From [Chlorobium] sp. 445 (GTDB lineage Bacteria; Bacteroidota; Chlorobiia; Chlorobiales; Thermochlorobacteraceae), in assembly GCA_002763895.1 (NCBI GenBank), contig NSLH01000001.1, positions 1 through 64,000 on the forward strand: a DNA stretch of 64,000 bases. The letters are read 5' to 3'. The translations under genes were made by a program, and so were the position numbers. Positions 1-64,000 of the stretch are shown here, piece after piece. Position 1 is the first letter of the stretch. Every line of letters begins with the position of its first letter. The notes beneath the pieces were generated by a model. It was not told where the DNA came from, did not search any database, and saw only the letters and a list, made by a program, of their open reading frames with translations.

Positions 1-350
1 AGCAAATTTGCTTCAATGCCATAAAGTTCAAATCGCTGCTTAGCCAGTGCAATGCTCTCTTCAGTAAGGTCAATGCCAGTTACATGTGCACCATGGCGCG
101 CAAATTGCAAGAGATCAGTGCCCAGTCCGCAGCCAACTTCTAAGAGTGTTTTACCTCTAAATGCCTTGAATTTACACAGCGCTTCCATAAATGGCTGCGT
201 TTCATAGCGGTAGCGCTCAACTTCATCGTAGAAGGCTTTGCTGCCCGGCTCAGCATCGGTGAATTTCGTGCCGCATGGATGAGCATTCCAGTAATCGTGT
301 ACGCCCGATTTGAGAACTTCTGCGGATGATGTTGATGTTAGGTTATCCAT
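1..350 (-). CDS. Class I SAM-dependent methyltransferase, 3' end cut by window edge
   Basis: Translating the minus strand from the ATG at 348-350 gives about 116 residues that run off the left edge. The segment LLEVGCGLGTDLLQFARHGA is methyltransferase motif I (the SAM-binding glycine loop), and GIDLTEESIALAK is motif II with the acidic residue that binds the ribose. The N-terminus (HDYWNAHPCGTKF) resembles methyltransferases that often sit in cell-surface polysaccharide or lipid gene sets, but the substrate cannot be read. It lies 33 bases downstream of the small gene at 384-782 on the same strand, so the two are probably co-transcribed. The family assignment is firm; the function is not known. 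Confidence 0.85.
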   Translation of the reverse strand, partial: MDNLTSTSSAEVLKSGVHDYWNAHPCGTKFTDAEPGSKAFYDEVERYRYETQPFMEALCKFKAFRGKTLLEVGCGLGTDLLQFARHGAHVTGIDLTEESIALAKQRFELYGIEANL

Positions 351-383
351 CAAAATTGTGTTTTTCTGCATCGCTGATTGGCT

Positions 384-782
384 TCACACTTTTTTTGCAC
401 GTTGCAGCGATTCCAGTTCTAAGTACGTTTTCAGCACAATGAATGCGCTGGCAATGATTTCTACTAACAGTTTCCAGATATCGACAAAGATAAAGCGCAA
501 AAGTGAATAATTTTCACGCTTGCCTGACTCGTCAAGAATGGCTGCCCGACTCTTGCCTGAAAGAAATAAAAACAGTTTTAGCATGAGCCGATAGCGTTGC
601 AAGTGCAAGACCTTTGTGCCAAAGAAAATCCGTCCTTTTGTCTGCAGAAAACGCTTGCGTACCATCAAAGGTTGCGTGAGTTCTCTTTCAGAGAAGGGCT
701 GCACAATGGTGTCTTCTGGTAAAGCGTGAGCCGTGAGAATCGTTTTAGCATCACCAGAGAGCAAAAAAAGCGTTGTGTGCAT
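384..782 (-). CDS. Unknown 132-aa protein with a hydrophobic C-terminal segment
   Basis: I do not recognise this family. It sits 3 bases after rlmB and 33 bases before the methyltransferase, all on the minus strand, and it fills the gap exactly, which is the main reason to call it real. The protein is rich in basic and hydrophobic residues. Residues about 65-75 (LMLKLFLFLSG) and 93-115 (LLRFIFVDIWKLLVEIIASAFIV) are hydrophobic, so peripheral or single-pass membrane association is likely. The first 40 residues have no signal peptide. Its neighbours, a methyltransferase and an rRNA methylase, do not suggest a role. Confidence 0.6.
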   Translation of the reverse strand: MHTTLFLLSGDAKTILTAHALPEDTIVQPFSERELTQPLMVRKRFLQTKGRIFFGTKVLHLQRYRLMLKLFLFLSGKSRAAILDESGKRENYSLLRFIFVDIWKLLVEIIASAFIVLKTYLELESLQRAKKV

Positions 783-785
783 GAA

Positions 786-1583
786 TTACTTGTGTTGAAG
801 TTTGAGACGACGCTGTCGGAGTACCTCATACAGCATAATACCCGTTGCAACACTGGCGTTGAGCGATTCAGTTTTGCCGACGATGGGCAGACGCACCACA
901 TCATCGCAACTTTCACCTACCAAGCGGCGCATACCCTTAGCTTCTGAGCCAATCACAATAGCCACATTCAGGGTGTAATCAAACTCGGTGTAATCTTTTG
1001 TTGCCCGCACATCTGTGCCAACGACCCACACATTGTGTTCTTTAAGCATGCGAATCGTTTGTGCAAGGTTTGTTACGCGTGCAATAGGCGCATGTGAAAC
1101 CGCACCTGCAGAAGTTTTGTGCACCGTAGAGTTAATTGGTGCTGTGTTGTCCTTGGGCAAAATAATCAAATCAACACCGACGGCTTCCGCGGTGCGAATG
1201 ATAGCGCCTAAGTTTTGCGGGTCTTCAATCGAGTCTAAAATGAGAAAAAGAAAAGGTGTTTCACGAGGTGTATTGAGAACATCTTCCAAATTTAAGAGTT
1301 GAATGTCGCTTGTAATGGCGACAACACCTTGATGCTTATTGGTATGCGCAAGGTCTGAGAGTTTCTGGTTGCTGGCTTTGCCGATAGAGATGCGGTTGCG
1401 CTTTGCAGTAAGCAAAATCTCGAGCAGCTTTTTATCACGCGCATTGATTTGAAAATAGACCTTAGCCACGCGGTCAGGCTGCGATTTTAAAAGTTCAGCT
1501 ACAGCATGGCGACCGTACACCACGCCCGACTTATCGGCTGAAAACGCTGCTGCCTGAGAAGCCTGCTCATCTTGCATAAGCAA
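786..1583 (-). CDS. rlmB: 23S rRNA (guanosine-2'-O-)-methyltransferase, TrmH/SpoU family
   Basis: At 265 residues this matches the usual RlmB length. An N-terminal substrate-binding domain starts with VVYGRHAVAELLKS (21-34). The SPOUT methyltransferase fold carries motif 1 around 116-135 (ILDSIEDPQNLGAIIRTAEA), motif 2 around 210-218 (IVIGSEAKG) and motif 3 around 233-256 (LPIVGKTESLNASVATGIML), which form the knot that binds SAM. Family members methylate the ribose of a conserved G in 23S rRNA domain V. The first 15 residues are poorly conserved, so the start could be slightly further in. It is the first of three tightly spaced minus-strand genes and begins 9 bases after the amidotransferase ends. 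Confidence 0.9.
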   Translation of the reverse strand: MLMQDEQASQAAAFSADKSGVVYGRHAVAELLKSQPDRVAKVYFQINARDKKLLEILLTAKRNRISIGKASNQKLSDLAHTNKHQGVVAITSDIQLLNLEDVLNTPRETPFLFLILDSIEDPQNLGAIIRTAEAVGVDLIILPKDNTAPINSTVHKTSAGAVSHAPIARVTNLAQTIRMLKEHNVWVVGTDVRATKDYTEFDYTLNVAIVIGSEAKGMRRLVGESCDDVVRLPIVGKTESLNASVATGIMLYEVLRQRRLKLQHK

Positions 1584-1592
1584 TTGCTGCGA

Positions 1593-2465
1593 TTAGTTTT
1601 CAGTTGGCGTCGAGAGCTTGAGTGTAACAGGGCGCGCTGTAGGCAAGTGCCCATCTTTGAGGAAGGGATTCGGGATAGCCACCATACTGAACTCTCGATG
1701 CTCATTGATGATCATCATCATATTGAGCGGAAAAATTTGCCACGATGTATCACGATAATCAAGAGGCTCGGAGGCAACGACAATCGCATCTGGAAACATT
1801 GGACTGCTCCGTGTATAGTAAAGTGTTGCGGATTTCTCTATTGTAGTGTATCGCGTAACGACGGTTGTCTTGCCATCTGTAAGTGCCATATTCAAGATAA
1901 GGTCGGAGCCATGTTTTTCGGCTAGGGTATTAAGTCGAGCAATGGTCTCGAGCATGGCTTCTGCCATCATGAGAGAAGGCTGTTCATCACGAATGGAAAG
2001 ATAGAGATGAAAAATGTGCTCTGAATCGGTTGTGCCTAAGAGGTGTGAGTAGTAAGGGTCAGAGATTTGCTGGCGAATGGCGCGCATCATGGCTTTTTTG
2101 AAATCGCTAATGACCCCGTTATGCATAAAAATTTGATTTTTCCACTGAAAAGGATGCGAATTAGCTTGATGCACCAGCAGTCCCGGCGACGCAGCACGCA
2201 CATGAACAAAAATGTTATCCGAGATAATCTTGTCAGAAATGCGTGCGATGTTGATGTCGTGCCAGAAGGGCTTTTCTGATGTAATCACCGCAGGTTCGGG
2301 ATGCACTTCAAGGTTATACCAAGCCAAACCGTAGCCATCGACATTGATAGGTGTAATAATCATTTCCCGCGGTTGACGCGATTGCTCAACGAAATTGTGC
2401 GGCGGCTCAAAAATGAGCTTTTTCAGCGTAATAGGCTTACCACGATAAATTGCAAATCTGCACAT
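1593..2465 (-). CDS. Class II glutamine amidotransferase (YafJ/EgtC type)
   Basis: The start is placed at the ATG whose next codon is Cys (MCRFAIYRG), because class II amidotransferases need the catalytic Cys at the new N-terminus after Met removal. A longer reading frame adds seven residues upstream that would bury it. Typical blocks follow: NVDGYGLAWYN, FVHVRAASPG, NSHPFQWKNQIFMHNGVISDF (the glutamine pocket) and LLGTTDSEHIFHLYL. At about 290 residues it has only the glutaminase domain and no fused synthetase, as in YafJ, DUG3-like and EgtC proteins. No ergothioneine genes are nearby, so EgtC itself is unlikely. The acceptor of the ammonia, or a peptidase-like role, is unknown. Confidence 0.85.
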   Translation of the reverse strand: MCRFAIYRGKPITLKKLIFEPPHNFVEQSRQPREMIITPINVDGYGLAWYNLEVHPEPAVITSEKPFWHDINIARISDKIISDNIFVHVRAASPGLLVHQANSHPFQWKNQIFMHNGVISDFKKAMMRAIRQQISDPYYSHLLGTTDSEHIFHLYLSIRDEQPSLMMAEAMLETIARLNTLAEKHGSDLILNMALTDGKTTVVTRYTTIEKSATLYYTRSSPMFPDAIVVASEPLDYRDTSWQIFPLNMMMIINEHREFSMVAIPNPFLKDGHLPTARPVTLKLSTPTEN

Positions 2466-2630
2466 CGCTTTGAGAATTTGATTCAAGGTTGAGTCTAGCT
2501 TTACAGATTAAAAGCATAAAAATACTTGAATTTGCGTGGAAAGTCCAAGCTGTTTTCATGGGCTTTGCTATGGCTGGAATCTTGTAGCATGGTGTGTGCG
2601 CTGCTGAAATTCAGAGCCGCGGGTTTAATC

Positions 2631-4018
2631 TTAAGAATGAGCCAGCGACTGTGCAAACGCTAATGCCTTCTCAACTTTCTCTTCGGAATCTGCTTCGCAA
2701 TAAAGACGCACAATGGGCTCTGTGCCGCTGGGACGAATAAGTAGCCAGCCACCTTCAAAGAAATACTTATATCCATCAAGATTTTCAAATTTTACCACAG
2801 GCATGCCCGCAATGTGGCTAAACGTGCCAGCCGATGCTTGACGCATGAGCGTAGCTTTTTCAGCATCACTGAGCTTTGCATCAATGCGGTCATACGTAAA
2901 ATAGCCATATTCTTGATAGAGTTCATCAACGAGTGCAGAGAGTTTTTTTTGGCGCAAAACCATAACTTCTGCCATGAGCAAGCCGATGTAAGTGCCATCG
3001 CGTTCAGGCAAGTGTGCTGTAACACCAATGCCACCCGACTCTTCGCCGCCGATGAGAATATCGCGTGTGGTCATCAGCTTGCCCACATGCTTGAAGCCAA
3101 TAGGCAAGTTGTGCACCAAAAGTCCATGCTTTGCACAAATTTTATTGATGACTTCCGTGAGCGCATAGGTGCGCGCAACTTCACCGCGCATGCCTTTTTG
3201 CTCAACAAGATATTTGAGCAGAATGGAAAAATTTTGTGTGAATCTACATAGCGACCATGCTCATCGAGCATACCGATTCTATCAGCGTCGCCATCGGTGA
3301 TGATGGCAATATCGCACCCCGATTGCTTGTAGAACGCCATAAAATCTTGAAGGTAGTTTGGTATCGGCTCAGGATTGATGCCGTCAAAAGTTGGGTTTAT
3401 AGTGCAGTGATACGCTACGACATGGCTCTGTGACAAGAGTGCAGAGACTAAACCTTGACCAGCACCATACATCGCATTGTGTGCAATACGGAGCCCTGAC
3501 TGCGCAATAGCTTGCAGGTTGAGTTCAGAAGCAAGATAGTTGCGGTAGTAGCCTGTAATGTCGGCAAGTTCAATGAGCGTACTGTTCGGCTGCCCACACG
3601 GAATGGTGGTGGCATGTTGCAAATGCGCTTCAATGACGGCAATAGTTTCAGGGTGTGCAGAACCGCCGTATTCAGCTTTTACTTTGAAGCCGTTGTACGC
3701 TGGCGGATTGTGCGAGGCAGTGATGACGATGCCCCCTGCAAGGTGCTTATCGCGCACAAAGAGCGAGACTGCTGGCGTGGGTGTAAAAGAATGAGCAAGA
3801 AAGACTTTTAGCTGCTGTGCTGAGAAAGTTTCAGCGACATATCGTGCAAATTGCTCCGATAAAAATCGTGTGTCATAGCCCACACACACACCGTTTGCGG
3901 CATTAGGATGACTTTTGAAGTAACGTGCTGCAGCTAGCGCCGCAGATTTCAAATTTGCAAAAGTGAAATCTTTGGCGATAATGCCGCGCCAGCCGTCGGT
4001 ACCGAACTTAATAGGCAT
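2631..4018 (-). CDS. Phosphoglucomutase/phosphomannomutase, broken by a single-base deletion
   Basis: Two reading frames together make one alpha-D-phosphohexomutase of about 462 residues, the normal length. The start is the ATG at 4016-4018 (MPIKFGTDGWRG); sequence upstream in frame is not family-like. The active-site loop TASHNPPAYNG has the phosphoserine near residue 102, the metal-binding loop DGDADRIG is near 242-249, and the sugar-binding GGEESGG and phosphate-binding RPSGTEP lie in the second frame. The frames change after HKIF, at the A5 run 3227-3231 on the plus strand. One more base gives HKIFSILLKYLVEQKGM and restores the protein. A sequencing deletion is the likely cause. It interconverts hexose 1- and 6-phosphates for glycogen or envelope sugar synthesis. 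Confidence 0.88.
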
Positions 4019-4140
4019 AAATTTTTTGTGATGGGATCGATGTTGATTGATGCGCTTCTGAGTAGCAAATCTACAAAACCCGTTTTGAATTGTACGACAC
4101 AACATTATCATCAATCACCAACTTTAAACCTCAAAAAATC

Positions 4141-4491
4141 ATGCTAATACAAGGCTTTGCAATTATTTTTCTTTTGCTGCTCTTCAGCGAGAGTGTGGTG
4201 CGTGTCCTGTCACTGCCGCTGCCCGGTAGTGTAATTGGTTTGCTCCTGCTGCTGCTTTGCTTACAGGTGGGTGTCATCAAACTGGATTGGATAAAATCGG
4301 CGTCAGATATTTTGCTCAAAAATCTCTCACTGTTTTTTGTGCCCCCGGGCGTTGGACTCATGCTCTATGTGGATGCGCTTCAATATCACGCTGTGGCGAT
4401 GCTGGTGGCGTGGGTGCTCAGCACATTTGCTGTAATGGCAACAGTGGCGCTGGTGCAAGAGCGATTAGAAAACAATCGTTCCACACCTTGA
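4141..4491 (+). CDS. lrgA: CidA/LrgA-family membrane protein
   Basis: About 116 residues starting at the ATG at 4141; a longer frame from 4090 adds a non-hydrophobic leader that the family lacks. There are four membrane segments, and the family blocks SVVRVLSLPLPGSVIGLLLL and LSLFFVPPGVGLMLY are clear. LrgA/CidA proteins are holin-like and act with LrgB/CidB, which follows directly here. In other bacteria the pair affects autolysis, overflow metabolism and pyruvate or other metabolite export. It is divergent from the phosphohexomutase, with only 122 bases between the two starts. Confidence 0.85.
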   Translation: MLIQGFAIIFLLLLFSESVVRVLSLPLPGSVIGLLLLLLCLQVGVIKLDWIKSASDILLKNLSLFFVPPGVGLMLYVDALQYHAVAMLVAWVLSTFAVMATVALVQERLENNRSTP

Positions 4492-4507
4492 ACAGAAGGA
4501 GAAAGCT

Positions 4508-5221
4508 ATGCAAGAACTCAGTTCGCTCTTTACATCAAGGATTTTCTTTATTGCGCTGACACTGTTGGTGTTTGTCGTGGCACAGTGGCTCTACGGTCGC
4601 ACAAAGTTTTTGCTCTTCAACCCAGTGCTCATCTCCATTGCAGTGCTGATTGCATGGCTAAGTCTCTCAGGGGTAAGTTACGAGACCTACATGCGCGGCG
4701 GGGAATTCATTTCGTTTTTCTTAGCACCTGCAGTAGTGGCACTGGCTGTACCACTCTATGAGCGACTTTCCGACATCAAAGCACAAGGCAAAAGTATCCT
4801 GTTAGCCATTTTAGCTGGTAGTGCAGTGGGCATCTTGACAGCAGCGGGGCTTGCAGCGGGGCTTGGAGCAAGTCAAACTTTGGTGGTTACAATTGCCCCA
4901 AAATCAGCAACTGCGCCCATCGCTCTTGCGATTACAGAAAAACTGGGCGGATTTTCGGCGTTAGCGGCAGCGTTCTCTGTGGCAACGGGGGTACTTGGCG
5001 GTGCGATTGGCTTGCCATTTCTGAAATTGTTGCGTATTCAGAGCAGGCGCGCAATCGGCTTAGCCATGGGCGCAGCGGCGCACGGGATTGGTACAGCGCG
5101 CGCAATGGAAGAGGGTGATATCGAGGGTGCATTCGCTGGTCTTGCACTTTCTCTGTGCGGTATTTTTACAGCGCTGCTGACACCGCTTTTTATCAAAATT
5201 TTTCTTGCCTTATCTAAATGA
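4508..5221 (+). CDS. lrgB: LrgB/CidB-family membrane protein
   Basis: 237 residues, typical for LrgB. It begins 17 bases after lrgA with a strong ribosome binding site (GAAGGAG around 4495-4501). The protein is almost entirely hydrophobic with about seven membrane segments. It contains the family blocks FNPVLISIAVLIAWL, FISFFLAPAVVALAVPLYE, TIAPKSATAPIALAITEKLGG and AAHGIGTARAMEEG. It is the partner of lrgA in an apparent two-gene operon. The stop codon lies inside a 14-bp tandem duplication (see the repeat entry). Confidence 0.88.
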   Translation: MQELSSLFTSRIFFIALTLLVFVVAQWLYGRTKFLLFNPVLISIAVLIAWLSLSGVSYETYMRGGEFISFFLAPAVVALAVPLYERLSDIKAQGKSILLAILAGSAVGILTAAGLAAGLGASQTLVVTIAPKSATAPIALAITEKLGGFSALAAAFSVATGVLGGAIGLPFLKLLRIQSRRAIGLAMGAAAHGIGTARAMEEGDIEGAFAGLALSLCGIFTALLTPLFIKIFLALSK

Positions 5222-5241
5222 AAACAGCTAAATGAAAACAG
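5214..5241. repeat. Perfect 14-bp tandem duplication across the lrgB stop codon
   Basis: The unit CTAAATGAAAACAG occurs twice head to tail (5214-5227 and 5228-5241). The lrgB stop codon TGA is in the first copy. It is probably a simple slippage product with no coding effect. Confidence 0.8.
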
Positions 5242-5334
5242 CGTGCAAGAAGTTGCAATCCTGCGCACTGCAAAGCTCTGACATGTACTCAACGCTAATG
5301 TTTTGGGCACGGATGCAGCGCTAACAAGTTCAGC

Positions 5335-6774
5335 TTAGAACAGCATGTCTTTCAGAGTTTGGCGAATGATACTCATCCCTTCACTCATCTCTTCCATAGA
5401 AAGATTCAATGGTGGGCGGAATCGTACGCTGCGTTCTCCACAGCCCAGCATAAGCAAACCATTTTGCTGCACACGCTTGATAAAAGCATCTCGCTCCGAT
5501 TTAGTGCGCAAGTCAAAAGCACACATGAGCCCTTTCCCGCGTGGGTTTGTTACAATGCCTATGAAATCTTCTGCAAGCAATTGAATTTCACCTAAGAGTG
5601 CTGTACCAACGAGGCGAACATTCTCAAGCAGCCGTTCTTCTTCAATGATTTCAAGATACTTTTTGCATCGGAGCATATCGACCAAATTGCCGCCCCAAGT
5701 GGAATTGATGCGGCTCGGTACGCGAAAGACATTGTCTTCAATATCATCAATGCGAGAGCTTGCCATAAAACCGCATACCTGCGTTTTCTTGCCAAAGGCA
5801 ATCATATCGGGCAAGCATAAATCTTCATGTACAGTGCACCCGCCTTCATTACGAAAGTTGCAGGTGATATTTTCGGGCAATTTGCAGGGCTCAGCGACAG
5901 GGTTCGCAAGCACTTGCTCGGCAGCCCACATTGTGCCTGTGAGACCAAGACCTGTTTGCACCTCATCAAAAATGAGCATGGCGTCGTTTTCAAGCGAAAG
6001 CACACGCAAGGCTTGGAAGAATTCGCGTCGGAAATGATTGTCGCCACCTTCACCTTGAATAGGCTCAATGATGACAGCCGCTATATCATCTTTGTGATCA
6101 AGGAAGGCTTGTTTCATCTGCTCAATCGCATCACGCTCCTTGCGTTCAAGTTCAGCAAGACGCTCATCCGTGAGCGGGAATGTTACTTTCGGATTTGCAA
6201 TGCAGGTCCAAGCAAATTTTGGAAAGAGCTCGGTTTTCACAGGGTCGGTATTGGTAAGCGAAAGCGTATAGCCACTCCGACCATGGAATGCCTCTTTGAA
6301 GTAAATAACATGATGACCGCGTTCCGACTTATAGCCCTTGCGAAAATTCTTTTTGACTTTCCAGTCAAAAGCCGCTTTGAGAGCATTCTCGACAGCAAGA
6401 GCGCCACCTGCAATCCAGAACACATGCTTCATGCTGGCGGGCATCGCCAGTTGTCTGAAGGTCTCGACAAACTCCGCCATCTCGACAGAATAAATGTCAG
6501 AATTAGATGGATTGACAATGGCAGCGTAAAGAAGTTTGTTTAGGAAGGCTTTATCGTTCCAAATCTTGGGATGATTTGCCCCAACAGGTGCAGACGCGAC
6601 AAAGGTGAAAAAATCCAACAGATAGCGTTTGCTGCGCGCATCATACAAGCGTGAGCCCTGGCTTTGTTCTAAGTCTAGGACGACATCAAGACCATCAATA
6701 ATCATAGTTTGCGCTAGTGTGTGATGCACGGTTTCAGGCGAAACACTTACACGCGAGAGAACCTGCATAGACAT
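5335..6774 (-). CDS. lat: L-lysine 6-aminotransferase (lysine epsilon-transaminase)
   Basis: A class III PLP-dependent aminotransferase of 479 residues. Features specific to LAT rather than to ornithine or acetylornithine enzymes include the N-terminal MIIDGLDVVLDLEQSQGS, LDFFTFVASAPVGANHP, the insert NFRNEGGCTVHEDLC, and FGKKTQVCGFMAS, whose Lys should form the aldimine with PLP. The Asp that binds the pyridine nitrogen is in LIFDEVQTGLGLTG. LAT moves the epsilon amino group of lysine to 2-oxoglutarate, giving 2-aminoadipate semialdehyde. AGGAGG (6782-6787) is placed ideally for this start. No semialdehyde dehydrogenase is adjacent; a possible downstream link is discussed for 48905-49513. 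Confidence 0.9.
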   Translation of the reverse strand: MSMQVLSRVSVSPETVHHTLAQTMIIDGLDVVLDLEQSQGSRLYDARSKRYLLDFFTFVASAPVGANHPKIWNDKAFLNKLLYAAIVNPSNSDIYSVEMAEFVETFRQLAMPASMKHVFWIAGGALAVENALKAAFDWKVKKNFRKGYKSERGHHVIYFKEAFHGRSGYTLSLTNTDPVKTELFPKFAWTCIANPKVTFPLTDERLAELERKERDAIEQMKQAFLDHKDDIAAVIIEPIQGEGGDNHFRREFFQALRVLSLENDAMLIFDEVQTGLGLTGTMWAAEQVLANPVAEPCKLPENITCNFRNEGGCTVHEDLCLPDMIAFGKKTQVCGFMASSRIDDIEDNVFRVPSRINSTWGGNLVDMLRCKKYLEIIEEERLLENVRLVGTALLGEIQLLAEDFIGIVTNPRGKGLMCAFDLRTKSERDAFIKRVQQNGLLMLGCGERSVRFRPPLNLSMEEMSEGMSIIRQTLKDMLF

Positions 6775-6889
6775 GATTTTGCCTCCTCTGAGTTGGGTTA
6801 AAACGCGAGTAAAGAAAGAAAAGAGTTTTAGGGCAATAAAACAAACCCAGTTGGTGCGTAAATCAAAGCAAATAAGAAGGCGTGGCGTA

Positions 6890-6930
6890 TGAAAAAATTA
6901 GCGTAAGAGGGAGATGCTCTTTGCTAATTC
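6890..6930 (-). terminator. Intrinsic terminator after nifJ
   Basis: On the minus strand, AATTAGC pairs with GCTAATT and AAGAG with CTCTT, with a small internal bulge. The stem (6896-6929) is followed directly by a run of six T. It lies about 90 bases after the restored nifJ stop and before the lysine aminotransferase, so it should end nifJ transcription. Confidence 0.75.
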
Positions 6931-7016
6931 TGGACACGACTTTAGGAAAAAACAGAGGTGGGGGATGCTGCATGCGATGATGCGGACAGTCTTAGCACTC
7001 TGAATTTCCATTTGCT

Positions 7017-10000
7017 TTATGGCGTGCTCACACCATTTGAGCCATTTGCGGTGAACTTGCGTGACGCCAAGAATTCATACAGGTGATAGCGTGTTTTGGC
7101 ATCATGCTCGGCTTCAGCAAAAAGCCGTGCAGCTTCTTCTGGATGTGTTTTTCCAGAACTTTGAAGCGATTCTCCAACTGCAAAAATTCTTTGACTGAAA
7201 TTTTCGGCGCTTTGCTGTCGAGTTTGAGCGGATTTTCGCCTTTAGCGATGAGTTCAGGATTGTAGCGATAAAGCAGCCACTCACCAGAATCAACCATCGC
7301 ACGCTGATGTGTGAGTGCCTCTGACATCTCAATGCCATGTGCAATGCAATGCGAGTAAGCGATGATGAGAGAGACGCCATCAAACGCTTCAGCTTCCAAA
7401 AAGGCGCGTAGCGTTTGTTCATCTCTTGCTCCCATGGCGACGCTGGCAACATAGACGTTTTCGTACGTCATGGCAATCAGTCCCAAATCTTTCTTGCGAG
7501 AGGGCTTCCCGCCTGAGGCAAATTTTGCGACGGCACCGCGCGGTGTAGCTTTCGAGGCTTGTCCGCCCGTGTTAGAATACACTTCTGTGTCTAAAACAAG
7601 GATATTGACATTCCTGCCACTTGCCAGCACATGATCTAAACCGCCATAGCCGATGTCATACGCCCAACCATCGCCGCCGACAATCCACACGGATTTTTTC
7701 ACCAGCATATCTGCAACGGAGAGTAAGGCACGGGCTTCGGGCAGGTTTAGCTCACGCAACTTTGTTTTGAGATGAGCGATGCGCTCGCGTTGGTCGTAAA
7801 TATCCGCTTCGGTTTTCTGCGACGCATTCAGAATTTGACTGACAAGATCATCACCGAGATGCGAAGCCAGTTGTTTAAGCAGTTCAGCGGCATACTCACG
7901 CTGCTTATCAATAGAGATGCGGAAGCCAAGCCCAAATTCTGCATTATCTTCAAAGAGTGAATTCGCCCAAGCTGTGCCATAGCCGTCTTTGTTGTGCGAC
8001 CAAGGTGTGGTCGGCAAATTGCCACCAAAGATAGACGAGCAGCCTGTGGCATTAGCAACCAGCGCACGATCACCGAAGAGTTGCGTGAGCAATTTCAAGT
8101 AAGGTGTCTCGCCGCAGCCAGCGCATGCACCAGAAAACTCAAAGAGCGGTTCTTGAAGTTGTTGCTGCTTGATTGCAGTTACATTGATTCTGCGCCGATC
8201 ATACTCTGGAATTGAGAGGAAAAACTCCCAGTTTGCTTTTTCTTGCTCACGTAGCGGCTCTTGCGGTTTCATGTCAAGCGCTTTGTGTGTCGGGTCGGTC
8301 TTGCTGCGAGCAGGGCAAATTTCGGCGCAGAGTGTGCACCCAGTGCAATCTTCAGGTGCAACTTGAATCGTGTAGTTCAACCCTTGCCATGAGCGGTCTT
8401 TGCCTTGTGTTGACTTAAAAGTTGGTGGCGCGTTTTCTAAAATTTCTGGCGCATAGGCTTTAATGCGAATAGCCGCATGCGGGCAAATCATTGCGCACTT
8501 GCCGCATTGAATGCATAGGTCAAAATCCCACACCGGAATCTCTTGAGCAAGATTGCGCTTTTCATAGCGCGCTGAACCGACAGGATAGGTTCCGTCAGCC
8601 GGTAACTGGCTAACCGGCAACGAATCACCTTCGCCTAAAATGATTTTTCCGAGCACCTCAGCAACAAACCTTGGGGCATCAGGCGTAACGGGCGGACGCA
8701 TCTCAATCGTGCTGGTTGCTTTTTCAGGTAATGGAATTTCATACAGATGCGCCAGTGTATCGTCGATAGCAGCGATATTTTTCTCGACCACTTCAGCGCC
8801 TTTCTTACGGTAGCTCGTGCGTACCGCCGCTTTGATTTGTTCAATGGCTTCCTCTTTTGGCAAGACCCCTGAAATCGCAAAGAAGCAGGTTTGCATCACG
8901 GTGTTGATACGTCCAGCCATACCATTTTCACGCGCGACCTTGTAGGCATCAATCACATAGAATCTGACTTCTTTTTCAATCAATTCTTCTTGCACCTTAC
9001 GCGGCAATTTGTCCCATACCTTATCTTTGGGATAAGGTGCGTTGAGCAAGAATACACCGCCTTTAACCAGCAGTTTCAGCATGTCGTACCGCTCCAAAAA
9101 TGTCCATTGATGACAGGCAAGAAAATTGGCGCGGCTAATAAGGTAAGACGAACGAATCGGCTTTTCACCGAAACGTAGATGCGAGACGGTCATAGACCCA
9201 GATTTCTTTGAATCATAGACGAAATAGCCTTGTGCGTAGTGCGACGTATTTTCGCCGATAATTTTAATGGTATTCTTGTTTGCACTCACGGTGCCATCTG
9301 AACCAAGCCCGTAGAAGACGGCGCGCACAACTGAATCAGGTTCGATAGAGAAGTTTTCATCGTAGCTGAGGCTCGTGTGCGTCACATCATCGTTAATGCC
9401 AACCGTGAAATGATTTTTAGGATGCTCGCTTTTCAGATTTTCAAACACCGCTTTTACCATAGCAGGTGTAAATTCCTTAGAAGAAAGACCGTAGCGCCCG
9501 CCAACGACTCTTGGCATGGCGCGCAGCCAGTTCTCGGCTTGATTCAACCCTTCATAGAGGGCGCTAACCACATCGAGATAGAGCGGCTCGCCAGAGGCGC
9601 CAGCTTCTTTGGTGCGGTCAAGCACAGCAATAGATTGAACGGTGGTGGGCAGTGCCGCAATAAAATCTTTCACGCTAAATGGACGATAAAGATGTACCGC
9701 TATCATGCCATACTTTTCACCACGCGCATTGAGATAATCAATCGTCTCTTGCACGGTCTCCACACTTGAGCCCATTGTAACAATAACTTGTTCGGCATCG
9801 GGTGCGCCGTAGTATTCAAAGAGTTTGTATTGGCGACCGGTAAGCGCGGCGAATTTATCCATAGCACGCTGCACGATGCTTGGGCAAGCTAAGTAAAACG
9901 GATTTGCGCTTTCTCGTGCTTGGAAATAGACATCAGGGTTTTGCGCAGTGCCACGAATGACAGGATGTTCAGGGGCAAGCCGGCGTGCACGATGTGCAGC

Positions 10001-10651
10001 AATAAGTTCATCATCTATCATGGCGCGCATCTCTTGCTCACTGAGCACCTGAATTTTTTCAACCTCATGCGAAGTGCGAAAGCCATCAAAGAAATGCAGA
10101 ATAGGCACGCGCGATTCGAGTGTAGCGGCTTGAGCAATAAGCGCAAAATCATGTGCTTCTTGCACGGAGGCGGAACAGAGCATCGCAAACCCTGTGGCTC
10201 GTGCAGCCATAACATCGGAGTGATCGCCAAAGATAGAAAGGGCTTGCGTTGCAAGTGAGCGAGCCGCCACATGCAGCACAAATGGCGTCAGTTCACCTGC
10301 AATTTTATACATATTCGGAATCATGAGCAGCAGCCCTTGCGACGCCGTGAAGGTTGTTGAAAGTGCCCCTGTTTGCAGGGCACCATGAATGGTACCAGCT
10401 GCACCGCCTTCCGATTGCATTTCTACAACCGTCGGCACACTCCCCCAGATATTTTTGATGTGATGGCTTGCCCATTCATCTGAAAATTCACCCATCGGAG
10501 AAGCAGGTGTGATCGGATAAATTGCAATCACTTCATTTGTACGGTAAGCTACATACGCCACGGCTTCATTGCCATCCATGGTCTTGAAATGTGCTTGTGT
10601 AACTTGTTTGTCGAGAATTGGCTTGCTCGAGGATTCAATAAGTGCGGGCAT
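7017..10651 (-). CDS. nifJ: Pyruvate:ferredoxin (flavodoxin) oxidoreductase, with one base missing near the 3' end
   Basis: A single-chain enzyme of about 1,211 residues that interconverts pyruvate plus CoA with acetyl-CoA and CO2 using low-potential electrons. In order: the pyruvate-binding N-domain (YPITPASPMGE), the gamma domain, two [4Fe-4S] motifs near 710 and 767 (CIQCGKCAMICP, CTGCTLCAEICP), a further cluster motif GACAGCGETPY near 840, and the TPP domain with GGDGWAYDIGYGGLDHVL. The start is the ATG at 10649-10651, behind AAGGAG; 62 in-frame codons upstream are not family-like. The open frame ends in an abnormal tail after EKHIQ. Adding one base at about 7139-7141 gives EKHIQEEAARLFAEAEHDAK and moves the stop to 7017-7019. 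It has its own terminator. Confidence 0.93.
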
Positions 10652-10658
10652 AACTACA

Positions 10659-10664
10659 CTCCTT
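10659..10664 (-). promoter_or_regulatory. Ribosome binding site that fixes the nifJ start
   Basis: AAGGAG on the minus strand sits 7 bases before the ATG at 10649-10651. The upstream in-frame ATG codons (up to 10837) have no comparable site. Confidence 0.75.
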
Positions 10665-10815
10665 ACTACTTTACTTGACAAAAATTCTTTGTGCAGACTG
10701 CGCTGCATGCTTGAAGTCAAGGTATCAAAAGTCATTAGGGTTTGGGGAGAGTTTGTGTTGACCAAAAAGTCGATATGGTCGATTTTCTGTGTAAGTGAAG
10801 TATAAAACTTTGCAA

Positions 10816-10846
10816 TAAAAAAGCCCGATACACTCATCGGGCTTTA
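10816..10846 (-). terminator. Intrinsic terminator of the 12993-10873 membrane cluster
   Basis: AAAGCCCGAT (10836-10845, minus strand) pairs perfectly with ATCGGGCTTT (10820-10829) around a 6-base loop, followed by TTTA. It lies 27 bases after the last gene of the cluster, so the cluster and nifJ are separate transcription units. Confidence 0.85.
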
Positions 10847-10872
10847 CAGAATAAGGGAGACTCAACAGGGCA

Positions 10873-11313
10873 TTAGTTTGCAGCAGGCATTGGCTGCCCT
10901 TGCGTGTTAGACGATGCAGAGGGACGCAAGAACCACAGCAAGGCAACAATGATGGCCTGTGGCGTATGCACCAGCGCAAAGTTGGACCAGCTGATAATTT
11001 GCTGCGCGTTGAGCACCTCTACAGTTGAGGTGATGGCGCCAACGACTTGCTCCACGACGACAATCCACAGCATCTTTTCATACTTGACAACGTCGGTCGC
11101 AATGATGGCGTAAGCAACCGCCAGCACATATAGCAGCATTCCATATTGATGGAACACAATTGCCGACTGTGCGCTGTTGGCGTAGTCTTGCCAGCCATAG
11201 AGCGCAGCGCCCCAATTGAGAAAGATGGTTGAGCCCAGCGCGTTGAGAAATTCCCACGCCGCTAGCAACCACATCATCCCTGAAAGCACTTTGATTTTGG
11301 TGTCTCGATTCAT
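10873..11313 (-). CDS. Unknown 4-helix membrane protein, single copy of a locally repeated unit
   Basis: 146 residues with four hydrophobic segments (about 10-30, 50-78, 83-105, 113-130). I do not recognise a named family. The pattern of helix 1, then HQYG, then a final helix ending LLWFLRP recurs twice in the protein at 11981-12993 (RQYG ... MLWRLAP, and NQQG ... LFYVLRP). This is therefore a one-unit paralogue of that two-unit protein. A good ribosome binding site (GGAGG, 11324-11328) supports the start. It is the last gene of a three-gene minus-strand cluster that ends in a strong terminator. The NapH-like neighbour suggests a role in membrane electron transfer, which is inference. Confidence 0.75.
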   Translation of the reverse strand: MNRDTKIKVLSGMMWLLAAWEFLNALGSTIFLNWGAALYGWQDYANSAQSAIVFHQYGMLLYVLAVAYAIIATDVVKYEKMLWIVVVEQVVGAITSTVEVLNAQQIISWSNFALVHTPQAIIVALLWFLRPSASSNTQGQPMPAAN

Positions 11314-11384
11314 ACTACTTTATCCTCCATAAGTTTAGAATGTTGATGAAAACAAAAGAACAAGAAAAAACTCTCCTCTAATGC

Positions 11385-11993
11385 TCAAACACTGCGCTGA
11401 ACGGGCGTCTCGTTTGCGACAATCGGTTTGCCCAACCAGCGATGCAGCTGCAGGGACTCAAACCAGTTCTTTAGACGCGATATACGTGCCACAAGCAACA
11501 AAGGGCAGAAGCAGACGCATGCACCGCGTTTGCCCAATATCATCACCGATGCGCCAACCGTGAGAAAAAACGCGGCTTGTAAAATGTGTGCGTTAAGATT
11601 CGTGTAATCAATGCCGAATGGCGCAATCAAGGACTGCATCGTCTCAGGACGTAGTAGCCAAGAGACAGGAGCCCAGAGCACGGCAACAATCAAGACAAAA
11701 GGGCGCCAAAAATTCGGATTAGCTTTCCAGCGTCGCTTCGCTAAGGGCTCTGCCCAATCTTGAGCTGCACCTAACCAGCACACCCAACTGCAGACAATTG
11801 GCCCATTCGTGATAGTAATGACGATTACCGCTAACCAGAACACACCACCAATCACCGTCCACACAAGGCTTGGCAGACGGCTATCAATCAGTATCAAGTT
11901 GAACGCCACAAATACAAATTGCACGGCACGACGCTGTCGACGCAAGGCTCTGGCTTCGGCTTCCGACACAACACTTCGTCTCATCTGTGGCAC
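11385..11993 (-). CDS. NapH/NosR-like membrane protein with two Cys-rich motifs
   Basis: 202 residues with about four membrane helices. Two cysteine motifs follow the NapH/NosR C-terminal pattern: CSWVCWLGAAQDW near residue 68 and RGACVCFCPLLL near 160. In that family, Cys-containing loops next to helices serve quinol-linked or ferredoxin-linked electron transfer. There is no soluble 2x[4Fe-4S] ferredoxin domain, so it is shorter than NapH. Its start overlaps the end of the upstream gene by 13 bases, which indicates translational coupling. The relationship is seen from the motifs; which redox partner it serves is unknown. nifJ lies beyond the terminator on the same strand. Confidence 0.7.
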   Translation of the reverse strand: MPQMRRSVVSEAEARALRRQRRAVQFVFVAFNLILIDSRLPSLVWTVIGGVFWLAVIVITITNGPIVCSWVCWLGAAQDWAEPLAKRRWKANPNFWRPFVLIVAVLWAPVSWLLRPETMQSLIAPFGIDYTNLNAHILQAAFFLTVGASVMILGKRGACVCFCPLLLVARISRLKNWFESLQLHRWLGKPIVANETPVQRSV

Positions 11994-12993
11994 TCCATGG
12001 CTTCTTCGCCTATCGTATCAGTTTCATCTTGCACATGCGTTGAGTTCGGACGCAGCACATAAAACAAGCCGAATGTGAAGACTTGCACAGAGAAAACCGT
12101 GAGAAATTGCGGCAGTAAAATGGCGCCAAAGCCGAGCTCGACGCCGGCACTGAAAGCATTGATAACCTGCTGGGCTAAAATGAAGTCAATGATTTTGTAG
12201 TACGAGAGCGGATGATGCGCCGCCAGTGCTGTGATAAGTCCGATACTGAACAACATCAGACCTTGCTGATTGCGAACAACATGATTAGCTTGCATGGCTT
12301 GCAGCAAATTTTGTTCAGTTACACTATCGCTGCTAATGTTAGCAACACCGATTTCCCAGAGCACCGTAGAGCCAAATCCCCAGAGTATCCAAAGTCCGCC
12401 AGCTATAATGCATAGAAATTGCAGCGCACGCCAGCGCACAATTGGGGAAAGTGATAAGCCAAGCAGAGTTTGCGTACGCCACGGCTGTAACGCTTCGTGC
12501 CTACTAAGCAAAGGCAAGGAAGCAGGTGCAAGACGCCACAGCATGAGAGCTAATCCAACATTCAGGATGAGTGAAGGCAAGAACTGCCACAAAGAGAGTG
12601 CATCAAGCGTGTAAGCATAAATCCCTAATGCTGCCATGAGCAGGCGAGCCAGCGCAAGTACATGGATAAATGGCGCATAGCGAGCAGGCTCACTAATCAA
12701 AAATGCGGCAACAAGCGCCAACTGAACCACAAAAAACCATACTGACGAATGATAGAATGTGCATAAAGAAAACTGTCGCTGCCATCGATCAGTGTTGGAA
12801 TAGGTGGCACAAAGTATGGCGCTGCTGCATAGTTGAAAAAGAAAACAGAGATGACAAACTCCGCAAAGTGCATCACAGCAGAAAGAAGCAGCACAACTTT
12901 GATGGGACGATGCAGTTCAAAGGAAATTGGAAAGACTTTTTGCAGGCGAGTAACTGCAGCTTTCGGCAATGTGGACAAGGCAATACTACTCAT
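11981..12993 (-). CDS. Unknown membrane protein made of two copies of a 4-helix unit, frameshifted
   Basis: Two fragments (12993 to about 12731, and 12730 to 11981) form one protein of about 337 residues. The break is the A6 run at 12731-12736. One more base reads RQYGFFVVQLALVAAF through the junction. The first unit (about 30-165) and the second (about 195-325) share the layout of the single-unit protein at 10873-11313: an opening helix, a Q-x-G motif (RQYG, NQQG), two helices, and a last helix ending in LWRLAP or FYVLRP. About eight membrane segments are predicted by eye. No known domain is recognised. It overlaps the NapH-like gene by 13 bases. Confidence 0.7.
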
Positions 12994-13198
12994 ACAACTT
13001 CAAATGTTGAAAGGTTGAGTACTACTTACTACTACTTACTATTACTTTTCTTTGCTCTCTGCGGTGTTGCAGCGTGTCTTTTGCCTTGCTATGTGCCAAA
13101 CATAAAACGCGTAGTGTAAAATTCCAAGTGTGCTGAAAAAAGTTGCGAAGAGATCAATCTACAGCAGAGCAAGCCGGAAGCGCAGCAGCACGGAGTTT

Positions 13199-14260
13199 TT
13201 AGCTGCGAAAAGCACGAGCAGTTACACCAAGTGTTTGCAGGAGCGATACTGCTTTTTGGACAATGTCAGCAGATGGCATCTGCGCTAAGCATTTGGGTTC
13301 GCCAAACTTGCACGTGGTCGAGATACACGGTGCGCAGTCCAAGCCTTGCACGCGAAAGCCAAAGGAGTTTTCACGATGGTAGGGCGATGTATTGCGCTCA
13401 TCACCTGCGCCATAGAGCACCAGTGTAGGCGTGCCGACTGCATTGGCTAAATGTGCCGTGCCTGAATCTGTTGAAATAACTACATGCACCGCTGCCAGAA
13501 CACCTGCAAGCATCTTGACGGTGGTTTTCCCTGCTAAGTTTATCACGCGCTTCGGCTCAGAGAGCATTGTGGTAAAAGTTTCAGCATACTGGCGCTCTTT
13601 TGGGGAACCTGTTAGCACGAGCATCGCATCTGGCACACAGCGAAGCAAGCCTTCTGCAATCTCTACACCCTTGCGCAGCGGCACAACTTTCGAGGGACTT
13701 TCTGAATTGAGATTTAAGACAATTTTCGAGCGCGATGCAAACGCAGTAAGCAAAGTATCAGGTGGCGGCGTTAATTGTACTGAAAGGGCGGTGGTAGGCT
13801 CTGTAAGAAAGGCTGAGAGCAACAAGGCATATTCTTCGCTACGATGCAGATGCTTGGGTTTGTGCAGGGCATCAGTGAGCAGCAGGTTGCGCCAGTCACC
13901 ACGGAATCCAATGCGGCGTTTGGCTCTAGCAAAAAAGCCCATTGCTGCTGATGAAAAAGAATCGGGCAGCGAAAAATAAAGGTCAACTTCAGCAAAGCGT
14001 GAGGCAAAGCGATAAAGCCCAGCAAGACCACGGTAGGTTTTCTTAGAAAACGGATGAACACGTGAAAGCTGCGGCACGAGCTCCAAAAGGTCGGCAATCT
14101 CAGCTTTGGCAATCACCTCGATGGTGGCATCTGGAAAGGCATGGCGCAGTTTGTAGAAAAATCCAAGACTCATAACAAGATCGCCAAGCCAGTTCGGGGC
14201 GCGCACCAGTATGTTTTTGGCACTTGCTGCAAGTTTGTAAAAAGTAACAGCTAAATTCAA
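13199..14260 (-). CDS. Glycosyltransferase family 9, ADP-heptose:LPS heptosyltransferase type
   Basis: 353 residues, the usual length for GT9. The N-terminus NILVRAPNWLGDLVMSLGFF is the WaaF-type signature with the catalytic Asp (NWLGD). The C-terminal nucleotide-binding block is STDSGTAHLANAVGTPTLVLYG, followed by ERNTSPY. The enzyme should add heptose to the lipopolysaccharide core at the inner face of the inner membrane. CAPCISTTCKFGEPKC near the C-terminus is Cys-rich, as in many WaaF proteins. It is divergent from the ATP-grasp gene, with 64 bases between the starts. Donor and acceptor are inferred from the family. Confidence 0.85.
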   Translation of the reverse strand: MNLAVTFYKLAASAKNILVRAPNWLGDLVMSLGFFYKLRHAFPDATIEVIAKAEIADLLELVPQLSRVHPFSKKTYRGLAGLYRFASRFAEVDLYFSLPDSFSSAAMGFFARAKRRIGFRGDWRNLLLTDALHKPKHLHRSEEYALLLSAFLTEPTTALSVQLTPPPDTLLTAFASRSKIVLNLNSESPSKVVPLRKGVEIAEGLLRCVPDAMLVLTGSPKERQYAETFTTMLSEPKRVINLAGKTTVKMLAGVLAAVHVVISTDSGTAHLANAVGTPTLVLYGAGDERNTSPYHRENSFGFRVQGLDCAPCISTTCKFGEPKCLAQMPSADIVQKAVSLLQTLGVTARAFRS

Positions 14261-14324
14261 CTAAAATAATCAGCGACAGCGTATTTTTTGTCTTTTACAA
14301 CTTTACTGATTTCTATCAACAGAC

Positions 14325-15545
14325 ATGCCGATTGTTATCTTCGTTGCGCCGCTATGCAATGCCAGTACATTAGCGACACTGGATGCATTTACGAAGTTCC
14401 CGGATATTTCACTGGGGTTAATTAGTGCCTTTGCACAAGAGCAATTGCCAGTCCACATTCGCGCACACCTTGCAGCGCACTGGAAAACACACTCACTTGT
14501 TGATACAGATGAACTACTCTATGCAGCTGAAAAAATGCGTCTTTACTTCGGCAAGATTGACACCATTTTTTCCTCAAATGAACAAGCTCAGGAGCCACTG
14601 GCATGGATTCGCGAAAAGCTTGGTATTGCGGGCGTAGGCACACAGGTAGCACGCAATTTCCGCGATAAAGCCGAGATGAAGCGGTGCTTTCATGCCCATC
14701 AGATTCCTTGTGCACGATTTCGGCAGTTGCACTCAAGGCGTGAGGCATACGATTTTGCAGAGCAAGTAGGCTTCCCGCTCATTCTCAAGCCACTACGCGG
14801 TGCGGGCTCAGCCTCTACATTCCGCATAGAAACCTACGCTGAACTTGATGCAGCACTTGCACAACTCAACCCAAGTAAGCAAAATGAGGCCATTGCTGAA
14901 GAGTTCATCACAGGCCAAGAACACTCACTTGAAACGGTGATGCACCATGGCAAAGCCATCTGGCAATCTGTTTCGCGCTATTTGCCTAATGCCTTAGATG
15001 TGATGCAAAACCCATGGATTCAATGGCGCATTGTGGTGCCACGTGATGCCGAAAGCGAAAAGTATCACGACATTTGCCAAAGTGGTGCAGCAGCGCTGGC
15101 TTGCTTAGGACTCGGCACTGGAATTTCGCACTTGGAATGGTTTAGGCGCAGCAATGGCAGTGTGGCAATTTCTGAAGTCGGAGTGCGTCCGCCCGGTGCA
15201 CAGATTCTGACACTTCACTCTCGGGCGTTTGACTGCAACCTCTATGAAGAGTGGGTGCGCCTGATGGTCTATGATCAATTCTCGGTGCCGACACAGCGAT
15301 ACGCCAGCGGCGTTGCTTTTCTACGTGGTCAGGGGTATGGCGTAGTAAAAACTGTCATTGGCTTAGACGACGTCATGCGTGAGTATGGAACGCTCATCAC
15401 CGATATGCAAGTGCCACAGTTCAACGCAGTGCCCACTGGCACTTACGAAGGTGAAGGCTTTATCATCGTGCGTCATGAGCGCACAGATGCCGTTGAACAA
15501 GCCTTGCACTACATCATCAATACCGTACGCGTTATTCTGGGGTAA
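14325..15545 (+). CDS. ATP-grasp carboxylate ligase of unknown substrate
   Basis: 406 residues. An N-terminal Rossmann-like domain is followed by ATP-grasp: FRDKAEMKRCFHAHQIPCAR, the Lys strand GFPLILKPLRGAGSASTF, EEFITGQEHSLETVM, and the metal and phosphate block SVAISEVGVRPPGAQILTL, which carries the Glu and Arg typical of the active site. A C-terminal lobe follows. The architecture matches the carbamoyl-phosphate-synthase-like or BtrJ/PurK-like ligases that join a carboxylate to an amine. The partner enzymes are not next to it (heptosyltransferase on one side, pcm on the other), so the substrate cannot be named. Confidence 0.82.
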   Translation: MPIVIFVAPLCNASTLATLDAFTKFPDISLGLISAFAQEQLPVHIRAHLAAHWKTHSLVDTDELLYAAEKMRLYFGKIDTIFSSNEQAQEPLAWIREKLGIAGVGTQVARNFRDKAEMKRCFHAHQIPCARFRQLHSRREAYDFAEQVGFPLILKPLRGAGSASTFRIETYAELDAALAQLNPSKQNEAIAEEFITGQEHSLETVMHHGKAIWQSVSRYLPNALDVMQNPWIQWRIVVPRDAESEKYHDICQSGAAALACLGLGTGISHLEWFRRSNGSVAISEVGVRPPGAQILTLHSRAFDCNLYEEWVRLMVYDQFSVPTQRYASGVAFLRGQGYGVVKTVIGLDDVMREYGTLITDMQVPQFNAVPTGTYEGEGFIIVRHERTDAVEQALHYIINTVRVILG

Positions 15546-15595
15546 GTCTGTGCAGCAAGGCAAAACGAGATTTTCTTTTTCGCACGGCTTGGGGT

Positions 15596-16300
15596 TTATG
15601 TCTCACTCCAACCTTCTTTGCCGATAAGCGGCACAAAAGCAAAGTCATACAGATGCGTTTCGTAAATGGTATTGCCTTGACGGTGAAAGAGGCTCATTTT
15701 TTGTTTAGTTGCACTCCCGATAGGAATAATTAAGCGCCCATCATCAGCAAGTTGCTCCAAAAGCGAAGACGGTACATCAGGTGAGCCAGCTGTTACGAGA
15801 ATAGCATCAAACGGAGCAGCTGAGGGCCAGCCCAAAGTTCCATCACCTAAGCGTGTCATTACCTTGAGACTTAAGGCTTCAAAAATGCGTTTGGCTCTCT
15901 CGTAGAGTTCAGAAATACGCTCAATGGTATAGACGCGATAACCAAGTTCATAGAGAATTGCAGCTTGATAACCTGACCCTGTGCCGATTTCCAAGACTTT
16001 CTTACCTGCAGGATAATGCTGCGCGATAAGTTGCGTCATGTATGCCACAGTGAAAGGCTGGGAGATGGTTTGACCTTGTCCAATCGGCAGTGGGGTATCG
16101 TCGTAGGCGCTATCCCAGAGTGCAGAATCCAAGAACAGATGGCGCTTGACTGCACGAAATGCATTGAGCACGCGCTCGTTTGTAATCCCTGCTTGTCGCA
16201 GCGATTCAACCATCGCTGCGCGCTTCTGGCGATACTTAAAATCTTGGTCGCTTTGCCACATAGTTCTTTCGTTCAATGAATCTACGCATTTTTTTAGCAA
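15596..16300 (-). CDS. pcm: Protein-L-isoaspartate O-methyltransferase
   Basis: 234 residues. Motifs are FLDSALWDSAYDDTPLPIGQ, GQTISQPFTVAYMTQL (the isoaspartyl pocket), VLEIGTGSGYQAAILYELG (SAM motif I) and FDAILVTAGSPDVPSSLLEQL (post-motif). The enzyme methylates L-isoaspartyl residues of damaged proteins so that they can return to aspartate. The first 13 residues are not conserved and translation may begin at the internal ATG giving MWQSDQDF (16261). It is divergent from the MFS gene at 16334. Confidence 0.92.
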   Translation of the reverse strand: MLKKCVDSLNERTMWQSDQDFKYRQKRAAMVESLRQAGITNERVLNAFRAVKRHLFLDSALWDSAYDDTPLPIGQGQTISQPFTVAYMTQLIAQHYPAGKKVLEIGTGSGYQAAILYELGYRVYTIERISELYERAKRIFEALSLKVMTRLGDGTLGWPSAAPFDAILVTAGSPDVPSSLLEQLADDGRLIIPIGSATKQKMSLFHRQGNTIYETHLYDFAFVPLIGKEGWSET

Positions 16301-16333
16301 TCAAAATGATTTGTAACTTGTGTTGCAAACTTC

Positions 16334-17691
16334 ATGCTCAAATCTATGAGTCAGCCTACAAACGTCTCCCAAGCGACTTTGCAAAATGACAAGCATGAAA
16401 TCTTTGGTTGGGCAATGTATGATTGGGCAAACAGTGCCTTCAGCGCTACTGTGGTTACCGTATTTCTTGGACCGTATCTAACTAACCTTGTCAAAGATGT
16501 GGCAGATGCAGATGGAATGATTTATTTCTTGGCAATTCCCATTAAATATGATTCTTTCTTTGCGTATTGTACGGCGGTGTCGGTCATCTTACAGGTGCTG
16601 TTTCTACCGCTCTTAGGTGCAATCGCTGATTATTCGTACTTGCGCAAATTTTTCTTGCAATTTTTCTGTACTCTCGGCGCGCTGGCAACAATACTGTTTT
16701 TCTTTCTTTCATCAGGATTGCACTGGTTGGGCGCAGGGCTTTACATTATTGCAAATCTGGCTTTTGGAGCAAGCATTGTGTTCTATAATGCCTATTTGCC
16801 CGACATTGCAAGTCCCGAAGAGCGCGATAGAGTCTCTTCATTTGGTTGGGGTTTAGGTTACTTAGGCGGTGGCGTGTTGCTCATGCTCAACCTTGCGCTC
16901 TTTACATTCCGAGAAGCACTGAACATTTCAACAGATTTAGCAGTGCGTCTTTGCTTAGCTTCAGCGGGCATCTGGTGGTTAGTCTTTGCGCAAATTACCT
17001 TTGCACGCTTGCGTGCCCGACGCGCACGACGCATGCTGCCTGACGGTGAAACATACCTCAGCGTGAGCCTCAAACAACTGCGCAAGACCCTGCGTGATAT
17101 TCGCTCATTGCCTGAAACACTCAAATTCTTGCTGGCTTATCTTTTCTACAACGATGGTGTTCAAACTGTAATTGCCTTAGCCTCCGTCTTCGGTGCAGAA
17201 GAACTTAAATTGGAGTCCTCGACCTTGATTCAAGTCATCTTAATGGTCCAGTTCTTAGCCTTCATCGGCGCCATCGCTTTCGGACGCTTTGCAGGATGGA
17301 TAGGTGCAAAAGCAAGTATCGTGATTACACTGGTAATATGGAGCAGCACAACAATTTACGCCTATGGCTTTTTGCAAACAGAAGTGCAGTTCTGGCTAAT
17401 GGCTGCTGTGGTAGCTATCGTCTTGGGCGGCTCACAAGCCCTGAGTCGAAGTCTCTTCTCTCAGATGATTCCGTCTGGCAAAGAAGCAGAATTTTTTCAT
17501 TCTACGAAATTTCGGAGCGGGGCACATCATGGATTGGATTTTTGGTGTTTGGCTTAGCCAATCAAATTTTTGGCGGCTTGCGCTTCGGGATCCTTTCTCT
17601 CATTGTGCTCTTTCTCATCGGCTTAGCTATGCTGCTGCGTGTAGATGTAAAACGCGCAATGCAAGAAGCTAACTTAGCTGCATCAGAGTAA
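16334..17691 (+). CDS. MFS transporter, UMF1/Atg22-like, frameshifted
   Basis: The restored protein has about 452 residues and 12 membrane segments. The N-terminal FGWAMYDWANSAFSATVVTVFLGPYL is the hallmark of the UMF1 (Atg22-like) group. ISGxxxG-type loops and YNAYLPDIASPEERDRVSSF support it. The frame changes at the T6 run 17492-17497: with one more T it reads EAEFFSFYEISERGTSWIGF and continues to the stop at 17691. Members are linked to amino acid export in yeast vacuoles; the bacterial substrates are mostly unknown. The gene is monocistronic, facing the membrane-protein gene at 17781. Confidence 0.87.
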
Positions 17692-17780
17692 TACAACCCT
17701 GTAAGGCTAGTGCACCAATGCTGAGTCATCTATAATGAAGAGTTAGAAAAAACTTACTGCACAGACTTGACCATGCGCGC

Positions 17781-18209
17781 CTATGCTACGCCTGACTCTG
17801 TGTACATCTCGCGCACTTGAAAAAGTACATATAACCAGAGCAGACTAATTAGCGCACCTAGGATGCTGATACTGATAATGCTAACTATGATAGAGAGAAG
17901 TTCTGCATAATATAGCCATACCCATCCGTCGCGTCTTCTAGCAAAGATCCCAGGCAGGGCAAGCGCCATTATAACGACTTGAGCGATGGTGAGTAAGAGA
18001 CTAAGTAAGATGGTGATACCTAGTGAAAGCGAGAAAATCACGAATACTCCAAGTCCAAGCAGCCCAATCAAAGCAAGTCCGCTGAAAACTAGACTGACAA
18101 TTACAAAAATCGGCATGAATTTTATGAAAAATTCTTTGGCATTGGCAGGTAATGCGGGGAGTTGAGCCGCAACAGATTCAACTTGTTCTTCTAGGAGGGC
18201 CTTGTGCAT
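17781..18209 (-). CDS. Unknown small membrane protein
   Basis: 142 residues from the ATG at 18207-18209, which follows a good ribosome binding site (AAAGGA). A longer frame to 18260 lacks one. A soluble stretch of about 30 residues (LEEQVESVAAQLPALPANAKEF) precedes three or four long hydrophobic segments rich in Ile, Leu, Val and Ser. No family is recognised. It is convergent with the MFS transporter and about 200 bases from the tRNA gene on the other side. Confidence 0.65.
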   Translation of the reverse strand: MHKALLEEQVESVAAQLPALPANAKEFFIKFMPIFVIVSLVFSGLALIGLLGLGVFVIFSLSLGITILLSLLLTIAQVVIMALALPGIFARRRDGWVWLYYAELLSIIVSIISISILGALISLLWLYVLFQVREMYTESGVA

Positions 18210-18404
18210 ATGATTCCTTTCAGTCGACCGTCTTTCGGGCGACGCTGTGCGGTTTTGCAATTTTTAAAACAATTAAAGTAATGCATTTTATGCTAAATTT
18301 CCAAAACAGAAATTTGTACAGACAATTGTAGCGTGAGCAAAGTATTTTGCAAAGCAAAAACAAAACATTAAGTTTATATTTCATTCTTGAGACAGAGCGA
18401 AATC

Positions 18405-18478
18405 GGGCTTTTAGCTCAGTTGGTTAGAGCGACTGGTTTACACCCAGTAGGTCGGGGGTTCGAATCCCTCAGAGCCCA
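18405..18478 (+). tRNA. tRNA-Val (anticodon TAC)
   Basis: A complete cloverleaf. Acceptor GGGCTTT pairs with AGAGCCC, the D-stem is GCTC/GAGC, the anticodon stem ACTGG/CCAGT holds the loop TTTACAC with anticodon TAC, and the T-arm is GGGGG-TTCGAAT-CCCTC. TAC reads GUA valine codons. The genomic 3' end continues CA rather than encoding a full CCA. A TATATT stretch about 25 bases upstream could be a -10 element, but no matching -35 is evident. Confidence 0.95.
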
Positions 18479-18544
18479 CACAGTATCTTTCTTAGGTGTT
18501 GCCGAGCAATCCGATCCTCCCCACTAAAGAAGTCTTTGCTATAA

Positions 18545-19471
18545 ATGGTCAAGCAAGTTTGGGCGCGTGTGCCTGCTTTCTTTGGTTCATTGCTCTTTGC
18601 CATATCTCTGTGGCTTTTTGTAGCGCTGTCGAAACAGTATGTTGCCACATTTAGCTTGCCTGTAAGTATCAAAATGGAAGGTGCGCTTCAGGCTGTAAGT
18701 TCGGGCTTGCCTAAGCAAGTAAATGTAAAGGTCTCAGGTGAAGGCTGGAAAATTCTTGCGTTTTATCTTACGCGCGCAGAGTGGACAATTGATCTAGCAA
18801 ATGAATTGCAAAAATCTATGTTAGTAATTGAGACAACGCCGAGTGCAGCACAGTATATCAAGCCGCTGCCCGAAGCACTGACCGTATTAGAAGTGCAGCC
18901 CGCGCAACTGATGGTGAGCTTAGAGAAAAAAGTGATGAAAACAGTGCCGTTGCGTCTCGCTCAAACAATTGTACCAGCAAGTGGCTTTGTAATTACTGAC
19001 TACACTTTGAAACCAGACAGCGTGATAGTCTCAGGTGCTGCCAGTCTAGTAGAGCCAATTGAGTTTTGGGAAGTCATTCCGCAGAGTACGGACTTGAAAG
19101 GGACTTTCACAACGCGGGCAATGCTAGCCGATAATCTATCGCCTTATCTTTCTGTCACCCCAAGTAGCGTGATGCTAAGCGGCACGGCTGACAGACTGGC
19201 TCAAATTGAACTGGTTGATGTCCCGATACAACTGGTCGGTGCGCCCGCAGTACAAACCGTTACATTGATTCCGAATAAACTCAAACTCACAATTGGTGGT
19301 GCCGTCAGCGACTTGGAAGCGCTACGACCAGAAGACATCATGGTGCAGGTCAATTACAACGACATTGTTGCAGATACGACTGGTGCACTTCAAGCGACAG
19401 TAACACTGCCGAAGCGTTTGCGACTGCTTCGGCAGTATCCTGAGCAACTGCAATACATCTTGCGACGGTAG
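18545..19471 (+). CDS. YbbR/CdaR-like domain protein
   Basis: 308 residues with one N-terminal membrane helix (FFGSLLFAISLWLFVALS, about 12-29). At least three YbbR-type beta repeats follow, recognisable by blocks such as YTLKPDSVIVSGAASLVEPI and LSVTPSSVMLSGTADRLAQI. In Firmicutes CdaR binds and controls the diadenylate cyclase CdaA, and ybbR often follows cdaA. No diadenylate cyclase gene lies beside it here, though the tRNA is just upstream. The protein is predicted to be anchored in the inner membrane with its repeats outside. The YbbR fold is convincing; the regulatory role is only by analogy. Confidence 0.8.
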   Translation: MVKQVWARVPAFFGSLLFAISLWLFVALSKQYVATFSLPVSIKMEGALQAVSSGLPKQVNVKVSGEGWKILAFYLTRAEWTIDLANELQKSMLVIETTPSAAQYIKPLPEALTVLEVQPAQLMVSLEKKVMKTVPLRLAQTIVPASGFVITDYTLKPDSVIVSGAASLVEPIEFWEVIPQSTDLKGTFTTRAMLADNLSPYLSVTPSSVMLSGTADRLAQIELVDVPIQLVGAPAVQTVTLIPNKLKLTIGGAVSDLEALRPEDIMVQVNYNDIVADTTGALQATVTLPKRLRLLRQYPEQLQYILRR

Positions 19472-19477
19472 CAGGAG

Positions 19478-19678
19478 CTACTTAATCAAGTCGCGCTCGA
19501 CATCACTGGACGAGAGTTTGGGTAACTTGAGGTCCTCGTAAAGATGAGGTAATTTTTGGGCGGAATCGCTGATATCTTTGCGTAATTCTTTGCCTGACTT
19601 AGGTGCAAAGAGCAGTCCAATTGCGACCCCCGCAGCGAACGAGGCGACGCCGATGATAAAACTTTGTGTGCGTGTCAT
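19478..19678 (-). CDS. YtxH domain-containing protein
   Basis: 66 residues. A membrane helix (FIIGVASFAAGVAIGLLFAP) runs into APKSGKELRKDISD, the signature of YtxH/gas-vesicle GvpP-like small stress proteins. It is convergent with the YbbR gene, with 6 bases between stops. The molecular function is not known for the family. Confidence 0.85.
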   Translation of the reverse strand: MTRTQSFIIGVASFAAGVAIGLLFAPKSGKELRKDISDSAQKLPHLYEDLKLPKLSSSDVERDLIK

Positions 19679-19726
19679 AGTCTAACTCCTTTCACAATTA
19701 GCGGTTTACGAGAGCCGTTACTTTTT

Positions 19727-20005
19727 TCAACGGCGAATCTCAAAGTTTGGTTGCAAGAGCGCTTGTACAGGACGAGGTTCCACTTTCAAGCTGCTAACCT
19801 GTGCAGCCCAAGGACCGATGCGTGCTTTTTCCAACAGCGCTTCAACCATCGCACTCTCACCTTGCAATTCCATCTCGACTCTACCATCTGGCAGATTACG
19901 CACATAGCCAGAAAGACCAAATTGTTCAGCGTGATGCTGAATAAACCAGCGATACCCGACGCCTTGTACTCTGCCTGAGGCAATTGCATAAATGCGTGTT
20001 TGCAT
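19727..20005 (-). CDS. acyP: Acylphosphatase
   Basis: 92 residues, the standard length. The signature GRVQGVGYRWFIQHHA contains the phosphate-binding loop and the catalytic Arg. GYVRNLPDGRVEMELQG carries the catalytic Asn. It hydrolyses acyl phosphates such as 1,3-bisphosphoglycerate or carbamoyl phosphate. It lies between ftsH and the YtxH gene on the same strand (33 bases after ftsH), so co-transcription with ftsH is possible. Confidence 0.95.
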   Translation of the reverse strand: MQTRIYAIASGRVQGVGYRWFIQHHAEQFGLSGYVRNLPDGRVEMELQGESAMVEALLEKARIGPWAAQVSSLKVEPRPVQALLQPNFEIRR

Positions 20006-20038
20006 TGTTATGTGTGCGTTGATGTTCTTAGCTAATGC

Positions 20039-22102
20039 TCAATTTTCATGCGCGCGCTTGGCTTTGAGTTTCTCAACAGCAGCTTCCAACGCGGCACGTT
20101 CCTCAACTGCCATCGTGTTGGTTGAAGACTCCACAACAACAGCAACCGTTTCGTCGGCAGCAGCAATTTGCGAAAGGTCTTTGTTGGTGTTCATATCGTC
20201 TAAATTGGGACGCTTGCCGAGAATATCTTCGATATCTTTGTAAGTGAGCACTTCGCGTTTCAAAAGCTCTTGTGCCATTCTCTCCAACTTATCGCGGTTA
20301 TCCATAAGCAGTTTGCGTGTCGCCTCGTGCGCTTCATCGACAATGCGTTTGACTTCGGCATCAATCAAATGCGCGATTTCAGAGCCATAGCGTTTCTCAA
20401 TGCCAATACCTTGTAAGAACGCATTACTGGTGTCGGCAAAAGAGAGATAGCCTAACTTTTCGCTCATGCCATAAACGGCGACCATGCTGTAGGCAATATC
20501 TGTTACGCGCTCTAAGTCGTTTTGAGCGCCTGTAGAGATTTCACCGAAGACAATTTCCTCTGACACACGTCCGCCAAGCAGACCACAGATGCGTGCAAAG
20601 AGTTCTTGCTTTGTCATCAGATAACGGTCTTCAAGCGGTGTGTTGAGCGTGTAGCCCAGCGCGCTGACACCACGTGGGACAATAGTAACTTTTTGCGGCG
20701 GATCGTTGCCCGGTAAGAGCCAACTGACAATCGCATGACCTGATTCATGATACGCCACAATTTTCTTCTCTTTCGGATTGATGACTTTGTTTTTCTTTTC
20801 TAAACCAGCAATCACACGCTCAATGGCATCCTGAAAATCAATCATTTCTACAGCTTCTTTACCACGACGCGAGGCCAGTAGCGCGGCTTCATTGCAGACA
20901 TTGGCAATCTCAGCGCCAGCAAAACCAGGCGTCTGTGAAGCTAGTGTCCGAATATCCACATCTTTTCCGAGAGGAATATTTTTCGTATGCACTTTGAAGA
21001 TATCGATCCGACCGTTAAGGTCAGGCTTATCTATGACGATTTGTCGGTCAAAGCGTCCAGGACGCAGCAAGGCAGGGTCGAGCACATCGGGACGGTTTGT
21101 GGCTGCCATGATAATGACCCCTTTATCGGTGGCAAAGCCATCCATTTCAACGAGCAGTTGGTTAAGTGTGTTTTCGCGCTCATCGTTTACACCCATCATC
21201 ATGCCCTTGCCACGAGAGCGACCGACGGCATCGATTTCATCAATGAAGATGATACATGGCGCTTTTTCTTTTGCGGTGCGGAAAAGGTCGCGCACGCGTG
21301 CGGCACCTACACCAACGAACATCTCCACAAAATCCGAGCCAGAGAGCGAAAAGAACGGCACACCAGCTTCACCAGCAACGGCTTTTGCCATCAGTGTTTT
21401 GCCAGCACCGGGCGGACCGACGAGCAAGACGCCTTTGGGTAACTTGCCACCAAGTTTCGTAAACTTCTTTGGATCTTTCAGAAAATCAACGATTTCCATC
21501 ACTTCTTCTTTAGCCTCTTCCAAGCCCGCCACATCTTTGAAGGTAATGCGGTTACCGTCGGTTGGCTCTTCGTAGAGTGCAGCTTTGTTCTTGCCGATAT
21601 TCATCACTTGCGAATTGGGATTCATGCGGCGGAAGACAAACATCCAGATGCCCAGCAAGATCACAAAGGGGAAAATCCACTGCAGAATGTCTGTGAACCA
21701 ATTGCCATCTTGCACAAACTGATACTTAACGCCTTTGTCCTCTAACTCTTTGACAAACTCGCTATTTGCAAGTATCATCGGTGCAATCGTATAGAAGTCT
21801 TTGGTTGCAGGGCGTGCGCGCATAAGAGAATTAGCAGGGCTATTGAACACCAATTCCTCTTTGGTATGCACCCAGATGCGCGATGGTGAAATCTTAACAG
21901 ACTCTACGTTGCCGCGTTCCAATTCTTTGCGAAACTGACTATATGGCAATTCTGTCGTGGTATTCGACCAGAAAAAAGTAACCTGAATGCCAATCAAGAT
22001 GAGAATAGCCATGACGTACCAGATTGCTGTCGGAAATTTTGGTTTTTCCTTACCGCGAGCTTTGTCGTTGTTATCGTCAAAATCAAAGAAGTTGTTTGCC
22101 AT
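20039..22102 (-). CDS. ftsH: ATP-dependent zinc metalloprotease FtsH
   Basis: 687 residues. Two membrane helices (about 26-44 and 139-157) flank a periplasmic domain. The AAA module has Walker A GPPGAGKT (229-236), Walker B IIFIDEID (284-291) and the second region of homology [20 protein letters not shown] (334-353). The zinc site is HESGH (452-456), with the third ligand expected in the following helix. FtsH degrades unassembled membrane proteins and some cytoplasmic regulators from the inner membrane. The acidic N-terminus (FFDFDDNND) and long C-terminal tail are within the family range. Confidence 0.97.
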
Positions 22103-22279
22103 AAATTTTTCCTCTCTTTCTCACTTCTGTTTGTAGCGTTAAGTGCCGCTCTGTTTTTAGAATACAAAACTTTGAATTGAAACTAAACTTGAGTGAGCCG
22201 TCAGTGTCTGCTCTTAATGTGCATTAATTCGTAAGTGATATACAATTAGTTACCAATTAGTTGCCTTTCTTTTTCGTCT

Positions 22280-22296
22280 TTGCGTATCATACGCAA
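22280..22296. promoter_or_regulatory. Perfect 17-bp palindrome in the ftsH/beta-barrel intergenic region
   Basis: TTGCGTATCATACGCAA is an exact inverted repeat with 8-bp arms and one central base. It is 103 bases upstream of the beta-barrel start and 178 bases upstream of ftsH, in a divergent intergenic region of 296 bases. The size and symmetry suit a dimeric repressor or activator site. Just upstream (about 22246-22263) is a short direct repeat of AATTAGTT. No -10/-35 pair is clear. Binding is inference. Confidence 0.45.
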
Positions 22297-22398
22297 TCTG
22301 GGCATTGAAAATGGAACAGGTTGGAACCTGCAGCGCAATTTGCCTCTATATCTTATATTGCCAAACTATTTGCTGTTTTGCAAACGCCGAGAGGCTCA

Positions 22399-24786
22399 AT
22401 GCTCAGACAATTACAAGCTCTAACCATTTTCGCGCTTTTACTGTTCTCTTTTTTGGGTGAGGTATCTCTTGCGCAGAGTAATCACCACTCGAGTTTAAGG
22501 TTGCATGCCAGCGCTGATGTGCTTCAAGTCTGTTATGCGCCACGCGACACCGTGCCCAGCGAGCCGCTACTCCCACAAGGCAAGCCTTTGATTGATACAT
22601 TAACAGGCGATGTGCGCTTACCGTCAAGTGATTCAACTGCTGCAGTGCCACCAAGTCTGCCAGCTAAAGCGCTGTCGCCGCAGGATTCACTCAAGCTGTT
22701 TTACAAATTCTACGAGACCCCTTCGCTTTTCTCAACACCATACTTCGTGCGTGATTCGGCGCGTGATATGCTGTATCACCGCTTCGTTGAAGATTTTTTT
22801 TCTGAACAAGCCCATTTTTATTTGCGTGACAAAAGTGAGTTCGGACAAATCAATGAATTGCTTTATGGTGGCTTGGGCATGCGTCATCAACACGTGCTGC
22901 TTGATGAGATGCTGCTTAACGATCCTGTCTCTCGCATTGCACCGTTCAATTTTCTTTCAAGCGAAGCCTTCTCACGACTCTCATTTTTTACAGGCTATAG
23001 ATCGCTTGCGGAATCTTCTGCCCCACAGGTATTAGAATCGCATACGCAGCGTCTGACGGCACTCAAAGGCTATGTCAAAGCACGATACTTTCAATTTGCA
23101 GGCATAACGACCAAGTTTGACGCGACATTTTCTATCAATCTTTCCGACCGACTCAATTTTTACGCAGGCTATAAATACGAAGGTACAGATGGCAATTATT
23201 CCAATCTTAATGCATTTGGCATAGAACGCTTCGGTTCAAACAGTCTGGGCAATTACATTCGCGCGCGCTTGCGCTACCAATTCTCTGCACGCACCTTTGC
23301 GATGTTAGCACTCGAGAACCACACTGTCAATATGCTGCCGTTCGGTGGTATTGATCTCTCGCAAAGCCTTGGATTTATCGATCGCTTAGATTCGCGTAAC
23401 GCAGTCATTGTCAATCAATTCACGCGCCGTGGTTTGTTTCTTAATCTCATCAAGGGTGAGTTTCAAACGGCGCTACCCTTTATGCAAGATTCTCTCAATC
23501 TCTTCAAGATTTGGGCGTATGTAGGACGCTTTGAGCGACAGTTTGTGAAAACCAAGCCGGATAGCGTGCAACAGCTCCCAGCCTTTTCCGACCTTGAAAA
23601 TTCAACACGCTTTGCGCTTGGCGCTAAGCAATCGCTCCAGCTTTGGATTCTGTCTTTGCAAGGTAAAGCAAGTGTTTTGCTCGATAGGCTCAACACACAG
23701 AATACACTGCAAAATGCAGCGGGCGATACACTCTTTCTGCCAACAACAGCAACGCTCGAGCTCAATGCAGGTGGCAAAATTCGTATTGAGAATTTGCTCT
23801 TTGGTCAAGATTTGGAAATTGGAGGCGCACTAAGCTCGCAAACCTTCTCTGTTTCGAACACGAACAGCAATGACTTTATTGGTACAGCACTGAACAGCGG
23901 GTTCGGTGGCGAGATTGCCTTTCCTTTGCCGCTACCTAACTCCAGCATCGGCGGCTTTCTCAATGTCTCCTTTACAACACGCTTCCCGACATTGCAAGAA
24001 GTCTTCTCGCGCGACGACAAGCTACGCGGTTCTCTGCAGTGGCAAAGTGAACTGGTGCGGCAGTTTGAAGCCGGTAGCACACTCTTGCTCGATAGTCTGC
24101 TCAGTGTGCGTGTCTCGTTTCTGAATAATCAGGTCTTTTCGCCGCTCGTAGCTGTGCAAACACTGCAACGCATTGATACAGCGACGCTGGCTTACCGCGC
24201 ACGATTTCGCTCACTGACCGACCTGACTTTGACCTATACAGGAGTAGGCATCAGTCTCAAAACTAAACTGTGGAAAATCGAGGGATATCTGGATGCAACA
24301 GCAGTACTCAACTACACGATTGTGCAAGCGCCAGATAATGACTACGAAGCTGCATTTATCTTTGAGCCCGTGCCCGATGAACGTGATGCAACGACGAGCC
24401 GCATTTTCTATGTGCCACGCCTGTATGGCAGTTTCGGTATTTTTTTTCACGACAAGCTCTTTCGCGGCGCACTGGATCTCAAAATTGGGTTTGCAGGTTT
24501 TGCCTTTTCGGATTTCTCAGCATCGCTGCGCAACAGTGAGCGTCAGACGCTATTTTATTTCAACTTATACGAGCGCTCTGGTACTGAACTTGTCGATAAC
24601 AACTTGCAATTTGGTGTGCAGGGTGCCTTAGGGCGTGTAGACTTTCAGGTTTGGGCAAAAATTGGGAGCGCAACAGCATTTTTGATGTGGGAGAATTTGC
24701 CCGGAGTGTCTATAATTCGTGCACCAATTTTCCCATTGCAACAGCGCGGGATTCGCTTCGGCATCAGTTGGGAGATTTTGAATTAG
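22399..24786 (+). CDS. Putative outer-membrane beta-barrel (porin-like)
   Basis: About 795 residues from the ATG at 22399. The codons after it encode a signal peptide (QLQALTIFALLLFSFLGEVSLAQ), whereas the 26 codons before it in the long frame do not. A Pro/Ser-rich linker follows, then many alternating beta strands with aromatic ends (for example LNFYAGYKYEGTDG and LFKIWAYVGRFERQF), and the C-terminus ends in a strand (IRFGISWEIL). No TonB box or plug domain is visible, so it is more like the putative-porin proteins common in Bacteroidota than a TonB receptor. Substrate is unknown. It converges on gpsA with 5 bases between stops. Confidence 0.75.
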   Translation: MLRQLQALTIFALLLFSFLGEVSLAQSNHHSSLRLHASADVLQVCYAPRDTVPSEPLLPQGKPLIDTLTGDVRLPSSDSTAAVPPSLPAKALSPQDSLKLFYKFYETPSLFSTPYFVRDSARDMLYHRFVEDFFSEQAHFYLRDKSEFGQINELLYGGLGMRHQHVLLDEMLLNDPVSRIAPFNFLSSEAFSRLSFFTGYRSLAESSAPQVLESHTQRLTALKGYVKARYFQFAGITTKFDATFSINLSDRLNFYAGYKYEGTDGNYSNLNAFGIERFGSNSLGNYIRARLRYQFSARTFAMLALENHTVNMLPFGGIDLSQSLGFIDRLDSRNAVIVNQFTRRGLFLNLIKGEFQTALPFMQDSLNLFKIWAYVGRFERQFVKTKPDSVQQLPAFSDLENSTRFALGAKQSLQLWILSLQGKASVLLDRLNTQNTLQNAAGDTLFLPTTATLELNAGGKIRIENLLFGQDLEIGGALSSQTFSVSNTNSNDFIGTALNSGFGGEIAFPLPLPNSSIGGFLNVSFTTRFPTLQEVFSRDDKLRGSLQWQSELVRQFEAGSTLLLDSLLSVRVSFLNNQVFSPLVAVQTLQRIDTATLAYRARFRSLTDLTLTYTGVGISLKTKLWKIEGYLDATAVLNYTIVQAPDNDYEAAFIFEPVPDERDATTSRIFYVPRLYGSFGIFFHDKLFRGALDLKIGFAGFAFSDFSASLRNSERQTLFYFNLYERSGTELVDNNLQFGVQGALGRVDFQVWAKIGSATAFLMWENLPGVSIIRAPIFPLQQRGIRFGISWEILN

Positions 24787-24791
24787 CGCAC

Positions 24792-25805
24792 CTAAAGCGA
24801 TTCAGTGAGTTCATCTTTGGGCTCACGTGTCATAAGCTCATAGACGAGTTGAGTTGGATCCTTTTTGAGAAAGAGCATTTCATAGACAGCGGTTGTGATA
24901 GGCATCTCGACGCCAAGTTTTTGCGAGAGTTCATAGACAGCTTTCGTTGTAGGCACGCCTTCTGCAATCATGACCATTTCAGATTGAATTTGCTCTAAGG
25001 TTTTGCCTTTGCCGATTTGTTCACCGACATAGCGATTGCGACTATGTTTGCTTGAGCAGGTAACCACCAAATCGCCAATGCCAGCAAGACCGGAAAATGT
25101 CAGTGGTTTTGCGCCGAGACGCATCCCGAGCCGTGTAACTTCAGCCAGTCCGCGTGTAATAATCGCTGCTTTAGCGTTGTCGCCGTAGCCAATGCCATCA
25201 GCGATACCTGCGGCGATTGCCATGATGTTTTTGACTGAGCCAGCGATTTCTACGCCGACCAAATCGGAGTTGGCATAAACACGAAACATGGTAGTGCGGA
25301 ATACGTCTTGCACTTTGCGTGCGGTGTCTTTACTGATGCTTGCGGCAACAACCGTGGTCGGCTGATGTCGGCTAACTTCTTCAGCGTGGCTTGGTCCATA
25401 GAGCGCTGCAATCTGCTCGAGAGGCACTTGCGGTAAGGTGCTCTGTGTTACTTCCGACATGCGCATGCCAGTGCCCAGCTCGATACCTTTGGAGACATTA
25501 ACGAAAGTGACGTGGTTGAAAGGATAAGACTTCAGATGCGTAAGCGTCTCGCGCACCACTTGAGAGGGTGTGGCGACAACGATCATATCGGCGTCAGTGG
25601 CACGATGAATATCCGATGAAATCTCAATGGTATCAGGGATGCGCACACCTGCCAGGTAGCGTTTGTTTTCGTGTGTGGCGTTGAGCTCGTCAGCAAATTC
25701 CTTGCGATGTGCCCAAAGAAAAACCTGATGACCTTTTTCTGCAAGCAAAATCGCTAAAGTGGAGCCCCAACTACCTGCCCCAAGAACTGCAATGGAGATG
25801 CTCAT
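24792..25805 (-). CDS. gpsA: Glycerol-3-phosphate dehydrogenase [NAD(P)+]
   Basis: About 337 residues from the ATG at 25803-25805 ([18 protein letters not shown]), where the family begins with the Rossmann loop GAGSWG. A 21-codon upstream extension is not conserved. Further blocks are [40 protein letters not shown] (with the catalytic Lys) and [20 protein letters not shown]. The enzyme makes sn-glycerol 3-phosphate from dihydroxyacetone phosphate for phospholipids. plsY, the acyltransferase that uses the product, lies 2.3 kb away beyond an oppositely oriented gene. Confidence 0.96.
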
Positions 25806-25956
25806 AGCAAGAATGATGTTTTGTATTTTTGTAAATGCATTCTTATGAGCTAGAAACCGATGCTCCAAGTTATGCGTTACAGCATGCTACCGATCACTCT
25901 CTAGCTGACAGATGCTTTCTTGATTGAAGCAACCATGTTCAAAATTTTAACGAAAT

Positions 25957-27987
25957 ATGCTCTCATTACTCAAAACATCACCGTCGATTCATCTCAAGAT
26001 CGAAGAAGTTTTAGCCAATATACCGAAAGAGACCGTAGATGACGGCGGAAAATGGCTGCATGATGTAATTCAAGCGCTGCGCCCCCAGCGTCAGGAAACG
26101 ACATCAGAAGTAATCAAGCGCCTGGAAGTTTTGAAATATATGCTGCGCACCTCGCCTGAGACACTCCTCCAGACGCGAAATTATTTGCGCCGATTACTTG
26201 AGAAGCACAACTATGTGAGACTCTTTACCGAAGTTGGAGTTGCTGTACATGCAAGTTTTACCTCAGAAGTCTTCAAGCGAATTGGTGAAAAGCTTTTGCC
26301 GCCACTGCCCGACCCGAATGAAATGTTAGATCTCTTGGAAGAGTGTTTCCCGAACCGCGATGATTATCAGTGGATGAAAGTAATTCCTAGTTCGCTTTTG
26401 GTAGAGTTGTGGCAGTTGCTGGATGCTGATGGTGCAATCACATCCTCTGGTACGCTGTCTTCTGCAATCGCAGAATCGGTCTTGATACTCTCGCACCGTA
26501 TTGTAGCAATGGGGCTGGAGCCCGAAGTGCTTGCGCGTGTGGCTGCGCTAGACGCAGGGCGTTCCCCGTTTATCTTTTTGGGACAAGAGGTGGGCAATTA
26601 CATTGAACTATATCAAAAGTTTTTGATCTCGCCTACCAAAATTGAGGAGAAACAACTCACCGCGCAATATGAGCGCGCGTTGAGCTCAATTGTGGCATGT
26701 CATGAGCTGCTGGAAACCATGAGAGAAAATCAAGCGGCGAAAGGTGTGAGCATTCAGCAGGTCTATCTACTGTATCGAATCCGGCGTGCCATGAATCGCA
26801 TGAGAAAACTCTTGCGTCTGATTTCTCCTTTTGAGCACACCAATCGTGCTATGCTAGCTGCAAATTTTTTCAAGGATCTGATTCGCGACATCAACCTTCA
26901 GCGCGACTTAGGTGAACACTTCCGAGAGAACACAAGTTTGCTGGCTTACAAAGTGGCTGAACATACGAGTCGGACAGGTGAGCATTACATTACAACGACG
27001 CGCAAGGAGTACAAAGAGTTTATCTTAGCGGCAATGGGCGGCGGGTTTGTCATCGCCTTCACGAACTGGGTTAAGTTTCTTATCGCCTACCTTGGCGCTG
27101 CACCATTGCTAAGTGGCTTGTTATACAGCATCAACTATGCAGGCAGTTTTATCACGATGCAAGTCTTTCACTTTTCTCTGGCAACTAAGCAGCCAGCGAT
27201 GACCGCCTCGGCACTGGCGCGCTCGCTTGACTCTAAAGATACTGACACACTGAACCTTGAGACTGCAGCGGATCTGATTACCAAAATCTCACGCAGTCAG
27301 TTTGCTTCCTTCTTAGGCAATTTGATTGTGGTCATCCCATTAGCCTTTGCGCTCTCATGGCTCTGGTATTGGATTTCAGGTTCACATATTGCTAATGAAG
27401 AAAAAGCCTTGAGCACACTTGCTGCATTTCATCCGTTCAAATCCCTGACAGTGGTGTATGCGATGCTGACCGGCGCCATTCTCTATGCAGGTGGCTTTGT
27501 ATCAGGCTATTTCGACAACTTTGTGGCGTATTCAAATTTAGGCTTGCGTGTGCAGCAACATCGTTTTTGGCGACGGTGGTTGCCAGCATCGTGGCTGACG
27601 CGCATCGGCGACTATCTTGAGCATAATTTAGGTGGATTGATGGGCAATCTCTTTTTAGGCTTTGCCTTAGGATTTGTACCGATTCTTGGGGTCATCACAG
27701 GCTTGCCATTGGATGTTCGTCATGTTACGATTGCTGCTGGCGGTTCAGCAATGGCAGCCGCACAACTGTGGGATCAATTGACTGCTTGGGATTTTGCGAT
27801 GATTTCACTCAGTGTATTTCTTGTTGGTACAATGAACTTTCTGTTCAGTTTTGGGCTCTCACTCTCATTGGCGCTAAGTTCACGGCGAGCAAATTTCAAA
27901 GAGGGACGGGCACTTGCAGGTACAGTCTGGAAGCGATTCAAAGCCGCACCACTGCAGTTCTTTTTCCCGCCAAAACATACAGCGTGA
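25957..27987 (+). CDS. Gcr-family membrane protein (PF10136, named site-specific recombinase)
   Basis: 676 residues. The first half is soluble and helical (for example RLLEKHNYVRLFTEVGVAVH). The second half has about six to seven membrane segments, including GGGFVIAFTNWVKFLIAYLGAAPLLSG and GFALGFVPILGVITGLPLDVRHVTIAAG. This matches the gonococcal Gcr family. The family name suggests a recombinase, but I see no tyrosine or serine recombinase motif, and multiple membrane helices argue against that activity. It lies between gpsA and plsY, both glycerophospholipid genes, which hints at an envelope or lipid role. That hint is inference. Confidence 0.75.
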   Translation: MLSLLKTSPSIHLKIEEVLANIPKETVDDGGKWLHDVIQALRPQRQETTSEVIKRLEVLKYMLRTSPETLLQTRNYLRRLLEKHNYVRLFTEVGVAVHASFTSEVFKRIGEKLLPPLPDPNEMLDLLEECFPNRDDYQWMKVIPSSLLVELWQLLDADGAITSSGTLSSAIAESVLILSHRIVAMGLEPEVLARVAALDAGRSPFIFLGQEVGNYIELYQKFLISPTKIEEKQLTAQYERALSSIVACHELLETMRENQAAKGVSIQQVYLLYRIRRAMNRMRKLLRLISPFEHTNRAMLAANFFKDLIRDINLQRDLGEHFRENTSLLAYKVAEHTSRTGEHYITTTRKEYKEFILAAMGGGFVIAFTNWVKFLIAYLGAAPLLSGLLYSINYAGSFITMQVFHFSLATKQPAMTASALARSLDSKDTDTLNLETAADLITKISRSQFASFLGNLIVVIPLAFALSWLWYWISGSHIANEEKALSTLAAFHPFKSLTVVYAMLTGAILYAGGFVSGYFDNFVAYSNLGLRVQQHRFWRRWLPASWLTRIGDYLEHNLGGLMGNLFLGFALGFVPILGVITGLPLDVRHVTIAAGGSAMAAAQLWDQLTAWDFAMISLSVFLVGTMNFLFSFGLSLSLALSSRRANFKEGRALAGTVWKRFKAAPLQFFFPPKHTA

Positions 27988-28091
27988 TAGACGCAGCAGG
28001 CAGTTGGTCAAAGACAGATTCATCAAGGCAAAGGGCGGCGCTGCCGATGTGCCTAAGCCATCATCAGTCGCCGCAACGCATAGCGCTTAAG

Positions 28092-28799
28092 CTATTTTTG
28101 CTTCGAGAAAAAGTTGACACGATTTTCTGTACCGAGCCGCAATCTCTGGATATTTGCACGATGCGTATAGACAATGCCAAGGGCAATCAGACTACCAATG
28201 ACGATTAAGGTGATATCCAAACTATCGTGAATGAAGTGCGGTGACCCAAAAAGATTGACTTCGTAGTCAATGCCGTCAGCACCAACCAGATGCTTGCGCA
28301 AGGCAACAATGATAGGAAAGCAGATTGCAGCCAGCATAGAGGCTAACGAGACATAGCGCGAGACAAACATAATCACAAGAAAAAGCCCGACAGTGATAGC
28401 CATAGTTACAGGTGCAATGCCAAACATAATGCCCGCAGCGGTGCTGACACCTTTGCCACCCTTGAAATCCGCAAATACCGTGTAAATGTGTCCAATCACT
28501 GCAGCAGTGCCTGCCAAAAGTTGCAGCACGACTTTATTCATTTCAGGCAACTTATCGAGTTGGTTGTAAGTAAAAAAGCCAACTACCCACAGCACTACAA
28601 CAATGCCTTTGAACATATCGACAAGCGTAACAAACAGACCTGCTTTCCAGCCCAAAACTCGAAACGCATTCGTGCCTCCTGCATTACCACTGCCATACTC
28701 ACGAATGTCAATCCCTTTCAGCCACTTGCTCAAAATGATGCTCGTCGGAATGGATCCGATGAGATAGCTCACGATGAGAATTGTAGCGATAGATAGCAT
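28092..28799 (-). CDS. plsY: Glycerol-3-phosphate acyltransferase PlsY
   Basis: 235 residues with five or more membrane segments. Family loops are [35 protein letters not shown] (shown at 13-47; key residues Ser, Gly-Ser-Gly-Asn-Gly-Gly-Thr-Asn), [21 protein letters not shown] and the final [13 protein letters not shown]. It transfers the acyl group from acyl phosphate to glycerol 3-phosphate, the first step of phosphatidic acid synthesis, in the inner membrane. The C-terminal 15 residues are slightly longer than usual. It is divergent from the DUF350 gene. Confidence 0.95.
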
Positions 28800-29021
28800 C
28801 GTTTTTTTGGCGAATTTTTGTTGATAAAACGCTACTAAAACGCTTAATTGCTCCTAAATCGTTGCAACGTCCGTAGATATCGAAAATTATTTCAAAAAAT
28901 GGCTTTAGGCAAACTTATGCTAATCTTCTGATACCCTCGTAGGGGTGGGGCTTAGCAAGAATTGCTAATTTGATGTATCTTTTTTGTTTGCGTTGCAAAA
29001 AACCAACGAAACTTTACAAAT

Positions 29022-29897
29022 ATGGCTTGGGACTCCATTTTGTTCATTAGTGCCACTTTGGTGGTGATGCTTGTGCTTGCTCGCCTCGTTAATCAGTTCA
29101 TCTTTAAGGCAAATATGACAGAGGTAATTAAGAAGGATGACAAAACGGCTATTGGAATTGCTTTATCGGGATTTTTATTTGGTGTGGTGCAAATCACGAG
29201 CGAAGTATTGTCGGGTGAGGGACATCAGAGTTTGCTAGTAGATGCAGGTCTTGTAGCACTCTGGGGCATAAGCGGAATTATACTGCTTACACTGCTCTCG
29301 CTTTTTGGCTTTAAGCTCTTTCACGGTGTGGATTATGTGCAAGAAGTGCAGAAAGGCAATGTCGCTGTAGGAATCGTGGCAGCTGCGCGTTTTATTGCAA
29401 CTTCATCAGTAATTGCCGCTGCGGTGTCAGGCGAAAATACAGGGCAGAATGAAGTTGCTCTCTCCGAAGGCGGCGCAGCGCTGGCCTCACTCGTCTTCTT
29501 TCTTATCGGACAACTCACGCTGATTATTGTAACATGGCTCTTTCGATTTCTCACAGCGTACGATGACGCAAAAGAACTGGCAAGCGGCAACATTGCGGCA
29601 GCACTAAGTTACTCTGGCTTGATGATTGGCATAGGGATTGCCGTTCAGAAAGGTATCAAAGGTGAATTTATTGGCTATGTGCCAGGCTTACTGGCTTATG
29701 CAAAATCAATGATAGTAGTGGTAGCATTCTATCCGATTCGTCAATTTTTAGTGCAAGGCTTGCTGGTGGGCGGCAGTTTTGCACTCTACGGCGGCACACT
29801 CGATGAGGAAATTGGTCGAGACCGCAATATCGCCGCGGGGGCAATTGAAGCAGCAGCCTACATTGCTACTGCAATGCTCATTACGCGCTTGATTTGA
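29022..29897 (+). CDS. DUF350 family membrane protein with two DUF350 units
   Basis: 291 residues and about eight hydrophobic segments arranged as two repeats of the DUF350 fold. Each repeat has a Gly-rich helix after a charged Asp/Lys turn: KKDDKTAIGIALSGFLFGVV, and DAKELASGNIAAALSYSGLMIG. It resembles E. coli YjfL-type proteins and lies 31 bases before a glutathionylspermidine-synthase-like gene. That pairing recurs in many bacteria (yjfL-yjfC). The biochemical role is unknown; a membrane partner for an ATP-grasp amide ligase is the usual suggestion. First gene of a four-gene plus-strand unit. Confidence 0.85.
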   Translation: MAWDSILFISATLVVMLVLARLVNQFIFKANMTEVIKKDDKTAIGIALSGFLFGVVQITSEVLSGEGHQSLLVDAGLVALWGISGIILLTLLSLFGFKLFHGVDYVQEVQKGNVAVGIVAAARFIATSSVIAAAVSGENTGQNEVALSEGGAALASLVFFLIGQLTLIIVTWLFRFLTAYDDAKELASGNIAAALSYSGLMIGIGIAVQKGIKGEFIGYVPGLLAYAKSMIVVVAFYPIRQFLVQGLLVGGSFALYGGTLDEEIGRDRNIAAGAIEAAAYIATAMLITRLI

Positions 29898-29928
29898 AGA
29901 GAAGATTTCATGATGCTTTATCACAAAG

Positions 29929-31251
29929 ATGATGACGACATCTAAGTTCGATGCCACACAGCTGCCTGCTACGCTTGTGCGTGGCACACCCGCTTATGGC
30001 AAGGCTTACCAAGCCTTTGCTGAAGTGCTCTATCGTACCAACATCCTAAGCGACCCATGGCTCTATGGCGAAGAGCGTTTTTTGCTTGAGCCAATTTTAA
30101 TCTCAGAAACTCAACAACAGGCGCTTTATACTGCCGCAGAAGCAATCGGTAAAGTCTATGATGAACTAGCAGAACTGGTCTGGCGACAGCCCGACTATCT
30201 TGACACATTCTTTGGTCTGACGCCATACCAAAAATTAATGTGGCTCACATCTGGCGGGCGTTGGCACTTTATTGCGCGGCTTGATGTCTTTGAGGAACAC
30301 GGTGGCGGCATCAAAATTTGCGAAATGAATAGCGACACGCCCAGCGGTGAAGCAGAAGCAGTCTTGCTCAACGACCTGTTGCACAAGCGCGTCCCGCATG
30401 CCCGTAACCCAAATGCTAATTTTGAAGACACCTTCATCACTGCCTTGCTGGCGGCGTATCATGCCGATGTCAGAGAGCCGAAAGAAAAACCTACAATCGG
30501 AATCATCTATCCAACAGATTTGCCTGAAGATCTCTCAATGATTTTGCTCTACAAAAGTTGGTTTGAACGGCGCGGCTTTACGGTGGTCTTGGGTTCGCCA
30601 TTGAATTTACGCAAAACAAAGAACGCCCTGTGTCTTTTCTCTCAACCGATTGATATTGCGATACGCCACTACAAAACCGACTGGTGGGGCGAACGAGAAC
30701 CAGTGTGGTTAGATGAAGAAGACTATCCCGATCCTTATCCGATGCATCGCGAACTTTTGGCGATGCTTGAAGCAGAAGAAGAAGGACGAGTATCCGTGCT
30801 CAATCCTTTCGGGGCGGTGCTGACACAGAACAAACTCACAATGGCATTTCTGTGGAAATATCGTGCGGCGTTTTCGCCTGAATCACAAGCTGCAATTCAA
30901 GCGTACATTCCTGAAACACATCGGCTGGTGGATATGGATATCGAGACCTTGCTGTGCGAACAAGAGAAATGGGTACTGAAATCTGACTACGGCTGCGAAG
31001 GCGCAGAAGTGATCATTGGAAAATTCACAACGCCAACTTCGTGGAAACTTTCCTTAGAGCAAGCCATAAAAGAGCGTTGGGTGGCGCAGCGTTTTTTTGA
31101 AGCAGAGTGTTTGAAAAGAGGTGGAATTGCAAATTTTGGTGTCTATCTTATTGGCGGTAAAGCCTGCGGATTTTATACACGCGTCTCTCATACGGCAACG
31201 GACTACACAACACCTTGCGCTGCTGTATTTATTGATTCAAGCATAAACTAG
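29929..31251 (+). CDS. Glutathionylspermidine synthase-like ATP-grasp ligase
   Basis: 440 residues covering the C-terminal synthetase fold of Gsp (PF03738) without the N-terminal amidase domain, as in YgiC/YjfC. Visible blocks are GGGIKICEMNSDTPSGEAEA (substrate and metal pocket), LNPFGAVLTQNKLTMAFLWK, WVLKSDYGCEGAEVIIG (ATP-grasp Lys and glycine loop), RWVAQRFFEAECL and NFGVYLIGGKACGFYTRVS. It should form an amide bond with ATP, but YgiC/YjfC-type proteins have not been shown to make glutathionylspermidine. Its neighbours (DUF350 upstream, lipoprotein 13 bases downstream) suggest an envelope-linked conjugation. Confidence 0.88.
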   Translation: MMTTSKFDATQLPATLVRGTPAYGKAYQAFAEVLYRTNILSDPWLYGEERFLLEPILISETQQQALYTAAEAIGKVYDELAELVWRQPDYLDTFFGLTPYQKLMWLTSGGRWHFIARLDVFEEHGGGIKICEMNSDTPSGEAEAVLLNDLLHKRVPHARNPNANFEDTFITALLAAYHADVREPKEKPTIGIIYPTDLPEDLSMILLYKSWFERRGFTVVLGSPLNLRKTKNALCLFSQPIDIAIRHYKTDWWGEREPVWLDEEDYPDPYPMHRELLAMLEAEEEGRVSVLNPFGAVLTQNKLTMAFLWKYRAAFSPESQAAIQAYIPETHRLVDMDIETLLCEQEKWVLKSDYGCEGAEVIIGKFTTPTSWKLSLEQAIKERWVAQRFFEAECLKRGGIANFGVYLIGGKACGFYTRVSHTATDYTTPCAAVFIDSSIN

Positions 31252-31264
31252 ACGGAGTAAAGTG

Positions 31265-32663
31265 ATGCAAAACGAACAGCATCCAGAGTTTGGCGCAGAG
31301 TGGTGGAGAGAAATGCTCTCACGGCGCGACGCCAACAAACGGCTTGTCAAACTGACCGCACTGTCAGCAATTCTATCTGCCAGTGGAATTTTTCAAGGAT
31401 GCGACATCGATGATGAGCAAGAGGTGAGTATGGATACGACCGAATTGCAGCGCCAAGAAGGCTGGAATGTCGGCGCCCCAGATAAGCCCCTGGTGTTGAA
31501 CGGCAAAACATCGCAAGACAGCCTGAACTCGCTGGGTTGGTCTGCCTACTTAGACCCTGAGACGCTGCTCAAAGCGTATGAGCCCTCACGTGCGGACTTA
31601 AAACCATTTGTAGTAACCACCTTAGTGCAATCGCTTTCGCAGCCGTCTCTGAGAGGTCAGATGTCGCCCATTTTCACACCGGCGATGCAAGTTGCGTATT
31701 CGCGGGGCTTAGGTATGAAAGAACTGCTCAAGCAGAGCAAAGACCCTGAGAACGTGGCGTTGGTAGTCGATATCGCAGGGGCAGAGGCTGTGGCGTTTGG
31801 AGCGGCACTGGCTGATGTTACACATCTTGTCATTTGCTTTGATAACTGGCCCCATCCGCTGGGGGTGGTGCCGTCACAAGAGACGCTAGGTGCAATGCTT
31901 TATTTTGCTGAAGAAGTCTCGCACAAAGCTAAAAACGCGTCCCGAAAAAGCTCCAGCAGTTTTTTTACTCGATAGCAATCGACTGGCGCCGTACAACGAA
32001 GCAACCGATGCCGAAACGAAGTTCGATAACCGCTATATGGCGAAAATCCCGTCTGCCGAGAACTTTGAAAAACTTGGCTTCAAGAGCGTGCTGTACTGCT
32101 CACCTGATGAAAGTCGTGAACAAGAATTAGATGACCTCAACGATGATTTTGCAAGTTACAGAGAAAAAGGCTTGGCGGTCTCTATGATCAAACTCTCGGA
32201 CTTTAAGCCACTAACAAGTGATGTGAGCAGCCTCAATGGGGCAGAGTTGCCCAAAGCTGCTGTCGATTCAAGTTCATTAGCTGCAAATACTGCTCCGACA
32301 GAGCAGCGAGCGTCGATCTATCAGACTTATTACTACGGTGGATTCCCTGGATTTGCACCGTGGTTTTTCTTCTACTATCCGATGTTTTTGCCATCGCCCA
32401 TTTTTTATCCGCGCTACAACTATGACTACTATCGCCGTCTGGCGGCACCGGGCACGATTTCGCGCCCAAATTATACGCCAGTTCGTCGTCCAACAATATT
32501 CTCAGGACGCACGACAGGCGCTGTTACAGGTGTCGGTCGCGTAAAGCCAACAGGGTTCGGTCGAGTCTCAACGCGCATCTCCTCTACAACAGGGCGCATT
32601 ACAGGCATTCGTGCAGGGCGATTCGGCTCGTTTGGACGAAGTCGCAGCGGATTTTCTTCATAA
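31265..32663 (+). CDS. Putative lipoprotein with aromatic and Gly/Arg/Ser-rich tail, frameshifted
   Basis: GGAG at 31254-31257 points to the ATG at 31265 rather than the GTG three bases earlier. The restored protein has about 465 residues. A basic N-terminal stretch is followed by a hydrophobic segment (LTALSAILSASGIFQGC) with a lipobox-like end at Cys. A globular domain of about 300 residues follows (for example AGAEAVAFGAALADVTHLVICFDNWPHP). The end is an aromatic stretch (FFFYYPMFLPSPIFYPRYNY) and a tail rich in Gly, Arg, Thr and Ser. The frame changes at the A5 run 31931-31935; removing one A reads SHKAKTRPEKAPAVFLLDSN. Position and tail recall YgiB/YjfM (DUF1190), but I cannot assert homology. 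Confidence 0.7.
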
Positions 32664-32685
32664 CTCAAAACTGTGTTACTGACTA

Positions 32686-33318
32686 ATGACACGACGAGGA
32701 TTTCTCTCCAGATTACTTGGTAAAAGACGACCGAAAGAAATGGCATTTTTTGCCGTTCAAGTGGCATTTAACTACTACGGCAAAGAAACACTCCGTGAAG
32801 AACTGCATCGTCTGATTGCTGAGAGTGTGGATGATGAAACGCCCGAACAAAAACGCCGCTTCTTCAAACGCCTAACATCAAAGTTGCAAGAAGCTATACC
32901 CTATTTTGAGTATGGCTTCTGGGATTTCATTACCGATGCCAGTGCTGCTGAGCGCGAGTTTAATCATTGGATCAACGACATTGAAGCCAATATCGCAACC
33001 GAAGAAGAAGAAGTTGGCGAAAGTGTCGATGAGATCATGCGCCTTAGCAGTTCAAAATACTACGTGGTCATCTCTCTGATTTTTCTTTTGGAAGCCTCAC
33101 CCATGCTCGATGAACTTGCGGAACTAATTGATGAAATACCTGAAGAGGCCTACGCTGACCGTGAAACTTTTGCCAAGCTCATCGCTGCCATCAACTACTT
33201 TGATTTCGAATACTGCTTCGGTGATGCCGTCTATATTATGCCTGGCAACGAAAAAGATGGTATTTCCTATGAAGACCTTGCAGGCGAAGGCTGGGAATAT
33301 CTACGCCTAATTAGCTAA
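32686..33318 (+). CDS. Unknown acidic protein, last gene of the DUF350 cassette
   Basis: 210 residues, helical in character and acidic after a short basic start (MTRRGFLSRLLGKRRPKE). Blocks include FFAVQVAFNYYGKETLREEL, DDETPEQKRRFFKRLTSKLQ and YISYEDLAGEGWEYLRL-like C-terminal sequence. I do not recognise it. There is no signal peptide, but a hydrophobic stretch (YYVVISLIFLLEASPML) lies near residue 130. It begins 22 bases after the lipoprotein stop on the same strand, so it probably belongs to the same transcript. Confidence 0.7.
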   Translation: MTRRGFLSRLLGKRRPKEMAFFAVQVAFNYYGKETLREELHRLIAESVDDETPEQKRRFFKRLTSKLQEAIPYFEYGFWDFITDASAAEREFNHWINDIEANIATEEEEVGESVDEIMRLSSSKYYVVISLIFLLEASPMLDELAELIDEIPEEAYADRETFAKLIAAINYFDFEYCFGDAVYIMPGNEKDGISYEDLAGEGWEYLRLIS

Positions 33319-33333
33319 GAACCATGCTGGGAT

Positions 33334-34110
33334 TCAGCGCCCTTTCCACTGTGGTTTGCGCTTCTCAATAAAGGCTTGCATGCCTTCCTTTTTGTCTTCG
33401 GTATCGAAGAGCAGGTAGAAACTTTTGCGTTCAAAGGCTAAGCCCTCATCAAGTCCGCTGAGTGAAGCACGAATTGCTTCTTTGGCAGCACGAATTGCGA
33501 CCGGCGATTTTGAGGCAATCTCACGCGCAAGTCTCTTGGCTTCTTCGAGATATTCTGCAACAGGTACAACCTTTGAGACCAGACGCAAGTCCAGAGCTTC
33601 TTTGGCATCAATCATGCGCCCAGTGAGAATGAGTTCCATAGCTTTGAATTTGCCGACAAGGCGCGTGAGGCGCTGCGTGGCGCCTGCACCGGGAATGACT
33701 CCGATGTTGACTTCAGGCTGTCCGAGCTTTGCGGTTTCAGAGGCAACGACAAGGTCGCACATCAGCATCACCTCACAGCCGCCACCTAAGGCAAATCCAG
33801 AGACCGCAGCAATCAGTGGCTTGGAGCATCGCTCAATACGATGCCACTTCTCAAGAGGATTTTGCACCAGCATCTGTGCTGAAGTGCGTGCGGCAAATTC
33901 TTTGATATCGGCGCCTGCAGCAAAGGCTTTTTCATTGCCCGTCAGCACTATTGCATGGACATCAGGGTCATGCTCAAGTGCTTCGAGCGCATTGAGCAAT
34001 TCATCCATCAATTCGAAATTGAGCGCATTGAGTGCCTCTGGGCGATTAAACTGCACAACGGCAATATGACTGTCTGTTTCCTTTGAGACAAGGAGATATT
34101 TGTAGCTCAT
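33334..34110 (-). CDS. Enoyl-CoA hydratase (crotonase family)
   Basis: 258 residues. FNRPEALNALNFELMDEL, the oxyanion-hole block AFAAGADIKEFA, FALGGGCEVMLMCDLVVASETAKLGQPEVNIGVIPG (key acidic residues in GGGCE and QPEVN) and the C-terminal FYLLFDTEDKKEGMQAFIEKRKPQW are those of fadB/paaF/crt-type hydratases. Both catalytic Glu positions (in GGCE and QPE) are present, so genuine hydratase activity is likely. It is convergent with the acidic-protein gene (15 bases apart) and 63 bases after adenosine deaminase on its own strand. Confidence 0.92.
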   Translation of the reverse strand: MSYKYLLVSKETDSHIAVVQFNRPEALNALNFELMDELLNALEALEHDPDVHAIVLTGNEKAFAAGADIKEFAARTSAQMLVQNPLEKWHRIERCSKPLIAAVSGFALGGGCEVMLMCDLVVASETAKLGQPEVNIGVIPGAGATQRLTRLVGKFKAMELILTGRMIDAKEALDLRLVSKVVPVAEYLEEAKRLAREIASKSPVAIRAAKEAIRASLSGLDEGLAFERKSFYLLFDTEDKKEGMQAFIEKRKPQWKGR

Positions 34111-34173
34111 TGAGATTCAGTTAGTTTTTTTGAGAAACACAAGCAGCAAGTGCTGCAAAACTGCACGCGATGA

Positions 34174-35282
34174 CTACTCTGCCAAGGCGGGTTTGGCTTG
34201 CTCCGAATGAAGTTGTGCACGCAACTGAGCAAACTTGGGTTTGATTACATTGAAGATAAGATCAACGCGTTCGTCGTATGAAATAAATGCGCTTTTCATA
34301 GCGTTGATAGAAAGTCGTTCTAAGTCATCAAGACCTAAGCCATAGACGTCATGCGCAATTTTATATTCTTGAGTCATGGTAGTTTGGCTCATCAAACGGT
34401 TGTCGCAATTGAGTGTAACGCGGAAACGATTTTTGTAGAAAATCCAAAAGGGATGTTCGGCAAAACTGCGTGCCGCACCTGTGTGGATGTTTGACGATAA
34501 GCAGATTTCCAGCGGAATGCGCTTATCGAGCACATATTGCGAGAGTGTGCCAAGTTTGATGACTTCATTGTTGAGCACAGCCATATCGTCAATAAGACGG
34601 GTAGCGTGTCCAATGCGATGAGCCCCGCACCATTGCAAGGCTTGCCAGATCGATTCTTTGCCAAAGGCTTCGCCAGCATGAATCGTAATGTTGAAGTTTT
34701 CGCGCTGGCAATAGTGAAAGGCTTCAACATGTTTTTAGCTGGATAGCCGCCTTCTTCGCCGGCAAGGTCAAAGCCGACGACGCCACGATCACGGAAATCG
34801 ACCGCCAATTGAGCCATGTCCAATGAGTGTTGGCTATCTAAGTTTCGCATAGCGCAAATAATGAGCCGGGCTTTCACGCCAAATTGATGTTCGCCGCGCT
34901 CGAGACCTTTCAAAACTGCGCGCACAACATCTTCCCAATGCAAGCCCTTCTGCGTGTGAAAGACAGGTGCAAAGCGTGTTTCTATGTAGCAAACGCCATC
35001 GTTGTACATATCTTCTACCATTTCGAAGGCAACACGCTCTAAGGCATCAGGTGTTTGCATCACCGCACAAGTGTGTGCAAAGCCTGCAAGATATTCAGGC
35101 AAACTGCCTTTGTTTGCACCATGAAAAAACCACTTTGCAAGCTCACCTGCATCCGTAGTCGGCAATCCACGGTAGCCTTGCTCACGCGCAAGCTCAATTA
35201 CTGTTTGCGGACGCAAGCCGCCATCAAGATGATCGTGCAGTGCAACTTTCGGCATCTGTCGTATGATTTCCGTCGTCAGCAT
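34174..35282 (-). CDS. add: Adenosine deaminase, broken by a single-base deletion
   Basis: Restored length about 369 residues. The start is taken at the ATG at 35280-35282 (MLTTEIIRQMPKVALHDHLDGG) because AAGGAG lies 10 bases before it. The HDHLDGG motif supplies two zinc ligands. GVVGFDLAGEEGGYPA is family-typical. In the second frame, GAHRIGHATRL and LEICLSSNIHTGA carry the catalytic and substrate-binding residues. The frames change at the T5 run 34732-34736. One extra base gives a continuous HVEAFHYCQRENFNITIHAG, including the zinc-site His in IHAGE. It deaminates adenosine to inosine in purine salvage. Confidence 0.9.
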
Positions 35283-35292
35283 TGCCAACAGG

Positions 35293-35298
35293 CTCCTT
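35293..35298 (-). promoter_or_regulatory. Ribosome binding site selecting the add start
   Basis: AAGGAG on the minus strand, 10 bases before the ATG at 35280-35282. It lies inside the longer frame starting at 35315, which makes that longer start unlikely. Confidence 0.6.
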
Positions 35299-35422
35299 TC
35301 AAGTTCTGATTTCAATCTGATTTAAATATGAATGCTCAAGTTTCAACGACACACTTTCTCTCTCTTGCTTAGTCTTATGCTAAGGTCGCGTAAGTTTCTT
35401 GCGCCAATTTAGCAAGTTTTCA

Positions 35423-37543
35423 TTAGGATAACGTTTCCTCGTTGTGCTCAACGGGCAGTTTAATGAGCACTTCTGTCCATTCGCCCGGTTTGCTCTCAAT
35501 CGTGATCTCGCCACGATAACCTTTGATAATTTCGTGAGCGGCTGACAATCCTAAGCCTGTGTGCCTTGCGCTAGTGGGCTTTGTGGTGAAGAAAGGTAAA
35601 AAGACTTTTTCTTTGAGCTCTGGTGCAATACCGATGCCATTATCGCGCACGCAAATTTCCACCATCTTATTCTGAACACGGCTCACAACGCGCAGTTCTG
35701 GTTTGTAGTCAGCAGCAGCAAGTTTTTTTTGCTTCTCGTGCATGGCATCAAAGCTATTGTTGAAAAGGTTAAAAAGAACATAGCGAATTTCTTGTGAGGA
35801 AAGTTTAAGTGAGCCAAGTCTCTCACTGAGTTCTACTGAAAGCACAACTTCAAAATCGCTGTATTTGTCTTGCCACATTCGGTATGAGGCTTTAAGCGTG
35901 TCGGCAATGAGTGCATTGAGATTCGCATCTGTGGTTTCGCTAGCACGCAAGCTCGAGTATTCCAGCACACTTTTGATGAGTGCAGTTGCATGCGCACTGT
36001 GCTGCAAGGTCTCTTCTGCATGTTGCTCTAAGCGCTCAAGTGTGGCTTGCAAGTGTATCTTTCTCTCGTCAGTGATCTCTGTGGTCTGAATGTCGGTTTT
36101 CAGTGAAGCAAGGAGTTGTTTGGAAAACTCAGTAAGCCGATAGACAGAATGAAGCGGATGTTGGAGTTCATGTGCCATGCCTGTAGCAAGTTTTCCGACA
36201 GATGCAATTTTTTGAGCGGAGATAAGTTGTGCGCGTGTCTCACGCAGTTGTTTGAGTGCATGTTGCAAGCGTGTGTTTTGTTGCTGCTTGGCGCGATAGC
36301 TTGAGAACACAAGCAAGACAATAGCAAAGAACAAAACAGAGCCAGCAATAATCGAGTTGCGCAATAAAGTCTGTTGACTGCGTTCTAACTCCAAGGCTTT
36401 GATGCGCTGTGCTTTTTCTTCGACAGCAAGTTTAGTTTGAAGATTAGCGATGCTGCTTTGCACTTCCGATGAGAGCAAAAGGTCTTTCATTTCTACATAC
36501 TTGCGGTAGAACATCAGTGCGCGGCGCGCATTGCCTTGTGCATCGTAAATATCAGCCAAAGTGCGTGCAGTTTCTTTAATGCCTTTCTGCATGCCAATCT
36601 CATCAGCAATCTCGTATGCTTTCTCAGCTTGTGCAATTGCAAGCTCATATCGACGTTGTGCGTAGTAACTTTCGGCAAGAAAACGGCGCGTGTTGACTTC
36701 GGCTTGCTTATCACCAAGTTTCTCAAACGCAGCTAATGCTTTTTTGTAGTAGTCAATGGCAATGTCATAATCTTGACGATTGTGATAGATTCTGCCAAGA
36801 TAGCGGTTTGAGGTCGCCACGTCCCAAGCATCACCAAGTTCTTGCATAATCGCAAGGGCTTTTGCTGCATATTCAAGAGCTTGTGCACTATTGCCTTGTT
36901 TATCCAAGAGTTCACTCAAACTGCGCAACGTGATGGCTTTACTTAGTTCATCATCAAGTTCTTCAGCAACCTTCAAGGCTTTGCGGAAGTATTCCATGGC
37001 TGACTTTTCATTTTCTTGGTCGTTGTAGACAAAGCCGATGAAGCGCAGCATATCGCCTACGCTGCGTGTCTCCTCAAGCTTTTCATAGTTTTTGAGGGCT
37101 TGAAAGGCATACTCGAGCGCTTCGGCATATCGACCTTGTGTGCGCTGAATGAAGGCCATGCGTTTAGAAATTTCCGCCATGCCACTGAGATTGTTATCAC
37201 TTTCGTAGAGCAAGCGTGCTTTATCGTAGTATTCCAAAGCGCCCTCAAAGCTGGCTTGCGCATAATGATAGTCGCCAAAGGCTCGCAGTGAGCGTGCTAC
37301 ACCGCTCTTTGAGCCAAGTTTGATAGCAACTTGCTGCGCTTGGTCAGCAAAGTAAAGCGCGCTGTCGTTCGGTGTCTCTTCGGAGAGTTTAATGTAAAGC
37401 TCGTAGCGCGCACTATCGCTTACGACAGGCAAAAGTTGTTTGAGGCTATCGAGATTGAGTTTTTGTGCATGAATGTCTGCAACGGTGCTCAGCATGAGCA
37501 GAGTAGCAAAAAGCAAACACTTGACTTGCATGTAACAGTGCAT
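35423..37543 (-). CDS. TPR-containing sensor histidine kinase
   Basis: 706 residues. A signal peptide (KCLLFATLLMLSTVADIHAQ) is followed by about seven tetratricopeptide repeats up to residue 350, with YYDKAR, YFRKALKVAEELDD and YYKKALAAFEKLGD as repeat cores. A membrane helix (IIAGSVLFFAIVLLVFSSY) lies near 393-412. The kinase core has the phospho-acceptor His in GMAHELQHPLHSV (about 456), N-box NLFNNSFDAM, G1 DNGIGIAPELK, F-box FLPFFTTKP and G2 HTGLGLSAAHEI. The TPRs should lie in the periplasm as a sensor. No response regulator with a receiver domain is nearby. It sits 6 bases after the beta-propeller gene in a long minus-strand run. Confidence 0.9.
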   Translation of the reverse strand: MHCYMQVKCLLFATLLMLSTVADIHAQKLNLDSLKQLLPVVSDSARYELYIKLSEETPNDSALYFADQAQQVAIKLGSKSGVARSLRAFGDYHYAQASFEGALEYYDKARLLYESDNNLSGMAEISKRMAFIQRTQGRYAEALEYAFQALKNYEKLEETRSVGDMLRFIGFVYNDQENEKSAMEYFRKALKVAEELDDELSKAITLRSLSELLDKQGNSAQALEYAAKALAIMQELGDAWDVATSNRYLGRIYHNRQDYDIAIDYYKKALAAFEKLGDKQAEVNTRRFLAESYYAQRRYELAIAQAEKAYEIADEIGMQKGIKETARTLADIYDAQGNARRALMFYRKYVEMKDLLLSSEVQSSIANLQTKLAVEEKAQRIKALELERSQQTLLRNSIIAGSVLFFAIVLLVFSSYRAKQQQNTRLQHALKQLRETRAQLISAQKIASVGKLATGMAHELQHPLHSVYRLTEFSKQLLASLKTDIQTTEITDERKIHLQATLERLEQHAEETLQHSAHATALIKSVLEYSSLRASETTDANLNALIADTLKASYRMWQDKYSDFEVVLSVELSERLGSLKLSSQEIRYVLFNLFNNSFDAMHEKQKKLAAADYKPELRVVSRVQNKMVEICVRDNGIGIAPELKEKVFLPFFTTKPTSARHTGLGLSAAHEIIKGYRGEITIESKPGEWTEVLIKLPVEHNEETLS

Positions 37544-37549
37544 TGAAGG

Positions 37550-38560
37550 CTATTCAGAAAGGTTTAGCATATTGCGCGGTATAAAATACAATGCTTTTTC
37601 AGTCAAAAGATAAAGTGTCTCGCCAAGCCAAGCAGCATCGACCAGAGACTTTACTTCTGTGTTCGTAATTTGGCTAAAGCTCTGCGCAGTAATTTTCCCA
37701 AGAAACTTGAAGCCTGTTTCTTGCTCTGCGCGGAAAATGAGCAAAGCACTCTCATCGATGACAAACAGCCACTCTTGGAGTACTTTTTCACCGCCTATGG
37801 TTTCAGGGACAAGACCGATGCCTAACGCGCGCGGCGCATGGAGCATGCCTTTGCCAATTTGCATGACAAAGTTGCCAAACAAGTCGTAGACAAACACCGC
37901 TTGCGCACCTCTATCGCTGACGAAGACTTTTCCACTGCGACTGGTTTGCACGCACTGCGGGTCGATAAGATTACCTGCACCAGCATCAAATCCGCCAAAT
38001 TGAAATTGTGTGGGGTTCTGACGTTGCTGGAGTTCAGAAGCAAAGGTCAGCGGATTGATACGAATGACTTGGCGCTGCGCTTCGTCGAGAATGTAGAGGT
38101 CACCTTGTCCAGAAAGCGACAAGCTAATAGGGCGCCAAAGCTGACCAGCAGATGTAGCTGGCTCACGTGCAAGTCCTAAGGAGGTGATAGGAGTGGGACG
38201 ATGTTGCAAGAGCGTTACAAAATTGAGATTGCGATCGAATTGCGAGACGCGCTGATTGCCACGATCAGCTACGAAGACATTCAGTCCATCTGTCGTAAGG
38301 TCAAGTGGGTTATCGAAGGCTTCGCGGTCTATGCCGAACCCACCGACATGAGCGATCTTCTGACCGTTTTGGTCAAGTTTATAGAGGCGAGAGAGTGCGC
38401 CATCGAGCACGAAAATTTCGCCAAGCGTCGTAATGGCAAGTGCACGTGCCATCTGAAACTGTGCAACAGGCGCAAGGGTCTGCGGCGGCTCTTGTGCAAG
38501 TGCAGCATGAGCTAAGATAACTATGGCATAGAAGACAATCCATCGCTGCATGTCCATCAA
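37550..38560 (-). CDS. NHL-type beta-propeller protein, secreted
   Basis: 336 residues with a signal peptide (WIVFYAIVILAHAALAQEP). Six-bladed propeller repeats follow; the strongest are LAITTLGEIFVLDGALSRLYKLDQNG, DLTTDGLNVFVADRGNQRVSQFDRN and VQTSRSGKVFVSDRGAQAVFVYD (each quoted in part; the blade cores read FVxDxGxxxVxxFD). Such proteins are usually periplasmic or surface binding scaffolds without enzymatic residues. Its stop is 6 bases from the kinase start and its start 6 bases from the transglycosylase stop, so the three are probably one operon. Confidence 0.82.
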   Translation of the reverse strand: MMDMQRWIVFYAIVILAHAALAQEPPQTLAPVAQFQMARALAITTLGEIFVLDGALSRLYKLDQNGQKIAHVGGFGIDREAFDNPLDLTTDGLNVFVADRGNQRVSQFDRNLNFVTLLQHRPTPITSLGLAREPATSAGQLWRPISLSLSGQGDLYILDEAQRQVIRINPLTFASELQQRQNPTQFQFGGFDAGAGNLIDPQCVQTSRSGKVFVSDRGAQAVFVYDLFGNFVMQIGKGMLHAPRALGIGLVPETIGGEKVLQEWLFVIDESALLIFRAEQETGFKFLGKITAQSFSQITNTEVKSLVDAAWLGETLYLLTEKALYFIPRNMLNLSE

Positions 38561-38566
38561 ATGTTG

Positions 38567-39736
38567 CTAGGGCGCAATTCGAAGTTGCTGCCCCACTTGA
38601 ATTGTTTGACCATCCTTGAGTTTGTTGAGCAAGCGAATTTCATTGACCTCTAATCCGCATTGATTAGCGATGCTTTCTAGTGTATCGCCTTCGCGGACAA
38701 TGTAAAAACCTTGCGCTGTGTTGGCTAGCTTTTCCTTATCCATTTTGTAGGCATAAGGTGCAAGCGGTGCATCTGTGGTATTGTCTTTGGGCAGTAGAAT
38801 TGTAAAGACTTTTGTTTGTGCAGGTGGAGCATGAACAAAGCGACTGCGAATCCAAGGGTTAAGATATTTCACCATTTTGAGAGATGTGCCTTGCTGCTTT
38901 GCCCAGAGCCCAAGGTTAGCAATTTCTTTCTTGACCTCTACGGCTTTTGTCTCTATGGGCTTGTAGGGGATAACATCACCAAAGCCATAGCGCTCTTTAT
39001 TCTCCATAATTTCTTTGATAGCCGCAATGCGGAAGATATATCGCGCTGTCTCACGATTGAGATAGAGTTTGAAGTAGTCTTTCTCGGCTTGATAGTCTTG
39101 TTCATCTTTTGCGCCAGACATACCCATATTGTATGATGCCGCTGCCATGATCCAATTGCCAAACTTTTTGTACGCCTCTTTGAGATAGCGAATGGCAACA
39201 CTCGTAGCTTTCTCCAAGTTGTAGCGTTCATCAACAATGGAATTGACCACCAGACCGTAGCTTCGTGCAACATCGGGCATAATTTGCCAGATGCCAGCGG
39301 CGCCGGCAGGCGAGCGCAAATCCATCAGTCGGCTTTCGGCAACCGCTAAGTACTTAAAGTCATCGGGCAGTGAATCGGCTTTCAGGCGCGCTTCAATGTA
39401 AGGGAAAAATCGACCCGCACGTTTGATGTACATGATCATCTGAGCACGGTCGTTGATATTGTAGATGTATTCACGCTCGAAGCGCTCAAAGACTTCATCG
39501 TCTTCGAACGGCAATCTTTCGCCGAAGAGATAAACTGCACGGTCTTGCGGAAATTGCGCATAGGAGAACTGCGGCTGCTCTGTTACTGAAAACTTTTGCT
39601 GCTTAAGTGAATCCTGTGCTGGATGTTCGCTGGTCGAGGGCTGAGCTTGTGAAAAGCGGCAACTACTTAGAGATATCAACATTGCGCTGAGATACACTAC
39701 TGACTGTATAACAACATATTTCACTTTCAGTTGCAT
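38567..39736 (-). CDS. Membrane-bound lytic murein transglycosylase with LysM domain (MltD-like)
   Basis: 389 residues. The N-terminus has a lipoprotein signal (LISLSSC). The SLT domain around 110-230 holds the catalytic Glu in YLAVAESRLMDLRSPAGAAG, followed by GIWQIMPDVARSYGL, YNLEKATSVAIRYLKE and AAASYNMG. A LysM peptidoglycan-binding module lies at the C-terminus (YIVREGDTLESIANQCGLEV ... KDGQTIQVGQQLRI). It should cleave peptidoglycan glycan strands from the inner face of the outer membrane. It belongs to the 42605-35423 minus-strand run, with a SPOR protein upstream that also binds peptidoglycan. Confidence 0.92.
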   Translation of the reverse strand: MQLKVKYVVIQSVVYLSAMLISLSSCRFSQAQPSTSEHPAQDSLKQQKFSVTEQPQFSYAQFPQDRAVYLFGERLPFEDDEVFERFEREYIYNINDRAQMIMYIKRAGRFFPYIEARLKADSLPDDFKYLAVAESRLMDLRSPAGAAGIWQIMPDVARSYGLVVNSIVDERYNLEKATSVAIRYLKEAYKKFGNWIMAAASYNMGMSGAKDEQDYQAEKDYFKLYLNRETARYIFRIAAIKEIMENKERYGFGDVIPYKPIETKAVEVKKEIANLGLWAKQQGTSLKMVKYLNPWIRSRFVHAPPAQTKVFTILLPKDNTTDAPLAPYAYKMDKEKLANTAQGFYIVREGDTLESIANQCGLEVNEIRLLNKLKDGQTIQVGQQLRIAP

Positions 39737-39840
39737 ATTGACCGTCGATTGATTGTGCTGAAGTCTTAGAAGTTCGTGCCTAACTTACAACAAGGTGCGG
39801 AAGCGCACAAAAATTGCAGCTTGGAGACAGACATAGAGCG

Positions 39841-41071
39841 CTATGTGGTGCTCAATTTGTACTGATTGATTTTTCGGTAAAGCGTACGCTCTGTGATACC
39901 GAGCGCTTCAGCCGTTTTGCGTTTATTGCCGCTGAAGCGTTTTTAGCGTCTCTTCAATGGCATACCGCTCCAAATCTTCCAGTGAGGGAATGCGACCATC
40001 TTGCGCAAGCGTGCGATAAAAAGAATTCAAGATATCGCGCAGGCTCTCATGGTTTGCCATCGCGCTAGCTTCATGCAATCTCTCGTGTGAGCCTTCTGGC
40101 AAGAGCAGCAGCTCTTTTTGTGACTGCGACCTTGAGAGCAGTTCCGAGAGCATGCCTTTAATTTCGGTCAAATCAGTTTGCAAACTCAAAAGCATGCGAT
40201 AAATCATTTCTTGCTGCGCAAGTGCACTGGGTTCAGGCAAGGTTCGGTTTGCAGGAAACACGGCTGGTAACATCATCGGGGCTTTAGCTTCAGGCGGTGC
40301 TTGTTGCAAACGACGCATCAATTTTTCAGGTGTAACTTTGCCTTCTCTCTCTAAGACAATGAGCGACTCAATGATATTGCGCAGCTCACGCACATTGCCT
40401 GGATAGTGATATGACAGCAAAAGCTCTGTTGCTTCGGCAGTGAAGCCCACGAATTTCAAGCCGTGTTTACGCTCAAAATCGCGCACAAATTTTTCCGTAA
40501 GCAGAAGAATATCAGAGCGCCGTTCACGTAGCGGGGGAATATGCAGTTCTACTGTACGCAAGCGATAGTAAAGGTCTTCGCGGAATCGCTTTTTTGCAAT
40601 TTCTTCTTCAAGCCGACGGTTAGTAGCAGCAATAACACGCGTGTCGCAGCGCAGCGTTTGTGAAGAGCCCACACGCTGAAATTCACCAGTCTCTAAGACA
40701 CGCAGCAATTTAACTTGCACCTCGAGTGGAGTCTCGCCAATTTCATCGAGAAAAATTGTCCCGCCATCGGCGCTCTCAAAATAGCCTTTGCGCTGACGAT
40801 CGGCACCTGTGAAGGCGCCTCGCTCATGCCCGAAGAGTTCTGACTCTAAAATGCTTTCAGGAATGGCGCCGCAGTTGATCGGAATGAACGTCTTATCTGC
40901 ACGGCGACTGTGTTCATGAATGAATTTTGCAAACACTTCTTTGCCTGTACCACTTTCGCCGGTGATAAGCACAGTAACATCGGTTTGTGCGACCTGCTCT
41001 GCTAGAGCAACCAACCGCTTGATTTCAGGCGATTCGCCAATGATCTGAGTTTGACCGGGTTTCATCTTCAT
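39841..41071 (-). CDS. Sigma-54-dependent transcriptional activator without a receiver domain, frameshifted
   Basis: The restored protein has about 409 residues. It begins directly with the AAA+ domain: Walker A GESGTGKE (38-45), the sigma-54-contacting loop GAFTGA (85-90), GGTIFLDEIGETPLEVQVKL (Walker B) and YPGNVRELRNI. There is no N-terminal receiver, PAS or GAF domain. The open frame stops at LKTLQRQ. Removing one base of the T5 run 39940-39944 extends it as KRFSGNKRKTAEALGITERT to a stop at 39841-39843, restoring the Fis-type helix-turn-helix. Its start overlaps the SPOR gene stop (ATGA), so the two are translationally coupled. The promoters it controls cannot be told here. Confidence 0.9.
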
Positions 41072-41724
41072 TCGTTACTTTCTTCTACGACGAAAAACTC
41101 GACCCCTAAGGATTGACCGAAGGCGCGGGCTTCATCACGATTCTTCAAGTATTCTGCCCACCGAACCTTAAACGATTTGCGACCGCTATCGTCTTCAAGC
41201 TCTAAAACCTTTGTTTTGACTTTTGGTTTCAATTCGTTGGCACGCAGTTCCGCCGACGCACGCGTGCTGAAGCTCCCAAACTGCAAGGTGTATCGCATCG
41301 TGGGTGTGCGAGCAGGCATAGCAGTAGAGACAGATTGGGTCTCAACTTTTGCAGGCTCAGGTTTTACTGATTCAGACGCAGATGCTGTAGGTGCAAGATT
41401 AGCCAAAGCTTTCGTGGCACTTTGATACTCAGCCAGACGCTGACGACAAAGCGTAACAAATCCAGAGTTGGGATAATCAGTCAGCAATTTCAAATAAAGT
41501 TCAGCGGCGCGCTTGCCCTGTGTGGTGGTTAGTGCCTCTAAAGCTAAGCGCTCATCATTAGCAAGCGGCAAGGCTTTGAGAGTTTCTAGATGCTCAAGGT
41601 CGCCAGCTTGAGCAAAGTGCAAAATGCTTTCTGTAAACTTGCCTTTTTCGCTCTGTGCAAAAACCACCGAGGTGTTCAGGGAAAGTGTAAGCAACAGCAT
41701 CAGTTTGGACACATGTTTTACCAT
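41068..41724 (-). CDS. Secreted SPOR-domain protein
   Basis: 218 residues. A signal peptide (LMLLLTLSLNTSVVFAQS) is followed by a helical region of TPR-like character (AAELYLKLLTDYPNSGFVTLCRQRLAEYQ), an Ala/Pro/Ser linker and a C-terminal SPOR domain (YTLQFGSFSTRASAELRANE, then FKVRWAEYLKNRDEARAFG). SPOR domains bind glycan strands lacking stem peptides, typically at division sites. It overlaps the crotonase stop upstream by 7 bases and the sigma-54 activator start downstream by 4. Confidence 0.85.
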   Translation of the reverse strand: MVKHVSKLMLLLTLSLNTSVVFAQSEKGKFTESILHFAQAGDLEHLETLKALPLANDERLALEALTTTQGKRAAELYLKLLTDYPNSGFVTLCRQRLAEYQSATKALANLAPTASASESVKPEPAKVETQSVSTAMPARTPTMRYTLQFGSFSTRASAELRANELKPKVKTKVLELEDDSGRKSFKVRWAEYLKNRDEARAFGQSLGVEFFVVEESNE

Positions 41725-42605
41725 TGGATTGGCTCCTTTGTTAAGAATGACGCAATACCTTTTTGTAAATCACTGGTTTGACGTGAGAAAGCATTGAGAT
41801 GCATAGCAAAGTTAATCGCATCATCAAGGCTCATTGTTTCAACGGACCAGAGCAGGCGCTTAGTGAGTTCGATCGACATTGGACTGGTTGTATGACACAC
41901 GTCTTGGGCAAGTTGCTCTGTAAACGAAGTTATGTCGTGGCTTGGCACACTGTAATTGATTAAGCCTAAACGCAAGGCATCATCAGCTGAAAGGACATGA
42001 GCACGCAGGAGCATTTCGCGTACGCCAGCATGTCGTGAGCGGCGCAGAATAAGCGCTGCAACAATAGCAGGCACAAAACCAATTTTTGCTTCGCTGTAGG
42101 AGAACTTAGCATGGTCTCTATCAGCAATAACAACATCGGCAGCACATGCTAAACCACACCCACCAGCAAAAGCTGCGCCTTGCACTTTGCTGATTACAAA
42201 CTTTCGGTGCGTGTATATCTCACGAAAAAGTGCGGCGAGCGTCTCTGAGTCGTAGAGATTATCCATCGCAGATTTTGCTGAAAGCGCTCTAAGCTCATCT
42301 AAATCGAGTCCTGCGCAAAAGGCTTTTCCTTCGGCTTGCAATACCACAACACGTACCCCGGCATCATCTTGTGCATGTTGAAATGCGTGACGCAGTTCCG
42401 TGATGAGCGTGGGCGTCAGCGCATTGCGTTTCTCGGGACGATTGAGCGTGATGTAGGCGACACGCTCACACACTTCATATCGCAGTTGTGTAAAACTCAC
42501 GGATGTATTGTTAGTCCATTGTAAAGTTGCTTGAAGATAAAATTTTTCTGAAACTTCAAGTTTTTGCAGTGCTCGGCGCCCAGTAGGTAGAACGTTGCTT
42601 TGCAC
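41718..42605 (-). CDS. Enoyl-CoA hydratase/isomerase family protein
   Basis: Up to 295 residues, but the first 35 are not family-like. The conserved part begins at VSFTQLRYEVCERVAYITLNRPEKRNAL, so a GTG near 42500 may be the real start. Crotonase blocks are AFCAGLDLDELRALS, GAAFAGGCGLACAADVVIADRDHAKFSYSEAKIGFVPAIV and the C-terminal trimer helix. The usual first catalytic Glu (GGCE) is replaced by Gly-Leu (GGCGLA), while the second site reads SEAKIGF. This points to an AtuE/LiuC or methylglutaconyl-type enzyme, or an isomerase, rather than a standard hydratase. Substrate unknown. It heads the SPOR/activator/transglycosylase run with overlapping codons. Confidence 0.85.
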   Translation of the reverse strand: MQSNVLPTGRRALQKLEVSEKFYLQATLQWTNNTSVSFTQLRYEVCERVAYITLNRPEKRNALTPTLITELRHAFQHAQDDAGVRVVVLQAEGKAFCAGLDLDELRALSAKSAMDNLYDSETLAALFREIYTHRKFVISKVQGAAFAGGCGLACAADVVIADRDHAKFSYSEAKIGFVPAIVAALILRRSRHAGVREMLLRAHVLSADDALRLGLINYSVPSHDITSFTEQLAQDVCHTTSPMSIELTKRLLWSVETMSLDDAINFAMHLNAFSRQTSDLQKGIASFLTKEPIQW

Positions 42606-42657
42606 TGCAACTGTTCAAGAGTGCAAAGGCTTTAACTCCATTCCTATTTTGTAGAAT

Positions 42658-42939
42658 ATGAAAGCTATCTGGAAAGACACCGTGCTCGCCGAGAGTGAGC
42701 GTACGATTGTTGTGGAAGGTAACCACTACTTCCCGCCTGAGTCATTGAAAATGGAATTTTTTCAGCCCAGCACGACGCATACGACATGCAGTTGGAAAGG
42801 CGTGGCAAGTTATTACGATGTGAAGATAGACGGCGAAGTCAATAAAGATGCCGCATGGTATTATCCCGAACCAAAAGACGCAGCTAAACAAATCAAAGGA
42901 TATGTCGCCTTTTGGCGTGGTGTCAAAGTAGTGCCGTGA
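42658..42939 (+). CDS. DUF427 domain protein
   Basis: 93 residues. The pattern AIWKDTVLAESERTIVVEGNHYFP, CSWKGVASYYDV and AAWYYPEPKDAAKQIKGYVAFW is diagnostic of DUF427, a small beta-rich family of unknown function found in many bacteria and fungi. It is divergent from the crotonase gene and converges on the YfiM-like gene with 8 bases between stops. Confidence 0.93.
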   Translation: MKAIWKDTVLAESERTIVVEGNHYFPPESLKMEFFQPSTTHTTCSWKGVASYYDVKIDGEVNKDAAWYYPEPKDAAKQIKGYVAFWRGVKVVP

Positions 42940-42947
42940 GCGTAAGG

Positions 42948-43475
42948 TCAGATGAAGGTCAGAATCACCATAGCCAGCAAGACTCCAAGCAAATTGGCGA
43001 CCATATCTTTGGTGCTGAAAATGTTGTTGTATTCGTGGTCATCTTTCACTTCGCGCATAAATCCAGCGAAGGTAGCGATGCCGCCAGCAAACGCGTTTGC
43101 TGCACTTTTTTGCATACCTAGAATGGAGGTTGCAGCAATTCGACTTGAAAAGGCAATGAAGAAACAGGCAGCAAAGTGCTGCACCTTATCTCTACTGAAC
43201 CAAAAATCTTGTTTGAATGCCCATGCTTTAAGCGCAGCAGAAGAAATATACGTGCGCGCTTGCGGCTGTGTTTTGTTGGCAGAATCCGATTGTGTGTAGA
43301 ACCAGTGCACTGGTTTATGTGGCTCATTGCGCTCTGCATGCGCCTGCTGGATTTGTAATGGTGCTAGGCTGGACTCAAGCGGCTTGACGTACATTGGCTT
43401 AAGTTGCGCCGCAGCTGAACCGACGCCAAGCACAGAAAAGAATGCCCACAGCAGACCGAGATAGCGATGCAGCAC
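42948..43475 (-). CDS. YfiM-like (DUF2279-type) secreted protein
   Basis: About 175 residues if translation starts at the GTG at 43473-43475, 11 bases after the ssb stop. That start gives a signal peptide (LGLLWAFFSVLGVGSAAAQ). The open frame extends much further upstream, but that part lies out of frame inside ssb and encodes Gln/Arg/His-rich sequence unlike any protein. The C-terminal region FWFSRDKVQHFAACFFIAFS, GGIATFAGFMREVKDDHEYN and FSTKDMVANLLGVLLAMVIL matches the YfiM/DUF2279 layout: Asp-Lys-x-x-His, then a Lys-Glu/Arg-Glu helix, then a Lys-Asp helix. Function unknown. Confidence 0.7.
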   Translation of the reverse strand: MLHRYLGLLWAFFSVLGVGSAAAQLKPMYVKPLESSLAPLQIQQAHAERNEPHKPVHWFYTQSDSANKTQPQARTYISSAALKAWAFKQDFWFSRDKVQHFAACFFIAFSSRIAATSILGMQKSAANAFAGGIATFAGFMREVKDDHEYNNIFSTKDMVANLLGVLLAMVILTFI

Positions 43476-43485
43476 AGAGTAGAGA

Positions 43486-44012
43486 CTAAAATGGCAAGTC
43501 GTCCTCTTTTCCTTCACCTGCGCTCTCAGTTTGGTCTTGTTTGGAACGAGGCGATGGCATAGGTGCTGTAATCTCTGCTGGCGGTGCTTCTGCAGAGGCA
43601 ACATGTGGCGTAGGTGCTGTAATCTCTGCTGGCGGTGCTTCTGCAGAGGCAACATGTGGCATGTCACCGCCTTCGGCACGACTACCTAACATCTGTATAT
43701 CTGAGCAAATAATCTCTGTGCGATAATTTTTTTGCTAGTTTCTTTGTCTTCCCAGTTGCGTGTTTGCAATCGCCCTTCGATATAGACTTGTTTGCCTTTC
43801 TTGAGATACTGTCGGCATACATCAGCTAATTTGCCATAGGCGACAATGTTATGCCATTCGGTACGCTCTTTGAGTTCACCGTTTTGATCTTTGTAATACT
43901 CATTTGTAGCAATGCTAAAATTTGCTACCGATGTGCCACTTGGCAACACACGTACTTCTGGGTCTGCACCTAAGTGCCCAATCAACATGACTTTGTTCAA
44001 TCCACGAGACAT
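43486..44012 (-). CDS. ssb: Single-stranded DNA-binding protein, frameshifted
   Basis: Restored length about 175 residues. The OB fold begins [26 protein letters not shown] and includes [20 protein letters not shown] and [20 protein letters not shown]. The open frame ends early at 43686. One extra base in the T7 run 43727-43733 gives [20 protein letters not shown] and continues into a flexible linker and the canonical acidic tip (GKEDDLPF), which binds partner proteins. The linker holds two exact 17-residue copies encoded by a 51-bp tandem repeat. It is followed 11 bases later by the YfiM-like gene. Confidence 0.95.
43561..43662. repeat. 51-bp tandem repeat, two copies, in the SSB linker
   Basis: Two units (43561-43611 and 43612-43662) differ at only one base (GT versus AT near the unit end). 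Each encodes 17 residues ([16 protein letters not shown] plus T or M) in the ssb frame, so the repeat lengthens the disordered linker without breaking the frame. Confidence 0.9.
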
Positions 44013-44156
44013 AATCTATGCAATGAATGTTTAGTTAGGAAAACGTTTGAGAATAAAATTTTTGATTCAAACTGCCAATAACGATGTGCCTTGGTTTTGC
44101 GCGCAACAGCATATACTCCAATCCGTGCCATCAGTGTGGCGGACTTGGCTTGAAGA

Positions 44157-46010
44157 CTATTTCTTTTTGAGCAGGTGTTTGTGCAAAAACTTTTCCATAG
44201 CGCGATAAAATTCAAACTGATTTTCCTCGTTGCGAAAGCCATGCCCTTCATTTTCTTTGACCAGATACGGCACATCAATGCCGCGTGCACGCAACGCATG
44301 AACAATTTGGTTGGATTCTTCGATATTGACCCTTGGGTCTTTTGCGCCTTGCGCAACAAAGAGTGGGGCTTTGATGCGATCGACATGAAACACAGGTGAA
44401 GCAGAGCGCATGAGGTCCTGATCCATGTCAGGATTGCCAACCATTTCGTACATCATCTCCAAATAAGGTTTCCAATACGGCGGCACAGTTTTCATAAATG
44501 TGAAGAGGTTCGAGACGCCGACGTAGTCGACGCCACAGGCATAGAGGTCGGGCGTGAAAGCCAAACCCGCCAGCACTGCGTAGCCACCATAACTGCCACC
44601 GTAAATGCCAATGCGTTTGGGGTCGGCAATGCCTTGCTCAATAAGCCATTTAACACCATCGCTGATATCATCTTGCATCTCTTTGCCCCACTTTTTGAAA
44701 GAAATTTCCCAGAATCTTCGCCCATAGCCTGTAGAACCTCGGAAGTTCATCTGCAAAACAGCGTAGCCACGATTTGCAAGGAATTGAACTTCAGGATTAA
44801 ATCCCCACACGTCGCGCGCCCACGGTCCGCCATGAGGATTGACAATGACAGGCAACTGTTTAGGCTCAACATCTTTCGGCAGTGTAAGGTAGCCATGAAT
44901 GGTAAGGCCGTCGCGCGAAGTGTAGGAAATCGGCTTCATTTCACAAAGTTCATCTTCTTTGAGCCAAGGACTGACATCTGCAAGTTTTGTCAGCGAATCT
45001 GTGGCAAGCTCATAGAGATAATACGCACCAAGTGAGCGGTCGCTATAGGTGCGTACGATGAAGACATCTTCATTTTTGGTTTCACTTGTCAGCGCGATTT
45101 CAACATCTGGGAGCTGGCGTTGCAGACTGCTGAAAATCTGCTCAGTAAGCTTGTCTAAGAAAACATGTTCTCGTTTCCAAGTGGTAAAAGAAATCGCCGT
45201 GAGCACTTTACGCTTGTGCGAATAGGAAAGGTCATAGACATCGACTTCGGGGTGCTGGAAGAGAAGTTCATCTTCTTTGCCAGTTTCAGGATTAAAGATG
45301 ACAATAGCAGATTTATCACGTCCTAAATTCGAAGCAGCATAAATACGGGCATTGTCAAATGTGAAAAAGAGCGGCACGAGTGATTCTTTGAAGTTTGTAG
45401 TCAGAATCGGCTTGAAGGCATCGGCTTCAGTTTTGCGATAAAGCAATGTCGTATTGACGCCGTCTGTGGAAACGGCAAGACGAATTTTGCCATCATGATC
45501 CGTATTCCAGCTTGTGATATTACCCGGATTTTCAACCAGCAGCACAAGTTCACCGGTATGCACATTTAAGCGATAGGCATCAAAGACTTCGGGTGTACGA
45601 AAGTTAAGCGCAATAAGCACATGATCGTCTGAATCAATTAACTCATCGATAAGCATAGTGCGTGTGCCTGAAAACGGTGTCAGGTCGCGCACCTGCTTTT
45701 GAGGCATATTGACAGCAAAGAGATGAAAGTTTTCGTCGCCGCCGAAATCTCTCAGATAGAGCAAGGTATGGTTACCTTTCCAAAAAAAGCCAGCGATATC
45801 ACGCTCAAGTTCATTTGTAAGGCGCACGGCACGTGTGCTGCCCAGACGCTGCACATAAATGTTTTGGCGACGTTTATAGGGTTTCAGAAATGCAATGTGT
45901 TTGCCATCGGGTGAAATTTGATAAGCCGTACGCTCGGGTTTCTTGAAAAAGTATTTGAGGGGAATTTTTCGGCGCTGTGAGGCTACAGTCGCATGGTGAG
46001 TACTTGTCAT
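44157..46010 (-). CDS. S9 family prolyl oligopeptidase-like peptidase
   Basis: 617 residues. The N-terminal half is a beta-propeller of WD-like repeats (for example YQISPDGKHIAFLKPYKR). The C-terminal alpha/beta hydrolase has the nucleophile Ser in GIYGGSYGGYAVLAG, the acidic residue in FVAQGAKDPRVNIEES and the His in NEGHGFRNEENQ. The oxyanion block is VIVNPHGGPWARDVWGFNPE. No signal peptide is seen, so it is probably cytoplasmic and degrades short peptides (acylaminoacyl- or dipeptidyl-peptidase type). It is divergent from the MFS gene at 46116. Confidence 0.92.
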   Translation of the reverse strand: MTSTHHATVASQRRKIPLKYFFKKPERTAYQISPDGKHIAFLKPYKRRQNIYVQRLGSTRAVRLTNELERDIAGFFWKGNHTLLYLRDFGGDENFHLFAVNMPQKQVRDLTPFSGTRTMLIDELIDSDDHVLIALNFRTPEVFDAYRLNVHTGELVLLVENPGNITSWNTDHDGKIRLAVSTDGVNTTLLYRKTEADAFKPILTTNFKESLVPLFFTFDNARIYAASNLGRDKSAIVIFNPETGKEDELLFQHPEVDVYDLSYSHKRKVLTAISFTTWKREHVFLDKLTEQIFSSLQRQLPDVEIALTSETKNEDVFIVRTYSDRSLGAYYLYELATDSLTKLADVSPWLKEDELCEMKPISYTSRDGLTIHGYLTLPKDVEPKQLPVIVNPHGGPWARDVWGFNPEVQFLANRGYAVLQMNFRGSTGYGRRFWEISFKKWGKEMQDDISDGVKWLIEQGIADPKRIGIYGGSYGGYAVLAGLAFTPDLYACGVDYVGVSNLFTFMKTVPPYWKPYLEMMYEMVGNPDMDQDLMRSASPVFHVDRIKAPLFVAQGAKDPRVNIEESNQIVHALRARGIDVPYLVKENEGHGFRNEENQFEFYRAMEKFLHKHLLKKK

Positions 46011-46115
46011 TGCTGCATAGAGTGTTTAGTTAAAGATAAAATTTACACAACTTGCGCTGAAAATTTGTCTGACTTGTATGTACGGCTTATTTTCATGAGA
46101 AAACATTGATTAGCG

Positions 46116-47387
46116 TTGTCAAAATTTGAGTTCTCGTCTATCACTTGGCTCTCTCCGCTTAGTGTTTTTCTGCGTTCAACCTTCTCTGCTTTACATCACC
46201 GTGACTACAGGCTGCTTTGGACTGGTGCATTTCTGTCGAACATCGGCACATGGATTCAGAAAGTCGGTCAACCGTGGCTGATTCTTAGCCTAAGTGGCTC
46301 TCCGCTGCTCTTAGGTCTGGATGGCTTTATGCAAGATATTCCGCTACTGTTACTTTTGCTGATTGGAGGCGCTATCTCAGATCGGTTTGATAAGCGCAAG
46401 ATTCTGATTTTCTCACAAATCGTGCAAGGCTCAAGTGCACTTGCCATGGCTATACTTACGGCTACAGGACATATCACGGTTTGGATAGTCATTGCGCTTT
46501 CATTTATCGTAGGTTGTGTGCAATCGCTTTCTACACCTGCGTATCTTTCAGCGCTGCCCTCGCTTGTGAGCAAAGAGCACATCACCAACGCTATTGCACT
46601 CAATTCCATGCAGTTTAATCTCTCACGCTTTATTGGTCCAGCTATTGGTGGTGTGGTTATTGCGTCGCTCGGTGTGGCATGGTGTTTTGGCTTCAATGCA
46701 CTATCGTATTTGGCGTTACTGATTGTCTTGCCGCTCATTCATTTTCCAAAAGCCGGAATATCAGAACATAAGGCACGCTCACTTAGCGAGAGCATCAAAG
46801 AAGGCATACAACAAGTAGGGCAGCGTCCTGAATTGCTCTCTATTGTGATTGTGGTGCTTTTTGTGAGTTTTTTTGCTGGACCTCTTCTGAATTTTGTACC
46901 TGTGATTGCCAAAGAAAATCTTAGAGCAGAAGCGGGTGGATTTAGTTTGATGCTTTCAGCATTTGGAGCGGGTGCAGTGATTGGTGCGCTGCGTGTTGCA
47001 TCGCTCAAAGAGACGGTTAATCGGCACTATGTTGTAATGACGGCGTCGGGTGTGTTAGCAGCAGTGGTTATTGCAGTTGCGCTGTCGAAAATTTTTTTGC
47101 TTTCAATCGGGCTGATGTTTGTGGGCGGATTTGCTTTTGTAAGTTGCGGTTCAGTAGGCAATACGATTATGCAAACAGAAGTGTCAGAAAATTTGCGCGC
47201 CAGAGTCATCAGTATTTATGCAACCGCCTTTCGTGGTGGCTTGCCGCTGGGCAGTTTACTAACTGGCATGGTGTCGGAGCATGCCGGTGCACAAACCGCT
47301 CTAGTGCTCAATGGGCTTCTGCTGCTAAGCATCTTGTGGTCGTATGGCGAAAAATTTTCGCCAGCTTTTGCATCCGTGCACGATTAA
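46116..47387 (+). CDS. MFS transporter, EntS-like (MFS_3)
   Basis: 423 residues and about 12 membrane segments. The N-terminal block FSALHHRDYRLLWTGAFLSNIGTWIQKVGQPWLI is shared with EntS/MFS_3 exporters (quoted in part; the FRxLW and GxW motifs are the key). GGAISDRFDKRKILIFSQ is the loop 2-3 motif. The frame starts at a TTG, as no ATG with a ribosome binding site is nearby; the exact start is uncertain. Related proteins export siderophores or drugs, but no siderophore genes are here. It converges on the FAD-linked oxidase. Confidence 0.85.
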   Translation: MSKFEFSSITWLSPLSVFLRSTFSALHHRDYRLLWTGAFLSNIGTWIQKVGQPWLILSLSGSPLLLGLDGFMQDIPLLLLLLIGGAISDRFDKRKILIFSQIVQGSSALAMAILTATGHITVWIVIALSFIVGCVQSLSTPAYLSALPSLVSKEHITNAIALNSMQFNLSRFIGPAIGGVVIASLGVAWCFGFNALSYLALLIVLPLIHFPKAGISEHKARSLSESIKEGIQQVGQRPELLSIVIVVLFVSFFAGPLLNFVPVIAKENLRAEAGGFSLMLSAFGAGAVIGALRVASLKETVNRHYVVMTASGVLAAVVIAVALSKIFLLSIGLMFVGGFAFVSCGSVGNTIMQTEVSENLRARVISIYATAFRGGLPLGSLLTGMVSEHAGAQTALVLNGLLLLSILWSYGEKFSPAFASVHD

Positions 47388-47396
47388 GGTCGTTTT

Positions 47397-48887
47397 TTAC
47401 AGCAAAGCAAGATAAGGCTCAGGAATAAGGTTGCCAATGTTGAGAATGAGGCGATCATCCAGGGCTTTTTTGACACGTGCCATTTCTTTGATACCGTCTT
47501 CGCCGAACATCATCACAAGATACTCAGATTTTAGCTTGCCGACACCGTGCTCAGCAGAGATTGTGCCGCCAAGTTCCAGAGTTTTTTGAATGAACTGTCG
47601 ATAAAGCGCTTTTGCGCGCATGGCTTCTTCAGCATTTTTGGGGAGAATGTTCAGATGCAGGTGTGCATCACCGATATGTCCGAACAAGATGTAATCGAGC
47701 CTATTAGCAGCACATTCACTTTGGTAAGTCTTCATCAATTCAGGTAAGTGTTCATACGGCACTGCCATATCCGTGGAAATCTTTCGCTGCTTAAAGCGCG
47801 CATACCATTCATTGACCAAAACAGGCAAGGCATGCCGAAAGTCACGAATTTGCTGCTGCTCATCAGGGGTGAGTGCAATCCAACTTTGAGCCAAACATGC
47901 ACCGTATTTTTCCAGAAGGCTATACCACTGGGTAAGTTGTTCGTCTTCAGTGTGTGAGGTTGTTTCTTGCTCAAAGAAAATTGCGCCTTTAGCCTGCGCG
48001 GGAATGTTCGGATACTTCTTGCGCAAAAAGTTCAGTGAATGCTCATCAAAATATTCTAATGCACGAGCTGAAATTAAAGTGTTTGAGTGTGAGAGCTGAC
48101 GTGCATCACGAACAAAATCAAGCAAAGAGTGATTGTCAGCAAAATAGACAAGTGCACTGAAAATTTTTTCTGGCTTAGCAATGAGCTTCAAATCCGCTTC
48201 CAAGATAGCAGCCAGCGTGCCTTCTGAACCGATAAAAAGATCAATGATATCCATGTTAGGTTTAGCATAAAACCCTGCAACATGCTTAGAGGTGTTGGGC
48301 ATCGTGTAGCTTGGAATTTTGAAGCAATAGCGTCGCCCACGTGGTGTGGTAAAATCAATCATACCAGTGCTGTCTGCAAAAATCTCTCCGCGTCGAATAT
48401 CCATGATTTCACCGTCTGCGAACGCCAGTTTGAGCCGCTCCACATAAGGGCGAGTCGGTCCATACTTGAATGTGCGTGCACCAGAGGAATTGTTTGCGAT
48501 TGTGGCGCCGATAAAGCAGTAGCGTTCGGTAGGGTCAGGTGTGTAGAACAGTCCGAGCGATTCTACTGCGCGTTGAAGGTCGTAGAGCAAAACCCCTGCT
48601 TGAACGGTGGCACGCCCTGTCCCATCGGGAAATTTTTCAATGTTGAGCATGGTGTTGAGGCGATGAAAAGCCAGCGTAACCCCACCGAAAGGAATGCGCC
48701 CACCTGTGGTACCTGTCCCGTTACCCGAAAACGTAACGCGCTTGTGCTGCGCATAGCACATCGTCAGGAGCTGTGCAACTTCTTCGTAACTTTCGGGCAA
48801 ATAGACACCTTCAGTATATCCACCTTGTAAGACACTGGTATCTTCAAGAAACGATTGAATTTCGGTGTGGTCGGTCTTAAAAATCAT
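47397..48887 (-). CDS. FAD-linked oxidase, GlcD/D-2-hydroxyacid dehydrogenase type
   Basis: About 496 residues from the ATG at 48885-48887; an upstream extension overlaps the neighbouring gene. The FAD-binding domain has VYLPESYEEVAQLLTMCYAQ, FSGNGTGTTGGRIPFGGVTL and GATIANNSSGARTFKYGPTR. The C-terminal cap domain has FGHIGDAHLHLNILPKN and the signature GGTISAEHGVGKLKSEYL. This group oxidises D-lactate, glycolate or D-2-hydroxyglutarate. No Fe-S domain is fused and no GlcE/GlcF gene is adjacent. It lies 17 bases after a VOC protein that may produce D-2-hydroxyglutarate. The exact substrate is not decided by sequence alone. Confidence 0.88.
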   Translation of the reverse strand: MIFKTDHTEIQSFLEDTSVLQGGYTEGVYLPESYEEVAQLLTMCYAQHKRVTFSGNGTGTTGGRIPFGGVTLAFHRLNTMLNIEKFPDGTGRATVQAGVLLYDLQRAVESLGLFYTPDPTERYCFIGATIANNSSGARTFKYGPTRPYVERLKLAFADGEIMDIRRGEIFADSTGMIDFTTPRGRRYCFKIPSYTMPNTSKHVAGFYAKPNMDIIDLFIGSEGTLAAILEADLKLIAKPEKIFSALVYFADNHSLLDFVRDARQLSHSNTLISARALEYFDEHSLNFLRKKYPNIPAQAKGAIFFEQETTSHTEDEQLTQWYSLLEKYGACLAQSWIALTPDEQQQIRDFRHALPVLVNEWYARFKQRKISTDMAVPYEHLPELMKTYQSECAANRLDYILFGHIGDAHLHLNILPKNAEEAMRAKALYRQFIQKTLELGGTISAEHGVGKLKSEYLVMMFGEDGIKEMARVKKALDDRLILNIGNLIPEPYLALL

Positions 48888-48904
48888 ACTTCGGTGCGTG
48901 TCCG

Positions 48905-49513
48905 TTATGTGCGTGTGGATTCCATCAAGGTGTTGGCTTGCAAAGAACGAAACCCTGTGTAGCCCCAATGCCGTTCCGCAAGTTCCAAGACGGTGAAAGC
49001 CATACTGTGTTTCATTTCTGGTTTCGTGAAAATTTGCCGCAGGGCGGAGCCGGGCTCACCGGTAATTTCGCCAGCAAACTCAATACCTTTTCTTTCTAAT
49101 GCAGCGATACTTTTTTCAATATCATTGACATTGACGGCGATGTGATGCAGAATTTCATCACCGAAGGTTTCGACCCATTTGGGAATAACACAGCCTGCGC
49201 CACGCTCATCTTCAAAGGCTTGGTCGATAAACACAGCAGGCAAGCCCGGATAGCGATACACTTTTGCCCACCAATTCTCATACTCCACGATGCCTAAGTT
49301 GATATCTTCAATAAAACCCAGTGATAAAAACTCTTCAGCGCGCCGTTCTACATCCGTAGTGCGAATCGTAATGTGGTCAATGAGCGGACGCAAACCGATG
49401 CCAACTTCTTCAAGCAGTGAGTTCAATGTGGCTGCAGCGCGGTTGTTTGCAAGATATTCTTCCACATAGCGCGCAACATGTGCTTCAGCGCGTTTGAAGG
49501 TGTGATACATCAT
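48905..49513 (-). CDS. VOC-fold protein with DUF1338-like end motifs
   Basis: 202 residues. A helical start is followed by two vicinal-oxygen-chelate modules. Candidate metal ligands are His in LIDHITIRTTD (about 47), His in EILHHIAVNVND (about 120) and Glu in FTVLELAERH. The HxxxR spacing in DHITIRT and the C-terminus RHWGYTGFRSLQANTLMEST resemble, from memory, DUF1338 proteins, which include 2-oxoadipate dioxygenase/decarboxylase (HglS). It is far shorter than HglS (about 450). The next gene encodes an FAD-linked hydroxyacid dehydrogenase. A 4-hydroxyphenylpyruvate-dioxygenase-like or glyoxalase role is the alternative. The family fold is clear; the substrate is inference. Confidence 0.65.
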   Translation of the reverse strand: MMYHTFKRAEAHVARYVEEYLANNRAAATLNSLLEEVGIGLRPLIDHITIRTTDVERRAEEFLSLGFIEDINLGIVEYENWWAKVYRYPGLPAVFIDQAFEDERGAGCVIPKWVETFGDEILHHIAVNVNDIEKSIAALERKGIEFAGEITGEPGSALRQIFTKPEMKHSMAFTVLELAERHWGYTGFRSLQANTLMESTRT

Positions 49514-49594
49514 ATCGCAAATAAATTAAGTTGATAAGAAAATGCCCTATAAGGCAAAAGTATATCATTACTACAATTTTACTGCACAGACAAA

Positions 49595-50569
49595 TTACTT
49601 TGCAGACGATGCAGTTTTGAAAGATGAGCGTGATGACGCAGTGCCAAGAGCCGTATCAAAAATTTCGCCCTCGACTTTTTCTTTCACGGCCTCGCCGTGC
49701 ACGGAAGTCAAAATCTCTTTGACATTGCGAGAAAGATTTTGTGCAATGTCGTCCGTTGGCAAATCATCTCTATCCGTACCAAATGGATTCTCGATATCTT
49801 CTGCAATCACTTCAATGCCGACCATCACATAGAAGATAAAGGGTACAATTACAACTGCTGCCCAACCGAAATCACGCATCAGACCAAATGGCAAAGAGAA
49901 GATGTATGCTGCAATAAATCGCTTGATGAGCATAGCATACGAAAAGGGTATAGGCGTTTTTTTGATGCGCTCCATGCCGCCCAGTGTATCAATCAGTTCA
50001 TTGAGATTTTGTGAGAGCGCAAGAAATTGCTCCATCGAAATGTCGTTGTCAGTGCGCAGTTGCTGAACTTTATCTAAGAGCAGTTTCATCACAGCAAGTG
50101 GCATATGAGCGGCAGGTTGTATGCAGGCGCGTTCCGCATCGGACAGCATGGCTAAATCTTGCACCGTTAGAGTCTCGCGCAAATGCTTGGGAATAGCCAG
50201 AGCATAGGCTGAAATCAGTGCAACAAATTGCTGACGGCGTGCATAATCGGCTTGGGGTAGGTAGGCATCGAGTTTGAGGGCAAGATTGCGCGCTGCATTG
50301 ACAAGTGCACCAAGAAGCCGACGCCCTTCCCACCATCGCTCGTATGCCGTATTGGTGCGAAAAACAAGTACCAAGCCTAAAACAACGCCTAAGAGCGTAT
50401 GCACCGTCAGAGGCATTTCAAGTTTGTAATAGCCCTTGACCAAGTCGAAGTAGCACACAAGCGCTGTGAAAACTGCCATAAGCGCCATGCTTGGTAGAAG
50501 TCGCCGCAACTGCCCAGTATTGAACTTGAGGAGAAATGAGAACCAAATTCGGCTATCGTATTGAATCAT
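49595..50569 (-). CDS. Bestrophin family (UPF0187) anion channel protein
   Basis: 324 residues. Blocks typical of bacterial bestrophins are LLGVVLGLVLVFRTNTAYERWWEGRRLLGALV (partly quoted; RTNTAYERWWEGR is diagnostic), YAMLIKRFIAAYIFSLPFGL, and IEVIAEDIENPFGTDRDDLP near the C-terminus. Four membrane helices form a pentameric channel in characterised homologues. The last 40 residues are Ser/Ala/Lys-rich and variable. It stands alone between divergent neighbours. Confidence 0.92.
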   Translation of the reverse strand: MIQYDSRIWFSFLLKFNTGQLRRLLPSMALMAVFTALVCYFDLVKGYYKLEMPLTVHTLLGVVLGLVLVFRTNTAYERWWEGRRLLGALVNAARNLALKLDAYLPQADYARRQQFVALISAYALAIPKHLRETLTVQDLAMLSDAERACIQPAAHMPLAVMKLLLDKVQQLRTDNDISMEQFLALSQNLNELIDTLGGMERIKKTPIPFSYAMLIKRFIAAYIFSLPFGLMRDFGWAAVVIVPFIFYVMVGIEVIAEDIENPFGTDRDDLPTDDIAQNLSRNVKEILTSVHGEAVKEKVEGEIFDTALGTASSRSSFKTASSAK

Positions 50570-50794
50570 GAACGCGCGTTTGTCAATTGGTTTGTCATTT
50601 ATTCGTCCTTCGAAGAGACTGCTGTCAAAACTAAAAAGTTAGTCTTAGCTTTGACAATTGCCAAGCTCTTGCAAAAAAATAAAGTGCTGTGAAGAACAAT
50701 GACAAAAAAGCAGCAAAAGAAGAGTGTAAAGCACAAAACGATTCACAGAGGGGTAATGTTTTGAGCGAAAAATTTACGAATAAATCTTCAACGA

Positions 50795-51900
50795 ATGAGC
50801 ACAAGAAAGAAGGTCGTGGTTGGCATGTCGGGCGGTGTAGATTCGTCTGTAGCGGCATGCCTGCTTGCAGAGCAAGGCTATGAAGTCATTGGGATTACAA
50901 TGAAAACGTGGGATTATGACATGGCAGGTTTGGGCAAAAGTTCAAAGAAAGAAACAGGTTGCTGTTCTTTGGAGTCCATCAACGATGCGCGCAGTGTAGC
51001 TGTCGCCAAAGGGTTCTTGCACTATACACTTGATTTTCGTGAGGATTTCGGTGAAGCCGTTATTGAATATTTCAAAGAAGAGTATTTGCATGGTAGAACA
51101 CCAAACCCGTGCGTGATGTGCAATACTAAAGTCAAGTGGGAATCACTGTTGCAACGCGCAGAACTTTTGGGCGCAGATTACATTGCCACAGGACACTATG
51201 CACGCGTGCGCTATGAAGATGGGCGCTACAAACTCTCCAAGGGCAAGGACCAAAACAAAGACCAAAGCTATGTGCTGTGGGGAATTTCGCAGCGGGCGCT
51301 CTCTAAAACACTTTTCCCGCTTGCTGAACTGACCAAACCCGAAGTGCGTGAACTTGCCCGCAAATTCGGCTTGAAGGTCGCCGAAAAAAGTGAAAGCTAT
51401 GAGATTTGTTTCATTCCCGACAACGACTACGAGCGATTTCTCAAAGAATGGTGCCTGACTTAGAAGCGAAAGTGTCTGGCGGTAAAATTCTTGATGAGTC
51501 AGGCAAGGTCTTAGGGCAGCATCGTGGGTATCCGTTCTACACAATCGGGCAGCGCAAAGGTTTAGGCATCACAACACCAGAGCCAGTTTATGTTACCGAG
51601 ATTCATTATGAGAACAACACCATTGTCGTAGGCAAAAGCGAAGCGCTGCTGCATCATGGACTTGTAGCATCGCAAGTAAATTGGATTGCTGTGGCAGAAC
51701 TGAAAGAGCCAATGTGTGCCAGCGCAAAAATTCGCTACAAAGACCAACCTGAGCCATGCACGATTTCACCACTCGATAACGGTATGGTCGAAGTGCGCTT
51801 TGATAAACCGAAGCGTGCTATTACGCCTGGTCAAGCCGTCGTGTTCTATGATGGTGATGATGTTTTAGGTGGCGGATTCATTCACAGCGTGATAAAGTGA
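50795..51900 (+). CDS. mnmA: tRNA-specific 2-thiouridylase MnmA, broken by a single-base deletion
   Basis: Restored length about 368 residues, the normal size. The ATP-binding P-loop is MSGGVDSSVAACLL. The first catalytic Cys is in TPNPCVMCNTKVKWE, and the second in SYEICFIPDNDYERF. The C-terminal barrel follows with GKVLGQHRGYPFYTIGQRKG and TPGQAVVFYDGDDVLGGG. The first frame ends at FLKEWCLT. One extra A at 51447-51448 gives FLKEMVPDLEAKVSGGKILD and continues to 51900. The enzyme inserts sulfur at U34 of tRNAs for Lys, Glu and Gln. Confidence 0.95.
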
Positions 51901-51927
51901 TAAGCCAGTCTTTCTGTTCCTGTTCAC

Positions 51928-53058
51928 TCATGGCTCTACAACAAGGAAGCGCCGCCAAGCCGAGAAGAGGGCCTCGCTGACGCCACGAATGTTTTTGAGT
52001 TCTTCAACACTTTCGAAACGCTTGTATTCTTGGCGATAGCGCAAAATGCGGTCGGCAAGCGTACGAGTCATACGTGGTAAGCGCATCAGGTCTTGAAACG
52101 TAGCCGTGTTTAGATTGATTTTCTCGCCTTCTTTGATAGGCGGCTTGAGCTCAAAAGCCTCATCAATAAGACGCTCAAAATCCTCTTGTGCACTTTCACT
52201 TGTGCCGCCGAAACGAACCGAGAGCGTAAGGTGATGCGAAAAGCCAAGTTCAGGGTGTGTAAGAAAAGCATAGTCCGCATCGACGAAGGCATAACGCACA
52301 CCAATTCCGCCGGCAATGCGTTGCGGCTCGGTGCTGAATCCTGCACGCAGTGAGACATACGGCACAGCATCGAATTCCATACCCGATTTAAATGAAATTG
52401 GATAGCGCACATCTTTCTCTACATCAAAAAACGCACGTAGGTTTTTTAGCACTCGATACGACAATCCTGCCATGTAGACTTGTGCAATCTCTTCATTTGA
52501 GAGACCGATGGAAGGACGATTAAGATTGAGCGCTGATACACCAAGCGAGAGTTCAGGCGTAATAAGTGCTAAAATGCCGACATCAAGACTAATTACGCCA
52601 GCATTGCCATAGCCTTGAATTGAGAAAAGTTGATAGGAAAGTGTAGCGCCGAAAAAGAACCGCCGCTCAAACACGTTGGCATATCCCAAAGAGACTGCAG
52701 TTTCATTGTAAAGTTCGAAGCCGAAACGGCGCGCTGCTGCACCAAAGGCGCCAAATCCCGCTGGCAAGGTCTGTGGATCGGCAAATGCAATAGCAAAATC
52801 TGACAGTTCGCTAAGTCCAAAAGGTTGGGCATAGAAAAAACTAACTTCACGATGTGGCAGGAGCATCAGACCAGCAGGGTTATAGAACAGGGCAAAAGAA
52901 GAGTTTGCAAGACCTGTAAAGGCACCGCCAACACCAATGGCGCGCGCACCTTTGTCCAAACGCACCGCTTGGGCATGAAGCAGGGTATTGCATCCTATTG
53001 ACATAATCAGCACAGCAAGACATGTCAGCGGTTTCACTAACATAGTACTCGTGTCCAT
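51928..53058 (-). CDS. PorV/UPF0164-like outer-membrane barrel fused to a helix-hairpin-helix domain
   Basis: About 376 residues from the ATG at 53056-53058 (a second ATG five codons on is equally possible). A signal peptide (LAVLIMSIGCNTLLHAQA) is followed by a barrel related to PorV/PorQ proteins: GARAIGVGGAFTGLANSSFALFYNPAGL is the diagnostic opening, and regularly spaced beta strands continue to about residue 300. A ComEA-type helix-hairpin-helix ends the protein (INLNTATFQDLMRLPRMTRT, ADRILRYRQEYKRFESVEEL, IRGVSEALFSAWRRFLVV). HhH domains of this kind bind double-stranded DNA. The fusion is unusual for an outer-membrane protein. Confidence 0.8.
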   Translation of the reverse strand: MDTSTMLVKPLTCLAVLIMSIGCNTLLHAQAVRLDKGARAIGVGGAFTGLANSSFALFYNPAGLMLLPHREVSFFYAQPFGLSELSDFAIAFADPQTLPAGFGAFGAAARRFGFELYNETAVSLGYANVFERRFFFGATLSYQLFSIQGYGNAGVISLDVGILALITPELSLGVSALNLNRPSIGLSNEEIAQVYMAGLSYRVLKNLRAFFDVEKDVRYPISFKSGMEFDAVPYVSLRAGFSTEPQRIAGGIGVRYAFVDADYAFLTHPELGFSHHLTLSVRFGGTSESAQEDFERLIDEAFELKPPIKEGEKINLNTATFQDLMRLPRMTRTLADRILRYRQEYKRFESVEELKNIRGVSEALFSAWRRFLVVEP

Positions 53059-53279
53059 GTTTTGGGTAAGGTTCTCACTGAATTTACAACGGATAGAGGG
53101 ATTGCTAAAGTGTATCAGCTGGGGATGCCAATGATGATGAATCAAAGGCGATAAGCCCTACGAAAAGTCTAACATAACGCAAGGATGCTTCTACAAATGA
53201 AGTTTGCGGGCGATTTCGTAAAATGCAACGCAAAATTTTCTTCAACCTGGGCGTAACAATGCTCTAAAACCACACCACT

Positions 53280-53819
53280 ATGCTTCAACCCGACGATACC
53301 GCACTTATCATCATCGATGTGCAAGGCAAACTTGCTACGTTGATGCATGAAAAAGAGAGACTGTTTCAAAACCTGACGCGTCTCATACGTGGCGCACAAA
53401 TCTTAGAGATTCCAATTGTGCTCACGGAGCAATATCCACAAGGTCTTGGCGAGACGGTGCCTGAAATCAAAGCATTGATGCCTGATGTGCAGCCGATTAT
53501 CAAAATGAGCTTCAGTTGCTGTGGTGAGGAAGCGTTTCTTGACGCCATAGAAGAGCTCGATCGTGAGCAGCTTTTGGTGGCAGGCATTGAGTCGCATGTC
53601 TGTGTCTATCAAACGGTTGCAGATTTGCTGGATGCAGGCTACAATGTGGAAGTCGTTGCCGATGCGGTCTCTTCACGCACGGCTGAAAACTACAAACTGG
53701 GTCTGTCGCGAATGGAGGATATGGGCGCATGGCTAACTAGCACGGAGATGGCACTCTTTGAGCTCTTGCGTGTGGCGGGCACACCAACCTTCAAAGAAAT
53801 TTCAAAACTCGTAAAATGA
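53280..53819 (+). CDS. Isochorismatase-family hydrolase
   Basis: 179 residues. The catalytic triad of the cysteine-hydrolase family can be placed: Asp in ALIIIDVQGKLA, a Lys in the central segment (QPIIKMSFSCCGEEAF), and Cys in LLVAGIESHVCVYQTVADLL. This matches YcaC-like or nicotinamidase-like hydrolases (a YcaC-type single domain) rather than true isochorismatase. Substrate unknown. Its stop overlaps the start of the phosphatase gene by 4 bases, so the two are translationally coupled. Confidence 0.88.
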   Translation: MLQPDDTALIIIDVQGKLATLMHEKERLFQNLTRLIRGAQILEIPIVLTEQYPQGLGETVPEIKALMPDVQPIIKMSFSCCGEEAFLDAIEELDREQLLVAGIESHVCVYQTVADLLDAGYNVEVVADAVSSRTAENYKLGLSRMEDMGAWLTSTEMALFELLRVAGTPTFKEISKLVK

Positions 53820-54340
53820 TGAATCTCAACCATTCCCACGCAAAGCCCGTGCGTGTGCTATTTGTGTGTTTAGGCAATATCTGTCGCTCGCCCTCAGCAG
53901 AAGGGGTGTTTCGCAAGCTGTTGCACGAAGCAAACTTAGCCGCTGCTTTTGAGATTGATTCAGCAGGCACAGCAAGCTACCATATTGGTGAACCTGCTGA
54001 CTATCGTGCTGAAACTGCCGCCGCAGAGCGTGGCATCGATATCTCTGCACATCGTGCGCGGCAAGTGCACCGCAAAGATTTTGATACCTACGATTGGATT
54101 ATCGCTATGGATAAAAGCAACTTGGAAAATCTACGGCGAATGTGTCCGCAAAAGCTGCAGCATAAGTTGAAGTTGATCATGAGCTTTGCCTCGCACCACA
54201 CACTCGATGAAGTGCCGGATCCGTATTACGGCGATGAAAGAGATTTCAAGTATATGCTCGATCTGCTTCAAGATGCCTGCAAAGGCTTACTTGACTGGCT
54301 GGTGAGCATGCATAATCTTCAAACTGAAGCGCATCGCTAG
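53816..54340 (+). CDS. Low-molecular-weight protein-tyrosine phosphatase
   Basis: 174 residues. The P-loop VLFVCLGNICRSPSAEGVFR contains the CX5R catalytic motif (Cys-Leu-Gly-Asn-Ile-Cys-Arg-Ser), and the general acid Asp is in LDEVPDPYYGDERDF, both conserved. LMW-PTPs dephosphorylate tyrosine kinases involved in exopolysaccharide export or act on other phosphoproteins. There is no tyrosine kinase nearby, so the partner is unknown. It is coupled to the isochorismatase-like gene and ends before a hairpin shared with dxs. Confidence 0.93.
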   Translation: MMNLNHSHAKPVRVLFVCLGNICRSPSAEGVFRKLLHEANLAAAFEIDSAGTASYHIGEPADYRAETAAAERGIDISAHRARQVHRKDFDTYDWIIAMDKSNLENLRRMCPQKLQHKLKLIMSFASHHTLDEVPDPYYGDERDFKYMLDLLQDACKGLLDWLVSMHNLQTEAHR

Positions 54341-54389
54341 GGTTTAGCGATGTGTGGGCTATATCGAAAAAGGCAGCATGGAAAAGTAA

Positions 54390-54411
54390 AGGGCGAGTGT
54401 AAGCTCGCCCT
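54390..54411. terminator. Hairpin between the phosphatase gene and dxs
   Basis: AGGGCGAG pairs perfectly with CTCGCCCT around a 6-base loop. Minus-strand sequence after the stem is T-rich (TTTACTTTTCC), fitting a terminator for dxs, and it could also act for the convergent phosphatase gene. No long U-run follows on the plus strand. Confidence 0.6.
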
Positions 54412-54439
54412 GTGCATATTGTCTTGTGCTTATGCGCGC

Positions 54440-56392
54440 TTACTGCGCAACAGCTTCTAGGGTTTCGGCGCCCATAAATTGAAGCACGCGCTTGCAGATG
54501 CTTTCTGGGTCTAAGCCCACTTCCTTATGCAGTTCAGCAGGCTGACCGTGGTCAATGAATCGATCAGGTAAGCCGATAACGAGCACTTTGTTGCTGTAGC
54601 CTTTTTCTTGCAAGTATTCCAAGACAGCGCTGCCGAATCCACCTTTGATAGTATTTTCTTCAATCGTTACAAGCCGTTCATGCTTAGCGCAAAGTTCATC
54701 AATGAGTGCGGTGTCGAGAGGTTTCACAAAGCGCATATTAGCCACGGCAGCTGAAATGCCTTGTGCAGCTAAAAGGTCAGCGGCTTTCATGGCATGATTG
54801 GTCATAACGCCGATACCGAGGAAGGCAATATCGTCACCTTTGCGTAGCAGTTCGCCTCTACCAATCGGAAGTTGGGTAAATTCTTTGCGCAGCGGCACAC
54901 CTACGGCATTACCTCGCGGATAGCGTACGGCAATTGGACCATCATCATACTTGACGGCTGTATAGAGCATATCGCGCAGCTCTTGTTCGTTCATCGGTGC
55001 CATAATGACCATGTTGGGGATAAGCCGCAAGTAAGAGAGATCAAAAGCACCGTGATGTGTCGGGCCGTCGGCACCAGCCAGACCGCCTCTATCCATTGCA
55101 AAAATCACATTTAGATTTTGCAGAGCTACATCGTGAATAATTTGGTCATAGGCGCGCTGCAAGAATGTAGAGTAGATTGCTACAACAGGCTTCATGCCTT
55201 GCGTAGCCAAACCCGCCCCAAATGTTACGGCATGTTGCTCGGCAATACCTACATCAAAGAAGCGTTCGGGAATTGCTTTCTCCAGAATTTTAAGTGAGGT
55301 CCCCGATGGCATTGCAGCCGTAATACCGACAATGCGCTCATCCATTCGTGCCAGTTCTGTAATGGTATTGCCAAAGACATCTTGATAGAGCGGTGGCGCA
55401 TTTGGATTCGGTGCTTTGAGTGATTTGCCGGTGATTTTGTCAAAGGCGGAGCTTTGTGCATGCCACTTTAATTGGTCTTCTTCGGCAAGTTTGTAGCCTT
55501 TGCCTTTGATGGTTACAATGTGCAAAAGTTTCGGGTGCGGCATCTCGCGCAGTTCGCGCAAAAGCGAAGCAAGATGCACCACATCATGACCATCAACAGG
55601 ACCAAAGTAGCGGAAGCCCAAGGCTTCAAAGAATTGTCCGGGCGTGAGTGCAGCTTTCAGTCCTTGCTCAAGGCTGCGGATAAATTGACGAGCGCGCTCG
55701 CCAAGTTCATTATCCATGCGACTGAGAATGTCCCAGATGTCGCGCCGAATTTTGTTGTAAGTCGAGTTCGTGGTAATGTCAGTCAAATGTTCTTTCAAGC
55801 CACCGACATTGGGATCAATCGACATGCAGTTGTCGTTGAGCACGACAAGCACGTCGGTTTTAAGATGCCCTAAGTGATTAAGCCCTTCAAACGCCATGCC
55901 GCCCGTCATGGCACCATCACCAATGACAGCGACGATTTTGTAGTCTTCTTTGCGTAAATCACGCGCAACCGCCATCCCAGCTGCAGCTGAAATAGAGGTA
56001 GAAGCATGCCCGACACCAAAGGTGTCGTAGATGCTCTCGCTACGCTTTGGGAAACCCGATACACCTTTGTATTGGCGATTGGTATGAAAGATGCCGCGTC
56101 GCCCTGTCAGAATTTTATGTACATACGCTTGATGTCCTACGTCCCAGACAAGTTGATCTTTCGGGGTGTTGTAGATGTAGTGTAGAGCGACAGTGATGTC
56201 TGTGGCACCGAGGCTTGCACCAAAGTGCCCACCGTATTGAGAGACCAGATCAATAACGAACTCTCGGCACTCTTGCGCAATGGCCGGCAAGTCGGAGAGA
56301 GAAAACTTCTTGAGGTCATCAGGAGAATTGATGTGACGCAGATACTTGCCGTAGTTGACAAGGTCTTCTCGGGGCGCTATATGTTCAAGCAT
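54440..56392 (-). CDS. dxs: 1-deoxy-D-xylulose-5-phosphate synthase
   Basis: 650 residues, slightly longer than usual. The TPP domain has HYGGHFGASLGATDITVALHY-type sequence, DQLVWDVGHQAYVHKILTGR, and GDGAMTGGMAFEGLNHLG with the Mg-TPP motif. The pyrimidine domain has VGIAEQHAVTFGAGLATQGM and RGGLAGADGPTHHGAFDLSYL. The C-terminal transketolase domain follows. It condenses pyruvate with glyceraldehyde 3-phosphate, the first step of the MEP isoprenoid pathway. The window also holds a pyruvate oxidoreductase, but no other MEP gene. Confidence 0.97.
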   Translation of the reverse strand: MLEHIAPREDLVNYGKYLRHINSPDDLKKFSLSDLPAIAQECREFVIDLVSQYGGHFGASLGATDITVALHYIYNTPKDQLVWDVGHQAYVHKILTGRRGIFHTNRQYKGVSGFPKRSESIYDTFGVGHASTSISAAAGMAVARDLRKEDYKIVAVIGDGAMTGGMAFEGLNHLGHLKTDVLVVLNDNCMSIDPNVGGLKEHLTDITTNSTYNKIRRDIWDILSRMDNELGERARQFIRSLEQGLKAALTPGQFFEALGFRYFGPVDGHDVVHLASLLRELREMPHPKLLHIVTIKGKGYKLAEEDQLKWHAQSSAFDKITGKSLKAPNPNAPPLYQDVFGNTITELARMDERIVGITAAMPSGTSLKILEKAIPERFFDVGIAEQHAVTFGAGLATQGMKPVVAIYSTFLQRAYDQIIHDVALQNLNVIFAMDRGGLAGADGPTHHGAFDLSYLRLIPNMVIMAPMNEQELRDMLYTAVKYDDGPIAVRYPRGNAVGVPLRKEFTQLPIGRGELLRKGDDIAFLGIGVMTNHAMKAADLLAAQGISAAVANMRFVKPLDTALIDELCAKHERLVTIEENTIKGGFGSAVLEYLQEKGYSNKVLVIGLPDRFIDHGQPAELHKEVGLDPESICKRVLQFMGAETLEAVAQ

Positions 56393-56542
56393 AGTTGTTC
56401 AGGTTTTCAGAATTGACTGTAAAGGTCTACTGTTTTTGAGATAATAAAAAAATTAAGTTAAGAATTTGCTTTGCATCGTAAAAATGCTGATGCTAAGTGC
56501 AATGCGCTCTTGTGCATTTGACCAAGCATTTAGCCATGTACC

Positions 56543-57055
56543 TCACTTGAAGAGTTTGGCAAGAAAACCAAAAAACCAGCGTTCATCGGCTTTGACGACT
56601 TTTTCAAGCACAGCATCAATATGCCTTGCAAAGTATTCCACATCTTTAACAACGCTCTGAAAATTCTGGTAATCTTCGCTGCGCTCTGGACTAACATGTT
56701 TCAACTCCGAAATGGCTCTAAGCAAGGGTTCAAGCTCGCGTTTGCGCCGCTCGCGTGCAATCATTTTGGTAACCTCAAAGATATTTTTCTCTGCGACAAA
56801 AAACTCCTTGCGTTCACCGGGCTTGTGTTCACGCTGGACAAGTCCCCAGTCGATAAGCTCTCGCAAAGTCATGTTGACGTTGCCGCGTGAGATGCCAAGC
56901 GTTTGCATGATATCATCGGCGCTCAGCGGTTCTACAGAGATCAGCAGCAGGGCGTGAATTTGCGCCATTGTGCGACTGATGCCCCAGTTTGAGCCCAGTG
57001 TTCCCCACGCCTGAATGAACTTTGCTTTTGCCTCGCTTAGCGTTAGCTTTTCCAC
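56543..57055 (-). CDS. GbsR/MarR-family transcriptional regulator
   Basis: 170 residues. The winged helix carries LLISVEPLSADDIMQTLGISRGNVNMTLRELIDWGLVQREHKPGERKEFFVAEK (approximately 34-88; key helix-turn-helix residues SADDIMQTLGISRGNVNMTL). A helical dimerisation domain follows. In GbsR these proteins repress uptake or synthesis of choline and betaine, but members control many stress and membrane genes. A near-perfect inverted repeat lies 12-45 bases upstream of its start, which suggests autoregulation. Divergent from the T9SS-sorted protein gene at 57216, which it may also control. Confidence 0.85.
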   Translation of the reverse strand: MEKLTLSEAKAKFIQAWGTLGSNWGISRTMAQIHALLLISVEPLSADDIMQTLGISRGNVNMTLRELIDWGLVQREHKPGERKEFFVAEKNIFEVTKMIARERRKRELEPLLRAISELKHVSPERSEDYQNFQSVVKDVEYFARHIDAVLEKVVKADERWFFGFLAKLFK

Positions 57056-57074
57056 AGTTGAAATTTAACTTTCA

Positions 57075-57100
57075 AAACTTTCAAAAAAAATTGAAAGTTT
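57075..57100. promoter_or_regulatory. Inverted-repeat operator upstream of the GbsR-type regulator
   Basis: AAACTTTCAA (57075-57084) and TTGAAAGTTT (57091-57100) are exact inverted repeats separated by six A. A third half-site, AACTTTCAA, lies at 57067-57075. The site is just upstream of the regulator start (57055) in a 160-base divergent intergenic region, which is the expected place for autorepression. Binding is inference. Confidence 0.6.
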
Positions 57101-57215
57101 CTTTTGTAAAAAAATTTATCTGCCTCTCCCATTGGCTTCAGAATTAATGATGGCTTAACCTTCACAAAACTATCTTTGAGCGTCTTGCCGTATTGTCCCA
57201 TAAACGCATCATCTT

Positions 57216-59189
57216 ATGAAACACGTTTTCAAATCTTCACTTTTTGTTGCAAGCGCATTGATGATGTTGCTTGTACAGCATGCAGCAGCGCAACTTTCGC
57301 CCACAGTGCTCGGTTCTTGGGGCACGGGACTCTATCGTAGTTCTGATCCACGTTCTGCTGAAATTCTGGCTTATGATGCCCCATCACGTCGCTTGTTTGT
57401 GGTCAATAGTGTCAGCAATAATGTGCTTATTTTGGATTTCAGTAATCCAGCATTGCCACGCTTGATTGACTCCGTTCGTTTTACAACAGGTTCGCCCAAC
57501 AGCATTGATATTCGTAATGGAGTTTTGGCTGTGGCTGTGGATTCCACGAATCGTCAGGCGCCGGGCAGAGTCTTTTTCTATCGTGCCGCAACAGCAGGTG
57601 CAACTGCAACAGCGTTAGCATCAGTGCAAGTAGGGGCACTGCCCGATATGCTCACCTTTACCGCCGATGGTCGGTTTGTGTTAGTTGCCAATGAAGGTGA
57701 ACCCAACAACTACAATGCCGGCAACATCGATCCTGAGGGCTCTGTGAGCATCATTGAAATTCCAAGTGCGGGGGCGCAAGCTATTACGCAAGCAAACGTG
57801 CGTACTGTAGATTTCCGATCACTCAACGGACAAGAAACGGCACTGCGCGCTCGTGGCGTACGCATCTTTGGACCACGTGCGACCGTTGCGCAAGACTTAG
57901 AGCCTGAATACATCACCGTGCAAGGTGACACGGCTTATGTGGTCTGCCAAGAAAATAATGCTATCGCACTGGTGCGCATCAGCACAGCGTCGCTTATTGG
58001 TATTCGTGGTTTAGGCTTGAAGAACCATAACTTAGCAGGCTTTGGTCTCGACCCTAGCGACCGTGATGGCGCAGGCGGTACAGGTGCAATCAACATCGCA
58101 CCGCGTCCTGTGTTCGGCATCTATCAACCTGATGGTATTGCATCCTATGTGGTCGGTGGACAAACCTTTGTTGTAACGGCAAATGAAGGTGATGCGCGCG
58201 ATGGATACGCAGGTACAAATGAACCAGAGATACGTGGCGGTGCGGCAAGTGTCCGTTTAGACCCTGCAGTGTTTGGTGACACCTCACGCACGACAGGCAT
58301 TCGCCGTGATTCACTGTTAGGGCGATTGCAGATTTCTATTGCTTTGCCTGACACTACGCCAGCAGGACTCTACCGCAGCCTGCAATGCTTTGGTGGACGC
58401 TCATTTTCTATCTTCCGCGTCGAGCGTGATTCACTGGTGCGCGTCTATGACAGCGGCGATGACTTTGAGCGCATCACCGCAGCGCGTTTCCCAGCGAACT
58501 TCAATGCTACAAACACCAGCAATGCACTCGACAACCGTAGTGATGACAAAGGACCAGAGCCTGAAGATGTCAAAATTGCACGCATTGGCGATAGCACCTA
58601 TGCGTTCATTGGCTTGGAGCGTATCGGCGGTGTGATGATTTACAACATTACATCACCAACAGCGCCGCGCTTTGTTGCCTACATCAATAATCGCAATTTC
58701 AGTGTAACGCCGGGGGCAAGCACAGTGCTCTCGGGTGCAGTCGCAGGTCCAGTAGCAGCTGATCGTGTCGGTGATTTGGGCGCAGAAGGCTTGCTCATCA
58801 TTCCGGGCAATCTTAGTCCAAACAGCCGGCCGCTGCTCGTGGTCGCAAATGAAGTGAGCGGTACAGTAACAACCATTCAACTAAGTGCAACAGCATCGGT
58901 GGAACAGCTTGCAGAGGTGATGCCGAAAGGTTTCGCGCTGGAACAAAACTATCCCAATCCTTTCAACCCAACGACAACGATTAGGTATTCCTTGCCACAA
59001 GCGGCACAAGTGAGTTTGAAAGTCTATGACATTCTCGGTCGAGAAGTAGCCCAGCTGGTAAATATGCGTCAAGCTGCAGGGGTCTATGTTGCGCAGTTTA
59101 ATGCTGCAAATTTACCCAGTGGAATGTATTTCTACCGCTTAGAAGCAGGTTCATACAGAGAGACGCGAAAGATGATGCTCGTGAAGTAG
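57216..59189 (+). CDS. Choice-of-anchor I family protein with type IX secretion sorting domain
   Basis: 657 residues. A signal peptide (SSLFVASALMMLLVQHAAAQ) leads into a seven-bladed-type propeller typical of the choice-of-anchor I family (LAYDAPSRRLFVVNSVSNNV, PDMLTFTADGRFVLVANEGEP, VVTANEGDARD). The C-terminus is a classic T9SS type A sorting domain: LEQNYPNPFNPTTTIRYSLP, VSLKVYDILGREVAQLVN and a closing YRLEAGSYRETRKMMLVK. The protein should cross the outer membrane through the type IX system and be displayed at, or released from, the surface. No catalytic site is evident. This protein is the strongest taxonomic signal in the window. Confidence 0.93.
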   Translation: MKHVFKSSLFVASALMMLLVQHAAAQLSPTVLGSWGTGLYRSSDPRSAEILAYDAPSRRLFVVNSVSNNVLILDFSNPALPRLIDSVRFTTGSPNSIDIRNGVLAVAVDSTNRQAPGRVFFYRAATAGATATALASVQVGALPDMLTFTADGRFVLVANEGEPNNYNAGNIDPEGSVSIIEIPSAGAQAITQANVRTVDFRSLNGQETALRARGVRIFGPRATVAQDLEPEYITVQGDTAYVVCQENNAIALVRISTASLIGIRGLGLKNHNLAGFGLDPSDRDGAGGTGAINIAPRPVFGIYQPDGIASYVVGGQTFVVTANEGDARDGYAGTNEPEIRGGAASVRLDPAVFGDTSRTTGIRRDSLLGRLQISIALPDTTPAGLYRSLQCFGGRSFSIFRVERDSLVRVYDSGDDFERITAARFPANFNATNTSNALDNRSDDKGPEPEDVKIARIGDSTYAFIGLERIGGVMIYNITSPTAPRFVAYINNRNFSVTPGASTVLSGAVAGPVAADRVGDLGAEGLLIIPGNLSPNSRPLLVVANEVSGTVTTIQLSATASVEQLAEVMPKGFALEQNYPNPFNPTTTIRYSLPQAAQVSLKVYDILGREVAQLVNMRQAAGVYVAQFNAANLPSGMYFYRLEAGSYRETRKMMLVK

Positions 59190-59220
59190 CTCAAAATGCG
59201 CAGAATGCCCTGTTTGTTTG

Positions 59221-59934
59221 TCATTTGCGATAAGCATCGTATTGCTGTTTGAGCTCGCTGGCATTGGCGCCGAAGATGTAGCGCGCAACAAGGTAGGCAT
59301 TGAAGAGTTGCTGCGAAAAAAATCCATTTTTCTTGAATCGACGTGCAGAGGTAGTAAGCGAAGCGGTTTTGATAAGCGTAGGTTCGGCAAGTGTGCGTGC
59401 GCGAAAGAGAAACTCGAGGTCTTCCATCAACTCTTGCTCTGGAAATTTGCCTAATGCCTCAAAAAAAGTCCGACGCGCAAAAATGCCAGAGTCGCCGTAG
59501 TGTGTCAGAATTGAGTTGATGCGTGTAGCAGCGCTGTAGAGTCGTGCAAGTGGATGCGCATCGTCGAAGTCCATTGCAAAGTAGCCATACTGAACACTTG
59601 GATTTTGCAGTGCGCGTGCAAGTTCAGCCAAAGCATTTTGAGACAGCACAGTATCGGCGTGAAGAAAAAGCAAAGCCTCACCCGTAGCAAAATTCGCCCC
59701 GCAATTGAGTTGAAAGGCTCTACCTGTGATGCTGCGGAATATACGCACAGGCAAAGTGTCGTTGGTGTCAAAAAATCTGGTGATCACTTCAACTGTCGCA
59801 TCACAGCTGCCCCCATCGACAATAAGCAATTCGAAGGAGACGTCGCTCGGCAAGTCTTGCGCTGCAAGGCTTTGTAAGGTCTTGGCAATGAAGCGCTCTT
59901 CGTTCAGTGTGGGAATAACAACAGAGAGTTTCAC
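59221..59934 (-). CDS. Glycosyltransferase family 2 (TIGR04283-like)
   Basis: 237 residues. The GT-A fold starts LSVVIPTLNEERFIAKTLQSL; the acidic nucleotide-sugar motif is in ALLFLHADTVLS; YGDSGIFARRTFFEALG and ELMEDLEFLFRARTLAEP carry the acceptor and catalytic region. Length and ending fit the TIGR04283 group, often next to genes for surface carbohydrates. Here it ends 32 bases from the choice-of-anchor gene (convergent) and starts 14 bases from the BamA-like gene on the same strand. Confidence 0.88.
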   Translation of the reverse strand: MKLSVVIPTLNEERFIAKTLQSLAAQDLPSDVSFELLIVDGGSCDATVEVITRFFDTNDTLPVRIFRSITGRAFQLNCGANFATGEALLFLHADTVLSQNALAELARALQNPSVQYGYFAMDFDDAHPLARLYSAATRINSILTHYGDSGIFARRTFFEALGKFPEQELMEDLEFLFRARTLAEPTLIKTASLTTSARRFKKNGFFSQQLFNAYLVARYIFGANASELKQQYDAYRK

Positions 59935-59948
59935 AGTCGATGCGCAAA

Positions 59949-61507
59949 TTAGAATGAAACGATGTTTTCGAAGATAATGTCAAGCAAGCCACGATTGTTC
60001 CACGCAAAATCCACGCGAGCTGCTAAACGATATCCACCCACCAGTACAAGTCCAGCACCATAGCCATACTGTGTGTTTTTCCAGTCAAATGTCGTTGGAC
60101 GGTTGCCGAAAAAAGAGGTATGTGAGTTATACCAGATATTGCCTGCATCAAAGAAGAGTGTAGCGTAAAGCGCCCACTGCATTACTTTGAACTGCTCAAT
60201 AGGTATAAAGTCAAAGCGCAGCGTACTAAGTGGCACAATAGGGTAGCGCAGTTCTGCTGTATTGAGTTGCAAATTGTCACCTTCAAAGATATCGCGTGTA
60301 TAGCCACGTACTACGACGCGAGTGTAGCCAAAGAAAAGCCGTTCATGATTTGGTACGGGAGTATTGAGCGAAATTGCAGTGTAGTTGCGCAGTGCAAGTG
60401 ACAGTTCGCCAAGGATTTTTCATAGAAGCGAATGTCAAAAATGCCACGCGTGATATTGATTTTATCTGTCCATGTCGGTAAGCCCATCTGGTACAGATTT
60501 AGCGAGAGAAACCAGCCTTTGGTTGGACATTGGTTCAAGTCGACTTGCGAGTAGATATAGTTGAGATGCAGCCAAGGATAGTAGTCGCGTCCATCAGCAG
60601 CGACGGTGGCGCTTGGATAAGCGGCTTTGATATCTTCAAACACAGAGACACGATTAAACCCAAAGTTAATATTCAGAAAGGCAAATGGTGAAAGCCGCTG
60701 ACTAATTGCGCCTGAGATAATAAAAGTTTTTTGGATGTAACGAGGAATGACATCGGTCTTGGTGTCGTAAGCGAGATTGTTGAGGTCTCGCCAGGTAAGG
60801 GCAAAGCCTGCGCCGGTGCGTGAGGTGCCCAGCAAATACGGTGTGTAATACGACAGGCGAATGTAGGGATCGAAGCCAACGCCGAAGGCAAATGAGAACG
60901 GATCACTCAGACCCGTCAGATTTTGGTGCGTGGTAATCACGCCGATGTTAAGGTTAGCGATAGTTGGGTTGCGTATCCAGTTTGCTAAACTCATCCCGCG
61001 CAAATCGAAACGTGGCTGTGGGAAAAGATACCAGCGCTCATGAACTGAAATCAAGACAACGGTTAAAGGGGCTTGACGTGCATGAGCTTCTTCATAGCAC
61101 TGCTGTGAGAATGCCGCAAAAAGTGAATCTTGTTCATCATTGATACTAATAGGCTCTGGCAACTGATCGGGCATAAATCGCTTGGCGGAGACAAAGACGA
61201 CATTAAAAAGCTGCAGGTTGTAAATAAGCTGTTGTGCCGTCTGCAGGTCTTGCATCCTGAGTGTATCGCCTTCAGCAAATGGCAGTTCTTGACGCATCAC
61301 AAACGGCTTCGTGGTGTAATTGCCTGTAATGATAATTTTATCGACAATAGTGCCACAAGCCTCCTCAGTTTCTTTAAGCGAAAACGCAAAACCATAGCGA
61401 CGGTCAGGCTTATCTTCGTCAAGCGCCATCGCATACACTGGTAGCATAGACAAGCTAAGCGTCAGCAGTATCAATTTGATGTCAGGCACAAATCTTGGAG
61501 TCTTCAT
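59949..61507 (-). CDS. BamA/TamA-like outer-membrane protein with POTRA domain, frameshifted
   Basis: Restored length about 519 residues. A signal peptide (IKLILLTLSLSMLPVYAMA) is followed by at least one POTRA domain (DKIIITGNYTTKPFVMRQEL, LQTAQQLIYNLQLFNVVFVS) and then a 16-stranded-type barrel whose final strand ends VDFAWNNRGLLDIIFENIVSF. The first frame ends in an odd LATLAS tail. One extra base at the T5 run 60416-60420 gives YEKILGELSLALRNYTAISL and continues to 59949. BamA/TamA proteins insert barrel proteins into the outer membrane. With few POTRA domains this is likely an accessory Omp85 protein rather than BamA itself. Confidence 0.85.
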
Positions 61508-61543
61508 GGAATAGAAGCGTATGACTGCAAGTCCTCTAAGAGA

Positions 61544-61948
61544 TTAAGCTAAATAAAGTCTGTGGTCAACCGCAATGCAATGATTTTGAACAACAATCAA
61601 GCCAGCAGCTTCAGCTTTTTGGCGTGCAGCTTCGTTAGTGATGCCCAGTTGCATCCAGATAACTTTTGCACCAATTGCAATTGCCTCATCAACAATAGGC
61701 TGTACACTGTCAGGTTTGCGAAAAATATTGACAATCTCAATTGTGTGTTGTATCTCGCTTGGCAAATCTAAGAGGCTCGGGTAACACGGTTGGTTGAACA
61801 CTTTTGTCAAATTTGGATTGATAGGCACCACGCGGTAGCCGTGCGCAAGCATATAGCGCGAAACGGAATAACTGGGCCTATCAGGCTTGTCAGACTGCCC
61901 AACTACAGCAAGGGTCTTATATGCCTTGAGAATTTCCGGGATTGTCAT
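61544..61948 (-). CDS. CoA-binding domain protein (YccU-like)
   Basis: 134 residues. The Rossmann fold begins LKAYKTLAVVGQSDKPDRPSYSVSRYMLAHGYRVVPINPN, quoted in part; the glycine loop VVGxSxxPxRPS is the family mark. IVNIFRKPDSVQPIVDEAIAIGAKVIWMQLG and the Cys in NHCIAVDH follow. The fold binds CoA in succinyl-CoA synthetase relatives; the role of the free-standing protein is unknown. Divergent from the lipM-like gene (41 bases between starts). Confidence 0.92.
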   Translation of the reverse strand: MTIPEILKAYKTLAVVGQSDKPDRPSYSVSRYMLAHGYRVVPINPNLTKVFNQPCYPSLLDLPSEIQHTIEIVNIFRKPDSVQPIVDEAIAIGAKVIWMQLGITNEAARQKAEAAGLIVVQNHCIAVDHRLYLA

Positions 61949-61989
61949 CTCTTGGAGAGCAAATTTAGGTATTTCAAAACAACTCTAAA

Positions 61990-62805
61990 ATGTACGAGAA
62001 AATTTTCTTGATTGATTCAGGTGCAAAGCGCGGACACTTCCAGATGTGGCTGGATGAGACACTGGCGATAAACTTCGACAGCCTTACGCATACTTTTGGG
62101 GAAAACGTGGCACTGCTGCGTTTCTATGCATGGCAGCCGTTTTGCATCTCACTTGGCTATCACCAAAAGGAAGAGATGTTTGACCGCGCACGACTGGCAC
62201 AAGATGGTATTGAACTTGTGCGCCGACCTACAGGTGGCAGGGCAGTTTTTCATGCTGAAGAACTGACTTATGCGATAGTCGCCAATACAGAAGCATCTAA
62301 TGCAACATGCTATGCGCAGATTGCCCGAGCATTACAAGCGGGACTAGCGGTCTTAGGGATTGAAGCAAATTTTCAGCGTCAGCAACCTGACTTTCGCAAC
62401 CGATACACCCGTGCAGAAAGTCTGCCGTGTTTTACCGCATCGGCAAGAGATGAATTAGAAGTGCAGGGCAAAAAGATCATTGGTTCTGCGCAGCGGCGCT
62501 ATGGCAAGACACTGTTGCAGCATGGTTCAATCTTGCTTTCTCCAAAACACCGTGAGATGACACGCTATCTATCTACCACCGACGATGTCAAGGCGCGCAT
62601 TGCAAAAGATTTGGAAGAAAAAACCACATCAATCTCAGAAGTGATAGGCAAAACGATTCGCTATGATGAGGTGACACAAGCGTTTCGCAAGGGCTTTGAG
62701 CAAGCCTGGCAGCGTGTGCTTGAACCACTCTGCGAAACCGATTTGCTAGCTCTGCTGCCTGATTATAGCAGCACTGTAGCTTTAGACACCGCACCACATC
62801 AGTAG
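61990..62805 (+). CDS. lipM: Octanoyltransferase LipM-like / lipoate-protein ligase A family
   Basis: 271 residues, close to LipM (about 278). LVRRPTGGRAVFHAEELTYAI is the shared lipoyl-binding loop. SLPCFTASARDELEVQGKKI places a Cys where LipM has its catalytic Cys, and KIIGSAQRRYGKTLLQHGSI has the conserved Lys. No ATP-binding adenylate loop of LplA is obvious, so transfer of octanoyl from ACP to lipoyl domains is more likely than lipoate activation. The C-terminal 80 residues are less conserved. It converges with the GH3 gene; their stops overlap by 7 bases. Confidence 0.78.
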   Translation: MYEKIFLIDSGAKRGHFQMWLDETLAINFDSLTHTFGENVALLRFYAWQPFCISLGYHQKEEMFDRARLAQDGIELVRRPTGGRAVFHAEELTYAIVANTEASNATCYAQIARALQAGLAVLGIEANFQRQQPDFRNRYTRAESLPCFTASARDELEVQGKKIIGSAQRRYGKTLLQHGSILLSPKHREMTRYLSTTDDVKARIAKDLEEKTTSISEVIGKTIRYDEVTQAFRKGFEQAWQRVLEPLCETDLLALLPDYSSTVALDTAPHQ

Positions 62806-64000
62806 GAAAGTCCCTCACCAAACTTAAAGAGCGGTTCCGTTTTACCTTCCCCAACATTAATTGGGATTTGTTCCAAAGTGCGCGGGAAAGAGTGTGAGAG
62901 CTTTGCGGTAGGCTTAGCTTCACCAAAAAGCAGGTCCACAATACCGCGAATTTCTGTGCCCGGTAGCCACGCCACTAAGAACGCGCTGGACTTTGCAAGT
63001 GCTTCTCCTAAGACTAACGGTCTACCTGTTAGCAGCACGACGACAACGGGCACTTTTGCACTAGCAATGTTGCGAATAGGAATGAGGTCTTCTTCGCTGA
63101 TGACAGGATTCGGTGAATCGCCATCCGTTTCAGTGTAGGGCGTTTCACCAATGACGACAATGCCCACTGATGCGCCGGCAGCACCAGAACCATCTGGCGA
63201 GTAGCTCAACATAGTATTTTTCCCAATCGTCCGACGCAGCGCTTGATAGAAAGTCTCACCAAAGGCTATACTATCTGGTGTTTTGGTAAAGTCATTGAAA
63301 TCTACGGTCCAGCCACCGCATTGATTTGCTAAGCTGTTTGCACTTTTCCCAGCAAGGTGAATACGTGTAAGTGTATTAGGCAGAGGCAAAAGTTTGTCAT
63401 CGTTTTTGAGCAAGACGGCGGTCTTTTGAACAATACTCCGAGCTATGTTACGGTGTGTTTCGCTACCAACTTTCTCTAAGAGGTCTGCTCTGGCGTAGGG
63501 CTTCTCAAACAAGCCTAAGGCGAGTTTCGCACGTAGCACACGTCTGACTGCGTCATCAATGCGCTGAGGCGGAATTTTTTGCTGACGCACTAGCGTGCGT
63601 AAAATTGTCATGAACTCCTTGTAATTTGCAGGCAGCATGATAACATCAATCCCAGCGGTAACTGCTCTTTCAATGCAGTCAATTGTATCGCCAGCGATAT
63701 CATAGATTCCGCCCCAATCCGAGAGCACGATTCCCTCAAATTTCAACTCGTTCTTGAGCACAGATTGAATTAAGTATTTTTGACCATGGATTTTCTCTCC
63801 GTTGAAGCGGCTGTATGAGAGCATCACGGAGCCTACACCAGATTGCACAGCGGCAATGTAGGGCGGAAAGTGAATTGCACGCAGGGTTTTCCCATCAATT
63901 TCGATGTCGCCTTCGTTGATACCCTTGAGTGTTGCGCCATCGCCGACAAAATGCTTAGCACAGGCTAACACACCATCCTCACTAAGACGATCACCTTGAT
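62799..64000 (-). CDS. Glycoside hydrolase family 3, 5' end cut by window edge
   Basis: About 400 C-terminal residues are visible; the frame stays open to the right edge (QGDRLSEDGVLACAKHFVGD across 63925-64000), so the gene continues beyond it. The (alpha/beta)8 domain carries KHFVGDGAT (substrate contact) and the nucleophile Asp in FEGIVLSDWGGI. The second domain, with TAVLLKNDDKLLPL and VVVVLLTGRPLVLGEALAKS, holds the acid/base region. The layout fits exo-beta-glucosidases of the BglX/ExoI type rather than single-domain NagZ. A C-terminal fibronectin-type domain is absent here (end GEGLSY). Substrate and signal peptide cannot be judged. Confidence 0.88.
   Translation of the reverse strand, partial: QGDRLSEDGVLACAKHFVGDGATLKGINEGDIEIDGKTLRAIHFPPYIAAVQSGVGSVMLSYSRFNGEKIHGQKYLIQSVLKNELKFEGIVLSDWGGIYDIAGDTIDCIERAVTAGIDVIMLPANYKEFMTILRTLVRQQKIPPQRIDDAVRRVLRAKLALGLFEKPYARADLLEKVGSETHRNIARSIVQKTAVLLKNDDKLLPLPNTLTRIHLAGKSANSLANQCGGWTVDFNDFTKTPDSIAFGETFYQALRRTIGKNTMLSYSPDGSGAAGASVGIVVIGETPYTETDGDSPNPVISEEDLIPIRNIASAKVPVVVVLLTGRPLVLGEALAKSSAFLVAWLPGTEIRGIVDLLFGEAKPTAKLSHSFPRTLEQIPINVGEGKTEPLFKFGEGLSY

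Follow-up and report, generated by a model that had tools for sequence, protein, structure and literature searches.

The window analysed here, a 64,000-nucleotide stretch of a [Chlorobium] sp. 445 contig, encodes a 202-residue VOC protein whose kinship to the DUF1338 proteins is well supported, and which represents a compact HglS-like family, a variant within that known kinship. We consider it probable that this protein is an O2-dependent decarboxylating hydroxylase of a 2-oxo-dicarboxylate, the D-2-hydroxyacid product of which would be oxidised by the FAD-linked dehydrogenase encoded beside it. A wider proposal is put forward tentatively: that a sister family of DUF1338, of about 200 residues, bridges DUF1338 to the HPPD and epimerase VOC proteins in sequence; that in Chlorobiota and Omnitrophota it serves an O2-driven operon in which it and the D-2-hydroxyacid dehydrogenase shorten 2-oxo-dicarboxylates by one carbon; and that in Omnitrophota mostly lacking a terminal oxidase it may have lost its metal through decay, giving a clade that retains H47 and R51 but not H124 and E177 and serves a new role.

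The VOC gene, its partner and their surroundings

The features on which this account rests are collected in Table 1. As the preliminary description had claimed, the VOC ORF encodes the motif DHITIRT (with H47 and R51) and the C-terminus YTGFRSLQANTLMEST. Relatives 50-83% identical to it are conserved over their entire length, so the gene is no chance ORF. The adjoining same-strand ORF (47397-48968) had been called an FAD-linked dehydrogenase, in agreement with its matches to Pfam FAD_binding_4 and FAD-oxidase_C; its start is probably the ATG at 48887 rather than the TTG at 48968, which places 17 nt between the VOC stop codon and that ATG. A bestrophin-like gene lies upstream of the pair and a convergent MFS gene downstream. 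The lysine 6-aminotransferase (LAT) gene, about 40 kb from the VOC gene, was also correctly named, scoring 620.3 bits against the L-lysine 6-transaminase model (cut-off 520.8). Searches with Rfam (over 46000-51000), a plasmid comparison and PADLOC returned no match.

Table 1. Coordinates of the VOC gene, its predicted site codons and associated genes in the window
Feature	Coordinates	Strand	Remarks
Compact HglS-like VOC protein	48905..49513	-	202 aa; ORF, relatives, AlphaFold models, closest structure FLO7
H47 to R51 codons (HITIR): predicted metal His (first of two) and candidate substrate Arg	49361..49375	-	
H124 codon: second metal His (predicted)	49142..49144	-	
E177 codon: metal Glu (predicted)	48983..48985	-	
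Partner FAD-linked D-2-hydroxyacid dehydrogenase	47397..48887	-	496 aa; Pfam
L-lysine 6-aminotransferase (LAT)	5335..6774	-	TIGR03251; possible upstream step

The genome containing the window (2.81 Mb, 81 contigs) is near Candidatus Thermochlorobacter aerophilum, described in passages of PMC9560492 as aerobic and photoheterotrophic, and a VOC protein 82% identical to that of the window is encoded at locus L002. Several further features of these loci were recorded. A gene resembling an MnmA-type 2-thiouridylase, named by eye, occupies two overlapping plus-strand ORFs (50795-51463 and 51406-51900), and its counterpart in L002 is a single 403-residue ORF, the division in the window being likely a frameshift or assembly error; a minus-strand ORF resembling a single-strand-binding protein (43686-44012) has 108 residues compared with 158 in L002, possibly through a frameshift. 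Acetate-CoA ligase genes lie near the VOC-dehydrogenase pair in L002 (3655-5544, Chlorobiota) and L135 (668-2599, Omnitrophota); none was found among the genes scanned beside the pair of the window, where 54440-56392 is dxs. In a sister species (G125, locus L050), a phenylalanine-hydroxylase-like gene (Biopterin_H; 10043-10894, minus strand) and a QueF-like gene accompany the pair.

Kinship to DUF1338 in profile, predicted structure and site residues

Interrogation of Pfam with the VOC protein retrieved generic glyoxalase models barely over their cut-offs; the HGLS/DUF1338 model (PF07063) scored 14.2 bits (E 0.028), below its gathering score of 25. Six of eight family members matched this model at E<=1, the best at 0.0063. 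A profile of eight relatives, searched against PDB, retrieved HPPD (3.9e-5) and the DUF1338 structure 3LHO (6.9e-4), and one of 18 relatives retrieved HPPD (5.2e-6), methylmalonyl-CoA epimerase (1.9e-5) and 3LHO (2.3e-3); since HPPD ranks above 3LHO in both, these searches alone give DUF1338 no preference. HPPD's lead there, and the phenylalanine-hydroxylase-like gene near the VOC gene in G125, might suggest that the protein is the genome's 4-hydroxyphenylpyruvate dioxygenase or a fragment of one. We give this next to no credence: the protein scores 18.1 against TIGR01263 (cut-off 277), has 202 residues and has no N-terminal HPPD domain, and full-length HPPD was found over cut-off in nine of 13 genomes searched, among them all six Chlorobiales VOC carriers. 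The identification was rejected because a full-length HPPD is encoded elsewhere in the genome.

In direct profile-profile comparison with a set of 12 short DUF1338 proteins from the phylum, hhalign aligned the VOC family end to end over 194 columns with a probability of 96.9; as controls, epimerases gave 97.2 over 125 columns and HPPD a weaker 66.1. Because the epimerase E-value equalled that of DUF1338 in quality, the whole-profile E-value was dropped as a discriminator and the family was split into segments instead. Across the core (residues 45-169) the scores were 66.6 for epimerases, 45.7 for HPPD and 41.5 for DUF1338, whereas residues 1-44 scored 26.8 with DUF1338, 17.3 with HPPD and 9.4 with epimerases, and residues 170-202 scored 29.1, 21.9 and 10.8, respectively. 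The score of either end with DUF1338 was never attained after shuffling (for each end, 0/100 column-shuffles of DUF1338 and 0/100 shuffles of the segment). The core is therefore most epimerase-like and both ends are of DUF1338 type, the family-specific N- and C-terminal elements being present in these two segments. A helical insert that separates strands 4 and 5 in all 12 short DUF1338 proteins appears as a gap in the VOC protein; this, with the missed HGLS score, makes the protein a compact sister of DUF1338 rather than a certified member. It had also been described as half-size, which is true relative to HglS but not relative to FLO7-like proteins, which have only about 300 residues. Among titles and abstract openings in the literature on DUF1338, HglS and 2-oxoadipate dioxygenase, none concerned a compact family, and according to passages of PMC7286885 DUF1338 has no significant identity in sequence to HPPD or hydroxymandelate synthase.

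Predicted structure agrees with the assignment. Two AlphaFold models of the VOC protein were built, from 8 and 18 alignment rows (pLDDT 87.4 and 89.9), the last ~20 residues being of low confidence (block means 45-72). Structural superposition, a check of the kind that had been suggested, returned rice FLO7 (6W1K), 3LHO and 3IUZ as the best matches of both models: FLO7 headed the VIA-align results with Z 19.8 (195 residues, 2.5 A) and 19.2 (194 residues, 2.4 A), followed by 3LHO and 3IUZ (Z 17.2-18.0). Hydroxymandelate synthase came next, with Z of at most 15.8, then HPPD with a maximum of about 14, HglS itself (12.6-13.2; 12.6-13.3 with YdcJ included), and epimerases and glyoxalases (about 12 at best, epimerases 10-12), which fit the core only. 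Plain Foldseek with the first model ranked 3LHO first (2.0e-10). The DUF1338 fold is thus the closest structure to the VOC protein.

In passages of PMC7286885, the metal ligands of HglS are given as H70, H226 and E294, and R74 as holding the far carboxylate of the substrate, the R74A variant being inactive. By alignment, H47, H124 and E177 of the VOC protein correspond to this triad and R51 to R74 (R64 of FLO7), as expected from the earlier claim of an HglS-like site, and we infer the geometry of the site from these alignments. Within an alignment of 25 family members, H47 and R51 each occur in 24 rows, the motif DHITIRT aligning with DHVALRT of DUF1338; H124 occurs in 21 (missing in L120-L123) and E177, which aligns with E235 of the DUF1338 set, in 20 (missing in L111 and L120-L123); 19 members keep all four residues. 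The HxxxR motif had been offered as a sign of HglS. The alignment of H47 and R51 with the HglS site upholds this in part, but the motif by itself is not specific, as glyoxalase I also has H/QxxxR on its first strand.

Two further VOC activities must be weighed here. The protein might be an epimerase or isomerase rather than an oxygenase, with a CoA ester or a 2-oxoacid tautomer as its substrate and with four metal ligands, H47, Q98 (or D97), H124 and E177. Its core is nearest the methylmalonyl-CoA-epimerase-like set, it matches TIGR03081 with an E-value of 1.6e-5, and Q98, conserved in 23 of the 25 rows, could be a fourth metal ligand as in epimerases. The TIGR03081 score, however, is 25.4 against a cut-off of 114.95, the epimerase structures superpose over some 122-133 residues and explain neither end of the protein, and intact sites accompany terminal oxidase genes (see below), so that we regard this activity as unlikely. 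More improbable by far is a thiol-dependent glyoxalase I yielding D-lactate for the dehydrogenase to oxidise: beyond the shared HxxxR, the glyoxalase-I chains 3hdp and 2qh0 fit the core (Z 11.4-11.9) and lactate dehydrogenases head the PDB sequence matches of the partner, but TIGR00068 scores 14.4 against a cut-off of 120 and the ends of the protein are DUF1338-like.

Gene linkage, distribution and terminal oxidase genes

The VOC gene occurs in six of 98 Chlorobiales genomes, in families f1 and f4 and not in f3, and unexpectedly in 29 of 285 Omnitrophota genomes, with the predicted site intact in 14 and broken in 15. HGLS proper was found over cut-off in 14 of 247 genomes of the phylum, and not in that of the window. 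At three of the six Chlorobiales loci, comprising all three in the genus of the window, the dehydrogenase gene is directly downstream on the same strand; in G276 a cyclase gene and a short ORF come between the two, putting it ~1.5 kb downstream, and in G137 and G133 the two genes lie on different contigs. The same arrangement, directly downstream and on the same strand, recurs at six of the 14 intact Omnitrophota loci (L107, L108, L109, L113, L114 and L115), where the dehydrogenases are ~42-44% identical to that of the window and all six genomes carry haem-copper oxidase (COX1). The remaining eight intact loci have a dCMP-deaminase-like gene downstream, as do five of six broken loci whose flanks were read; at the sixth, L111, the downstream gene is ispH. 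Phylogenetically, the Chlorobiales proteins are placed among the dehydrogenase-linked Omnitrophota, grouping with L113-L115 with support of 97/92 and of 87/93 once L107 and L108 are added; the position of L109 is without resolution.

The reported link between the two genes is accordingly borne out in that it recurs in another phylum, but 92 of 98 Chlorobiales genomes encode the dehydrogenase and most of these have no VOC gene, so it is not dedicated to the VOC protein. The same count ruled it out as a specific partner in terms of phyletic profile.

The broken set comprises L111 (E177K), L119 (H47R), L120, and 12 proteins (L121-L123 and L124-L132) that lack H124 and E177 and keep H47 and R51, possibly metal-free descendants. 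Three of the 12 are in the tree and nine were read from short stretches, and we therefore infer that they form one clade from their similarity. Flanks were read for three of the 12, each having a dCMP-deaminase-like gene and ispH downstream.

COX1 (PF00115) is present in 11 of the 14 Omnitrophota genomes with intact sites, in three of the 15 with broken sites and in three of 13 sampled carrier-free genomes, the difference between intact and broken having a Fisher p of 0.003, uncorrected for kinship or MAG completeness. Among Chlorobiales genomes tested, all five carriers and four of six non-carriers have it. This association fits an O2-dependent enzyme and is no proof of one.

Proposed reaction, its substrate and comparison with known systems

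The reaction that we favour would proceed as follows. The protein is predicted to have helices at both termini and one VOC barrel, in which H47, H124 and E177 would hold Fe(II). By analogy with HglS, a 2-oxo-dicarboxylate would be chelated through its 2-oxo acid end while R51 held the far carboxylate; O2 would then drive removal of CO2 and hydroxylation of the new C2, releasing a D-2-hydroxyacid, which the partner dehydrogenase would oxidise to a 2-oxoacid one carbon shorter. The most likely instance would be the conversion of 2-oxoadipate, through D-2-hydroxyglutarate, to 2-oxoglutarate. The fold, the residues, the gene linkage and the association with terminal oxidase genes come from computation; iron, O2 use, substrate, product and pathway are proposed on that footing. 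Our confidence is moderate for the oxygenase chemistry, lower for 2-oxoadipate as the substrate and lowest for the idea that this organism uses the protein to break down lysine.

The partner bears on the choice of substrate. Its scores fall under the NCBIfam cut-offs (GlcD 232.6 against 567.9, YdiJ 102 against 1350), and its relatives in PDB are, in order, LctD (2.5e-41), LDHD (4.7e-35), glycolate oxidase, a putative oxidoreductase and then D2HGDH (2.9e-26); with the dehydrogenase of L136 as query, LctD once more headed the list and D2HGDH closed it, in sixth place. In human D2HGDH the C5 carboxylate is held by T390, K401, Y432 and N443, according to passages of PMC7801405. At these four positions the partner presumably has Pro, Ser, Phe and Asn, so that N443 appears conserved, and a Lys lies four residues before the Asp, within a conserved RK(I/V)(S/A/G)TD or similar and off the aligned place of K401. 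E. coli YdiJ (L102), itself a D2HG dehydrogenase, also lacks a Lys at the K401 column.

The preliminary description had read the locus as part of a route from lysine to 2-oxoglutarate. This is plausible, and LAT does co-occur with the VOC gene, but the co-occurrence is confounded by ancestry: LAT is found over cut-off in nine of the 98 genomes of the order, namely all six VOC carriers and three without a VOC gene (G079, G237 and G284), and in none of the three Omnitrophota VOC carriers tested. A search for aminoadipate-semialdehyde dehydrogenase did not favour the route, in that none with a curated assignment appeared in the four ALDH stretches scanned, out of eight ALDH matches in the genome; the models that those four hit, all under cut-off, are of betaine-aldehyde, succinate-semialdehyde, P5C and ExaC type. 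Next to one of the four lies an aminotransferase of GABA type, for which the 2-aminoadipate transaminase model scored 416.7 against 650. Lysine thus stands as a plausible, unproven source of 2-oxoadipate. Two side observations concern these genes: in the genome of the window a P5C-dehydrogenase-like gene is split into two ORFs (G000 C11:50990-52377; L090, L091), and one contig of another genome (G318 C38; L062, L067) carries two lysine 6-aminotransferase copies, one with an in-frame stop.

The same data invite a reading in which an HglS-type oxygenase acts, apart from lysine, on some other 2-oxoacid, such as 2-oxoglutarate or a substituted analogue; it overlaps the mechanism set out above, which leaves the substrate open. 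The three Omnitrophota carriers with no LAT over cut-off, the three genomes with LAT and no VOC gene, and the nearness of the partner to LctD and LDHD rather than D2HGDH all point this way. Against it, R51 corresponds to the 2-oxoadipate arginine of HglS and FLO7, and N443 of human D2HGDH appears conserved in the partner. HglS, moreover, is inactive on 2-oxoglutarate and 2-oxopimelate, as stated in passages of PMC7286885. We hold this reading possible, if rather doubtful.

Should the favoured oxygenase be confirmed, a version of 202 residues retaining all the catalytic residues would be a minimal enzyme, a small target for mechanistic study and engineering, and the compact family would connect parts of the VOC superfamily in sequence. 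In the broken-site clade, most genomes of which have no terminal oxidase gene, nature would have supplied an example of an oxygenase that gave up its metal. With its recurrent dehydrogenase gene, the pair also lends itself to a direct test of the product.

Among characterised systems, HglS-type enzymes complete lysine catabolism in plants. With FLO7 (6W1K) and the short DUF1338 proteins (3LHO, 3IUZ) the VOC protein shares the VOC fold, the N-terminal helix pair, the DHxxxRT strand, the second His, the Glu strand and the C-terminal GF..A....EST helix; it differs in lacking the helical insert and in its length (202 residues against 254-320), at about 25% identity. Its correspondence to the site of Pseudomonas putida HglS (6W1G/6W1H) and YdcJ (2RJB) was aligned through the short DUF1338 set; HglS is more than twice as long, and a counterpart of its Val402/Ser403 loop was not identified. 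HPPD and 4-hydroxymandelate synthase (Z 14-16) have in common with it the 2-His-1-Glu site and the QIFTK and E..(E/Q)R motifs, but the VOC protein has no N-terminal VOC domain and the aligned HPPD set has no Arg at the place of R51. Methylmalonyl-CoA epimerase, the most similar in core sequence, is a single domain of ~130 residues without either terminal element, and the VOC protein falls far under its equivalog cut-off. The partner, finally, resembles D2HGDH, D-lactate dehydrogenase and GlcD in its FAD_binding_4 and FAD-oxidase_C domains and in the motifs GH..G...H.N and SAEHGxG, although it reaches no curated cut-off.
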